Source: Halicephalobus mephisto (Eukaryota; Nematoda; Chromadorea; Rhabditida; Panagrolaimidae). From it: DNA of 64,000 nucleotides. Both the position numbers and the translations under genes were made by a program. Within the stretch, counting starts at the first letter, position 1. Every line of letters starts with the position of its first letter. Positions 1 through 64,000 of the stretch are shown here, piece by piece. The notes beneath the pieces are model-generated. The model had not been told where the DNA came from, ran no database searches, and saw only the letters and a program-made list of their open reading frames with translations. The DNA lies in assembly GCA_009193035.1 (NCBI GenBank), contig SWDT01000182.1:245454-309453 (forward strand), read 5' to 3'.

Positions 1-617
1 ATTTGTTAAAAAAAATAAAATTATACTTTTCTGCGAACAATCAATTTTGGATTAGTCTTAGAGCGAAAAATTAACTTGCCATCGGGAGTCATCTCCGGAT
101 TCCGCTGTCGACGAATTCATGACTCTTGAAAACTTCAATTACAGTAATCCCTAAATGTGGAGTTACTGAATCACAACAATACAGAAATCGGAAACGAAAG
201 ACTCTCGACACGAATTTCCAGGACCATTAGATACTTTGAGAATTGTCTTCTAGCAAGTACCACGTAGTAATGAAAAAAACCAGAAAATAGTAGATTAAAA
301 AACAAAAGTGAACTGTGTACATTTTTCAAATCTTCTTACGGTCAGGGTGAGAATTTCGAAAATTTCACACCAATTCTGGGAATTGTTTCTTAATTTCTAC
401 GCATAACTTACATTTTCTGATTCTAATTTATTTCAAGATGGCTAAATGGCTTAAATAAACATAGTCATACGTGACCCGTCAAGCCTGAGATCGTAAACAA
501 TGGAAAATATGCCATGAACCGCAAGCAGAAACAAGCATAGATTAATTACAAACCTAGGTCATATATTGTTATTTTTGCTCCGAAAGCGGTTCGATAAAGT
601 GCTAGCCTATTTCATAC
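1..617. other. No gene seen
   Basis: Unique, moderately AT-rich sequence without a convincing ORF, splice-linked exons or repeat structure. Confidence 0.5.
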
Positions 618-1230
618 TACACACAAAAACGGTACATAGTATACAATGTATCAATATACTAAAACCATTCTGATATATAGGATATATTATATTTTACGTA
701 CCAATATATTGAATGTCGTTCACCGATACATTATACTCAATTCATATACCAGTACATTAGAGCTATTTCTTTGGGTGAAGAAGATTTAAAACGTTAACTA
801 CATACAAAAACGGTACATAGTATATAATGTATCAATATACTAAAACCATTCTGATATATAGGATATATTATATTTTACGTACCAATATATTGAATGTAGT
901 TCGCCGATACATTATGTTCAATTCATATACTAGTACATTAGAGCTATTTCTTTGGGTGAAGAAGATTTAAAACGTTAACTACATACAAAAACGGTACATA
1001 GTATATAATATATCGATATACTAAAATTGAGCAGTGTAAGCTATGATCGCCACCACCACTCTCGGGCTTATCTAAGCTTTATATCCAAGAAAAAAATATC
1101 AGATCGAAAAGACAAGTTCCGAGAGCGCTGTTTAAAAATCAATCCGATATAATGCATACATTGTACTTTATGTACCGATATATTATGTTCAATTTATATA
1201 TCGGTACATTAGAGTTATTTTTTGTGTATA
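618..1230. mobile_element. MITE-like element with internal 181-bp tandem repeat
   Basis: The left end TACACACAAAAA and the right end TTTTTGTGTATA (1219-1230) form an 11/12 inverted repeat. Inside, a 181-bp unit recurs at 631, 812 and 993, the third copy broken off after ~40 bp by unrelated sequence (1030-1140). The unit is shared with the element at 22012-22390. No coding capacity. Confidence 0.6.
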
Positions 1231-1821
1231 ACTCGTTTTAGCTACAAGATATAGGATACTAGAGAAACATCATTGTTGTTTTTCCTAAGCATGTACAAAT
1301 TTCCCAAAAATTACAAAACTTTTTATTGGATTCTGTGAAATTTCTGAACTTTCTACCGACTTCTAGAATCTTCCGGAAGTTTTTACAAAATTATAAAAAT
1401 CAGAATTCTCTATGAAATTATTAAATATTTTTTAAACTTTTTTTTTTCTAAAAGTTTCTTCGAATATCTAACAAGATAAAAAATAAAACAACAAAAATGT
1501 AAAAAAACATTTAATATTTATCAAAATAAATAAATTTAAAAAAGTTAAATTTAGTACACAAAAAAATTCATTAATTTTTCAAAGGAATTTCTGCAAATTC
1601 GTTATTTTTATTTTTTTTAAATAAACTAGAAAAGACAAAAAAGTTAATCAAGGACCTAGTTGTCAATTAACTACATAAATTTAAAAAACAGAATCTTGAA
1701 CATGTTTATTAAATTTCCTGGAAAAAATAATTTCATAATTTTCTAAATTTTTGATGAACTTAATTCAAAAAATAAAAAGAAAATAATCATGTTTCTTCAA
1801 CGTTAACCACGATCAAAAAAA
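1231..1821. other. AT-rich spacer
   Basis: Degenerate A/T-rich DNA with a few AATTCTAGAAT-like words (1340-1400). Nothing else seen. Confidence 0.5.
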
Positions 1822-2745
1822 GTAAAAAATGTTTATTAAAATTAATTTTTCGAAATTTAAAAATTTTGATTATTTTTATTTTTATAAAAAATTTTAAAAT
1901 TTTAATTATTTTTATTTTTATAACAAATTTAAGAAAATTTTAAATTTTTTTAAAATTAAAAAAAGTAAAAAATGTTTATTAAAATTAATTTTTCGAAATT
2001 TTTAAATTTTAATTATTTTTGTTTTTATAACAAATTTAAAAAAATTTTGAATTTTTTATAATTGAAAAAAGTAAAAAATGTTTATTAAAATTAATTTTCC
2101 AAAAATTTTAATGAAGATACTGTAAAAATTAGAAACTATAACTCCGATTTTACTACTTTTTATCAAATATCAATATATCCGTAAAAAAATAATTTAATAC
2201 TAAATTTATAAACATGTTAATAAATTTATTTTCAAAATTAAAAAAAATAAATTTCGTCACAATTTTTTTAATTTAATAATATACTAATAAAAAAGTAAAA
2301 TTCATCAACAAGTATATTTCGAAATTTCGAATGAACTTAAATCACTAATTAAAATTTTTTATTATTTTATTAAATTTAATAAAAAAGTAAAAAAATGTTC
2401 ATTAAAATTAATTTTTCAAAAATTTTAAAATTCTACACAAAAATAAATTCAATTTTCATTATTTTTATTTTAATAACAAATTTTAAAAATTCCGAATTTT
2501 TTTAAAATTGAAAAAAGTAAAAAATGTTTATTAAAATTAATTTTTTAAAAATTTAAAAATTTTGATTATTTTTATTTTAATAACAAATTTTAAAAATTCC
2601 GAATTTTTTTGAAATTGAAAAAAGTAAAAAATGTTTATTAAAATTAATTTTTTAAAAATTTAAAAATTTAAATTATTTTTGTTTTTATAACAAATTTTAA
2701 AAATTCCGAATTTTTTTGAAATTGAAAAAAGTAAAACAAGTTCGT
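1822..2745. repeat. AT-rich degenerate tandem array
   Basis: The phrase GTAAAAAATGTTTATTAAAA recurs near 1822, 1965, 2071, 2517 and 2624, with a fading sixth start at 2731. Where regular, the spacing is ~107 bp. Almost pure A/T; no gene. Confidence 0.65.
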
Positions 2746-3731
2746 CAATAACTCAGTTCTTGTAGCTATTGATGAACTTATTTCATAAATTTTTAAGAAA
2801 TAAAAAATTTACGTAATATCGATTATTTTATTGAATTCGTCTGTAATTTGAAAGAAAATTCAACAATTTTGTTTTCAAAATTTATTCATAAAAAACTTGT
2901 TTCATAAAATACAAAGTAAAGTATTTTTAATTTTGGTTTTTTAATTAAATTAATAAAGAAATTTTAAAAAATGAAATTTTCTAATTTTTAAAAAAATTTA
3001 AAAACATTTAATTTCGATTATTTTTATTAAATTTATTAAGAAATTTTAAAAAATGAAATTTTCTAATTTTTTAAGAAATTGAAAAACATTTAATTTTGAT
3101 TATTTTTATTAAATTTATTAAGAAATTTAAAAAAATGAAATTTTTCTGAAATTTTCTCTATAAAGTTAAAGATTAAAAAACATTTAATTTAAGTCATTTA
3201 TTTTCAGTTCTTTAATGAATAAATGATGAAAAGAATAAAACAAGTTCATTAACGACGGGGATTTTCGTAATCGTTAATGAACTTAGTTTTTTGGAAATTA
3301 AAAAACGAAATAAATACGTAATTTTCATCGACTTTTGAATACAGTAAAATTTTAAAATGAATCAAAAATCAACACTCATAAACAAAGCTAATAAATATTT
3401 TTATTCAAATTATGAAAGTTCAAAGAACAGTAAAATTATATTTTTCGAAATTTCATAAAAATATTTTAATTAATTTACCCTTGGAATTCCCTAGAAATAT
3501 GACGAAATTACTTATTATAGTCTCGAAGCGTCATCGGTGAAGTGCTGCTCGACAGAAGACCGCAATTACTCGGTGAAAGACGAAGCTCAGTCTTAACCCA
3601 CAATCAAATCCAATTTAGAAAAGTAAAACACCACTTATGATTCATAGGAGAACAGGAATTCAAAGCTACAGTAATAAACCAAAGCTCACGCTATACAAGA
3701 GTTAAATTGAATACTAATATGCGTTGGGACG
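2746..3731. other. AT-rich spacer
   Basis: Includes a repeated AATTTTAAAAAATGAAATTTTCT phrase near 2950-3140 (core AAATGAAATTTTCT, three copies). From ~3500 the composition becomes mixed, but no gene was recognised. Confidence 0.45.
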
Positions 3732-4352
3732 GAGAAACTAGACAAGAAAGAGAAGACCTGAAAGGATAACCTGAACGTCAGAACTTGGAGTACTGTATTT
3801 CATGAGTAAGTCCCTCAGTTGTGTTTTGTTAGTGTAAGATATATAATTGTTGTCTGTGTCTTATTGTTAAAGATTAGTAATAGTTTCCCTGTTTTTATCT
3901 TAACAGCCGATTTTTAATCAATATAACCTAATCGATTATTAGATTACTGTTGGCAGAGAAACTAGACTAGAAAGAAAGGACCAGAAGGGATAGCCTGAAC
4001 ATCAGAGCTTGGAATACTGTATTTCATGAGTAAGATCCCCAATTGTGTTATGTTCAAATTGTATTAAATTGTATTTCATTGTTCGAGTAAAAGTTATTAA
4101 TTACAGTCGACTCTCGATATAACGTAATCCAAGGGACCGGACAAAAATTACGTAAAATCGAGTCCACTGTACTTCTGTTTACTGTCTTAACATTTTTATA
4201 TATTTAATTTTACATGTTTAATTTAATTTTTGTTGAAACAGAAGCTAGACTAGGAAGACAGAATCTGAAAGGACAGCTTAAACATCAGAACTTGGAGTAC
4301 TGTATTTCATGAGTAAGTCCCTCAATTGTGTTGTGTTCAAATTGTATTATAA
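3732..4352. repeat. Three dispersed copies of a ~105-bp unit
   Basis: Copies at 3732-3830, 3955-4060 and 4240-4352 each run from a GAAACTAGACNAGAAAG-like start to TACTGTATTTCATGAGTAAG and TTGTGTT. They are separated by unrelated AT-rich DNA, with a MITE between copies 2 and 3. No coding frame is kept between copies. Confidence 0.65.
4102..4171. mobile_element. 70-bp palindromic MITE
   Basis: The left end TACAGTCGACTCTCGATATA and the right end, reading TACAGTGGACTCGATTTTAC on the other strand, form a near-perfect hairpin bounded by TA. The TIR style (CAGT...TCGATATAA) matches the elements at 33.3-33.8 kb. It lies between copies 2 and 3 of the 3732-4352 repeat. Confidence 0.6.
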
Positions 4353-4429
4353 ATTCTTATTGTTCGAATAAAAAGTATCATAATACTTTTGTTTTTTTAC
4401 CTTAATAGGATGGAAATTATTTCGAAAGA

Positions 4430-4920
4430 TCTTTAACTTTTCTAGAAGTACTTGAAATTCAAAGTTTTTGATGTTTTGAAATTTTATGAAATTCTAGAAA
4501 ATTTCAAAAATTTATACAAAGATTCAAAAATTCCGGAAATTTTTCATTGAATCCTGGAAGCTCCGATGATATTACCGGATATGTCGGGATAGTTCACGAG
4601 GTTCTGAAAAATTAGAAAAGTTTCCATAGGATTCTAGAGAATTCCAAAAATAACTCTGAAATTCTAGGACTTCAGAAACATTCATGAAATTCTAGAAGTT
4701 TCTATAAAATTCTTAAATATACCAGAACCGCCTACAAAATTCTCGAAAATTCCAGAATATCCAACAAGATTCAATAAATTTATAAAAATATAGGAATTTA
4801 TAAAATTTCTAACAAGATTCTGAAAGTTTGAAGCTTTACATAAGACTCCCGGAAAAATTCCAAGGCCTCCTACTGAGTCCCAAAAGTCCAGACGCTCTTA
4901 CGAAAGTCTAATGTCCATAA
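4430..4920. repeat. Degenerate TTCTAGAA-type array
   Basis: Many near-repeats of AATTCTAGAAATTCC-like words, with perfect palindromes TTCTAGAA among them. The same composition is seen at 20830-21450, 44940-45480, 46330-46850 and 51660-52560. No ORF. Confidence 0.55.
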
Positions 4921-5244
4921 TTTAAAATATTTTAAAAGTAACGTTGTCGGCCATTACAGTTAATGGGATATTCAGAAAGTAATCTTGTTATCTCAATAGC
5001 AATAAGTCAAATAAGACCAAGCATGAAAAATAATAAAATTTTTGGTATTTTATCCGTAAATTCTAAACTTCAGCAGTCGTCGAAGAAAGTTGAATTTGTG
5101 ACGTTTAATCCGAAAAACTCTCCCAAAACGGCATGACTGGCCAACTTTCAGACAGATGATCGATAAAAAATAAGTTTGTTTTCCCAACAGAATTCCTAAC
5201 TTTGACTTTGAATAAGAAAAACAAAGGTTATTAACAAAGCTGTC

Positions 5245-5665
5245 GATTTCTCGAATTCCTCGATTTTTGAATTCAAATTATTTCGAATTAGTTCGAATTC
5301 TCGATTTCCGAATTCGAAGGTCAAAGTTGATTCAAATTCTAGATTTTCGAATTCAAATTAGTTCGAATTCTCGATTTTCGAATTCAAATTAGTTCGAAGT
5401 TGATTCAAATCCAAGATTTTCGAATTCAAATTAGTTCAAAATTCGAATTTCCGATTTTCGAATTCAAATTAGTTCGAAGGTCGAAGTTGATTCAAATCCT
5501 AGATTTTCGAATTCAAGTTAGTTCGAAATTCAAATCCTAGATTTTCGAATTCGAGTTAATTCGGAGGTCGAAATTGATTCAAATTCTAGATTTTCGAATT
5601 CAAATTAGTTCAAAATTCGAATTTTCGATTTTCGAATTCAAATTAGTTCGAAGTTCGAAATCCAC
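5245..5665. repeat. TTCGAATTCAAATTAG tandem array
   Basis: More than ten imperfect copies of GATTTTCGAATTCAAATTAG followed by GTTCGAAG or GTTGATTCAAATCC. The palindrome TTCGAATTCGAA-like core recurs throughout. Short ORFs across it on both strands are by-products of the repeat. Confidence 0.7.
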
Positions 5666-6770
5666 AACTCTGGTTATTAACAAAGCAGACGGAAGTTCTC
5701 TAACCAGGATAAGTTTTGTGACAAACTGGGGTTCTAGAACAGTTGGCATTCCATTTTCACATTTTATCTTGTCTCTTCTTTCAGGACTTCGGACAAACCT
5801 TTCCCAAGATATCTCGTATTCCATAAAAGTAAAACAAGAAAAACATTTTTTTAAATAAGATTATTCAGATGAAATTGAAACCCACCATTTTTGTCTCAGG
5901 TATCGGAATAATTCAAAAAAATTAGAATTATTTTTGACTTTTGTCGAAAAGTCCTGAAAATTATTCAATTTAAAAAAGAAAAAAAATATTGTTAAACAAC
6001 AATGAAAAATTTTTGACAAAAGATTCCCAAATGGACAAATTTTGGAAAAAGCTTGTTTTGTGGACTAAAAAGAGTAATTAGGTTGCTCATTAAAGAAAAA
6101 TTCCATTTTAAGATAATTTCCAAAATGGAAAATTTTCCGTTCAGAATAGTCAGCTAATTTCGTTTTTAATTATTTTTTTATTTTAAACGAATTTGTGTAA
6201 AATATTTTCCGTTATTTTATATGGATACTTTCTTCAACTTTTATGAATTCTAAAAATATAAAAATTCACGAAAAAAATTAAATTTAAAAAAAATTAAAAA
6301 TAAAATTTCAATGAAAATTTTTTAAAAAACTTTAAAAATAAAATTTCAATGAAAATTTTAAAAATTTAATTTTAAAAAAAATTAAAATTGATTGACTTGA
6401 TCCCGATTGTAAATTTTTTTTGAACGAAATATTTGGCGATTATTTTTAAAAATTAAATAATAAATTTAAATTATTTTAAAAAATGGAAAATTTCCGTTCA
6501 GAAACGCTCGGATTAATTTTAATTTTTTTGTTCTGATTTAATTTCGTGTAAAAGTGAATTTTTCTGCATTATTTTTATAAATATTTATTATAATTTTAAT
6601 TCATCTTAAAAATCAACAAAAATATAAAAATTTGAATTCTAAATTTAAACAAAAAGTTATCCAGTTGGTCCCGAAGGGAAAGTGTTTCGTTATCGAGATA
6701 ATGGAACATTGACATTTCTTTTTTAACTCGCCATTTATGAAACATTTTTTATAAAAAAGAAGGGTTTGAG
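5666..6770. other. AT-rich spacer
   Basis: A/T-rich with two loosely similar blocks containing AAAATTTTCCGTTCAGAAT and AAATTTCCGTTCAGAAACG (near 6130 and 6486). No gene. Confidence 0.45.
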
Positions 6771-8400
6771 AAAGCTTATCTCAATGGAGAATCAAAGGAA
6801 TAAGTGAAATCAATATCCAGTGAGAATACCCATGGGTTTCTGAATACAGAATGAATAGGCTCAAGATAAAAAAGAATCAAAAACTTAAAAGGGTGGTTGG
6901 ATATGAAAAATCGAAGAAAGCTTTCTAGTTTTAGGCTTCCGGGATTTCGTGTTTGCATTGCGAAAAGACGGGACAATGGACTGGATTTCTGCAAACCATT
7001 TCGGTCCACAAAGGAATGATGAATTATTCAAATGATTCAAGATTTATGAAACAATAAAAATAATCGAATTTTCTTTTAATTGGGGGAATTACGACGATAT
7101 CGAATAAGAACTTCAAGAACCATAATGAAAACATGAGTCTCAAAGTTGCTTTTAATATTAGGCTTATTTGAGTAAATTCGTCCTCCATAAAAGGGGCAAT
7201 CTTCCTAGAGCCGATGTCAAGTGTCACATGGACGTCTTCAGTTCCACTTCAGATTTACTCCTCAAGAACAGAAACAAGCGAAATGTTCCTGAGTGATTAT
7301 ATTCATTAATTAACTAAAGTGATTATTTGCAGTGTTTATGATTGGGTACCATCTGGGCTTTTGGAAAATTCCTATTGCTGTAACAATTCCCTTTTCACCT
7401 CTTTGCACAAAATGCGAACGTCCGATTTCTTATATTAAAAGGGGTCTTTTATGAGGACTATGTTATGCCAACTAGGTTTCTTACTTAAGTAAACTTTTGT
7501 CCTTTTTATTAAAGTTAAGAATGACTATCATATTACCTAATGAAGAACATCGAAGAAACTTAGGTTTTAGTCGAGTTCAGCATTAGCAACAATATCATTG
7601 ATTTCGGTTGTGCTGAATCTTAGGTTAACTATATGTGGTATTTTGAAGTGAATCTTTCTTTGTTTTATTAGTATTGATGAATTAACCACTTTCAAGTTAT
7701 CTGAACATCTCAAAGAACAATGTCAGCCCTTTGGGACCAATTCACAACTTGGAGAAGAAATCCTATCTTGTGGACGTCCATGATACTGATAGACAAATGG
7801 GATTTGGTTTTTGTTCCTCCAACAAAAGCCGCAACTTTTATGCTTAAATCCGAACGGGGTTCTTTCCGTTTTATGCTGGTTGTCAACAAGATCCATGTAA
7901 TTGTATCCGAAACAAAGAACCTCATTCGATAGGGACATGATAGATCTCTATGGGAAGGAAAACATTTGCACGAGGAAAACATTTTTGCATATTGATTACT
8001 AACTTCAAAAGACACTGAAATTGCCCTCGAAATCTATCCCAGACAGGACATATCTGGGTGCAGTGGTCCTTCCTCGGACAGCCCGACTACTCTTTCTTGT
8101 TCGTCGTATCCAAGATCTTCTTCCTGATTTCAAAAAAGCCACTTTCATCTGTGTTCCCAGGGGCAGCACTGAAAGCATTGTCCCTGTCAAGTACCTTAGG
8201 TTCTCTATCAATATGGTTTATAAATTACATTATTAAAATCGGATTAAAAACTTGAGATTAAAGTCACACCGAAATGCTCAAACCAAAAAAGGTGCATTCC
8301 GTGCACGAAAGCACTCAAATCCAAGGCTAAATAATCAATAATTTGGTTACAAATGATGAGATTAGATTTTGCAAGGGATATCATCACAAGGCGCTTGAGA
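6771..8400. other. Mixed-composition block, possible gene or element remnant
   Basis: Composition here is closer to the exons than to the spacers, and both strands hold overlapping short open frames (7710-8236). No family was recognised in any frame, and no chain of exons with good splice sites was found. It may be a decayed gene or mobile element downstream of the helicase. Confidence 0.3.
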
Positions 8401-11400
8401 CTACTTATTTTTGCCTCTGTTACTGGGAGTAATTGTGCGAGCAAAGAAACGGCTATTTTGATTTCCATTCTGAGTAGGGTACGGAGAGTATTCACTTTGA
8501 TCTGAAGGATAGAAGTCAGTAGAGTTCGGGAATCGGAACGACTTACAAGCTGCTCTAGTATCCCAGCTGTTATCATTCTGCCGCCCATTACTGCGGAAAG
8601 AATGCGATCCATTGTTGTAATCTTTCTGGAAACAATTCCTATTCCTCTGGTTGAAGGAATTCTGCTTCGGTTTTCCGTTCATCCCTTCATACCGAGGATA
8701 GGGTCGCTGAGAATCAAGACCGGATTGTCGGACATCATTACTGTAACCCTCCATCCATTTTTTCTGTCCTCCAGAAGATGAAGCTTCATTCATATTTTGT
8801 TTTACAGCAACGTTGATAGCATTGCTTGAAGTCGAAGTGTATAGTGCTGAGTAATCAGGTTGATAATGCGATCCATTTTCGCGCGGAGGCTCTTCAGTTG
8901 GCATTCTAAGAAGGCCCTTTAGGTTTTTAGTAGCAGCTGCGACAGAACGGGATTGTTGATACCCCCATTGAGACATTCCATTGGGCGGTTGATCAGCCTC
9001 GTCTTCTTCTTGATAAACTGCCGGACTGAAATCCTCAGGATACTGATGATTGCCGTTCTGAACAGTTTTCTCCTCAGTATATTCATTCTTTTTAAGATGT
9101 GGTGGACGATAGATCGGTTTATCCTCTCTTCTTTGTTTTTCATTTGGTCTTATAGAATTCTGGAAGGGAGGAGGAACACCAGGAGCAATTGAAGACAAAT
9201 TATTCACAGTACCCAAAGGAGACTTTTGTTTTACTTCTTTCTTTGATGGCAAATCTATAACCGGTTGGTAGCAGCATCTGTTGTGTTCTATTGTAAGAAC
9301 ATCATTTACACATTTCAGAAGAGCATCGATTTGGGACGTTGTTGCAATGGATGGATCACGAAGCCACATCATAAAGTAGTTCAAGATCTTAAACCGGAGC
9401 TTCATCAGTAGTTTCAGCGTCTCGTATTCCCCCCTGAAACCAAGAAAAGTGTCTATTTCCACAGAATCTTCTCTGGTGAAATGGTAATCTGTTTTGAATT
9501 CCGAAGTGTCCATATTTTCAAATTCTTCTGAACAGATTTCGAAATCCCGCATCACGACTTTTTCTACTCTGGAACTGCCGGCAAATAAAAGGACATGAAC
9601 CGGAGTCGTTGCGGTTACGGTTCTCAACTATAACAAACAAATTACTTTTAGTTAGGAACTAAATTGACTTACAGTTAATCCTTCATCAATCTGAGAAAGC
9701 TCTTGGAAGACCATGAAGTCAATCAACGGCTCAGGATTATCCCCGAATTTCATCAGAGACGGATGTTTCCTTGCCCCCTGTAGCTGCCGCTTGACAACAG
9801 ATCCTGGGTGCAAGATGCCATTTGGCTCCATCATTGTTCGGATCTTCTTCACTCTTGACTGGCACTTGGTGACTCCAATACCAGGATAACAACCAGCAAC
9901 AATCGCAGCTTGAACCATCGGCCAACTATTGCTGTACTCATTGAGAAGTGGATCATCGAAACTTCTGTTATTGTCAGGAATCAAATTCAACCTCTTCAAT
10001 TCATATGCGAGTTGTTTTCTAATTCCCTCAATCATCTTCATACTTGCTATGCCGAGGAAATAGTGTTTGCAAATATCCCGACCTCTGGACGGTGTGGCGA
10101 TGAATTTGTAGACAGCTCTAATTAAGGTCAAATGATCCGAGTAATCTAATCTTCCCAACTCATCTCGAGCGTTTAGTGCAGTAAGGCGATCTTCACCCAA
10201 AGGCAGCATAACTGAAAAATCCAAAGTCACTAGTGGAAAGAGAAAATAAAAACCCACATGGATCTCGATGAGATAAAGCAGCTACAAGTGTAACAATGGG
10301 ATTGAAACACTTGAAGGCTACACCATAAAGCAACATTCTAGCAAGTTGAGGTTCTAACGGAAGATGAGCAATGATCATTCCCAGTTCTGTCAAATCAGGC
10401 TCGACATCTGAGATACTCTCTCGTTGGTAACTTGGAGGACCAACTTCAGGATCAAACGGAGATGAACCGGAAAAGTCGAATAACGCACCAAGCTGTAGAA
10501 GAAACGCAAAACTGTTCTCAATAGCTTGTGGGTCAGGCGGTTCTGGAGCCATCCCCAAAAACTTCTTAACTGCCATGTTGTTCGGAGCAAACATTTTAGC
10601 GTGGAGACAGACGTCGTGAATTGCTGCTCGCTTCATTTCTGCAACTTGAGTATCATTCATTGCATTGTACTCTTCCTCGCTATATAGTCTAAAACAGTAG
10701 CCATGCCTGCATCTCCCTGCTCTGCCACTTCTCTGCTCAGCGTTAGACTTGGCGATCCAAACAACTTTCAGCTGAGAAATCCTAGAATGATGGTCGTACG
10801 TTTTCTCTTTTACCAGTCCACAGTCGATTACAAATACGACGTCATCGATCGTCAAACTGGCTTCAGCAATGTTTGTAGACAGAATGACTTTCCGTTCTTT
10901 AGTCTCATCTGGAAGTCTTTCAAAGACCTTCTGCTGATCAGCGCTATTCATTTGAGAGTGCAAAGTGTATATTCTGGGTTGAACAGGCAGAGTGGCAGCA
11001 TCTTCCAACAATTTAGTTCGAACATTTAAAATATCATCATATCCAGGGAGGAAGACAAGGATAGATCCGGAAACTTCGCTTGTTAGAAGATAAAGAACGC
11101 AGTATTTGACTAAAGCTGCATCAATCCCATCGCCATAAGGCTTTGTTCCATAATTTACATAGTAATCAACCAACTCTTTCCGAGGATAGTCTGCTTTGCG
11201 GACTTGCTCAGCAAATCGTGGGTTGAATGAATTAGGTTTAGGGCCAAGAACCTTGTCGGTCTTGGCAACTACATTGCAAATGTTGGGTAGACGCATATCG
11301 TAAGACGGGGTATCCCATCCATATCCACTTTCAATGAACCCATCTCCACTCCAAAAGTTGCTCACTGAATTTTGTCTGTTATATGAACTAGCTACACTTC

Positions 11401-12926
11401 CGGCTAATTGACTGGCCAGATTGTCGATAACAGAATTATTTCCAGAAAAAGCTGGTGTCGACGCCGATGGATGAAGAGGAGGAGCAAAACCATTCGAAGC
11501 AGGAAATGCCGGATTCGGCTCCATCGGTCTGTCATTCCAATTCTCAATTCGAAATGCACAGTTCCCCTGTTGTGGAGAAGACATATAACCAGCCATTGCC
11601 AGAACATCATCCAAGAAATACTTGTCGACTGAGTGGAGACGAGATGGGACTAAAGAGTAAATTAGCACCGAGTAAAAGTAAAGCGAACTTACTGTCGATG
11701 GATGCAATATCAGAATGATGGAAGTACTTCAAAAACGTTTCCCTGTTTCCTTCCATCGTGGCAGACATCAAAATGACCTTTAAATCCCCTCTCCTTTTTA
11801 ACGCCTCCTTTAGTGCGATCAGTAAGTAATCGGTATTCTGCTCACGCTCATGGATTTCATCCAGAATAATATGCGAGACATTCTTGGCAACTGAATCTAC
11901 AGTTAGCATTCTCAAGAGAACACCACTGGTACAGTACGTTAGCACCGTCTCTTCCGGACTGAGTTTCTGCTCAAGCCTAATGTGATAGCCGACAGTCCCC
12001 CCAACACTTTCTCCCCTTTCTTTCGCAACTCGCTCAGCAACAGCGATTGCAGGCAACCTTCGAGGTTGAGTACAAATAATTCTGATAGGCGTGCCAGATG
12101 AAGACGCTTCTTCCAGAAGGAATTGAGGAACCTGCGTTGTTTTACCACAACCAGTTCCTCCGGTAATCAGGATGACTTTATGAGAATTAATGGTTTGGAT
12201 GATTTCTTCCCTGATCTTGTAGGCTGGTAATGATCTCCTGAACTCAACGATATCTGCAGATTCTGGAGTACTTGGAAATGGCGGGACCTTCATTGATCCA
12301 CCTACAGATAATCCATTTCCGTTCTGGATACTTCTTTTGTCTGCAAAAATTGATTTCTATTCAACTGAAAAACAGTCAACGACTCACTAGCATTCGGGGG
12401 CTCGTAATGCCGTTCAATCTGAGACTTTTCAATTGGATATTGGATAAGGTAATCCAGTATCGTTTTAGTTTGCTCGGTACCGAGTCGGATAGAAAACGTG
12501 TCTGGCACAGGCACAGTGAAGTGCCTGAAACCCTCGGGACGACATATGGTGATATACCGATTACCTTCTTGCCTGAAGATATTATATATCGATCGTTCAC
12601 ATATATAAAGGAGAAATATACCCAGTACTGAAGGATCTCAAATCTGCCAACCGAGCTATCTGATGAGTGAGAAACCTCTGACGCACGGTCATAATCGGCA
12701 GAACCAAACCTGGAAGTTAGAAATTACTAATTCACATATCAAAACCCTCGAAATCCATACATTTACCACTGCTATTCTTGAAATCTTCAAGAATCTTCTT
12801 GATGGCAACTTTGAACTCCTGATCCTCCATGTTGTTTGGGTGGAAGTTCCCGAGGTTGGGAACCTCCTCGCTGCTGGAGGGAAGTGGCTGGAACCCATAT
12901 CCGAAACCACCTCGTCTACTGTGCAT
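8401..12926 (-). CDS. R3H + DEIH-box RNA helicase, YTHDC2/Bgcn-like, lacking YTH
   Basis: Exons (minus): 12926-12767, 12709-12622, 12572-12388, 12340-11693, 11628-10258, 10211-9673, 9627-8401. They splice to 1405 residues and the introns are 45-64 bp. Order: a short N-terminus; an R3H-like domain (about residues 55-110, ending NRYITICR); RecA1 with Walker A GGTGCGKT (205-212) and DEIH (305-308), then SAT; RecA2 with FLPGYDD, STNIAEASL and QRSGRAGR; the winged-helix/HA2 and OB-fold region (ELG..A.LPLEP, HRDP); and a long polar Gln/Asn/Ser-rich tail. Known from the family: YTHDC2 and fly Bgcn are SF2 helicases acting in germline RNA control. The insert between the RecA lobes is low-complexity, with no ankyrin repeats seen, and the tail ends without a YTH aromatic cage, so this is closer to Bgcn in domain content. 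Start chosen at the first in-frame ATG behind a possible trans-splice acceptor (TTATTCAG). DHX36 or DHX9 are less likely because of the R3H and the motif spellings. Confidence 0.9.
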
Positions 12927-14368
12927 TGTCAAAGAATCGCCGAGTAGTTCTGAATAACCCAGAAGTAAAAATACTCGAAGACAATAATATGAGAGCAGAC
13001 ACGACTGAATCGAATGAAAGATGTCCGATAAGTCGTGTCGAGACTCGCGCAAGTCAGTCCCTGACCGTTGCTTTTCAATTCGTCCGGATGTCCACCACAC
13101 AAGCCACGGAAATCTTTTATTTGGCAGACAAATATGGAACAAAAAATCGAATAATCACTTTGTTGAAAAACATTCTTCAGAATCCACTAGATAATTTCCA
13201 CACAAAAATTGTTTTTTTATATCAATAAAATCTATTTTTTATGAAGACAAAATTTAAACAGGTTTTTTATATATTTAGAACAGTCATATGGGTATTCATC
13301 AAATTCCATTCCTTTAAAATTATTGGGATTTATATAAATTTGTAAAAAATATGAGATAATTAAAATTATTTAATGCAAAATTTCAGTAATTAAATCGTTT
13401 TCAAAATTTCATTGTTTTTCGTAAAACTATTTTCAACTGGACTAAATCAGGTCTTTTAGAAAATCCGAAAGTCAATATTTACAAAACATGACATCTTCTA
13501 TTATAGCAGTAATATCTACAACCGCATTTACTGTAACTTTGGATTTTGTAAAATTTCGTTTTGATATTTCTCGAGATACCGTAGTAAAAAACGGAATTAT
13601 TGTTGTTGTTCAGTTGACGATGAGTAGAGAAATAAAATTTTCTTAATTCGGTAGAAATATTTTTGCACTTTCTTTATTCTGTAAAATTGACTACAGTACT
13701 GTAATAAACAAAAATCCACAAGATATTTTTGATCATTAGTTGGCTAAAGATTAAACTACATTGAGATTTCGACGATCACAATCTGATTTTGTATTTTCAA
13801 TCATTTGTTCTAAAATCGCTGTTAAAATTACGAAATTGAAAAAAATTACATTTTTATTACAAGAACTTTGAAACGATCGATATTCACCTAAATTCTGTGG
13901 ATTTACTCAAGAGGGATCAGGGTAAGAGTCCAACGATGACTACAGCACAGTCAACTTTACGTAATGGATGAACTGCCGCCTCATCTTCAAATAACCGATT
14001 CATCGTCATTGAGCTTTTTTGCAAAAAGAAAATTCTTCAAAGGATTATGAATCAATGAGACCCTTCGTGTCACCTTAAATCATTAGATTCTGGGAGTTCA
14101 TTAAGTCAAACAATGAACGGAATTTTCATCCACTTCCGTCATTTCGAAAGTGCGCGAGTCGCTGTAATCGATCCTTGAAGAGGCTGTTCACTCTCGAACA
14201 CACCTCTCTGCAAAAATTACGACTCTTGTCTGACAATCACTTACAGACAACTTGTTTTCTGATTAATCTGCTTGTTCTCAGGATTATCGTGATCTTCGAA
14301 AATCTTTTAAATTTTGCCTTGATTTGACCTATTCAAGTTTTCAAGCAAGAACCAGATGATAGCAAGAG
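12927..14368. promoter_or_regulatory. Divergent intergenic region, helicase / innexin
   Basis: The 1.44 kb between the helicase start and the innexin start must hold both promoters. No repeats or ORFs worth naming; 13900-14330 is less AT-rich than the rest. Regulatory role inferred from orientation only. Confidence 0.4.
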
Positions 14369-16025
14369 ATGAACTTCCTCGGATCGGCTCTCAATTCCAT
14401 CAAGCCCAGGGACGACGACACAGTCTTCGATCGGGTCAATTACTACTATTCTACCATAATCATCGTTTTCGCTGCCGCTGTCCTTACGGCAAAACAGTAT
14501 GTCGGTCAGCCGATCCAATGCTTCGTTCCTGCGGAATTCAGTCGAGCCTGGGAGCAGTACGCAGAAGACTACTGGTGTTTCTTGTCTTACTTGATCTAAC
14601 TGATGAATTATTTCAGCTTTGTATACAACACCTACTGGGTGAAACCTGGAGAAAAAGTCCCCAACGACTTAGACGAACGGTAAATTTATTTCATGCATGT
14701 TTTTTCTTCCACTTAAAAAAAATCACGGATCTTTACATTTCTACCGTTCTACTTCTAATTATAACTCGGAGGTTTTTAGAGAAGATCGCCAGCTCATCTA
14801 CTATCAGTGGGTCCCATTCCTGCTGGCCCTGGAGGCCGGGTTCTTCTACCTGCCAGTTATCTTCTGGGCCCAGATGAACACCAAGTCGGGGTTGAACATC
14901 GCCAACATGGTGAAGATCGTCCAGAAATGTGACGACACCGAGGGAGCCGAGAGAAACAAAGCAGTAGAGACCATCTGCAGGTACATGGAAGATAGTGTTC
15001 GGCTCCAAAAGGTCAGAAGAGACGTCTCCTCCACCACTGAAAAACATTTAACCCTCGGGCTCCTTCACGGGACTTACCTGGCAAAGTTAGGATTGTTCAG
15101 AAATTAAATTTAACACGCAATTTCAGCATGTATATTCTGACAAAATTACTGTATCTTTTCAACGTAATCGGGCAATTCGTAATGATGAACAAGTTCCTGG
15201 GGCAGAATAACTCTCTGTGGGGAATCAACATCCTGAACGACATCAGGACCGGAAAAGACTGGGAACTGAGCGGCAATTTCCCCAGGATAGCCATGTGTGA
15301 TTTCTCTGTGTGTTTTTATTTGCCAATTAACAGTACTTTAAAGTGGTATTTAGGTAAGGATAATGGCCAATATTCAAAGATTCTCAGTTCAGTGCGTCCT
15401 CGTCGTCAATATGTTCAACGAAAAAGTTTTTCTCTTTTTATACATTTGGTTCATCATTGTTTTTGGATTAACGTTCTTCGACATGTGGAGATGGACCTAC
15501 ATGACGAAAATCTCCGGAAGGAGAGTGGCTTACATTGAGAGGTTTGGTAATTTAGATTCACCAATTAATGGCTGCTTCAGATTCCTAAAACCGGATCCGG
15601 AAGAAAAACTTCTGTTCAGGGAGTTCTGCGACAAGATTATCAATGCCGACGGCATCATCGTCCTTAAAATGCTCGCGGGACACAGTAATGAACTATTCTC
15701 ACAACAGATCCTCCACACTCTCTGGGATAAATTCAAATCTTCGGTGGAACTGAATCAAGTAGTCGTTCCTGATGGGACTCTGGCTTCAGAAGACTCCAGT
15801 TCGATAGGGTCGACGAACAAGAAAATTAAGGCCTTCGAAAGGACCTTCAGTGTCATGGGAGCGAAAGTCAAGCTTCCATTGCTGGGGAAAAAAGAAGAAA
15901 ATGGAATTTCCTTCAACGACCAAACAATCAGCGAAATGGTTACAGCAAACGCCAGTGGCAATTCAACTCCCAGATTCCATCTCGATGGTAATAGTGAAAC
16001 TCCCTTAATGGGGTCAAGTAATTGA
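14369..16025 (+). CDS. Innexin gap-junction protein
   Basis: Exons 14369-14574, 14617-14679, 14780-15085, 15127-15307 and 15354-16025 splice to 475 residues; introns are 42, 100, 41 and 46 bp. The family signature YYQWVP lies at residues 97-102 at the start of the second membrane segment. QYVGQPIQCFVP, with the first extracellular-loop cysteine, precedes it, and MCDF plus the hydrophobic run around FLFLYIWFIIV mark the second loop and fourth segment. Four transmembrane helices with cytosolic ends are expected, and innexins form gap junctions or hemichannels. The C-terminal tail is about 140 residues, polar, with Ser/Thr-rich stretches. The gene is divergent from the helicase gene across 1.4 kb and is followed 630 bp later by the tyrosinase. 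The paralogue cannot be fixed without a tree of nematode innexins. Confidence 0.95.
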
Positions 16026-16658
16026 TTTTTCTAGTTCTGAATAGTAAATAAATAATCTGCTGGGTTTATGGATTCTCTGAAGGAATTATTGATTCTTAGT
16101 CATCCACTTTGAGTCAGAGGTCGTAGATGAAATCATTCTGTTCGGGGAAGACATCGTTTCAGAACCACAGACGTTTCAGTAAAGTTAATGACTTCTTTGG
16201 GAATGACTCAGTTTTATTATTATAAAACCAGATATACTTGATATAATATTTCGAAAAATATTTCAATACAAAATTTAAAGAACTCCCTGAATTGAGATCG
16301 AAAACAATGGGACCTTGAGTTTACGTGATTTTGCAAAACTCCAAGAGTATTCGGTCCTTTGAGAGACTAAAACTTTCTTGATGTCATTTAGTTTTACCCA
16401 AAAGACCATGTTCAAGAAACCTCGATAAAGACTAATTGTTTTGTACAGTCTAATAAAAATGATGATGTCAATTGCGATTAATTTAAAAATAGGTGTTCGG
16501 TTCATGCCGAGGTAGGTTGGATGGGACGTAGTAATTCAGTAAGGAGCGGAACGACCTTATCAGACCGGTTTTGCCCACCTGTCTTTTGGCGAATTGTTTC
16601 GATCAAGAAGTCAAAAGGCAATTCATTCTGTCATTCTATCTGACTGCAAGTTGGTCTA
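16026..16658. other. Innexin 3' region and tyrosinase promoter
   Basis: No ORF or repeat of note. The probable innexin poly-A signal (AATAAATAATC) lies at about 16047. Confidence 0.4.
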
Positions 16659-18821
16659 ATGTTGATATTCTTTGTAATAACCCTACTGGGGTTCATCCAT
16701 GGGTCGGGGGCCCAGACAAGATGCTCCGATGCTCCTACTCCTGCTTTGAAGATTATCTGCGAACAGATTCATAAATGGGACAAAAATGCCAGGGTGAGGA
16801 TTTTTTGGGATGACGATTTAGTAATTTATTCATTGTAGGCAAGTCCCCCAGTAACGGCCAAATTAGCTCTACCCCCGGCGATCCCTGGACAACCAGCTCC
16901 CATGATCGCTGCGGAAATTGCTCCGATCGCCTCAACCCCCTACCAGTGCATGGATCTCGGATGTCTTTGCCAGTACATGGGAGGTAACGGTCAGCAAGGA
17001 TCGAATGCCTGTACTCTTAGCAATGGTCAGCCTCTGAGAAAGGCCTTGAGGAAGGAATACAGAATGATGACGGATGCAGAAAGAGACCGATTCCACGCCG
17101 TCATGAGACAACTGAAGAATTCAGGAGAGTACGACACACTCTCCAGTGTCCACAGTCAGTTTGCAGCATCTGGAGGAGCTCACTCTGGTCCGGCCTTCCT
17201 CCCCTGGCATCGAGAGTTCATAAAGAGAATGGAAATCGCCATCAGACAGATCGACCCAACTCTGGGGCTGCCTTATTGGGACTCTACCTTGGACTCTTCT
17301 TTGGCTAACCCGAGAGATTCCATTCTATTCTCTGATGAACTTATGGGAAGAACCGATGCTTCAGGTAATCTGGTCACTGGATTCCTCAATCCGTGGAGAA
17401 CAAGAAACGGGAACCCGTACATCAGAAGAGCCATAGGAGCCCAGGGATCCTTGTTCACTGAGGCAGAAATTGCATTCGTGATGAGACAGACGCAAGTGGA
17501 GCAGGTTTTGGCAGTAACGGCTCCTCAACAAGGCTGTCCTGTGAGAACAGACTGGAACGTTCTTGAATACACCCACGGAAACATCCACATCTTTGTTGGA
17601 GGAGACATGCTGGACCAATCAACTTCGGCCAACGACCCTATCTTCTTCTTACATCATAGTTTCGTCGATTTCATTTGGGAACTGTGGAGACAGCAAAGAC
17701 AAAGCCGATATGAGAGAGAGAACTCCTTCCCTCTTGATCGACAGCAATGTAGCTCTGCCAATCACTTTGGATCGGCTTTGATGAGACCCTTCGAGCCCTG
17801 GAGAAACGTCGATGGACTCAGTAACCTTTATACAGACAACATGTATGAATACGCCCCAAGACCTACTTGCACCGCCACTACAGAATGCGGCTCTAAATAT
17901 CTCTTCTGTGATCGTTCTCATGGATCCCCCAGATGTTCCAGTAAACTCAGGATCGGAGCTGGTTGCGGAGGATACAGAGGAGAGAACCCTTGCTACAACG
18001 GAGTCTGTCAAGGAGGAGTTTGTGTTGCTGCATCCAATGTTCCTGTAACGACGAGAAGACCTCCTGTTTTGACAACATTGCCCCCGGCAGCGAGACCCGG
18101 AGCACATGTCCACAACTGCTTCAATGAGCACGAGTGTTGCGCCACTTGGAAAGACAAGGGAGAGTGCTCCAGGAACCCTGGATACATGAATGAATGGTGC
18201 AAAGCCTCTTGTGGAAGATGCCGACCTTCCTACGACATCAGAGTTGAGTGCTCTGACCGACACCCGAACTGTGTCAGATGGTCAAGAAGTGGAGAATGTA
18301 CCAAGAACCCCTACTGGATGACTGAAAACTGTCGCAGATCTTGCAAGAAATGCTCAGCCACTAGGGCTCAGACTTGTGGAGGAAGATCCCAACAACATCA
18401 AAGACCAACTCCGGCCCCTGCTCGTCCTGCCAAATGCGATTCTCCTGGATGCTTCAACGAAAACATCTGCTGTCAATACTGGGGCATTCAAGGCCAATGT
18501 GCCAGAAATGCCACTTGGATGGCTTGTAATTGCAGAGTTTCATGTGGTTACTGTATCCCCCAAGATTACTTCTACGGAACCTGCGACGACTACCACCGAG
18601 ATTGCCAAGCTTGGTCCCAGAGAGGAGAATGCCAGAAGAACCCTTGGATGTTAGAGAATTGCAAATCTTCTTGTCAAACTTGTCTTAGTCACTTTGAGTT
18701 AACCAGAATGTGTGGTGGTGGCCGACGTCGAGTCGGAAGAGATGCTAGTGGAGGTCTAGTGGACCCGTCCTTGCTTGAGATGAGAGACGGACAAGGAATG
18801 CCTGGATCTGAGTTTATGTAA
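16659..18821 (+). CDS. Secreted tyrosinase with four ShKT domains
   Basis: Two exons, 16659-16793 and 16839-18821, give 705 residues; the 45-bp intron is GT-AG. The start at 16659 was chosen because it alone supplies a signal peptide (MLIFFVITLLGF then a small-residue cleavage region) in frame with KIICEQIHKWD, a segment conserved before nematode tyrosinase domains. CuA ligands are His150, His160 and His169 (the last in PWHREF). CuB ligands are His291, His295 and His317 or 318 (HGNIH and DPIFFLHHSF). A Cys-rich linker is followed by four six-cysteine ShKT modules at about 472-506, 516-550, 583-617 and 627-660. Known role: a copper monooxygenase/oxidase of phenols, used in cuticle or eggshell sclerotisation and melanisation. 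All copper ligands are present, so an active enzyme is inferred. The last ~45 residues are Gly/Arg-rich and unassigned. Confidence 0.94.
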
Positions 18822-19013
18822 ATGAAAATAAAGTAATCAAAGCTATTAGAAGACAATAGATTAAAAACTTTAAACTAACCAATACCGTAATTTTCTTCTT
18901 TTTTGAAACAATATGGGTGTTCAGGCTTATGTGTCGCAACATTAAGCGTAGCGAGAAAGGAGCGATCCTTCAGGAGAAACGATTCTGCTCCCAGGAATGG
19001 AATGGAAGAGGTC
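18822..19013. other. Tyrosinase 3' region
   Basis: AATAAAGTAATC follows the tyrosinase stop within 10 bp and is a likely poly-A signal. The following mixed-composition DNA leads into the tRNA-like unit. Confidence 0.4.
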
Positions 19014-19085
19014 GCTCTCGTAGCTTAAGAGAAAAGCACTTGCCCGGATAGCAAGACGATACAGGTTCGATGCCTGCTGAGAGAC
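19014..19085 (+). tRNA. tRNA-like pol III unit, probably a tRNA pseudogene
   Basis: The 72-nt stretch folds as a cloverleaf: an acceptor stem of 6 of 7 pairs (GCTCTCG with TGAGAGA, G-A mismatch at the end), TA linker, 4-bp D stem GCTT/AAGC with an AAGAGAA loop lacking GG, and a perfect 5-bp anticodon stem CTTGC/GCAAG. The anticodon loop is CCGGATA, the variable loop has five bases, and the T stem pairs 4 of 5 around loop TTCGATG. Box A-like TAGCTTAAGAG and box B-like GGTTCGATGCC are present, and TTTTT (19087-19091) is a pol III terminator. The anticodon would be GGA (Ser), but there is no long variable arm, position 33 is C instead of T and the D-loop GG is missing. A working tRNA is therefore doubtful; a pseudogene or tRNA-derived element fits better. 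Confidence 0.5.
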
Positions 19086-19091
19086 GTTTTT

Positions 19092-19844
19092 CCTTCCATA
19101 TTAGTTTCGGACTAGATGAGGCCAGATCTAGTTTTCCGACATTACGTTTATCATGGAATTAATGAGGATAGGGGTTGTTGTAGAAGGAGACTCAGCTTTG
19201 AGGAAAGATGTATTGATCTGGAAAGTGCCATTTCTACTAGTGTAAAAATTCTGTATTCGTATTACGTTAACTGTTGCTTTTGAATTTCATTTTTTCATAT
19301 GTAGCTAGATCTAAAGGAAATTCCTGACTAATTGGAAGCTGTTGGTAGAACTTTTTTCAAGACTTTTGTGGATTTATATGATTTCGTAATGATAGATTAA
19401 GTAAGTCAAAATTCGTCCTTTTTATCTGCATTGTCAAAAAGAAAATAAAATCACTATCGATGAGGTTTTGATCGTTACTTTTGAGTAACTTGAATATCCT
19501 CTTGAATTCGGTTTTTTGGACGGTGATTCTCTTTGACATGACGATAGTGAGAACGAAACTGTTAAATACAACAAAAACTCCAAAACAAATTGAAATATCT
19601 CCTCTGGATTGATCACCCTTTCATCGCTGGAAGACTTGGTGAATCGTTATTTATAAGATTACCCATTTTCTCAAAATCAAAGACAAGAAGCAATGTCATT
19701 ATATACGGTATTTGTCAAAATAAGAATATCTGATCATAATTTCTTTGTGATTTATCTTTATAAATTTTAGTTTTTTTATTATGCAACTCTGAGAAAAGTG
19801 GATACTGTAGTTGATTTCTGGCAGGATAGATAATGTTTCTGAAA
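19092..19844. other. Convergent intergenic spacer
   Basis: Between the tRNA-like unit and the stop of the MARVEL gene. Short minus-strand frames at 19357-19616 have no recognisable content. Confidence 0.4.
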
Positions 19845-20764
19845 CTACTCATAGGCTCTTTTTCGCCTTGCGAGGAGGGCACTGATACCATAGAGGACTG
19901 CGTTGACGAAACAGAAGAAAGAAGCAAATCCCCATTCGATGATCATTCTACAGCCGTTGTGGATGATTCCATCACCCCCGATGTCATTGCAGTTGTTGGA
20001 CCAGGCCCCTGTGGTGTAATAGGCCTCCACGATCCCGAAAATGAGGAAGTTGACGGCACAAATTATGGACCAAACCATATCCTAAAAGTGTTTTTTATTT
20101 TAATTTTTAAAAATATCATTTTTAAATTACTCAAAAATTCTCCATTCGAAATTCATCAAATATGTTTTATTTAAAATTAAGTTATTTTTGTCTTTTAATT
20201 TTTGTTGATTTTGAAAAAATAAAAATTGTTGAAAAATATTGAAATTTTGAAATTAAAAAAATAACAAATATGTTTGAAGATTTTTGAACAGAAAATGTTC
20301 CATTTTTAAAATGATTTAAAATTATTATTTTTTTCATAGAAAACCCACAAATGGCCTCCAGGGGAAGAAGTCGAGATGGGTCAAGTGGAGATTGAAGAAG
20401 AATCCGACAAGAAGCATAAACGAGAAGATGAAAGCCACTCCGGCAAAAATCATCAAAATGGTCTGACCAAACAAAACTCCCTTGAAAGGACCAGGTCCAT
20501 AAACAGAAGTGATCAAACAAACAATGATCAATGAAACAATCTAAAATTAATAATTATTTTAAAAATTAAAAGAAAATTCACAATTTCGAGGATTCTAACA
20601 ATGCCTTCGGGCTTGCAGCAATACCTTTCATTGATTTGACCCCCTCCGAAGGTGAATTCGGTGTCTTCGACGATCTTCTCTCTCACGGTGGTCGTGTGAG
20701 TGACAAAAGTGCCGTCGGGCTGCTGCGTAGTGAAGGTCTCTTGTTTCACCGGCGGAGTCGTCAT
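19845..20764 (-). CDS. MARVEL-domain four-pass membrane protein
   Basis: Exons (minus) 20764-20582, 20540-20349 and 20081-19845 give 203 residues, all joined in phase 0; introns are 41 and 267 bp. The N-terminus (about 45 residues) is hydrophilic, starts MTTPPVKQE and contains CCKPEG just before the first membrane segment (RILEIIVSLIIVCLI). Four hydrophobic segments follow, with loop features typical of MARVEL/CMTM-like proteins: YGPGPFKG in the first loop, and an extracellular loop YYTTGAWSNNCND that carries cysteines before an acidic WGFASFFCFVNAVLY last helix. The tail is short and basic (ARRKRAYE). Related proteins sort or shape membranes and occur at junctions or in vesicles; the exact role here is unknown. 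It is convergent with the tyrosinase gene. Confidence 0.85.
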
Positions 20765-20829
20765 TCTGAAAATAAAAATTAAACTTTTACAAAAATAAAA
20801 AACATATTTTTTACAAAATTATCCCGATA

Positions 20830-21450
20830 CGAATTTTCAGATTATTTTAGAAAATTAGAATTCTGTTTCAAATAATAATTCTAATTTTTGTTAAATTTTG
20901 AAAAGTTTCTATTGAATTTTAGAAGGATCTAAAAATCTACATGGGATTATAGAAGCAATTGAAAACTTTTGTAAAATTTCTAAAGGTTTCAGAAACTTCT
21001 GTGAAGTTTTCAAAAATTCCAAAAATATCCACAAGATTCTGAAAGATTCTAAGATCTTCTATGATATTTCCAAAAACTTCAATCATTTTCAAAATTCGAT
21101 GGAAGATTTTGAAAACTTGTAAAATTTCAGAAGTTTCAGTTAGTTTTTTGAAAATTCTAAAAAATCTTAGAAACTGATATTTTCAAAAGTTTAAAAATCC
21201 CCCATCGAATTTTGGAAGATTTTGAAAACTTGTAAAATTCTTGAAGATTTCAGAAGTTTCAGTCAATTTTTTAAAAATTCTAAAAAATCTTAGAAACTAT
21301 GATATTTTCAAAAGTTTAAAAATCCCCCATCGAATTTTGGAAGATTTTGAAAACTTGTAAAATTCTAAAAGATCCTAGAATCTTCTATGAAATTCCAAAA
21401 AGTTTCGAAATCTCCCATTGGATTCTGGAAGATTCTAGTCAGCAAAAGTC
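20830..21450. repeat. Degenerate AATTCTAGAAGATT array with a 137-bp duplication
   Basis: Repeated AAGATTCTAGAA/AAACTTCTAGAA-like words. Inside, a block containing ATCCCCCATCGAATTTTGGA occurs twice about 137 bp apart (near 21188 and 21325). It lies upstream of the MARVEL gene. Confidence 0.55.
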
Positions 21451-22011
21451 CAATTCAAGCCAAATGCAAGCAAACATATTCGTTGAATTGAATTTTTGAT
21501 ATTTGTCCAAGTTTGGACATAAAAGGAAAAAGTTTACGACTGACATTCGTTCAATTATGGAATTCACGAATTGGTTCAAAAGGATTCAAGATTTTGTGAG
21601 AAAAAGTAAAGTGAGTGATTTAGTTTTGTTTTGCATTCCTTCAAGGGCGTCAAGGTGGAAATCGCGATCGGGTGTGCACGACTCGACTGGTTCAGTTGAA
21701 AGACGTCTCCAATCATTCCTTCTCTCCGAATTGCGGGAAAATGAAAGATAACGAACCAAACATGACGCAGAGGTTTTTGCAAAAGTGTATCGTGAGCCCA
21801 AGGTGACTCGGCAACAGATGAAAACAAAACTTGGATCCATGGACACTCGTTTCAAAAGATGAATTCCAATCGATATTCAAATTCATAAATGTGTAATTTT
21901 CATTCAAGACCACGAAAAATAATTTCTTCGATGTTATACTTGGTATTCAGTAGAAATTATATTTAAATCAGTTAAAATACCGGTTAATTGACACACATTT
22001 AAAAAATTGAC
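21451..22011. promoter_or_regulatory. Spacer, possible MARVEL upstream region
   Basis: Mixed-composition DNA about 0.7-1.2 kb upstream of the MARVEL gene. Several overlapping short ORFs on both strands at 21.5-21.9 kb, none recognisable. Could include a 5' exon or promoter; nothing decisive is visible. Confidence 0.3.
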
Positions 22012-22390
22012 ATTAACTACATACAAAAATGGGTATATAGTATGTAATGTATATATATTAAAACAGTTCTGATATATCAGATATATTATATTCAGTGTAC
22101 CAATATATTATATTAATGTCGTTAGATTGTATTTAATGCGTCTGATACATGGAAATAATGCACATTACATTATATTGAATTGATGTACCGATATATTAAA
22201 GATATTTTTTGTATGAGCCATGTAATGTATAGATACATTAAAACAGTTCTGATATATCAGATATATTATATTCAGTGTACCGATACATTATATTGATGTC
22301 GATGCATTAAATATAGTGCACCGTATATTAAATCGAATGTATTTAATACATTAGAGTCATTTTAACATGCTCTTTTTGTATGTAATTAAT
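22012..22390. mobile_element. MITE, same family as 618-1230
   Basis: Terminal inverted repeats of 18 bp (22012-22029 and 22373-22390) match at 17 of 18 positions: ATTAACTACATACAAAAA against the reverse complement of TTTTTGTATGTAATTAAT. Two internal units start with AAACAGTTCTGATATATCAG at 22061 and 22241, a 180-bp spacing like that in the other element. No ORF; a non-autonomous element. Confidence 0.72.
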
Positions 22391-23346
22391 ATTTAAATCC
22401 ACGGAAAAACACTATTTTTTAAGAATTGACATCCGGTTTCAAATGAAAATCATGTGCATGTTTTTGCTCAAAAGCATTAAAAAATATTTTTTTGAACTTG
22501 TTTTGTCGTCTTAAGTGGAAACTATATCCATGCAATTTCCTGTATCGACCAGTTGGTAATGATTTTTTAATGAAATCAATACTAGTAAGTGCACAAATTA
22601 GAAACAAAAACAACCTGTGAAGTCTGATAGTTCTGCATTATTATGATAAATAATAAAAAAATTTGTTCGTTTTGGAATACTTCGGATTGATCTTTCTGGA
22701 CATTTCATCAAACTTGACAGGTTTCCAATAAATAGAAATTCCAAGGGATAGAAATAGCTAAAATCGTTGATTAAAACAGCATCTGTTTTCTGAAATGGTT
22801 TTTCTTTGATAATTTGCAATAGACATTTATATTTTTAGAAATGATTTGTTGGAAATCCACAGAATCCAAAGTTGTAATACCTTTTGGTGAGATGAATTAC
22901 TTTGGAATTTGTTAGCAGAGGATTTGATAAAAAAATTTCAACGGATAGTTCGTTTCTTCCAAAATTGTTTCAGTTATAAATATCGAATATGAATGATATA
23001 TTGGACGTTCAATAATAGTGGTACATTTAGAGATATTTTTATTCTCATATTTTACTTCACGAATTCAAAGTTGTTCGTCGACTTCTGCAAAAATATCTGG
23101 GATCAACACTACGATCAATGGTTGTTTTATTTATTTTTTTAATTGTTTTTTATTTAATCAAAAAAGTGTAAAGTTTCGATAAAGATGTGATTGTGGATGA
23201 AGTAGATAAATTTCTTCCAAAAATTTCATTAAACTTAATTGAGATAATTGATTTTTTATTCAAACAAAGGTTTGTCCATCTTTGATGTTTCCTTTCTGGA
23301 TCAATCAACGTAGTTATACTGATAAAATTCATTTAAAACCCTGTTA
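22391..23346. other. AT-rich spacer before GTPase A
   Basis: No repeats of note and no recognisable frames; short minus-strand ORFs at 22419-22819 look random. Confidence 0.4.
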
Positions 23347-23623
23347 AATCTTGCTTAATAAAGCACAGGAATGTTGAAATAGTATTGGTTTTTTATATTT
23401 TAATCTTTTTGTATGATAAGTATCATTAAATGATTTTGATCATGAAATACTATAAGTACATATTTCATTGATTTTTGACGTCTCAGCATCCTTCTCAACA
23501 AGTCAACCAAGTTTATTACAAGCTTATATTTCTTATCAGCCATTCGTTGAGAAATTTCTTTTATTTTCCCTCTACTTCTCGTGAAAAAAACGTGGTTTTA
23601 TTTATAAAATTGAGGATTTCAGG
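23347..23623 (+). promoter_or_regulatory. Upstream block, copy 1 (before GTPase A)
   Basis: A 277-bp block repeated almost exactly at 27156-27431, with about ten differences, mostly single-base changes and indels. It ends 235 bp before the start codon of paralogue A. It contains two TGATAAG-type GATA sites, at 23414-23420 and on the other strand at 23532-23539 (CTTATCAG), and a TATA-like GGTTTTATTTATAAAA near its end. Promoter function is inferred from position and from the shared location before both paralogues. Confidence 0.65.
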
Positions 23624-23858
23624 GATGATTGAGATTTAGGATATAATAACGGTGAAACTCAAGGTACAACAACACCAAGTATTCTAAGAAGGCTCAGCTG
23701 TACAATTACTTCTAGTGTCAGTTTTGTGTTTTTGGCTCCAAATATCTCGAATAGTTTCGCACAATTCCAAAATTTAGCATCTTAATTAGTTTCCATTTTG
23801 GTTTTCACCATGTAAGATTTCAATATTCGTAATAATTTCGAATTGTTTAGTGTACAAA

Positions 23859-26356
23859 ATGGCTTACTCATATTCTTCCACGCAGAAGAAAGATCCAGCA
23901 AAAACAGTCTCCATCTTTGGAATAAACACAGATAATGTCATTGGATTTGATTCTCTAGGATCCAATTTAGTGAAAACCAACGAAACTCACGAAATAATTC
24001 CAACTAAAATTTCTCTAAAGTACACAATCGAAACTGTGATCAAAGAACATCCAAGTAGCCAAAATTGCTTGAAAGCCCTCCAGGTGGACCCGGTTATGGC
24101 AGTCAGTTTGTGGAAGACTGATGATTCATACTTCAAAGCAATGATCCAGTTCTGTTCTCAGTTCCCGACAGGTACTCCTTTATTTTTTATCCAGTTAACC
24201 AAAGGAAAAGTGGTATTACCACAACAGAAAGTTAATCCTAGAATAACTCATCGAATAAAGTGGATTGACTACGGATATCAGATGATTATTGCAGTTCCTC
24301 TTTATAAAGATGAGAAAAGTATAAGAGAGGTTTGAATGTAGTCTTTTAGAAATGGTAAATGATATATTGTAGATCGAGAAGGGACTCTTAAAAAGTCTAT
24401 CACAAGATGAAGAGTCATATTTCAATCGGCATATTCTTTGTCAGATGATATGCAATGGACAAATCTCCGATTCTGATCAATCCATGAATGAAGCGATACA
24501 TCAAATAACTACTTACAGGAAATTTGATGATCTCGGGATGCCACTTCAGATTCACTTGGATAAAGGAAAAAAAGAAAACGAAAATTACTGGATGTTTGAC
24601 CTGCTGCATGAGTTGACCAATGTTTGCAACGAAACGACATTTGAACAACGAGGAAGTTTTGATCAATGTTACCGGGCATTGGAGGACATTGTTCGCAGCT
24701 TCAAGAAAAGCAGAACTAGGACTTCCTTGAATCAACAAGTACTCAAGGAATCGTTTATGAGATATTTAGCGTTATGTCAAGAGAACAGAATTGAGGACTA
24801 CTGGCCGGACGATGACTTCAGATTGACAATGATGGATATTCTGGATTCTATAATAAATCACAATCAACAGATACCTTCGGGAATTTCAGATATCCTTAAT
24901 AGAACGACAATGGGAGAAAATAGAGATCTCTCTGTTCCACTAAATCACCAACGAACAATTAATAAAATTTTTAATAAACAGAAAGTAGAGGAAACTTTTC
25001 CACAAGACCAGTCAACAGAAGTAACTAATTTCCCCGTCAATTCCAATAAAGATGAAGGGAAAACACGAATTTTGGCCACTCCGAAGAAATCGATTTTAAC
25101 AAATCCTCGGTATTCACTTCGTAAGCGAGAATTTGGAAGCGGATCCATGACACCTGAAACACCGACTAAAACGACTACACGAAACTTGAATAACGAGATT
25201 GTTACTCCTCCATTAGGTAAATTGAACTCAGATGAAGTTTACAGTAATATCATTCAAGATTCTTTTATTCCACTAGTCTTTAATTTCCGAATCACTTTTA
25301 GTTTCAGATCATCCAAAGAAATTCAAAGTGGTTTTTGTGGGAGAATCGGGTGCAGGGAAATCAACACTGATCAGTGGACTTTCGAATTATTTTTCTTGGC
25401 CGAAATTTGATAAAGCTAAAAAACAAAGGATGAAGCTCTGCATCCCAGTAGAATTCACAGTCTACTCCAAGGATAGGGCTCCGATTAAAGTCAGAGCAGG
25501 GAAAGAGGAAGACAACGAGAATTTCAATGATGTGGGACAATCAGTGACTCAACGACCGAAGAAACACTTTTTCCGGTTCGGGGAGAACGCTGTGGAGGTT
25601 TTAGACACTCCTGGTTTACGTGATTCCCGAGGAATGGAACAGGATAACCGTAATCTCGAGCTAATCAAAGAAGCCCTCGAGGAACAAGACGAAATCCATG
25701 CTGTCTGCATTGTTTTGAAATCGAATGAAAGTAGACTCGGTCCTGAACTCGAACTGGCTCTGAAACAGCTTTTCTCCCTCTTACCTAGGAAGTATATATC
25801 TACCAACTTATTCTTCTTCTTCACCTTCGCCAGTGGAACCTTCTTCGGCATCGGGGACATCACCAACCCTCTTGAGGAATTCTTCAGGAAAAACAGAATC
25901 GAATTCGAACTGACTCCAGAAAACTCCTGCGTTGTCGATTCTGACGCCTTCAAGTACCTTGTCACCACAGAAAAGGGAATTATCTACAGTAAGAACAGAA
26001 CCGAGGACGATTTCAAGTACTATTGGGAAGAAACTGCCGAGAACGTTAAAACTTTCTTCGACCGAATTCAGAAGGTGATTCCAGTCAAAAAAGAACAAAT
26101 AACTCTAATTAATCGGACAACAAGACTCGCTGTCAATTTGGAACATCAATTGTCCATCAACAATCAGAAGATACAACGTTTGCTTCCAACCATCCTCAAA
26201 TTGTTCAAACACGTGTACGACAACGGCCTTCCACTGGAAGCAGGAGCTTTTAATGAACGTTTATCTAAGGCTGCTATCAAGCCAAAGCCATACACAAATG
26301 AATTCGATTTGCTTTCGGATATTATATTATTGGAAAAAGAAATACCACGGCAGTGA
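23859..26356 (+). CDS. P-loop GTPase with novel N-terminal domain (paralogue A)
   Basis: Exons 23859-24329, 24373-25216 and 25308-26356 join to 787 residues; introns are 43 and 91 bp. Residues 1-~200 form a domain I do not recognise. It is shared with the downstream gene (KVVLPQQ at 117-123 and NPRIT at 126-130 match its 130-146). A middle helical and then low-complexity, Thr/Pro-rich linker leads to the G domain: G1 GESGAGKST (450-458), G3 DTPG at 538-541 within DTPGLRDSRG, and the stretch VTQRPKKH. The usual G4 N/TKxD is not evident; TFASGT occupies the equivalent place. The domain resembles the AIG1/septin/Toc34-like GTPases annotated only as G-domain proteins in invertebrates and fungi. 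No cysteine cluster is seen, unlike paralogue B. GTP binding is inferred from G1 and G3; cellular role unknown. The ATG at 23859 is preferred to one in-frame ATG three codons upstream, which is also possible. Confidence 0.85.
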
Positions 26357-26607
26357 TTAATAATAATGGATTCAAATATACCTCCAAAATTCGAGAATTT
26401 TCGACTTTTTTATCATTGTAAACAAATGGTACCTTTAAAATCGATAAATAAAAATATACTTTATTTGAGATACATTCAAGAACTTTTTTCAATGATTTAT
26501 CGGCCTTTCCATCAGTACCTAAAATTGCCCTAATGATAAATATTTATTTTTTTTTAATCGTAAAAATAATTTTACTTGCCTAATCTAAAAGATATAATTA
26601 CTACTGG
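26357..26607. other. 3' region of GTPase A
   Basis: Contains AATAAAAATA about 90 bp after the stop, a possible poly-A signal. Nothing else seen before the LINE relic. Confidence 0.4.
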
Positions 26608-26752
26608 ACAAGGTCCGTTTGATTTGTTCTTGTTCTCCACTCTGTGCGGTCTGTAGCGTCTTCAGATTTAACTTTTGCGATTCTCATATCTGTCCTGATT
26701 TTGTCTAACTACCAGGTTTTTGGACGACCTAAGGGGTACTTTCCATCTCCTT
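26608..26752 (-). mobile_element. Relic of a non-LTR retrotransposon (RT C-terminus)
   Basis: On the minus strand this reads GKYPLGRPKTW, one in-frame stop, then LDKIRTDMRI, and later EDATDRTEWRTRT. The pattern GRPK..W.D.I..D, then D..DRT.WR, is typical of the extreme C-terminus of LINE reverse transcriptases in invertebrates. The in-frame stop and the missing upstream RT domain show that it is dead and truncated. It sits between the two GTPase paralogues. Confidence 0.6.
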
Positions 26753-27155
26753 GAAAGTTTTCTGTATTATAAATATCAAATAAATTGAAAACAGTTATTT
26801 TTTAACAATCCATGTGTTTTCAGAAATACTTTTAGTACTATATTCTGCTTCATCAATCTGAAAAAGCAATTTACCGATCTGTAGATTAATATTAGTGTTT
26901 TCTTTAAAGCAAATATTTTACTTCTTTTTACTGGTAAAAATTTATTTATTTAATCTAAAGAAAGAAACAACTCCAACAAGCAAAAAAAACGAGTAATTGC
27001 AAATACAGTACATATATCACTCTCAAAAATCTAAATAGTTTTGACTTCTGCAATTAATACATTATCAATAAAAATTTATTTGCTCACGATTTTTTTTCAA
27101 TCGATCGAATTTGTCGGCTGATAAAGTTTGTCATTTGAATATCATGTTGAAATCG

Positions 27156-27431
27156 AATCTTGCTTAATAAAGCACAGGAATGTTGGAATAGTATTGGTTT
27201 TTTATATTTTAATCTTTTTGTATGATAAGTATCATTAAATTATTTTGGATCATGAAATACTATAAGTACATATTTCATTGATTTTTGACGTCTCAGCATC
27301 CTTCTCAACAAGTCAACCAAGTTTATTACAAGACTTATATTCTTATCAGCCATTCGTTGAGAAATTTCTTTTATTTTCCTTCTACTTCTCGTGAAAAAAC
27401 GTGGTTTTATTTATAAAAGTGAAGATTTCAG
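27156..27431 (+). promoter_or_regulatory. Upstream block, copy 2 (before GTPase B)
   Basis: The second copy of the block at 23347-23623, ending 460 bp before the start codon of paralogue B. Both GATA-type sites are kept (27223-27229 and 27342-27349), as is the TATA-like end. Differences are scattered, including one base in the poly-A run and a small rearrangement around 27335. After the block the two loci no longer align. An 18-codon ORF just behind it (27437) has no support as a gene. Confidence 0.65.
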
Positions 27432-27891
27432 AAATTATGGAAGAAAAGCTACTGAAAAAGGATATCAAATTGAAGGAAGAAGAAAAAGAGTAAAGGGAAG
27501 TTAGAGTACTGGTAAAGAAATTCAGACCATCCAGAATTACAAATTTAAATTAGATATTATCAGCGCTACGAATATCATACAGTACAAAAGTCGTCCCAGA
27601 CAATGCAGAAGTTGTTTATTTTTAAGGCAGAGGATAAACCGATCAGTAACATCTTCGAAAAAATAATTCTTTCTTGAAAAACTGTAAATCTTCAGAATTT
27701 GTCTTTTATAATGTTAAGTATACTTCCAATGGAAGTTCAGTTAATCTATTAAAATAATTATGCATTTTTACTTATCTTTCATATATTTAATGAATAATAT
27801 AATTTTAAAATATGGAGATTTGACAATTGACTGTTTGTTGCAGTTGAATACCGATTATTTGTGAATAATTTTGTAAATAGGTTTTAGAAAA
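27432..27891. promoter_or_regulatory. Region between upstream block and GTPase B
   Basis: A/T-rich with no frame of note. A possible leader; a TTAATGAATAATATAA stretch lies ~100 bp before the ATG. Confidence 0.3.
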
Positions 27892-30738
27892 ATGCCGCTA
27901 AACCAGAAAAAGATAACTCAATACAAGCAATTTTTCGGACAGGACTGTCAGTCAATTATTGGATACTCAGACAAAACTCTCGATTTTGTGATTGACGATT
28001 CTTGTAAAGTTGACTATGAAGACCACAGTGACAACGTGATCCCGAAAATTCTTCAAATCAAGCAGGTTGAGTCAGAAACTACAATCGTAGATGATATTCT
28101 TCAAGTATTGCAAGTGTCTCCTCGAGAAATGGTTCACTTTCACATTAGTAGAGTATATAACCAAACTAACTTTCAGCTCAAATTACTCACATTCAAAGAA
28201 TCCAAAATCAGCGAAGTGTTCGACTTCTTTTATCAACACGCCAAGGTGAATTATATTCTTTGTAACATGGTCTTATGCAAAGTCGTTCTGTGCCCTCAAC
28301 AACCAATAGAAAAGAACCCACGGATTACCCAGGAAGTACTCAAGATTTACTCTGGTCATCAAATTTTCCTTGTTATTCCATACAACAAGAAATTTGGTAC
28401 TGACAAAGTTCACAAATTTTTGATGGAGCTTGCAAACGAAAAGCACAATAATCCTTGGGGCAATAATATCCCTTCTGAGTATTATATTAAAGTCAACTTC
28501 GATGCAGAGATGACAATCCCGTATGCTCAATTCGGTGCTACAATCAACGTAGTTCTCCAAAGAGAAGACATCATTCCGATCTTACTCGAGCTGAACAATC
28601 CAGTCAATTTGGATTTTCCTGTTTCGTCTTTTGAATTTAAAAATATGTATTATTTAGAAAATATCATCGCTCTAATTAAAGCACAGCATCCACAGCTGCT
28701 GAAATCAACTGAAAACAAATATAACTATGATCAATTGTTTCAACGCTTGAGTGAGAGTTCTAGACAAATAGCTGAACATGAAAAAGTATTAAAAAATGGA
28801 CCTCCATACAGTGCTGTAAGATTTGCCGACCTTTATTCTGACGTTTCAACCTTCCACTCTCTTTTTACACCCTATTTGAAGAAATCATTGAAATACAATC
28901 TCCCTATCAGCTTCCTTGATAAAAACATGTTTGGTATTATCTACAATAAACAGACAGTATTTCCATTGAAGAAACAATATAACAAATTCATTCTTGAATT
29001 AAATAATGCTAATTACAATCGAGTGATGGGCATGATCCAAAACCAGGTGAAGATCCTTGTTAGCTCTACTAACTTTAACTATCTGGTTGATGCTTACTTT
29101 GACAAAGAAACAGTTTTTCAATGGGTTTTGGATTCACGAAAAGAAGCATCTGAATATCCTGTGATCATTATGAGCGATTCTACGAAACAGACAAACACCA
29201 TTGGTTGGGTTGGGAAAGCAAAACCGAATGTACAAGGTAAGCGAAATCGCTGTCAGTGTTGTTCATCAGTTACAAATTGGATCTGCAAAGATTGTGGTAA
29301 ATTAATTAGAGTTGTTAATAGAAGTCTGCTGAAGAAGTGCACCTGCAATGTCAACAACATCGACGATATTGAATTCTTTTGTCTTTCTCAGTGGGGAAAA
29401 GCAAACAATAAGCCAAATATTCAATCTCTGAATCTAACCCCAAAACCTTCAACTTCATCAACCTCGACTTTTCAATCTAATAAACATCAATCGTCTTCAT
29501 TACCTTCATTACCTCCAAAGCCGAAAAACCTCTCACCTCGAACATACAACATCCTCCTGCTCGGAGCAAGCGGAACGGGCAAATCAACATTGGTCAACAG
29601 TATTCCAAATTACCGAAAGTTTCCTCAATTTGATGATGCTAACGGAAAACTAGAAACGGTCGTCCCGACAGTATTCACATCGTATTCCAAAGAAGACGAT
29701 GGGACAATGAAGATGAATAAAATCCAAATTGGTGATCCAGATCAAAACGAGAACTTCAATGATATAGGTCAAATAGTAACCCAAAACCCTCGGAAACATT
29801 CATTCCAGTTCAGAGGAGACACCTTCAACATAATCGATACCCCTGGGTTAGTTGATTCGAGAGGACCGGATCAAGACAAACTCAGCTTAGTTTCGATTCG
29901 AGAAGAGATAGAAAAACTCGATCAGCTCCATGGAATTTGTATCGTCTTAAAGTCGAATGATTGCAAACTCGGTTCCGAATTCGAAAATTGTCTCAAAGGA
30001 CTGCTCTCCCTCTTCTCCAAGACTGTTATCCCTAATTTATTCTATATATTCACTCACTGTGGAGATAATTTCGGAAACATCAGTGATTCATTGAATGTGT
30101 TGAAGACATTCTCAGAGAAGTTCTACCAAGGCAATAAAGTTCGCCTTGAGTTTAAACAAAACAGAATCGTATATGTCGAAAGTAAGGCTTTTAATAATCT
30201 AATTGCCATGCAAAACAATCAGAACTACAAAAGGAATACTGGCAGTTTAAGGGATATATGGGAAGAATCGGCTCAGAACATTAACAAATTCTTGGAAGAG
30301 ATCAAAGTCATTACTCCAATCAGTGCATCCGAAATCAGAAGACCTTATCTTCTGAATTCAATCGGAATGAAATTGGCGAGAACAGTCATGAATCCGAATA
30401 ACAACATACCGAAAGAAGTTTCCATCTCAGTATTGAATGAAATCATCAACGAGACAATGTCCTTGACTCATACGTCGTTTAAAGATCTAGCAAAGGTCTT
30501 ACAAAAGGACAATGCTATTGAAGTTGTGGATTTGAATCAAGCTCTGCAATTTCTCGTTGATATTCCAGAACTGAAAGACGATGTCAATGAGTTGATAAAT
30601 CAGAAAAACGAACAAAATGAGCAATCTGGCAAGAACGAACAAAACGAGCAATCTGGCAAGAACGAACGTGACGAAAATAACATCAGAACCATTGGTAGTG
30701 GTATATTTGGTTTTTTAAAAACAAATTTCCGTAATTGA
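27892..30738 (+). CDS. P-loop GTPase with N-terminal domain and cysteine cluster (paralogue B)
   Basis: A single uninterrupted exon of 948 residues. The N-terminal ~200 residues are homologous to those of the gene at 23859 (KVVL.PQQ..., NPRIT at 142-146). A larger helical middle region follows. A cysteine cluster lies at residues 454, 456, 457, 465, 468, 483, 485 and 497 and looks like a zinc-binding module. Then come a Ser/Pro-rich linker (about 505-545) and the G domain: G1 GASGTGKST (558-566), NENFNDIGQ, and G3 DTPGLVDSRG from 649. At the position where a G4 is expected the text is FTHCGDN, not N/TKxD. The C-terminus carries two copies of NEQNEQSGK before a hydrophobic end. It is intronless while paralogue A has two introns, so introns were gained or lost after duplication, or B arose by retroposition. 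Function unknown; GTP binding is inferred. Confidence 0.86.
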   Translation: MPLNQKKITQYKQFFGQDCQSIIGYSDKTLDFVIDDSCKVDYEDHSDNVIPKILQIKQVESETTIVDDILQVLQVSPREMVHFHISRVYNQTNFQLKLLTFKESKISEVFDFFYQHAKVNYILCNMVLCKVVLCPQQPIEKNPRITQEVLKIYSGHQIFLVIPYNKKFGTDKVHKFLMELANEKHNNPWGNNIPSEYYIKVNFDAEMTIPYAQFGATINVVLQREDIIPILLELNNPVNLDFPVSSFEFKNMYYLENIIALIKAQHPQLLKSTENKYNYDQLFQRLSESSRQIAEHEKVLKNGPPYSAVRFADLYSDVSTFHSLFTPYLKKSLKYNLPISFLDKNMFGIIYNKQTVFPLKKQYNKFILELNNANYNRVMGMIQNQVKILVSSTNFNYLVDAYFDKETVFQWVLDSRKEASEYPVIIMSDSTKQTNTIGWVGKAKPNVQGKRNRCQCCSSVTNWICKDCGKLIRVVNRSLLKKCTCNVNNIDDIEFFCLSQWGKANNKPNIQSLNLTPKPSTSSTSTFQSNKHQSSSLPSLPPKPKNLSPRTYNILLLGASGTGKSTLVNSIPNYRKFPQFDDANGKLETVVPTVFTSYSKEDDGTMKMNKIQIGDPDQNENFNDIGQIVTQNPRKHSFQFRGDTFNIIDTPGLVDSRGPDQDKLSLVSIREEIEKLDQLHGICIVLKSNDCKLGSEFENCLKGLLSLFSKTVIPNLFYIFTHCGDNFGNISDSLNVLKTFSEKFYQGNKVRLEFKQNRIVYVESKAFNNLIAMQNNQNYKRNTGSLRDIWEESAQNINKFLEEIKVITPISASEIRRPYLLNSIGMKLARTVMNPNNNIPKEVSISVLNEIINETMSLTHTSFKDLAKVLQKDNAIEVVDLNQALQFLVDIPELKDDVNELINQKNEQNEQSGKNEQNEQSGKNERDENNIRTIGSGIFGFLKTNFRN

Positions 30739-31571
30739 ACACCAGTTGAACGTGATTAATTATTTTAGTATACAGTAGTATAAGCCGAATTTTCTTATGA
30801 TATTTCGTTGATAAAAATTCTCTATCTGCTCGATGTGCTCAAGCAACTTATGTTTCGGATTACTCTTTAAAATAATTTACTTTCTTCAGGTTAATGAACT
30901 TCATCAAAAAAGATGACAAGAATAATGTAAAATAAATAGGTAATAATATAGGTCCAGGAATAACAGACCTGGAACGAGATGATTTGGCTCTTTATCCTTT
31001 CGAAATCCGACTTGTTCAACCGGTGGCGGAGTCATTAGACATCGGTTAATTGTCGTCAGAAATCCAGATTATTGAAGAAAATCCTGGGACCTACAGTAAT
31101 GATCACAGACAGCAATGTAAGGACCAGGTACTCAAGTATCGAAGTAAAATTACAAATTTCGGGATTTCATAACTAAAAATAACCTACCGTTTTTGAACAT
31201 TTTCGACTTTTTCTGATTTCGAAAATTCGTATTTTTTAATTTTTAATATATTCAATTTCACACAAAATTTCAAATTTTTAAAATTATTATTAATTTTGAT
31301 TTTATTTAATTTTTAGTATTTATAAAATTTTAAAAATATCCCTTACGAAGAACAGTGTTCTGCTAATCCGGGACGGTTACTTTGTCCACCTTCATTTTTC
31401 TTCTTTTTTGAAAGGAATAAAAACAAAAGTTTAATTTTAATGTTTCAAAGGTTTGTCACCAAAAACAGGCCCATTTTTCCATTCATTTAGAATCTTGTTG
31501 CCAGGACACATAGGCAGTCCAAAAAAGTAGTGTTCATTTTTGAAATGTTTTAAAAACTGGCATTATTGAGG
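30739..31571. other. Spacer and SAXO promoter
   Basis: A/T-rich spacer with no repeats worth naming. The last 200 bp before the SAXO start must hold its promoter. Confidence 0.35.
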
Positions 31572-34500
31572 ATGGCCGCGGCTGCAGTGGCTTCTCCGTC
31601 CAACGGAACTGAAGAAAAATGTATTTGTCAATTGTGCGAATGCGGGTATGTCTTTTATAAAAAATAAAAATCAAAAATTATTATAAAAAAAATTATTATA
31701 AAAATCAAAAATTATTATAAAAAATAAAAATTATTATAAAAAAATAAAACTTATTATAAAAAATTAAAATTATTATAAAAAATAAAAATCAAAAATTATT
31801 ATAAAAAAAATTATTATAAAAATCAAAAATTATTATAAAAATCAAAAATTATTATAAAAATAAAAATTATTATAAAAAATAAAAATTATTATAAAAAATC
31901 AAAAATTATTATAAAAAAATAAAAATTATTATAAAAAATAAAAATCAAAAATTATTATAAAAAAATTATTATAAAAAATTAAAATTAAACTATTATAAAA
32001 ATCAAAATTTTCGTAAAATTGTTTTAAAAATTTTAGAATTTTGAATGAAAAATAAAACGAGTCAATTTCGAAAAAATTGACAAATTTTCTATTTTTAAGG
32101 AAATTCAAAAATTAAAATTTTTATGGAATTGATTTAAGAAAAAATTTAAAAAATAGAAAATCAATTTTTAATGTGTGACAGTAGCCCCCAGCGATATTTG
32201 CTCTCCATTTTTCGCTTTTTTGATTTACAGTGATTTTGAAATTTTTTTAGATTAATTTTTCTTACTTAACTAAATTACTAAGTTGATTTAAATATTAAAA
32301 AAGTAATATAAAAACGAAATAAATGAAATAAAACTTGTGAAATAAAGGAAGTAAATGTCGTACGATCTCCTAACGACATTCACTTTCCATTTTTTTTCAA
32401 TTCTCACTGATTTCGAAATTCTTCCTTTTTAAATCACTATTTTTGTTACTTAACTAAATTACTAAGTTGATTTAAATATTTAAAAATTGATATAAAAAAA
32501 ATAAATGAAATAAAACTTGTGAAATAAAGGAAGTAAATGTTGTACAATCTCCCAATGACATTCGTTCTTCTTTTTTTTTTCAATTCTCACTGATTTCGAA
32601 ATTCTTCCTTTTTAAATCACTATTTTTGTTACTTAACTAAATTATTAAATTAATTTAAATATTAAAAAAGTAATATAAAAACGAAATAAATGAGATAAAT
32701 CTTGTGAAATAGACAGAAAAGACCGCTGTGGAACAATTGCCGTTGGGGAACAATTGTCATTGAGAAGTATTTGTTATTAGTAAATAACTACCGCTGGGGA
32801 ATATTTGCCTCTGGGGAGCAACTGTCATACAGCCTAAAATGAAAAGAAAAAAGTTGCCCAAATTACCATTTTTTCATCTTTGTAAACCTCTCTCGTTCTA
32901 TTTGAAAATTCAAAAATTTTCAAAAAATTGCATTATTAAAAAAATAAAAAATGAGTTTTTATGAAATTCTCTGAACATCAATTTTCAAAATTTTATTAAA
33001 AATAAAAAATAGTTGCTAAAATTACTGTTTTTTATTTTTTGCAAAAATTCGAAAATTACAAAAAATATAATTTTTTATTTAATTGTAACTTTTTTAACGA
33101 AAATAACTAAAGGAACCACAAGTGTCCCCACAATGACGGAAGACTGATCGGAGAAGACGGAGTGCCCGTGGGGCAGACGGAGTACGGTAGTCGATATATC
33201 GAGAAATCTGGAGAAAGAGTAGTTCCAGTCAAGCCAGCCAGAGGGACCCTCGCCAATGAGGGGACTATGGCTCAGGATACAACCCATCTGAGTGAGTTCA
33301 AAGTACAGTGAAACCTCGCTAAAAACAACCCGAAGGGACGGCAGAAAAGTTGTTTTTAGAGGAGTTGCCTTTATTGAGGGGTTTACTAGGGGAAAATCTA
33401 CAGTAGGGGTCGGAACCGAGTTGTCTTTAAAGAGGATTTGCTCTTATCGAGGGTGTTTATATCGAGGTTTCACTATACTTATATCTTTATGATAGGTGCT
33501 TTTCTATAATATTTATTCCCTAAAAATACTTATATCTTTATGATAGGTGTTTCTCTATAATATTTATTCCCTAAAAATACAGTGAAACCTCGATATAAGT
33601 AACCCTAAGGGACGACAGAAATATTGTTTTTAGAGGAGTTGTCTTTATCGAGGGGTTTACTAGGGGAAAATCCACAGTAGGGGTCGGAACCGAGTTGTCT
33701 TTAAAGAGGATTTGCTCTTATCGAGGGTGTTTATATCGAGGTTTCACTGTAATTAAGAAATTTTTTGATTCGATTAGAAACTTCGATTGTGCGATATAAG
33801 GATAAAATTTTAAAAAAAATTAAATTAATCCGATTGGTTTTCAGCGGATTACAAACCTTGGTCGGCACAGAGACAACAGCCGATCCGCCCTAAGGGAGAC
33901 CATCTGGTTGGTTTTTGTTTTAAAAAAATAATAATCAAATTTGTAATCAGTCGATAAATCAAGCATCACTCACGATGAAATTAATTTTATTTTTTATTTT
34001 CTGAAATTTTCCATGTGTCCGAAAAAGTAAAAGTCCTAGATTTATTCCGAGCCGGTTATGGCTTTTATTAAGACTTGGACAAAATACATTATAGAAACAA
34101 TACTAATGTAGTATGGGTCTTCGGGGCTGCGTAGAGTATTGAATGATCTATGATAGTCACACGGTTCCGGGATTTAGTGGAGGATTGAGGTCCCTACCAT
34201 AGGCAGTTTGCCAAATAAGTTTATTCAACATTATCAAGAGAATAGAAAAGAAATATCTCCCAGACTCGTCAGCTCGAATCGGCGGAGCTTCACAGAAATC
34301 CAATAGATTCAATAGATTATCTGATTCCCTCTGTTCTCCGGGGTTCAGTTTTCCTCACCTTATATTGCGATCTGGACACGTCGGCTGATAGGGCAGGGAC
34401 TCCCTGAGGGAATCGTATAGTAGTTGGGTTTTACGTGTATTATTTATACCATACTAATAATATAAACACAACGCCCAGGGGAGCCCCAATTAACCGAAGT

Positions 34501-36329
34501 GTTTCTTTTTATACTTCTCAATAGAGAAAGGATTGTTAAGTCTTGGGTGTCCTGAATACTTCCGGTCATGGAGACTACATGTCCACAATAGAACCTTACT
34601 TTCGAACTTGGGTATTTAAACTACAGTAGAACTTGGATATCAGATACCCCCGCTATAACGTACCTCGGGTTATAGCATATGCTTTGGCCGGTCCCAAGGG
34701 GGTATTTTATATCCAAGTTCGACTGTATTACAATAAACACGTTGTAAAATACGAACATAATAGGATCGATAAAATTTTACTAGTTTCCCTGGATCGGTGA
34801 CATTATCGCCGTTCCGATCATAATGGTCCCGAGACGAATACTACTTATTTAATCCTTCGATCAAGAGTTAGATTACTGTACATTAAAAATCACGAAATTC
34901 AGGATCGAAAAATAAATCCAATATCATTCGCAGTAAAATTAATTCTTCAATTTTTAATAGAGTATTTCAAGTAATGATCCTGAAGCGAATAATATTTGAT
35001 TCAAATTTTATCATAAACTTGGTTGTTGATTTTTTAGTAATTGAAAACTGTTGGATTTGTCGGTCCGAGTAGTCTGTGTAATGATGAGACGAGTGGTGTC
35101 GTAGAGAAGTTTATTTAACAGATGTCTGAAGCACAATACAAAACTTGTATCGAACTCGACATACAACAAACATATTTCTCCCCAACAGAAACTGCATGTT
35201 ACCTTGTCGGTGTCAAAAGAATCCGTTCGGGACCAAGCGCTTTTTTGTCGGTGCTGAAGGAAATCCGTTCAGGATCAAGCGCTTTTTTGACGGTGTTAAA
35301 AGAATCCGTTCGGGACCAAACGCTTTCTTGTCAGTGTTAAAAGAATCCGTTCGGGACCAAGCGCTCTCTTGTCGTTGTTAAAAGAATCCTTTCGGGACCA
35401 AATATTCTCTGTCGGCTGCGCTTCTCACTAAGGGTGGAGTGCTCAATCCAATAGAAACAATGTTTATTTTTAGGGAAATGAAGGTGCCTTTGATGGAACA
35501 ACTACTCATTTGGCTGACTACACGGGGAAGATGGGATCGAGACAAGGATTAATAAAACCAGCTTCTGCTGGACGACTGGGTTCTGGAGTTTTCGATGGAA
35601 CCACCACTCATAAAGCTGATTTCACTCAGAAAGAAGGAGGCAAACAAGCTCCAATCAAACCCGGATCAGCTGGATATCGGCCTTCTGGACCTTTCGACGA
35701 CACAACCACTCATCTGGCTGACTACACTGGGAAAAAAACATCGAGACAAGGACCCATAAAGCCGTCGTCGGCAGGTTATAGACCTTCTGGACGCTTCGAT
35801 GACACAACCACTCATCTGGCTGATTACAAAGTATTTGATGCAGAAAAACAAAAATCCTATAAACCGAAATCCTCTAGACACTTGACAGAAGGTCCATTTG
35901 ACGACACAACGGAACATCGAGCCAATTTCGACAAGAAGAACGTCGCCGTCAGCAGAAGTTTCAAGCCTTCAGAAGAATACAGACCGAATTCTCAGCCTTG
36001 GGAAGGAGAAACAACTTACATGAGGGGTTACACTCCCAAGAACGCAGACAGACCTTCTCTTATTAAGCCGAAAGAAGAATGGACCCAAAACAGAAGCTTC
36101 TTCAACGACTTCACGACCCACCAATCGGACTTCACGAGCAAAGACGTCGAAAAACCTTGTCCTGCTGCTCTTGCTCTCTCTAATAGGTTGGTTTTTTAAA
36201 TTAATTAATTAATTAAAGTGATTTAGATCATTCCGTTACACGAGGACTCGTGAAGGCCACAAATTTTACAAAAAAACGGGACTCAATCATCGAGACAATT
36301 TTGGAAGAATGGCTCTTGTTTCTGGATAA
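31572..36329 (+). CDS. SAXO-type microtubule-stabilising protein
   Basis: Exons 31572-31645, 33113-33291, 33845-33906, 35474-36186 and 36227-36329 give 376 residues. The N-terminus has the SAXO/FAM154 cysteine signature, with Cys17, 19, 22, 24 and 29 in CICQLCECGNHKCPH. The rest is built of Mn-like repeats of about 32-38 residues with the core FDDTTTHLADY and IKPSSAGYRPSG, recurring at least six times. The C-terminus is YKKTGLNHRDN. Known role: SAXO proteins bind and stabilise axonemal or ciliary microtubules through the N-terminus and Mn repeats, so expression in ciliated neurons is expected. Introns 1 and 3 are ~1.5 kb and packed with repeats and MITEs, unlike the 40-60 bp introns of most genes here. 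The donor of exon 3 at 33907 (GTTGGT) was chosen because it alone keeps the frame. Confidence 0.88.
31660..32010. repeat. ATTATTATAAAAA simple repeat in SAXO intron 1
   Basis: Some twenty imperfect copies of AAAATTATTATAAAAAAT, interspersed with AATCAAAAATT. Begins 15 bp after the exon 1 donor. Confidence 0.75.
32225..32720. repeat. ~180-bp tandem repeat in SAXO intron 1
   Basis: The phrase TTACTTAACTAAATTA with the following ~180 bp (including CAATTCTCACTGATTTCGAA and AACTTGTGAAATAAAGGAAG) is present about 2.7 times. Confidence 0.65.
33305..33477. mobile_element. MITE with CAGTGAAACCTCG ends, copy 1
   Basis: Starts TACAGTGAAACCTCGCTAAA and ends ATATCGAGGTTTCACTATA, so the ends are inverted repeats flanked by TA. 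This is the style of Tc1/mariner-type non-autonomous elements. It is about 95 % identical to the copy at 33578-33751. It sits in intron 2 of the SAXO gene, 13 bp after the exon 2 donor. Confidence 0.72.
33478..33577. repeat. Two direct 51-bp repeats between MITEs
   Basis: A block starting CTTATATCTTTATGATAGG and ending CCCTAAAAATA occurs twice in a row with two differences. It separates the two MITE copies, so the locus looks like a tandem duplication of MITE plus flank. Confidence 0.7.
33578..33751. mobile_element. MITE with CAGTGAAACCTCG ends, copy 2
   Basis: A 174-bp element with better preserved ends than copy 1 (TACAGTGAAACCTCGATATA at left, its inverted repeat ending TTTCACTGTA at right). 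Interior identical to copy 1 over long stretches, including the GGGGTCGGAACCGAG core. It lies inside SAXO intron 2. Confidence 0.75.
33911..34600. other. Unexplained low-AT block in SAXO intron 3
   Basis: About 34030-34560 is clearly less AT-rich than other introns, with no open frame longer than chance and no TIRs found. It could be part of a decayed LTR or other element; nothing identifies it. Confidence 0.3.
34601..34850 (-). repeat. Third SL1-like repeat copy, interrupted by a MITE
   Basis: Positions 34622-34601 (minus) match SL1 at 18 of 22. The conserved upstream part of the repeat resumes at 34728, after the MITE, with TATTTTACAACGTGTTTATT, ATCGATCCTATTATG and GATCGGAACGGCGATAATG. More diverged than the copies at 37 kb. 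Confidence 0.5.
34622..34727. mobile_element. 106-bp MITE (CAGTAGAACTTGG family) inside an SL1-like repeat
   Basis: Ends TACAGTAGAACTTGGATATC and ATATCCAAGTTCGACTGTA are inverted repeats with TA at the edges. The flanks on either side continue the repeat whose uninterrupted copies are at 37.05-37.38 kb, so this is an insertion with a recognisable empty site. Same family as the four elements at 54.2-54.8 kb. Confidence 0.75.
35211..35410. repeat. 41-42-bp tandem repeat in SAXO intron 3
   Basis: ATCCGTTCGGGACCAAGCGC recurs with starts at 35221, 35263, 35304 and 35345, and a last degenerate copy at 35386. It is far more GC-rich than the rest of the intron. ORFs through it are not supported. Confidence 0.75.
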
Positions 36330-36804
36330 AATAAAACTTACATTTTAAAAATTTCGAACATCTGATTTATATTTATTTCAGTAATATTCAAATTTATCGA
36401 ATATGAGGAAAATCAGAGAAAATAGCAGATACTGTAGTTATCTTCAACTTTGATTTTTAAAACTTCCGAAATCGATTTAAAAATAAAATAATCAAAAAAG
36501 CATCATTCGTATTTATTCCAGCAACGATTCAATCAAAATCAGCTTTGATTGGAATTAGAAAAACAGGAATTAACATTTTAAAAGTAACATCTCTTCGAAA
36601 AAATCAAAACTAAATTTAAATATTTTTTCTGCATCTTTTTCCTTTCCTTGTGGGAGTCTTCTTAGTCAGATTTTCCTTTTTTACGTGGGCGTAAAACACG
36701 AATTTTAATTTTCTCCTCGTTCTTCGTTAATATTTAGAGGTTTTCCGAAATCACACCTAACTGAATAGAATGAACATATAAATCCCTTTGACCACAGGTT
36801 TCAT

Positions 36805-36998
36805 ATTATTGATTTTAACTGAGCACAATCGATGGCAGGATTGCATTCCAACAGAAGATAATTATAACCGAATATAATCAACATAATAATATCTTTTCGA
36901 CAAAAAAATAGTTCAAACACGTTAATTATACTTAGTCACTATCAATCTTTTTTGGAATGCAATTTTGCCATCGATTGTGCTCAGTTAAAATCAATAAT
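36805..36998. repeat. 46-bp inverted repeat with ~100-bp loop
   Basis: Left arm 36805-36850 and right arm 36953-36998 are reverse complements with only a couple of mismatches (core CTGAGCACAATCGATGGC). The right arm ends ~47 bp before the SL1-like copy at 37046, near which GAGCACAA recurs (37037-37044). It could form a large hairpin, or be the ends of an unidentified small element. Confidence 0.65.
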
Positions 36999-37045
36999 GT
37001 ATGTTCGAAACATTGTCTCTTCGTTACTTTATTCTGAGCACAAAT

Positions 37046-37375
37046 CTCAAACTTGGGTAATTAAATATCATAAACAAGTTATAAAATACAAATATAACAC
37101 GATCGAAAAACCTTTGTTAAAACTGTTAGCAGTCTCTCTGGATCAGTGTCATTATCTCCATTCCGATCAAATATATCCTATTTTCAACTATTTAATTAAC
37201 TTATTTTCATTAAATATTGTTCAAAAAGGTGTCTTCGATTTATTCCGAACTCAAACTTGAGTAATTAAACCTTATAAACAAGTTATAAAATACAAATATA
37301 ACACGATCGATAAATTTTTGTTAAGACTGTTAGCAGTCTTTCTAGATCGGTGATATTATCTCCATTCCGATCAAT
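37046..37375 (-). repeat. SL1-leader-containing repeat, two tandem copies
   Basis: On the minus strand, 37271-37250 matches the nematode SL1 spliced leader at 21 of 22 positions and 37067-37046 at 20 of 22. Upstream of each leader (minus sense) the two copies share ~110 bp, including ACTTGTTTATAA/GA just before the leader, ATCGATCGTG, CTGCTAACAG and GATCGGAATGGAGATAAT. The base after the leader is not the GT donor of a working SL RNA gene and no convincing Sm site follows. SL RNA gene relics or an SL-derived repeat are the best readings. Confidence 0.6.
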
Positions 37376-37548
37376 GTGAAAACCGTAATCAAGAGTTCTG
37401 ATGTTTATTCCATTTAGAAATGACTTCAAAAAATCCATGTTATACTATTTCGGACTTTCTCAACAACTTAATTTTCATCTATTTTAAGATTTTCTCAAAT
37501 GAAAAAAATATTATTTATTGATCCATAAAACCCGGAAAATAAAAAACA

Positions 37549-40500
37549 TTAAAAATTTATTAATTTTGCACGTTCTTCTTCATTCAAAGAAGCGAGTTGC
37601 TGTCGTAGGAATTCTAATTGGACAGTTCTGTCTGCTGATCCAAATAACGAATTAAGTGAAAAAACATCAGATCTAAAAGTTTCAAAAATTATTTATTATT
37701 AATTTTAAAAAACTTACTTTTCACCATTCAATAATCTACTGTATTCTTCGCTTTTTTCAAAATTTTCTATATCTGTCATACTGTAAGTAAATTTCGAATT
37801 ATTTCCATTTTTTCTCAATTCAATTCCATTTTTTGACAATTTTTCATCAATTATTTTACATCCTTCTGTAAGTTCAGAAATATCGATGTTTTCTTTTCCT
37901 GGATTTCTAGCTCGAAGAAGATCTTTAGCCAATTCAATCCTCTTCAACTGAACAGACAACAATCGATAAATATAATCCCTTGCAAATCTCCATTGAATAT
38001 GATCCTGAATCGCTCCTTTGGCAATCATTCTCGTCGTCGTATCATGTAAATCTGCAAATTTCACAGCAATAGTACGGTATACAGGAGTCAAAAAAGTTTG
38101 TCTTTTTGAAATTTTCAAAGATATTTCTTTTTTAATTTTCAAATCTTCTGTTTCATTCATTTCTTTCATTAAATTTTGAATAACAGGATCACATTTCTCC
38201 ATTAAAATATGCAAATCTCTAGCTCTAAATTTAATTTCGACAATTCCATCTGGTTCCAAAACTCCTCCTCTAGAATCCCTGTCAGCAATCATCGTGATAC
38301 AAGTCGGATTAATTTGAGTGTCCAAAACTGCCCAAGCTCCTCCTCTAAGTTCCCCAAAAGGAGGGATATAAACAATCACCGGCTGAGTGTAGGCTTGAAG
38401 AGCGTCCACAATACATGCTCCAAATTTCAGGACCATTTCAAACATGTCTAAAATAATAATATTTAAAAAATTAAAAATAATTTTTTTTCTAAAAATATCT
38501 TGAGACGAATTATTGTAACTTTCTACGAAATTCTAAAAGATTATAAAAATCTACAAATAATTCCATTTTTACGAACATATTTTTTAAATTTTATTGTGAA
38601 ATTATTTTTAAATAAATTTTCAGAATTTCGATTTTAGAAATTAAATTCAAAATTTTTCACTAGATTCCAGAATAATTCAAAAATTCCGAATTTTCTAAAA
38701 AAAAAAGTAAAATTCTCCAAAATTTTATAGTTTTTTAATTTTAGAAAATTTTAAAAATTTTATAAATTATTAAAATTTTCTAAAATTATAAAATTATAAA
38801 ATATTTAAAATTTTCTAAAATTAAATAAAAAATAGAATTTTCAAAGATTTTATATAATTTTTAAAAATTCTATAATTTTATAATTTTTTAATTTTAGAAA
38901 CTTCTACAGAATTCTGGTCATTTTGGATATAAAAATTTATAAAAAAACGAACCTTTTTGTCCTCCACTAAATCCTCTAATATTAGCCAAAAGAACCAACG
39001 GCAATCCTTCTTTGTTAAAATCATTAATAGCTTCGGCTGTTTTGTAAGCCGAATCAGGATACCATACTTGACCAGCTTGAGTGCATTTTTTCGATTCAGA
39101 ATCTTGTGCAGCTGGATCTGCCGGAATATCCGATGTTAAAGTTCTAGTTTCAACAGCTATTACACCGACAGGAATTCCGCCTATTCTAGCTCTTGCTGAA
39201 ATAATAGTTTTTGCCCATTCATCCATTATTTCATCGAATGATCCTGAATCAAAAAGACCGTTTCCTTCAGGCGGATCTAGGACTTGTCTAGGATCATATT
39301 GGGATTTAGTAGGATTCGTTGTTACTTCTCTGTTAAATTCGTCATCTGTCGGAAGAAAAACGTTTCTTTCAACTTTCATATATGGATTCGTAGATTTAGG
39401 CAAAAATGAAATCCATTTCGAAATTTTCTTAATTCCTTCAAGATCAGATTTCACTACAGAATGCGAAACACCGTTTTTATGCATTATTTGAGGTCCTCCA
39501 AGTTGTCCATTTGATGTGTAAATTTCCCTCCCTAATAAACTATTCAAAGCATTAGCTCCTGTCAAAATAAGATGAGATTCTTCAACTTGGACTATTCTAT
39601 GAGCCAATCTCGCTGCATAAGCCCCGATTCCGACTGCTCTACCGGTCACCAGACAATATGTAGGGACTTCCTTGTAAGCTGCACTTGTTTCTCCTGCGAT
39701 TAATCCAGATCCGACTAAATTCTCAACTCCTATGTCATTTTCTTTTCCAATAATAGCATCAATTATTTTTTTTCCATTTTCTTCATGAAATTCAATTTGA
39801 TCAAGAATATCATTTGAAACATCTCCAGAATCCAAACAAAGAGCATGAAATCCGTCTTCTGGTCGTTTTTCGTCATTCCAAACAACATTTAATTTTTTTT
39901 TTATGTCTGAAGCAAATCCGATTCTTGCTCCAGAATTAGCAGCTATGTAAATTCTTGGAAGTCCATTTTTCCTACTGTATTCACTAGCCCTAAAATACAG
40001 TCTATGTTCAGCCATCGAAAATGATCCCATCTGATGTGTGACGTCATTAGAAATAACAATAAAAACTCTGCCTGAGGGAGAATCGGGCGAAAAAACATGC
40101 ATTTCCCAAGCCACCATTCCTCGATCATTAGATGGAATTGAATTTCTTTTTTCTAATTCTTGTAAATTTCGAATAATTTTTATTTTTTTTTCATCTTCTG
40201 TCAAAATCATTTCAAATGCAGAACAAAAAGCTGTCGGATTCTGAAGTTTTAAAGCTTTTTGTTGATTTTCAGTCAATTTAGAAACAATTCTAAAAATTTA
40301 AATATATAAAATTTAAAATTTAAAATCTTACTTTTCATATGATTTTGGATTTTTTTCTTTGTATTCTTCCCAAAGATCAAGAACAGCTTTCCCGAAGACA
40401 TATGGAAGATCATAGGAATACAGAGTTCCCAATTTTGCAGCTAAAGCTCTTTTTTTTTGAATAGATACTTTTTCAATTTTTGAATGTTTTTCTTTTGCAT

Positions 40501-43500
40501 TTTTTCCATCAAATTTCGCACATCCTTGAATAATTTTCAAAAATCCTTCAAAAATTTCATAAATTCCGAATTCAGGAACGACTCCTGTTTCATTAGTGAA
40601 AATTCCTCTGATTTTTTTTGTTTTTTCATTTTCTAAAAATTTGTACGAAAATTCAACTTCTGTAATTTTTAATTTTCTAAAAATTCCTTCATATGCAAAA
40701 AGTGCTTCTTTCAGGACATTTGGCCAATTTTCTGTTTTTAACGAAGAATCGTAATCAAGACAGAAAAAAAGATGATTACAATCATTCGCAATTTTTTTGT
40801 CGACAGCAGTTGCTATTTTGATTTCTCCACAGGCAGAATCGATACATTCAACTATGTAATCTCGGAATTTCTCAATTTCTCTGAAAAAAATTAATTACTA
40901 AAATATTAAAAATTATAAATTCAAATTTCTAAGAAATGAATTCTTCCATTTTTGTAATTTTTTTGAGATTTCAGAAATCAAAAATTAGTTTTTCAATTTT
41001 TTTAAATTTGAATTTTCTAAACACTTCAAAAATTAGCATAAAAAGATGAGTTAATTACAATAGTGATTTACTAATTTTTCCATTTTTATAAATTTTTTTT
41101 AAGCGGGAATTCAAAAATTCAAAAATCACACTACTGTGAAAATCAAAAAAGTTTTAAATTTGAATTTTCTAAACAATTCGAAAATTACCATAAAAACACG
41201 AGTTAATTACAACAGTGCATCAGTTTTTCCATTTTTGTAAATTTTCCTTTTTTTAAGCGGGAATTCAAAAATTTAAAAATCACACTACTGTGAAAATCCC
41301 AAAAAATTACAATTTTTTACTTATAATATTAGTAATATTTAAAGAAAAATTACCTCTTGGTTGAGTACTTGTCGGTTTTTATGACTTCGCCAATGTTCTT
41401 GATTATTGTTCTCACGAAAAATCTGACAATTCCTTGATCTTCGACTTTGTAGACCAAATAAGGAGAACTTTCATCACTTACAGTAATCGCTCCATCAGGA
41501 ATTCTACTTATTTCTAATTTGTTTTCTAGACAAGTTCCTTCTGGCAATGGAGATTTATTTAATCCAGTTAGGATTTTTCGAATTTGGATGACCAATTTTT
41601 CGTTTTCAGGATTCGAGAGATTAGCCAAGGATCTCAATTGAGGTTTCAAATCTTCGATAATTTTCTCATCCAATTTTGTAAGAATTTTTTGCAAAAATAA
41701 ATTTTTCGATTCAATTCTTGTGTGTGAAAAAATCATTCTTGTAGATTTTTCAGAATTTTGAATAATTTCGATTATTTCAGAAACGGCTTTATCGTAATTG
41801 ACATTTTGGAAAAATTCCTCTGTTTTTAGATATTCTTTCAATAAATCCAAAATCACCAAAGATTTGTGTCCAGTTAATCCGTTCAAAAATCTTTCACAAG
41901 TTTTTTGAAGTTTTTCAAAATGAACTTTTTCCATTCCAATTTCGGCCGGATTAAGGGAATCCAGATATCTGTCGATTGTTGCTAGGATTTCCACAGCGTC
42001 GAAATCGTCTGCTTCCAGAAGAATTTGGATTTTTTTCAAAGTTTCAGAATCACTAATTCTGGACTTCACAACATGAAGAACAACTTCGTAAAGAACAAAC
42101 GGCAATTTTCTGTTTTCTAAAACATCGAACAATTCCTCGACGACTTCATCGACGTAATCCTTCAGCATCCGATCCGGAACAGAATATCCATCAAGTAAGT
42201 TTCTGCATTTTTCAAGAATTTTTTCAAATTTAATATCGAGTCGAATTTTTTTTTGTTTTTCTTTAATTTCGGCCATTTTCCATTGTTCAAAATTTTCTTC
42301 AAAAATCTTCGGTCTGGCAGTAATGACGTCATTTTGAACATCCAATTTCGCAATTACAGTACCAGGAAACAATACCTGACCAGGTCTTGCGACTTGTATA
42401 AGTTTGCCTGAGGCTTTTTTCACATCTAATGCAATAACCATTTTCATACTTTCCATTTCAGCAAATATTTGTCCAATTTTTACTTCTTCTCCGTCTTTTT
42501 TGAGATACTGTAGAAGTCTTCCAGCATTTCTTGATCGTAAAATAGATGGATCATTTTCTTTTTCGAAAATTGTCAAATTATGCGAAATTACAACTTTGTA
42601 TCTTTCAAGCTAAAAAAAATTTAAATTATTTTAAAAAATAAAAAAAACAAACTTCTTCTTCGAAATTACAGTAATATGTTTTTTCAGCATATTCTACCAA
42701 GATTCCGTTTTCCGAATATTTGTGAATTTTGGTTTTTGCAATTTCGTTGTTTAAAAAAATTAAATATTCTCCGGGACCGTAACGATTTACAAAAACTTCG
42801 AATTTCACATTCTGATGCACCAGCTCCAGATTCACGGATTCCATCAAATCCGTCGTTGGAAGAACCTGACCTCGTTCAATCGCTTTTTTAAATTTTTCAA
42901 AAACATTATTCATTTTTGAAAATCCGATTACTGTAGCTCCTACGGCAATTTTCACATCTAATTGATGTTGTGGAGAAGCATCTGTTTTAGCAGCAATTCT
43001 TTCATCTAACCATCCAGTGTGGTAATTATTGGATTCAAAATCAGGATCTCTAAGAAGTCCAACAAGATAACTGACTTGTGATTGAAAACTTGCTCGGATT
43101 TCCAATTCTTTCAAAGCACATAAAAGCGACGAAATAGCTTCATGACGAGTTGCTCCTTTGGCAAATACATGTCCGAATTGAGAATCTGCAAATTCGTGGA
43201 CTTTTCCAGAAGGTCCCACAGAGAAGTATCCCCAGACATTCTGACTTGATCTGAAGTTCAAAACTTCCAATGTTCCACTTGCTGGTCGGAAGCCTTCTGC
43301 CGGGTCTTCTGAGGTGATTCTGGCGGCAATTACACAAGACTTGGTGTCGGTTCTGACTTGGTCCACTGGCAACGGATTTTTCCCGTATCTGTCCAGTCCG
43401 TAGAATAATCTGATGTCCAAAATTCTATGTAATGGAAGTCCCATCGCAATCTGCAGCTGAACAGCAGGAATATTGATTCCACTGACCATTTCGGTACAAG

Positions 43501-45820
43501 GATGTTCGACTTGAAGTCTTGGATTCAATTCCAGGAAGTAGTACTTCTGAGTTGAAGGCAGATACATGTATTCTACCGTACCGGCACTGATATACCCGAC
43601 TCGTTTGGCCAGATTAACCGCATCCTGCTGCATCTGCTTCAAAACGTGGTTCGGAGCGACGCCGGCCGGGGCTTCTTCGATGATTTTCTGACATCTTCTT
43701 TGAACAGAACAATCTCTCGTAAAAATAGGAATCACTTGACCATAATTGTCGGCAATTAACTGTACTTCAATATGACGAGCATTTTCCATGCATTTCATCA
43801 GAAAAATCGGACTTCCAGGGACTTCCGTTTGGACACGATGGAAGTTGATTACGAAATCGTCGTCATTTGTGCATTTTCTTATTCCTTTTCCTCCGCCTCC
43901 TTCGCTAGCTTTGATCATCACCGGATAAGTGATGTTTTTGTCCTTCAAACATTGTAATCCTTCTGCAGCCGAGGATACAGTAGCTAACTTGAAGATCTCC
44001 GGAGAAACTTCGAGGGAATCGCCTCCGGCTTCGGGCACCTTGATTCCAGAACCAGACCATTCGATAGTTGGGATATTCACCGTCTGAAATTCAATTTATT
44101 TAATTATTAAATAATAAAATTAAAAACAAAAATCTTTACGAAAGTGTTTAAGTTTTTGAGGATTTTAGGATTCATATAAAAATAACAAGAGAGTGAGGAC
44201 AGAGCGCGTTGCCAAATTTATCATTTTTATAAACTTTTTTAATTTTATATGCAAATTCAAAAATCTCCAAAAATATTTTTCTAGATTATAATAATCATTT
44301 TAAAACATTTTGAAAATTACAACAATTGTTGAGAAATCTTTAAAATTACAATAATTGTTAAAAGTGATTTTTAAAATTACTTATTTTTAAAGACAATAGT
44401 TGTTAAAAAAGTATTTTTTTAGATTACAGTTATTTTTAAATATGATAATTATTAAAAAGTACTTTTTTAAGTTATAGTTATTTTTAAATATGATAATTAT
44501 TAAAAAGTGATTTTCAAAATTACTTATTTTTAAATATGATAATTATTAAAAAGTGATTTTTTAAGTTATAGTTATTTTTAAATATGATAGTTGTTAAAAA
44601 TACTTTTTTTAGATTAAAGTTATTATTTCAAAAATAAAAACCTGAGCGATGATGGTAGAGGCAATTTTGTCTCCGAGGGCGAACATGGCGTCAGATGGAG
44701 GTCCGATGAAGACGATTCCGTGTTCCTTCAGCGCTTCTGGAAGCTTCGGATTCTCACTAGCGTGACCCCATCCGGCCCACACAGCATCAACTTCGTTCCC
44801 GACGGCGTGTTGAACGATTTCATCGACGTTCGCGTAATTGTTCGTGTTTGCTCCGGAAGGAGAAAAAACGATGCTATCTGCGAGTTTTAAGTATTCTGAA
44901 AAAACCAAAAATTAATTTTCTTTAATTTTTTCGATAAAAATTCTTAGAATACTCCAAAATTTAAAATGTTAGAAACTTTCGAAATATAAAATATTGAATT
45001 CTGGAATATTCTGAAGACTTCAGAATCTTATATTGAATTCTGGAGGATTCTAGAATCTTCTGTTCGATTTCGAAATCTTAGAAAATTTAAATTTTTAAAT
45101 TTTTAAATTAGAAATTTTGGAAATTTTAGAAAAAATGTACTTCATTCTGAAGACTTCAGAATCTTATATTAGATCCTGGAGGATTCTAGAATCTTATATT
45201 AGATTCTGGAGGATTCTAGAACCTTCTGTTCGATTTCGAAATCTTAGAAAATTTAATATTTTAAAAAATTAAAAAATTAGAGATTTTGGAAATTTTAGAA
45301 AAAATGTACCTCATTCTAGAGGACTTCAGAATCTTATATTAGATCCTGGAGGATTCTAGAATCTTCTATCTGATTTCGAAATTCTAGAAAATTTAATATT
45401 TTAAAAATTAAAAAATTAGAGATTTTGAAAAATCCAAAAATTTCAATTTTTATTAATTTTCAGAAATTTTGAATTTTTAAAATTTTAATATTTAAAAAAC
45501 TAACCGGCTTGTGATTCAACTTCTTGTTCTGTCGTCAAACAGACGAATTTGACAATTCTGTCATCTTTGAAAACTTGCATCAGAAGTCTCCTCATCGAAG
45601 TGATGCACTTGACAGCAGCGATTCCATTCGTGGCGATGAGGATCTTCTTGATGACTCGGCCTTTGGAAGAATCTTCCACAAAGTAGTCGATGAAGCTCTT
45701 GACGGAAGAGAAAATCTTGTCCTCAAGAACAGTGGTCTCTGGAAGATTCTTGGTTTCGAAATTAGTCAAGCCCAGGTGGTAAACGGACATCGTGGGCAGC
45801 TGTTCAGATGGTCCGGGCAT
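37549..45820 (-). CDS. Acetyl-CoA carboxylase
   Basis: Exons (minus) 45820-45505, 44895-44642, 44083-42653, 42609-41354, 40880-40332, 40289-38953, 38447-37718 and 37672-37549 splice to 1998 residues. Biotin carboxylase: [29 protein letters not shown], the ATP-grasp loop [11 protein letters not shown] (about 250-259), and [13 protein letters not shown]. The biotinyl domain has the acceptor Lys723 in AEMESMKM, where Ser replaces the usual Val. The weakly conserved central region is AT-rich in codon use and shorter than usual. Carboxyltransferase: [34 protein letters not shown], and GFSGGQKDMFEMV across the exon 6/7 joint. Role: cytosolic, biotin- and ATP-dependent synthesis of malonyl-CoA for fatty-acid synthesis and elongation. 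Start: the ATG at 45820 lies five bases after a TTTTTAG acceptor, consistent with a trans-spliced leader; an additional 5' exon cannot be excluded. No clear AMPK-site N-terminus was recognised. Confidence 0.95.
41007..41310. repeat. Two copies of a ~150-bp unit in carboxylase intron 4
   Basis: TTTGAATTTTCTAAACA, then GAGTTAATTACAA, AAGCGGGAATTCAAAAAT and ACACTACTGTGAAAATC occur twice in the same order, about 152 bp apart. Confidence 0.6.
44370..44620. repeat. AT-rich tandem repeat in carboxylase intron 2
   Basis: TTATTTTTAAATATGATAATTATTAAAAAG is repeated four to five times at ~60-bp spacing (described here by its core TATGATAATTATTAAAAAG). Confidence 0.65.
44940..45480. repeat. TTCTAGAA-type array in carboxylase intron 1
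   Basis: GGAGGATTCTAGAATCTT is repeated with CGATTTCGAAATCTTAG and long A/T stretches in ~120-180 bp units. Several perfect TTCTAGAA palindromes. Confidence 0.6.
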
Positions 45821-45837
45821 TGCTTCTAAAAAGTTCA

Positions 45838-46160
45838 ATTATAAAAATAGAAATTTTACGGAACTTCAAAACTTCTAAATCAGAAATTTCATATATCAAT
45901 TTCAAACTTAATTATTATAAAAATAGAAATTTCAGAACTTCCAAATCAGAAATTTCATATATCAATTTCAAACTTAATTATTATAAAAATAGAAATTTTA
46001 CGGAACTTCAAAACTTTCAAAATTCGAAGTTTTATATATCAATTTCGAACTTAGTTATTATAAAAATACAAATTTCCACGAAATTTCAGAACTTTTTGAA
46101 ATTTTTTAAATTCGGAATTTTATATATTAATTTTAAATTTCATTATTATAAAAATCAAAA
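45838..46160. repeat. 66-75-bp tandem array upstream of acetyl-CoA carboxylase
   Basis: Four copies of a unit containing CAGAAATTTCATATATC and ATTATTATAAAAATAG. It starts right behind the presumed trans-splice acceptor of the carboxylase, so it may overlap that promoter. Confidence 0.65.
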
Positions 46161-46329
46161 ATAATTTTTTCACGAAATTGTCTCGACACGAAAATTCAGA
46201 ATTATATAAAACTTGTAATTATATTTATAACATCATAAAAAGTAAAAGCATTTTTTCACGAAAGCTTAAGATTTCAGAAAATAAAATAAAAATATAAAAA
46301 TCTTCATAAAATTTTAAACATTTTAAAAA

Positions 46330-46850
46330 TTTTGGACGGATTCTGAAAAGTTCAGAGGATTCTAAAGGTTCCAGAAGTTTATAAAGAATTCTCAAAAATT
46401 TCTACAAGATTTCGAAAAATTCTCAAGATTCTAATGATTCCAGAAGTTCCTAAGAGATTCTGGGAAATTTTGGAATCTGAGGAATTCTAGAAGATTTCAT
46501 AATCTTCTACCAGATTTTAAAACATCTTTATAAAAATTAGAAAAATTCCAAATTTTCTCCTAAGATTCTAAAGAAACTTCAGAATCTCAGAACTTCTAGA
46601 AAACTTCAGAATTTTCTACCAGATTCTGAAAATTATATAAAAACTTTAAAACTTCCAAAAAGTTCTTAAGATTCTAGAAAACTTCAGAATCTTCTCGAAA
46701 ATTCTAGAAAATTTCGGAATTTTCTACCAGATACTAAAAATTATATAAAAACTTTAAAATTTCCAAAAAGTTCCTCCTAAGATCCCAGACAACTTCAGAA
46801 TCTTCCCAGAGGTGCTCTACAGTTCTAAAATCTGCTACAGGACCCTAAAG
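46330..46850. repeat. Degenerate TTCTAGAA-type array
   Basis: AATTCTAGAAGATTTC, ACTTCTAGAAAACTTC and similar words over ~500 bp, with the motif TTCTAGAA about five times. No gene. Confidence 0.55.
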
Positions 46851-46885
46851 TTTCAGTTTTCACGAATATTAATATAATTAAAAAA

Positions 46886-47214
46886 ATGAAAATTGAAGGA
46901 AATTCTAAAGGAGTGACGACTGGAGGGTCGCCTTATAAGGAAGAGGAGACAATCACGCCATCATGCTATATTATCTCTCGTGGACATGAACAGAGAACAT
47001 GCAATTTATATTATGAACCCGAACCGATAAGATTTCAGAGGAACAACAAAACAGCTGGACCAAAATAAAAAATCACTCGAAATGGTCTGATTTGTCCTCG
47101 ATGCATGTGAACAACTGTAGGACTGTCCTTTCCTTATTTCGTGAGTTTTATATTTTTTCCATTTTTGTATTACTTTTTCGGTAGTTAAATTAGCTTAATA
47201 TGCTAATTAAATAA
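46886..47214. other. Mixed-composition patch upstream of acetyl-CoA carboxylase
   Basis: A 60-codon plus-strand frame (46886-47068) lies here without any recognisable motif. The patch is ~1.1 kb upstream of the carboxylase start and could be a promoter or 5' exon region. Confidence 0.3.
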
Positions 47215-47600
47215 GAAAAATTAATTTAAAAAGAAAAAATTCGAAAATAAAAGAAGTCAATGAGACCGAAAGTCCTGTAGGAGGGACTACCGTATAACTT
47301 AGTTTTATTTTTTTATATTTTTCTTTTTAAAATTTATTAATTTAAAATATCTACTAAAAATATTAATTTAAAAAGAAAAAACTCGAAAATAAAAGAAGTC
47401 AATAAGACCAAAAGTCCTGTAGGAGGGACTACCGTATGACTTAGTTTTAATTTTTTATATTTTCCTTTTTAAAATTTATTAATTTAAAGTATCTACTAAA
47501 AATATTAATTTTATAAAAACTCAAAAATAGTAAGAGTCGAAAGTCCTGTAGGAGGGACTACCGTATGACTTAGTTTTAATTTTTTATATTTTTCTTTTTA
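47215..47600. repeat. 129-142-bp tandem repeat with AGTCCTGTAGGAGGGACT core
   Basis: The core starts at 47271, 47413 and 47542, and is followed by ACCGTATRACTTAGTTTTA. AGTCC and GGACT within the core can pair. Diverged relatives sit at ~47684 and ~47819 (AAAGTCCTGAGGGAGCAAC). Confidence 0.7.
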
Positions 47601-48119
47601 AAATTTATTAATTTAAAATATCTACTAAAATTATTAATTTTATAAAAACTCAAAAATAATAAAAATTGATAAATCGAAAATCCCAGGAAAGCAGCCGTCT
47701 TACGGTCCATTTTTTACCTTTTTAGACCTATTTTTCGGGTATCTGAAATGGCCTAAAATGCCCATCAAGGAACTAAAATTAATCAAAAAATTTTCAACCT
47801 TATGCAAATCGAGGGACGAAAGTCCTGAGGGAGCAACAGTCGTACAACCTATGTGAATAAAAACTGTATTTTCGGAGCGGCAAACTACAAAAAAGAGGAA
47901 CGATCGATACAGAGATCCGTTTGGTCCTCTTTAAGATAACCATATATCGACCAGGAGATATCCATCGGTCACGAGACTGGCACGGAAAATTGGAGAAAAA
48001 ACTTTATTCAAAGTGAGTTTTTGAAACAAGTCAAAGTTCGTTTTGTAGTTTATACTATACAAAATCCGCGTTTATTTTTCGTTAAATTCTGAAATCAGAA
48101 AATCAGATAAAATTACAAA
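47601..48119. other. Spacer in repeat desert
   Basis: Diverged relatives of the 47271-type core at ~47684 and ~47819, then a low-AT patch (47860-48000) with CGATCGATACAGAGATCCG that matches nothing I know. Confidence 0.35.
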
Positions 48120-48440
48120 ATTATAAAAATTTAAAATTTACTTTTTTTCAGCGAAAATTTATTAAATTATTTAAAACTCTTTTAAATCTAACTAATATCA
48201 ATAATTTCCATCTAATTAAATATAATTTTACTTTCTAAAAAAAATAAAATTATAAAAATTTTAATTTAAAAAAATTTAAAATTCACTTTTTTTCAGCGAA
48301 AATTTATTAAATTATTTAAAATTCTTTTAAATCTAACTAATATCAATAATTTCCATCTAACTAAATATGATTTTACTTTTTTTAAAAAATAAAATTATAA
48401 ATCAAAAAAAATTTAAAATTCGCTTATCTATTTAGCGAAT
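48120..48440. repeat. ~140-bp AT-rich tandem repeat
   Basis: CACTTTTTTTCAGCGAAAAT recurs at 48151 and 48296, with a remnant at 48434, each followed by AATCTAACTAATATCAATAA in the first two copies. Confidence 0.65.
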
Positions 48441-48769
48441 TTTCAACATTCTTTTTTATTTCAACTATTATTTTTTTAGAATTAGATATATTTTCACTTT
48501 TTAGAGAAAATATATCTAAGTGCGAAAGTTTTGTACATCACGCATCAGAAAAATCCAAGCGAATTTGCTCGTTTTTTGACGAACAAACAATTTTCAAATT
48601 TTAAAAAAAATTAATTATTTCAAATTTTAAAAAAATTTATTTATTTTCAAATTTTTAGAAATTTAATTTTTTTCAAAAAAACTGAAAAAATTAAAACTTT
48701 TGAATTACTTTATTTAAGAAAATTTTAAATAAAATTGAATTTCAATAAGTATTTTTAGGAAAGCTTAAA

Positions 48770-49200
48770 AATAAATTTTAACAGTGTTTTTATAAAAATT
48801 AACATTAAATTTTAACGGCATTTTTACAAAAGTTTTAATTTTAATTTTAATAATATTTTTAGAAAAGTTTAAAATTAAATTTTAACAGTATTTTTATAAA
48901 AATTAAATTTTAATTTTAATAATATTTTCAGGGAAATTTAAAATTAAATTTTAACGATATTTTTACAAAAGTTTTAATTTTAATAATATTTTTAGAAAAG
49001 TTTAAAATTAAATTTTAACAGTATTTTTATAAAAATTAAATTTTAATTTTAATAATATTTTTAGGGAAATTTTAATTTTAACAGTATTTTTATAAAAATT
49101 AAAATTAAATTTTAACGGTATTTTTAGGAAAATTTAAAATTAAATTTTAACAGTAATTTTAGGAAAATCTTAATTATAATTTTAACAGTAATTTTAGGAA
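48770..49200. repeat. AT-rich TTTTAACAGTATTTTTA array
   Basis: About a dozen alternating copies of AATTTTAACAGTATTTTTAT and TTTAATAATATTTTTAG. No gene. Confidence 0.7.
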
Positions 49201-50132
49201 AATTTGGATTTGATACATGATTGATCCCGGAGAGGTATCAGGGTAAAGTACGTTCTGATGTCAAACATCACTTTTTTGGAAAAGGTAAAAACAAAAAGTG
49301 GACTGATTCCTGTTTTTACTGCTTACACTGTTCGAATGCTTCTTGGTCGAAGAAACAAAATGACAGAGATCAGGACAAAGAAGAATCGGAGATAAGAAAT
49401 CGGAAGTGAAGACAGTTTGGAACGCATTTTTTCTTGATCGAAAAAGTTTCAGCTTTCAGATTATCAAAAGCACGATGTAACAGATAAATATAAAAAGTTA
49501 AATATAAAAAAGAAAAAATCAAAGTGCTGATGGAAGGATTAAGGATGTCACAATTAAGGAGAGATACGAGTCTAAGACGGCTGCTCCCGTGCGATATTCG
49601 GTCCCTTTGGTTCGCGTTAGTTCTAATTTTTTCCTTTGTAGATTAATGTTTTTAGTACTAGGTAGAAAGTTTGGATTAATCAGATATTGAAAAGATAGAT
49701 ATATAAAAGTGGAAAATAAGTTGTAGGATATCTCATCCCCTGAGGCATCTAGTCCTTTTGGTTCTAATTTTTTTAGATTAGTATTTTCAATTATGATATG
49801 AACTTTAGGCTATTTCTAGAACCGAAAAAAACTTATCTAAGAAGATAAAGAATAAGTTGTAAAATATCGATCCCCTGAGGCACTTACCGCTTGTGATTCA
49901 TATTATTTTCGAAGTTTTTTCTTTTTAAATTAGCATTTTTACCATGATTGTCATTTTAGGCCATTTCTAAAACTAAACAGATTAGTCAAAAAAGTAATTT
50001 ATAAAATATTTGATTTTTTAAAACTTTTTTTCCTATTCGCGCTATTTCCGAAGGTTTTTAGACAAGTAATAGAGCCTGCCCTCGATTATATGATAACCAT
50101 TACAAAACAACTACCACAAAATCAATACGCGA
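49201..50132. other. Spacer in repeat desert
   Basis: Three loosely related blocks share GATTAGTATTTTTAGTAC-like and CCCCTGAGGCAT/CTT phrases (49730-49880). A 62-codon frame at 49221 is not recognisable. Confidence 0.35.
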
Positions 50133-50384
50133 GTTACTGTAATTTAAATGATATCCCTGAAATTCGCGCCGAGACAACCTCATAACAACGCTTAGGTTAC
50201 TGTGGTTCTCATAAAATTCCTGATATTCGTGCCGAGACAACCTCATAATAACGCGCAGGTTACTGTGGTTCTCATAAAGCTCTTGATATTCGAGCTGAGA
50301 CAACTTCATAACAACGCGCGGGTTACTGTAGTTCTCATAAAATTCCTGATATTCGTGCTGAGACAACCTCATAACAGCCATTTT
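50133..50384. repeat. 63-bp minisatellite, four copies
   Basis: Starts GTTACTGT at 50133, 50196, 50259 and 50322 give an exact 63-bp period. The unit contains CGAGACAACCTCATAA and TTCTCATAAA. As 63 is a multiple of three, a frame stays open on each strand (about 90 codons); the minus frame repeats LSRHEYQEFYENHSN. Confidence 0.8.
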
Positions 50385-50639
50385 CGCTTTTTTATAATAT
50401 ATAAAATTACTTTTTTACTACTTGCATGCCATGTTGAGCTAATCGTCTATTCAAACCTTGATCTAAGAAGGTAAAAAAGTAAGTATCAGAATATTTATAT
50501 TCTTGTTTTACATTTTTTCGAAATTTTTTAGACTATTTTTGTTTTTTTGATAGACATTCGGGTATTTTAAAAATAAAAAAATTTAATAACAAAAAAATAA
50601 TATCAGTATCACGAAATCAGAAAATCAACTTTTCTGAGG

Positions 50640-51370
50640 AAACAATAATCATAAAGAATAAACACCTCAGGGCAGGAAATACTGTAGAAAATTTCTAAGA
50701 GGATCAAACGCCTCAGGGCAAGAAATATTGTAGCAAAGTTTATTAGAAGAGGAAATACTGTAGAAAAATTCCTAAGGGATCAAACGCGTCAAGACAAGAA
50801 ATACTGTAGAAAATTTCTAAGGGGATCAAATTCCTGAAGACAAGAAATATTGTAGCAAAGTTTATTAGAAGATGAAATACTGTAGAAAAATTCCTAAGGG
50901 AAGAAATGCCGTAGGGAGAGAAAAATTTCTTAGAAAAATAACCGCCTTAGGAAAAGGATATTTCCTAAGGGAAGAAATGCCGTAGGAAAAGGATATTTTT
51001 TAGAAAAGCAAATGCCATAGGGAAAAGATATTTCCTAAGGGAAGAAATGCCGTAGGGAAAGAATATTTTCTAAGGGAAGAAATACCGTAGGGAGAGAAAA
51101 AATTCTTAGAAAAGTAAATGCCATAGGGAAAAGATATTTCCTAAGGGAAGAAATGCCGTAGGAAAAGAATATTTTTTAGAAAAGCAAATGCCATAAGGAA
51201 AAGATATTTTCTAAGGGAAGAAATGCCGTAGGGAGAGAATATTTTTTAGAAAAATAACCGTCTTAGGGAAAGGAAAATTTCTTAGAAAAATAACTGCCGT
51301 AGGGAAAGAAAAATTTCTAAAAAAGTAAATGCTGTAAAAAAATTCCCTAAGGGAAGAAATATCACAGGGG
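50640..51370. repeat. CCGTAGGGAAAGA / CTAAGGGAAGAAAT array
   Basis: At least fifteen drifting copies of AAGGGAAGAAATGCCGTAGG with GATATTTCCT or GAAAAATTTCTTAG between. The left part (50640-50890) has a related older form with ATCAAACGCCTCAGGGCAAG and ATACTGTAGAAAA. Confidence 0.75.
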
Positions 51371-51371
51371 A

Positions 51372-51650
51372 TCAATGTCGCACAGCCGAGAAATGCAAAT
51401 TTGGACAGTTCGAGTGATCCATTGGTCCGACTTGTCCGTCTAGTCGTCGAATGATAGAATTTGTTTGGTCATTTTCCTCTCGCTCTTGTTTTTGACTGAT
51501 TCGATGACCTCTTAGAACTCGCCATCTCGAATCCCCGATGGAAATCTTGTTAATCTCAGTCGTCACATCTGCAGTGCTGATATCGGTACTGAGATATTGT
51601 AAACGTTTTTCGTCGAATGTTTTTAAATTTTTTTTCAGCAAAGAATTCAA
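51372..51650 (-). other. Isolated non-repetitive open frame, 92 codons
   Basis: A minus-strand frame of non-repetitive, exon-like composition lying between two arrays. The product would be polar (STDISTADVTTEINKIS, RWRVLRGHR) with no family match. It may be an orphan exon or chance. Confidence 0.25.
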
Positions 51651-51659
51651 AAAAAAAAT

Positions 51660-52560
51660 AAAATAAAAATAAAAAATTTATTTTTGAAAAAAAATTTGAA
51701 AATTTTTAGAAATCAGAATTTTTTGAAATTTTTTAGGATTCTATGAAAGTTTAATTTTAGGTTTTAGAATCTCCTAGAATTTGATGAAGTTTTTTGAATC
51801 TCAGAAGCTTCTAAAATCAGAATTTTTAGAATTTTATCAAAATCTAATTTGAAATTTTAGAAAATTCTATAGAAGCTTCTGAAGTTTTAGAATCTCCCAG
51901 AATTCTATGGAAAGTTTTGTAACTTTATAGAAACTTCTAGAATCAGAATTTTTAGAATTGAATTTGAAATTTTAGAATCTTCTGAAATCTCGTAGAAGCT
52001 TCTGAAGTTTTAGAATCTCCCAGAATTTTATGGAGATTTTTATAACTTTATAGAAACTTCTAAAATCAGAATTTTTAGAATTCTATGAAAATTCAATTTA
52101 AAATTTTAGAAAATTCTATAGAAGCTTCTGAAGTTTTAGAATCTTAGAAATTTTTAGAATCTCCCAGAATTTTATGGAAATTTTTATAACTTTATAGAAA
52201 CTTCTAAAATCGGAATTTTTAGAATTCTATGAAAATTCAATTTAAAATTTTAGAAAATTCTATAGAAGCTTCTGAAGTTTTAGAATCCTCCAGAATTCTA
52301 TGAAAATTTTTGTAACTTTATAGAAGCTTCTAGAATCAGAATTTTTAGAATTTTATCAAAATGCAATTTAAAATTTTAGAATTTTCTAAAATTCCGTAGA
52401 ATCTTAGAAATTTTTAGAATCCTCCAGAATTCTATGAAAGTTCAATTTAAATTTTTAGAATTTTCGAAATCTGATGAATTATTCTGAAATTTTACAATTC
52501 TAAAAATAATTTAAAAATTCGGAAAATTCATATTTTAAAATCCTCAAAAATGCAGATTTT
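51660..52560. repeat. 123-144-bp tandem array with AGAAGCTTCTGAAG core
   Basis: The core recurs at about 51871, 51994, 52120 and 52264, followed by TTTTAGAATCTCCCAGAATT and ACTTTATAGAAACTTCTA. It contains inverted words (AGAAGCTTCT) and a few TTCTAGAA. Confidence 0.7.
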
Positions 52561-52756
52561 AATTTTTGTAATATCACAAATTTTGACACAGCCATTTCAA
52601 TAATAAAAAAGTGATTTTTGTCGATTTTCTGCAAAAACGAAAAAAGTCATTCAAACTTGGCTGACATCGACTCCAAGTTCCGGAACTTCGAACGAGTTAT
52701 GTCACATTTGTGTCCCAAATATTTCCCAATCTCAAGAATTCTAATTCGAAAATTAA

Positions 52757-53195
52757 AATTCATATCCGAAAAAATTTTTCGGAACACAAATTTCTGAAAT
52801 GAAATTTTAGAGACACAAATTTCGGGAATGAAATTTTCGGAACACAAATTTCTGAAATGAAATTTTTGGTACACAGATTTCTGAAGTAAAATTTTTTTGG
52901 TACATAGGTTTCCGAAATAAAATTTTAGGGACGCAAACTTTTAAAATAAAATTTTTTTGGTACACAGATTTCTGAAATGAAATTTTTGGTACACAGATTT
53001 CTGAAATAAACTTTTTCGGAACGCAAACTTTTAAAATAAGATTTCTTTGGTACACAGATTTCTGAAGTAAAATTTTTTTGGTACACAGGTTTCTGAAATA
53101 AAATTTTAGGGACGCAAACTTTTAAAATAAAATTTTTTTGGTACACAGATTTCTGAAATAAAATTTTTGAAACACGAATTTTTGGAGAAAAAAAT
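52757..53195. repeat. ~30-bp minisatellite (ACACAGATTTCTGAAAT)
   Basis: About fourteen copies of GGTACACAGATTTCTGAAATAAAATTTTT, in two interleaved forms (the second with GGGACGCAAACTTTTAAAAT). Minus-strand frames spell repeated CVPKISFQK-like peptides, but the unit length is not a constant multiple of three. Confidence 0.75.
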
Positions 53196-53720
53196 ACTTG
53201 GGACACTAGCATCACAACCTGCTTCCAATGATATCGCAGAACTATTTTCCGGATTTTGTGATCTTTGTCATTCTCAATTCCAAAAATCAAACTATATTTT
53301 TATTTCAGAAAGTTCTGTTTTTAAAATTTAAAAAAATAAAATCAAATATCTTTAAAGATTTTTTCAGAAATGTCGGAATTTTAAACAATTTTAAAAAACA
53401 TTATTAATGGAAAAATTTTAAATAAATTTTTTATTTTTTACAAAATTTTAAATAAATTTATTTTTTTATAAAATTTAAATTATTTTATTTTTTTTATAAA
53501 ATTTTTAATAAATTTTATTTTTTAATTTTTTTATAAAATTTTAAATTTATTTTATTTTTTATTTTTTTTATAAAATTTTAAATTTATTTTATTTTTTATT
53601 TTTTTATAAAATTTAAATTATTTTTTATTTTTTGTAAAAAATGCTATTTAATTTTTAATGAAATTTGAATAATTTTCCAAAATTTCTAATAAATTTAATT
53701 TTTTATTTTTTTTACAAAAT

Positions 53721-56349
53721 TTAATTTCCGGGGATATTTGGCAAAGGAAATCCGAAAAGCAAAAAATCATAGTAGTACATCCTCGTCAAAAGCAACATCA
53801 CTCTAGGATTACTGTAGATTTCTTTTTCGACATTTTTCCTAATTTTCAAAGAACTTGTAGAATGTTTCGTTTCGCCACTGTGGATCTGGTCGTCGATGAA
53901 AGATATGGCTTCATCAGACACGTCTTGATTTTTCAGAAGTTTATAAAGTTCCCGAAGAGCAGAATCAGGATCGTTGTTGGAGTACTTGATAAATTTGAAT
54001 CTTCTAAAATGTTCGTAAAATTGACATCTCCAATTTTGGGGAAAAAAATGCCGATCGTCGAAGGAATTTATTTTCGCCCCGTTCGAAAACTGCATCATCC
54101 GGACATATTCTGCCTCGACGAAACAAGTAACGTTAGTTTCGCATCCGTTACAAAGTAAAGGACGTTTGATCCAAACTTTTTCTCTGAAATTATCGATTTC
54201 ACAAATACAGTAGAACTTGGATATAAAGTACACCCTTAGAACCGGATAAAATATTTGTTATAACAAAGGATATATCATAGCGGGGATATCTTACATCCAA
54301 ACTCTATTGTACAGTAGAACTTGGATATAAGGTACCCTTTGGGATCGGGTAAAATATATGTTATAACAAAGGATATACCATAGAGGGGATAAATTTGAAG
54401 GCAGACTAACCAAACACACTCACTCATATCGTATCCTATAACAAGATATATGTTATAGCGGAGGTATCTTATATCCAACTCCTACTGTATTACAAGTTCA
54501 AAATAAACTTGTTCTATTTCCATTTTTTATGATAGTATTACAGTAAAACTTGGATATAAGATACCTCCTTGGGATCGGGACAAAGCGTATGTTATAAGAA
54601 AAAATATACCATAGAGAGGATCTATTTGAAGACAAATTAACCAAACACATTCACTCACACCGTATGCTCTAACAAGACATATGTTATAGCCAGGATATCT
54701 TACATCCAAACTCTATTGTACAGTAGAACTTGGATATAAAGTACCCCCTTGAGACTGGCCAAAGCGTATGTTATAAGAAAGGATATATCATAGCGGGGGT
54801 ATTTTACATCCAAGTTTTACTGTATTATAATTTTAAAACTATGGTTTTTTAAAATTTCTGAATTTTTATAAAAAATAGTAATTTTAAAAATTCTTTAATT
54901 CAAAAAAGTTATTTTTACTTTTTGTTATTTGATCGTAGTGAGGTTTCTGGTCCACTTGGAGATGATAAATAAGCACAAATTGATTTTGCCGGACCGTAAT
55001 TAGGGATTCCTGATCCGCGTGTAGACGAGAAATATGTAAAATAACCTTACAGGGCCGGAGACACGAGATACAAAAACAACTTTTACAAAATATTACGCAA
55101 TCCACTTGGTTTTTATATTATTCCATAATCGTAAATCCCCCTCGTTGACCTTCAGGGTATTTCCTTTCGGGACCAAAGTTACACAAACTTTCATTCAAAT
55201 TGATAGTGTCCGATCCAACATATATCATAATTAAAATTCAAAAAAACTCACAAAAGACATTTGTCGACGAATCCACTGATGAACCTCTCCACCGGCTCCC
55301 TCACGGCAGCTATATGGACCCAATTTTCCAGTTCTATCCCGAATTTTTCCGCCAGTCTTCCCATTTCGAATGCTTCGTTTTTTTTTTGACAAGTTCGATG
55401 ATGAAAATCTTCGTTGTTAAAACTCGCATTTTTTTTAATATAATTATTTTCATCAAATAAATAACAAACAATAGCCGTCAAAATCGTCGATAAATTTTTC
55501 TCTATTGCACAAATATTAATTTTATATTTAGCAGAAGTCTAAAAATTCATTTAAAAATATTAAAATTCATAATTAAATTTTAAAGTTTAATTTTTCGTCT
55601 CAAGACACGATCAAACTTTTTTTTTAAACTAATTTCGAAATTTAATTTTTCACATCGGGACACAATTGATCAATTCAAAAAAATTAATTTCGAAATTTAA
55701 AAAAAAATAACTAATTTCGAAATTTAACTTTTCGAGTTGAGACTCAATTTTTGAATTTTTTTTAAAATAACTAATTTCAAAATTTAATTTTTCGAATTCA
55801 GACTCAATTTTTGAATTTTTAAAAAATAATAAATTTCGGAATTTAATTTTTCGTTTCGAGACTCAATTTTTGAATTTAAAAAATAACTAATTTCGAAATT
55901 TAATTTTTCGTGTTGAGACATTTTTTCAATCAATTTCTCTTTAAAATATTTTTTTATTACTTATTATAGTTTTTAACTTTTTAAAAAATATATCGATTAA
56001 TTTAAAGAATTTTTTTGCTGATTTTTAAAAAATCGAACTTTTTCAAAAACCTGATTTTAAAAAAATCCCAAAAATCATTTTCAAAATAAAAAAACTTCAA
56101 ACATCAATTTTAAACTTTAATTATTAATTTTAATAAAAAAATAAATTTACACTAAAAACAAACCCGAAATCTTTTCTCAAAGACTCTGAATGGAGGAACA
56201 CAAAGACGTCTTTCATCTCCTTGGCATCGTTGTGGAATATATATACTGTTTTCTAAGATTCCAGAATTCCGATCAAAATTCAAAAAATACATTACATATA
56301 AGAAAAAACAAATCATCAAGAAAACCACCTGAAATCGACCAACAGCCAT
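53721..56349 (-). CDS. Nematode carbohydrate sulfotransferase (type II membrane)
   Basis: Exons (minus) 56349-56164, 55538-55252 and 54183-53721 give 311 residues. A signal anchor lies at about residues 6-24 (FQVVFLMICFFLYVMYF), predicting a Golgi type II protein. The PAPS 5'-phosphosulfate loop lies around CAIEKNLST (72-80). The 3'-phosphate loop is REPVERFISGF (142-152), followed by DKC. Then CNGCETNVTC, FDDRHFFPQNWRC and a C-terminal YYDFLLFGFP match the nematode chondroitin/HNK-1-like sulfotransferase group. It transfers sulfate from PAPS to glycans; the acceptor is unknown. The start was set at ATG 56349 because translation from any upstream codon would need a non-ATG start. It follows the RPN8 stop by 129 bp on the same strand. 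Intron 2 (1068 bp) holds four MITEs; the nearest ends ~22 bp before the 3' splice site. Confidence 0.9.
54206..54311. mobile_element. MITE, CAGTAGAACTTGG family, short form
   Basis: A 106-bp copy with ends TACAGTAGAACTTGGATATA and an inverted right end ...CTCTATTGTA. It lies in sulfotransferase intron 2, ~22 bp from the exon 3 acceptor. Its right TA is shared with the left TA of the next element. Confidence 0.72.
54310..54489. mobile_element. MITE, CAGTAGAACTTGG family, long form
   Basis: A ~180-bp copy with the same ends, carrying a central ~75-bp segment (CCAAACACACTCACTCATATC) absent from the short forms. Adjacent to the previous element without spacer DNA. Confidence 0.72.
54539..54720. 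mobile_element. MITE, CAGTAAAACTTGG family, long form
   Basis: A ~182-bp copy, again with the central ACCAAACACATTCACTC segment. The left end has one change in the TIR (CAGTAAAACTT). Its right TA abuts the next element. Confidence 0.72.
54719..54824. mobile_element. MITE, CAGTAGAACTTGG family, short form
   Basis: A 106-bp copy lacking the central segment, ends TACAGTAGAACTTGGATATA and ...CCAAGTTTTACTGTA. It is the fourth element within 620 bp of the same intron. Confidence 0.72.
55600..55925. repeat. ~60-bp tandem repeat in sulfotransferase intron 1
   Basis: Five to six copies of ACTAATTTCGAAATTTAATT followed by TTCG..TTGAGACTCAATTTTTGAAT. They occupy the left half of intron 1. Confidence 0.65.
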
Positions 56350-56478
56350 TTTCAAAATAAATCGATTGAATCCAAAATCCCCCAAATCCTCTCAATTTCG
56401 TTTTGTAACTCACTTTCATTTTACAACGAAAAATAAATAATTACGCATACTTCGTTTAGCACTTCATAAGTCAAATTT

Positions 56479-58081
56479 TCATTTTTTGTTAGATTTCTCA
56501 TCAGCTTTGACAGGTGTTGATGGAGCTTTCTCGTCTGTTGTCTTCTTTTTTTCAGCTTCATCTTCTCGGTCTTTTTCCGATTTTTGAAGAGCCAGTTTGT
56601 TGTCAATCAAGTTATGTAAGGCAATGACGGTACGAATCAGAGATCCCAAATAAATGCACATCAACTGATCATTTGTTTGAACATTATGAGCTTCGACAAA
56701 TTCCGGTTGAGTAACATCGGGCAAAAGATTAAGGACTTCTTGGATGTAATAAATAACAGAGTGATTCGCTGGTAATTTTCCTTCGGCAACTTCCTTCAAA
56801 TAACGTTGAATATCACGAAGTTGAGTGTGAAGTCCACGAAGACCCAAAAGTTGGTCAGTAATTCGTTGAGATAAAGTACCAGCAGTTTGGTCTTTGATGT
56901 CACGTAGAAGATGCTCAACTCCAACTTCCTCTGCTTCTTCCGCACCGATTTCACTAGGAACATGTTCGAACGTCTTGATAGGAGGAGTTCCGTCCTGTAA
57001 TCACCACACTTATAAAAAGTAGAAATTAGCATGATTTTGAAATTGTCTTGATGCGAATTTCTAGAACTTTTCAGAAATCAAAATAGTCTAAACTTTCGAT
57101 TTTTCACGATGGCGATTTTGTAATCAATGCTTCAAAAGTATATTCTGTCTAAGCAGATCTAGAAACTTTTATATTAAGATATATAATGAATAAAAGCCTC
57201 TATCTACTTTCCAAGATTAAAAATTATGAGTGTACTTCTAAACATTCAAAAAATCATACCTAACCCCGAAAGTACCTCACCAAAAACAGATTACTTTGTT
57301 TCTATGATTTCATACATAAGAAACAATGTACATCGTGAAGTTCTTATTTTTATATTATTTACAAAATGACTTACGTCGTGAACCTCCTGGACTTCAAGGT
57401 AGGCCTCCGTAGGTAACCCGAGATCCTTAGGTTCTGCTTCAATGATCACAAGAACCGGGTTAGGGGTGAACCGTTTGAGTTGTTCATTGATAATAATATC
57501 ATTCTTGGAGAGTTTCGGTCCAGTATGATACCAACCAACAATTTTTTCCTTGGCTGCGACTTTGTAGAACATCCCGTACATGTTCTCAAGATAATCCATA
57601 TCCAAAAACCAAGTACTTTTGTCCTTCTCGTCTTCATCAAAAGGAACAGCAAAACTGTTAGCAATATCCAGCGTCTTATCGCTTTTCATAGATCCCAGAA
57701 GAACTCCAACAACTCTCTTCACATTCTGAGTCTTACTCACGCGGTTAAAGTGATCAACAACACTCAAAAGAACAAGCGGATGAACGACAACCTTAAATAA
57801 CATGTTAAACACAAAAACAATCATTTTCTATATAAAAAAGAATTTTTTATACAAATTTTTATATAAAAAAGAATTTTTTATACAAATTTTTATATGAAAA
57901 ATTCCTTTTTATACAAAATTACTATTACTTCATATAAAAACTAAAAACATACTTTTTTAACAGGAAGATTCAAATGAATAGAACTTGCACAATGAGCAGC
58001 TCCAGTTTTCGTCGCAACACTTGCCGGAGTAGTTGTCGGGGCACTTTTCTCATTACCTTCTTCTTTCTTATGAGGAGCCAT
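56479..58081 (-). CDS. rpn-8: 26S proteasome regulatory subunit RPN8 (PSMD7)
   Basis: Exons (minus) 58081-57953, 57791-57375 and 56994-56479 give 353 residues, all joined in phase 0. The first exon encodes a polar N-terminal extension ([11 protein letters not shown]...) ending LPVKK, directly joined to [15 protein letters not shown], the start of the MPN domain. Conserved RPN8 landmarks: [46 protein letters not shown] and a helical C-terminal half with [16 protein letters not shown]. The JAMM metal ligands are absent, as in all RPN8 (MPN-minus) proteins; it pairs with catalytic RPN11 in the proteasome lid. The tail is charged and Lys-rich. The acceptor of intron 1 is AAG (57792-57794), plainer than the usual TTTCAG. 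The frame and homology fit only this joint. Confidence 0.95.
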
Positions 58082-58442
58082 AACGATTACACACTAAAAA
58101 CATAAATTACATAACACTTCTAAAATAAAATTAAAAAAAAACCAAAGCACTTAAGAAATCTCCACAAATCCAGGAATACCGAACGACCACGAAGAGAGAG
58201 AATGATGATTTTTCGCAAGTTGCACGCAACTGTCGCGCGCGTCGGTCCATTCTAACGAACAATTTCCTAACCAATCTCAAATCCACAATCCCATTCAAAT
58301 TCTAACACAAAAATCATAAATAATTCTTTATCCTTAAATAAACTGTCATACCATAAACTATTTCTCCCAAAAAACAAATACCATCATATATTCAGTCTTT
58401 AGAAATAAATCTATTACCAACAACTCGTTCATTATGAACTAT
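58082..58442. promoter_or_regulatory. Promoter region of RPN8
   Basis: 361 bp between the pseudophosphatase stop and the RPN8 start. It holds the palindrome GTTGCACGCAAC next to a CpG-rich stretch (CGCGCGCGTCGG, near 58215-58246), unusual in this AT-rich DNA and a plausible core promoter. Confidence 0.4.
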
Positions 58443-60155
58443 TTAGTCAGCTAACGCTTTCTTTCCACGGTAGAAAGTAGATAGAGCAAAGCCATATTTA
58501 CGTCCAACAAAGTAAATAAGTTCATCCCAAAGACGATCAACTTTATGACGATAGGTTTGCTCAACCATTCCGCGGCGAAGGGCTTCTTCCATGACCAAAA
58601 GGTTCAGCATCATAAATTGGGAGATGGAAATGGTGCAATGGTTACGTTGTTTGAAGACGTTCATGATGGATGACTAAAACACTTCCATGAAGTTGAGAAC
58701 CCAAACACAAAACTTACAGATACGTCAACAACACGGTCAAAGTACAAACGAGCAAGTGAATGCTTGAGAGCGATCAAGCACAGCGGACGGGAATTCCCGA
58801 CTGGAGCATGAACAATAACTGGTCCTCGGAAACGTTGATGGTTGCGAAGCTCCTGCTTCAACACGTGTTCACTGAGGACTATAGCCATATCCGAATGCGA
58901 GTTGACATATCCCCATGGGATAGGCAGCAGAAGGTCAGGCCAGCGTTCAAAACAGATATGCTTGATAGAGTGACATTCAAAGAATTCAAGATACTCATCA
59001 TCAATTGCACGATCAGTACGAGGGGTAAGGAAGTGATCAATCTCATGGTCAATGTTCCCTGGACGAATGCGAATCTTCTTAGTGTTGTAAATGGACAATG
59101 AAGTAGTACGGTAGACATGACCGTCAGAGCCAGGAGGAGCCATGTCAATAAAGGAGGTCTTGTAACGTACTCCACGGAACTTGATGATGAAATCACCAAA
59201 TTGCATCACTGGATTTTGCCTGGTCGGCCAGTATTCGTAGCACTCTTTGTCTTCCAGCGCTTCAAAACGCAGATTGACAACAGCGCGAGCACGTTCCTTC
59301 CACACAAGGCGCCAAAAGTCCTCATAACTGTCAGGCTGGGGGTTATCACACATGACGAAACGCATTCCTCTGTAATCTTCGGGATTGATGCGGCTAGCTC
59401 GGATCTTGTAGGCCTCTTTTGTAGTGGTGTCGTTTTCGAATGACAAATAAGGAACATTGAGCAAGTTGGACTTCATGGACTTGAGCTTCATGTAGTCACG
59501 TAAGATGTTGTCAAAAGCACTTCCTTGGTCAATGTGGCGACGGAACCAAGCAGCGATGTGGACGTTGAGACGACGTTCGGCATCTTCATGAGTGGTAAGA
59601 GTCCCGAACTGAAAACATTGTCAGTATTAGTTAGTAAGAGCTGGCACTTACTGGGATAGAAGAAAGAGATTCTTCGTCTTCAGGATTCTCAGCGATCTCG
59701 AGCTTGGAAATATCGGCACTTTCGTTCAAGGAAAATATATCCAATTCAGTTCCGTAATTGTCGTAACTTACAAATGCATTGGGGAAAATAGAGTTCAGAC
59801 ATCCACGTAGGTCTTCATCTAGCTTTTCAGAGTCCTGCTTGAAATCATCCTCGGCCGGAGTGGACTCGGCAGTGGTAGGAGGAGAATCTTCCATTGCCTT
59901 TTTGACCTCATCTACGAAAACCTTCCCTATTCCTTTGAAGAGATCAACATGGTTGTTGGCAACAGCGGCATCTCCGCCTCCAGTCTGTGGGTGAAATCGA
60001 CGCTTCGGGACGAAATTACGAGAAGCTGAACTGTTGGTGTAAACAGTGCGTTGAGGACATGGTTCCTTGGGGTCCTTGAAGTGGTCCTTGGCCTGTGCAA
60101 GTTTATCACGAAACTGAGCAAGAGTCAGACTCTCAACAATACTTCCGCCTTCCAT
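58443..60155 (-). CDS. PTP-domain pseudophosphatase
   Basis: Exons (minus) 60155-59652, 59608-58718 and 58673-58443 give 541 residues, all phase 0. Residues 1-~180 are polar and acidic with no domain recognised. The PTP fold follows: an ASRINPEDYRG equivalent of the YINAS loop, FWRLVWKERARAVVNL, a retained WPD loop (391-393, HICFERWPDLLLP), and the P-loop GPVIVHAPVGNSRP. In that P-loop the catalytic cysteine is Ala436 and the GxGRT pattern is degraded, though the Arg is kept. The Q-loop helix reads ISISQFMMLNLLVMEEAL. Known: nematodes use catalytically dead PTP-like proteins (EGG-3/4/5) as phospho-binding regulators. Whether this is one of them cannot be judged here. A TTTCAG acceptor lies two bases before the ATG, consistent with trans-splicing. 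Catalysis as a phosphatase is unlikely. Confidence 0.85.
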
Positions 60156-60308
60156 CGCTGAAACAACAATGAATTTTTAACATGAAATAAACAAACGGAA
60201 TAAAAGAAGCACGAGAAAATGTAAAAACCTGAGCTAACGCGAAATATCGAAAGAACGCAATCATTCGTGTCAAGAGTGACCGAGGATCGACTCGCGCTCC
60301 CTAAGATG

Positions 60309-60660
60309 TCTGAAACGGCGAAGTTGTCCTTTTCCCATGGACTTCGCGCTCATTATTACGAAATTCCGGATTTCTTTACTTTCTTGAGTATCCTATATTC
60401 TTTACTTTTAATCCTACTCAAGTAACGAACCATCAAGGATTTCTGAAATGACGAAATTGGTCTTTTTCTATAAACTTCCCGTTTATTCGAAATTTCGGGT
60501 TTTTTGATTATTTTATATCCATTTTTTATCTTATTCAAATGCCTATTAAATATATCTGAAATCACAAAACTATTGTTTCCACATCAAGTTCGTGCTCGTT
60601 ATTATTTATAAAGTTTCGATTTTCTATTTCAGATTACCATATATTCTTTTTTTCACTTTG
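60309..60660. repeat. Three degenerate 113-133-bp copies upstream of the pseudophosphatase
   Basis: Copies begin TCTGAAACGGCGAAGTTG (60309), TCTGAAATGACGAAATTG (60442) and TCTGAAATCACAAAACTA (60555). They keep the order ACTTCGCGCTCATTATT, CGAAATTCCGG and TATCCTATATTC in increasingly diverged form. Position suggests they overlap the promoter region. Confidence 0.6.
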
Positions 60661-60890
60661 TATTGACTCTAGACTGTCGCAGATTGCAAATGTAGTAGAT
60701 CCCGATCATCCTTAACAAGTACTCAATCCAATGATCATTCCTAGCATTCCTGAATCAAAATGCTGTTAGAATTCTACTCCAACTTTCGAACAAGAGATTC
60801 AACCTAGGTAAAAACAAAACCCCAACACTTCGATCTTCCCAAACATTAACCACTATTTGTCCGAAACGTGATCTTCTTCATAATAACTTG

Positions 60891-62975
60891 TTACATGTCA
60901 AAATCAGCAGTATCAAAATCATCAACTTCCATTTGGCTCGACGTATCTCTGTTGAGAGACAAACCTCTCGGCGTGAGGGCAACTTGTTGGGAAGATTCAA
61001 GAGCCGTTGTTGACCGTTTCCCTTCACGAATAGCTCTAGAGAGGTCGAAGAACTGATTAGGGTGAGTTATGACCTGTCCAAGAGCTCCTTCCTCCATCTT
61101 ATGGCTGAATTCAAAGAACTTTGCACAAGCTTTGTCAAATTGATTCGTTTTAGCCAAAGCCACTGTTTTTTGAGCTTGATCATTGTTTAATCCCATTGCT
61201 TCCAGTCGTTGAGCCAGAGCTTGAGCTTCACAATGTTTAAACGGACAACCTAAAATTCCACAGTACAGCACATTTCTCACCAAACAATCACAGGAACCTA
61301 TTTTCATCGGGAAGTGTTTTGTTACGATTTCCCCAGCGCTCATATTCCAAAATATATAAATTAACCCTCAAGAGTAGACAATTTTACAGTCTACAAATCT
61401 CTAAATTTCTAGACCTATTTAGAATAAATTTCGAAACATTGATTACAAAGTAATCATTGCATAACAAGATTACAAGCTACTTTGGTTTCTAAAAAGTTTC
61501 ACAAATTCGCTTCAAGGTAACATTGCCAATCACTAACTTTAAAGTTTCGCAATACTATGATTGGAGAATGTTGTAAGATTACGAGATTATCGCGCAAAAC
61601 CAAAAATTTAGGTTGCTTTAACTTTCAGGTTTTGGAAACTTGTGTCGGGATAATCCTTTTTTTGCGATAAAGTGGTTCTTACCGTGACAGTCTTGTGCTG
61701 CTGGAGGGTTGTTCATGATGATTCTGACGCAGTTGAAGGCCGTTCCTTCTCTGTGACTTCCCTCTTTGCCATAATGATGCCGGATATTGTAAGCGTACTC
61801 CTTGTTGAATTTGTCTACATCCATCTTCTTTGTGAATTCAGATCGGAAGAAGGAAAGCGAGCTCTCAAGTGACATTCCAGCATCCTTCAAAAAAAGACCA
61901 TATTGCCTGCGGGCAAAATGTCGGATGTGGTGCTCCATCCTGAGTCGAGAGTGAATCTGACGCATACATGGCGGAAACGACGTCTTGGCCAATTCATCGA
62001 TCATCTCAGGGGTGATCTCGTCCGGATTCTTGGGCTTGACGTAGCCGTTGACGTCCATCTTCGCGATCCGCTTCACGATGGGGATTAATCTGTCTTCTTC
62101 TCCCAGAGTGTTGAGATAAACTGCTTCCCGCTAAAAAGACGAATTAGAATTTAGGGATTTTCAAGGACTTACAGCCATGGCTTTGCTCATGATCAACCTG
62201 AATTTGGTCGTGACGACGGCGATCAGGTCGTTGAAAGTGACGTAGATGTATCCGTTGTTGAGGAACCCTCTTCTTTTCCTGACTAATTCCAAAGCTCGAG
62301 TAAATTCGACCTTCCAGAAGTCCGTTTGCTCAAATCTATCAGGTCTAATCCCACTGCCGTTGATCAATTCGTTGGAAAATTCCTTTTTTTCGGGAGATTC
62401 CACTTTTTCCAAGTCAAAGTTGTTCATCTGGAGAAACTTCATTATGTTCGCCCGAGTTTCGAGACCGAATCTAAATCTGAAGAGCTCCACTTCCTGGTTG
62501 ATGAACCATTTGGTCTGTTCTGGAGACTGACAGAAGGCTAACCGGAGGATGAAGTGGGAAATCCGGTCGGCTCGTCTGGCCTTCTGGAGGGCTTCATTGA
62601 AGACTTTTCCTGTAGCCAGAGGCATCAACACCGACAGTTCCTAAATGGGTAATGTTGCATATCACATGTCGTTTAAAAAGTTAAACCTTGATGTAAGCCT
62701 CCTGGAGGTCCTTGACGGACTTGTGCTTCTCCCTCAGGTACTCGATCTTCTTCAGCACCTTTAATCTGTCCCTACCCAGTTGCTCGAACTCTTCCAAGTC
62801 GATGCTTTCCATCGGAGGGTGCAGGTAAAGACTGACATTGTGGTCGGCTTCGTTGAAAGACACCGCCTGAAACGTCCCATATATGGAAACTCAAAAAAGC
62901 AAAACCCACATTCGAAATCCTTCTGTTTTCCGTCTTTATCTTCGATTTCACAGTTAGTCTAGGTGAAGCCTTCAT
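60891..62975 (-). CDS. pri-2: DNA primase large subunit (PRIM2)
   Basis: Exons (minus) 62975-62910, 62866-62687, 62640-62173, 62130-61683 and 61249-60891 give 506 residues, close to the ~509 of the human protein. The N-terminal helical half includes [18 protein letters not shown] and [13 protein letters not shown]. The C-terminal Fe-S half has all four cluster ligands: Cys293 (FPPCMRQ), Cys372 (NCVRII), Cys389 (GCPFKH) and Cys429 (ACAKFF). Their spacing (79, 17, 40) is nearly the same as in the human subunit. HPNQFF near the end is also conserved. Role: with the small primase subunit and DNA polymerase alpha it makes RNA primers at replication origins. Intron 4 is 433 bp and its 3' part is open in frame with exon 5 from an ATG at 61343, which is probably chance. 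Confidence 0.94.
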
Positions 62976-63562
62976 TTCGGAATCAGAAAACGGAGAAACA
63001 CACGGGGAAAATAAAGATAATTCAGAATCCTTTTCCGACCAAAATCGGATTCAAAAAAACCGACGCGCGCATTTTTACCGCTCGGACACCAGGCCACAAC
63101 GCGGGAATTTTAAGATTTGAATTTGTCACATTCAAAGTTGTTTTTCAATTTTTTGTAAAATAAAACAATTTATTTTTAATAAACTTTCCTATCTGGAGTA
63201 TTTCCACAAAGCTACAGAATATTATATAATATTTTTTAATTTTTTAGAAATTTTAAAATTAGTTTTTTTATAATTTTCTCGATTTTTTACATTTTTTAGT
63301 TTTACTTTTAAAAATTATAAAAAAGTAAAAAATCAAAAGTGTTTAACTTTTAAAACTTTTGTTTACAAAAACACTACAATGACGTCAAGTGATTTATCAT
63401 CACGTAGTTGAGAGTTCAACGATTTATCAACAAATTCATTTAATTTCCATTTAATTTTCATTATTTTATTTAGTTATAATCTTCTGCAAAAAACAGATTT
63501 ATGATTTATAAAAAACATGTTCATTCAATATTTTTAAAACTATCAAAATTAACATAAAACCA
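62976..63562. other. Cotransporter 3' flank and primase promoter
   Basis: Includes a CG-richer stretch (63059-63100, CGACGCGCGCATTTT) close to the primase start, similar in character to the RPN8 promoter, then A/T-rich spacer. Confidence 0.4.
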
Positions 63563-63805
63563 AAATTTCGAAAATTAAACAAACTAATAAATTTCTAAAA
63601 TTAAACAAGCCAATAAATTTCGAAAATTAAACAAGTTAATAAATTTCGAAAATTAAACAAGTTAATAAATTTCTAAAATTAAACAAGTTAATAAATTTCT
63701 AAAATTAAACAAGTTAATAAATTTCTAAAATTAAACAAGTTAATAAATTTCGAAAATTAAACAAGCCAATAAATTTCTAAAATTAAACAAGTTAATAAAT
63801 TTCAA
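63563..63805. repeat. 26-bp tandem array, ~9 copies
   Basis: Units of AAGTTAATAAATTTCGAAAATTAAAC (core TAATAAATTTCGAAAATT) with C/T and T/C variants, ending 30 bp past the cotransporter stop. No coding sense. Confidence 0.8.
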
Positions 63806-63834
63806 AAAGTAATTATCGTAATTACAGTACGCAA

Positions 63835-64000
63835 TCAAGAAACTGTTGTGATTACTTCTTTGCCTGTTCCACGAATAAAGAGGACTCGCTTCACGTTATC
63901 CGATAGGACTTCCAAGTAGTGAATGTAATTTTCGAGACCCTCTTTCTGTCTCGGAGCCTTGGGCAAATTCAACAACACCAATTGACTTCCACTAGATCGT
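63835..64000 (-). CDS. K-Cl cotransporter (SLC12/KCC) C-terminus, partial
   Basis: The last 54 codons plus stop of a gene that continues beyond the window's right edge. The text LVLLNLPKAPR, a Lys/Glu segment, YIHYLEVLSDNVKRVLFIRG and a final EVITTVS match the extreme C-terminus of SLC12 cotransporters, where NMPGPP, FLEVLTE and VLLVRGGGSEVITIYS are typical of KCCs. The KCC assignment over NKCC rests on the RGTGKEVIT ending and is moderate. The protein moves K+ and Cl- across the plasma membrane. It is followed by a 26-bp AT-rich array, 30 bp past the stop, and then PRIM2 860 bp downstream. Confidence 0.8.
   Translation of the reverse strand, partial: RSSGSQLVLLNLPKAPRQKEGLENYIHYLEVLSDNVKRVLFIRGTGKEVITTVS

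Follow-up and report, generated by a model that had tools for sequence, protein, structure and literature searches.

Tandem AIG1-like GTPases of Halicephalobus mephisto share with many family members an N-terminal module that probably derives from SNTX-type MACPF proteins

We analysed a 64,000-nucleotide stretch of Halicephalobus mephisto DNA (the window; GC content 33.1%) that carries two tandem genes for divergent AIG1-like GTPases, here called gene 1 and gene 2. Both are members of an expanded family that has already been published (Weinstein et al. 2019, PMC6872716). What is new is an N-terminal module that, by profile comparison, is common to many members of this family, together with the probable descent of that module from SNTX-type MACPF proteins and a probable mosaic evolution of some relatives. 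The account towards which we lean is that the two genes encode AIG1-like G domains joined to a module derived from an SNTX-type MACPF/CDC-like domain plus a helical domain, with a cysteine knuckle added in gene 2. The features of the two genes are as follows, in window coordinates.

23859..26356, + strand: gene 1, AIG1-like GTPase of 787 residues (exons 23859-24329, 24373-25216 and 25308-26356)
23859..24329, + strand: gene 1 exon 1, units 1 and 2 of the N-terminal module, intron A absent (profile matches and alignment)
24330..24372, + strand: gene 1 intron B, 43 nt, at a position common to other family members (sequence and alignment)
25340..25363, + strand: gene 1 G1/P-loop, GESGAGKS (sequence)
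25604..25615, + strand: gene 1 G3, DTPG (sequence)
27892..30738, + strand: gene 2, AIG1-like GTPase, one open frame of 948 residues (933 without the 45-nt intron)
27892..28611, approximate borders, + strand: gene 2 N-terminal alpha/beta module, possibly a diverged SNTX-type MACPF/CDC-like domain (model 2 and weak sequence support; model 1 disagrees)
28132..28176, + strand: gene 2 probable in-frame intron A, 45 nt (homologous introns in three of four gene-2-type paralogues; the fourth is cut by the locus edge)
28627..28899, + strand: gene 2 predicted helical bundle, residues 246-336, in the place of the stonustoxin helical domain of relatives (models and the relatives' domains)
29251..29382, + strand: gene 2 cysteine knuckle, seven Cys invariant in five aligned proteins, probable zinc site (alignment)
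29563..29586, + strand: gene 2 G1/P-loop, GASGTGKS (sequence)
29836..29847, + strand: gene 2 G3, DTPG (sequence)

The first-pass annotation of this DNA described gene 1 as a protein of 787 residues with two introns, which agrees with the three exons given above. Its figure of 948 residues for gene 2 is correct for the unspliced frame, and its description of that gene as intronless is probably wrong. In three of four gene-2-type paralogues a short intron lies exactly before LKL[LF] (48 nt on contig C162, 41 nt on C216 and 44 nt on C322), and the fetched locus of the fourth, on C69, begins within that intron and has the same 3' end. At this position gene 2 reads GTTCAC...CTAACTTTCAG, a 45-nt segment that runs from GT to TTTCAG. 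The segment reads as coding sequence because it is in frame and free of stops. Taking it out yields a gapless alignment with gene 1 at this point, and gene 2 probably does carry intron A here. Retention of the intron is possible because the 5' site is weak. Introns A (before LKLL/IRLF) and B (before IEKG/IQIW) recur in other members; gene 1 has lost A and kept B, and gene 2 has kept A and lost B.

The two genes had been read as paralogous AIG1-like GTPases, and the G domains bear this out. Gene 2 scores 40.6 bits against the AIG1 model (PF04548; Pfam cut-off 27), gene 1 scores 26.0, slightly below the cut-off, and the partner of gene 1 on C162 scores 32.8. The P-loop (G1) and DTPG (G3) are present in all seven proteins examined. 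The kinship of the two genes is more than chance: their G domains are 38% identical, and C162 carries the pair again in divergent form, with the gene order reversed. The G4 box is RKxD in GIMAP proteins and NKxD otherwise. Inspection by eye of the 110 residues after G3 found neither form in any of the seven proteins; the sequence there is TH[CS] or TFA, followed by ..FG. The window genes thus resemble AIG1/IAN/GIMAP GTPases in their match to PF04548 (below cut-off for gene 1) and in G1 and G3, and differ from them in lacking the RKxD/NKxD box and in carrying large N-terminal modules. Published trees place the nematode AIG1-like group outside the plant-human IAN/GIMAP cluster (PMC6872716). Searches of PHROGs and NCBIfam returned only G-domain, P-loop or chance matches, and PDB sequence searches gave nothing significant (two matches, at E 0.76 and 0.95). 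A protein database search with residues 1-460 of gene 2 gave no match at E 0.001, and neither did one with its G domain (residues 530-880). As the G domain also went unmatched, the collection searched evidently holds no relatives of these proteins, and the N-terminal blank is uninformative on novelty.

The idea of an expanding GTPase family held up at the scale of the genome (59.9 Mb in 331 contigs), where we found 59 AIG1 matches at E<=0.001, an expansion that is already in print (PMC6872716). Thirteen of the 59 lie on the 99.8-kb contig C324; they span nearly all of it, and at least one frame there has two G domains. An Hsp70 search gave 74 matches, some of them fragments of one gene. The published counts are 63 AIG1 loci and 112 Hsp70 loci, and our set agrees with that report in G-domain family, in comparable copy number and in the accompanying Hsp70 expansion. 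The same paper suggests an ancient transfer of AIG1 from a fungus and discusses the expansion in this deep-subsurface nematode as stress adaptation. It also reports that the AIG1 transcripts are not induced by heat. In the parts of its text available to us, the analyses use the HMMER-excised AIG1 domain, and the N-terminal module, the MACPF_SNTX members and the G-half exchange described below do not appear. The AIG genes of Biomphalaria glabrata (PMC7053062) are likewise expanded, tandem and equipped with varied N-terminal additions, and some respond to immune challenge. There the additions include death, kinase and ARM-type domains, and 'MACPF' does not occur in the main text of that paper. 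Beside the two gene types of the window, we observed a third GTPase-like gene type with a C-terminal Cys/His-rich region directly upstream of gene-2-type genes on C162 and C216 (locus L011, 3250-4575, and locus L022, 3204-4307, both on the minus strand). The L011 frame is 25% identical to the G region of gene 2 over 121 columns and has no match in a Pfam search.

N-terminal to the G domains of gene 1 and gene 2, Pfam searches gave nothing above the cut-offs. A profile of unit 2 of the module, seeded with four sequences picked by eye, was run on the open reading frames of 77 fetched loci. It converged immediately and picked out 26 distinct sequences, which come from 25 loci; the fetched set was collected with family members and hence is no genome-wide census. 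Among these 25 loci, two have frames that are broken and another is partial. The unit 1 profile finds 16 rows and the unit 3 profile 41, some of them from overlapping loci. When the profile was built from gene-1 and gene-2 types only, members on C255, C233 and C324 came next (E 0.003-0.013), above unrelated open reading frames, and the type represented by locus L033 was missed (E 2.7). A domain private to the window pair is rejected by the occurrence of unit 2 at 25 loci and by the recurring intron positions. The strings KVVL.PQQ and NPRIT, which had been proposed as shared motifs, are present in the window genes. We rejected KVVL.PQQ as a signature of the domain because the C162 partner genes deviate, reading EIKLPQQ..YNEVT and NERNPQLP..NPRIT. 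The element that does recur across the N-terminal modules of the family is a strand of the form YGHHYF/GHQIFL. The first-pass annotation had left the N-terminal domain unassigned. In line with this no Pfam family matches it, but it recurs in many members, and it may be an SNTX-type MACPF module that has diverged rather than a new domain.

The link to SNTX-type proteins comes from other members of the same genome. MACPF_SNTX (PF24674) has four matches in the genome. On C93 it occurs together with an AIG1 match within one frame of 1182 codons, and C285 has an AIG1 match 1.7 kb downstream of its MACPF_SNTX match. A frame at 428 kb of C247 combines MACPF_SNTX (75.7 bits, cut-off 27) and DUF7656 (80.8 bits) with a P-loop G domain and a cysteine knuckle; the stonustoxin-helical model scores 22.6 in it, below the cut-off of 27. 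Its G domain is 38% identical to that of gene 2 (E 9e-32), with MMR_HSR1 above cut-off and AIG1, at 15.1, below. The proteins on C93 and at 86 kb of C247 also have stonustoxin-helical, SNTX-thioredoxin and fn3 domains above cut-off; the latter has no AIG1 match.

The cysteine cluster noted earlier in gene 2 is real, with seven Cys invariant across the five gene-2-type proteins aligned, and it is a probable zinc site. Directly before the G domain, the knuckle of the C247 relative at 428 kb aligns with the C..C..W.C..C..C.C..C pattern of gene 2 (hhalign E 0.016, probability 2.8%). The parts of the two proteins thus follow each other in one order, from the module through helices and knuckle to the G domain. 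Separately, we observed that many other frames match the knuckle of the SNTX-type relative and that it is repeated within single frames on C112, C290, C247 and C191, resembling arrays of a zinc-knuckle module.

Direct comparison of the module with SNTX-type sequences gave less clear results. PF24674 matched none of seven unit-2/3 stretches at E up to 10, and none of the full proteins. Aligned to the SNTX-type relatives with hhalign, the module scored 16.1, and seven of 60 controls scored higher. HMM comparison against shuffles, with 14 of the 22 joined members (picked as less redundant), had a mixed outcome. Structure prediction of the N-terminal domain, proposed earlier as a check, yielded two low-confidence AF2 models of gene 2, which disagree. 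The better of the two, model 2, has stonustoxin and cytolysins as its top matches; the poorer, model 1, points to PB1-like/beta-grasp folds; no match for either reached E<=0.001. PB1 is unlisted for model 2 and SNTX/CDC for model 1, and neither absence rules out a fold. From the underlying alignment (A6, 24 rows) we dropped the loci with broken frames at C255:4.4 kb and C324:62 kb, unit-3 fragments and those unit-1 fragments that belong to neither the gene-1 nor the gene-2 type, and both models include 15 residues of the probable intron of gene 2.

Because the sequence tests are weak, we favour an SNTX-type MACPF origin of the module in the window genes rather than assert it. SNTX-type MACPF/CDC-like relatives in the same genome pass the Pfam cut-offs (PF24674, PF21109, PF18078) and agree with the window genes in the order of parts; the window genes differ in having no match to these models, in carrying a G domain and in their shorter module. 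A less likely alternative, the strongest of the rivals, is that the ancestral SNTX module gave way to an interaction domain which is either new or of the PB1-like beta-grasp kind and acts by head-to-tail assembly. Model 1, which points to PB1-like folds, is the poorer one, and PB1 (PF00564) has no match in the seven unit-2/3 stretches and only two in the whole genome (C124 and C221), neither of them at an AIG1 locus. The identical order of knuckle and G domain in the SNTX-type relative also argues against replacement. Among the matches listed in a survey of titles and abstract openings of open-licence literature, we saw no SNTX-AIG1 fusion and no G-half exchange in nematodes.

We compared the N-terminal and G halves of family members separately. 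The gene-2-type genes on C322 and C69 are 39% identical in the N half (dS 1.37) and 93% identical in the G-plus-C half (dS 0.10), and identity switches sharply at about residue 493, just ahead of the P-loop at 511. Site patterns change in the same way: in the N half 516 sites join C216 with C69 against 54 that join C69 with C322, and in the G domain the counts are 24 and 51. Barring misassembly, the pattern suggests that the G half was exchanged or underwent gene conversion. A screen was restricted to the 20 members whose sequence extends for 160 residues or more ahead of the P-loop start and for 260 or more beyond it; ten of 190 pairs reached a third-position identity of 0.85 or higher in the G part. 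Five of the ten had no clear upstream homology, over a stretch that is in part linker and goes down to 166 residues in length. In the window genes too, the N-terminal halves diverge more than the G halves: compared with its C162 partner, gene 1 is 45% identical in the N half and 73% in the G half, and gene 2 is 48% and 58% identical. Recent exchange with these partners is rejected because both halves are old (dS 0.9-1.6, with dN/dS 0.17-0.48).

The same ratios bear on whether the two loci are decaying, functionless duplicates, which we regard as improbable. Tandem, fast-diverging genes, the weak 5' splice site of gene 2 and the broken frames of two family members, on C324 (62 kb) and C255 (4.4 kb), would fit decay. 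The open frames of both genes, their intact G1 and G3 and the dN/dS of 0.17-0.48 against the C162 partners stand against it.

Each gene is preceded by a copy of one upstream element.

23347..23622, + strand: copy 1, ending 236 bp ahead of the start codon of gene 1 and holding two TGATAAG sites (sequence and genome search)
27156..27431, + strand: copy 2, ending 460 bp ahead of the start codon of gene 2 and holding two TGATAAG sites (sequence and genome search)

The copies are 276 bp long and 97% identical, and no further one turned up in the genome search; with just two copies, we rejected the repeat as a transposon. TGATAAG, a motif picked post hoc after being noticed, occurs five times in the window, where shuffles average 11.0, and is thus rarer than expected, and four of the five lie within the element copies. 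This motif is linked to intestinal GATA factors, and gene 1 and gene 2 may be co-regulated, perhaps in the intestine.

GTP-dependent oligomeric platforms have been proposed for AIG1/GIMAP proteins. By the mechanism that we propose, the fast-evolving N-terminal module would bind a ligand, membrane or partner, and the conserved G domains, assembling in a GTP-dependent way, would translate this into an oligomeric platform for signalling or containment. The shortened module of gene 1 and gene 2 would then probably be the docking and assembly part and not a pore. That the module still makes pores, giving GTP-gated pore-forming proteins, is the least probable reading, since only the superfamily resemblance speaks for it and, by our own delimitation, the gene 2 module has about 220 residues against the 301 positions of the PF24674 profile, with no membrane-inserting hairpins identified in it. 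The two genes may have an immune or stress role. A more speculative extension, rather unlikely as a whole, is that an animal front-line family arose when a stonefish-toxin-type membrane module was joined to an immunity-type GTPase, with the N half diversifying as a sensor and gene conversion homogenising the G half, much as in immune receptor families; the window genes, with the upstream element that they have in common, would be two co-regulated sensors. If true, a pore-former-related N-terminal module, old N halves and sometimes exchanged G halves would point to a role of the AIG1 expansion in recognition or defence.

A search for three successive copies of the telomere repeat TTAGGC found none in the 64-kb window. 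The surroundings of the two genes were also inspected by eye. An open frame at 16839-18821 (+ strand) is tyrosinase-like and then has ShK-type cysteine repeats, large open frames at 37714-44095 (- strand) resemble a multi-exon acetyl-CoA carboxylase gene, and an AT-rich tandem array of ATTATTATAAAAAATAAAAA-type units occupies 31650-32000.
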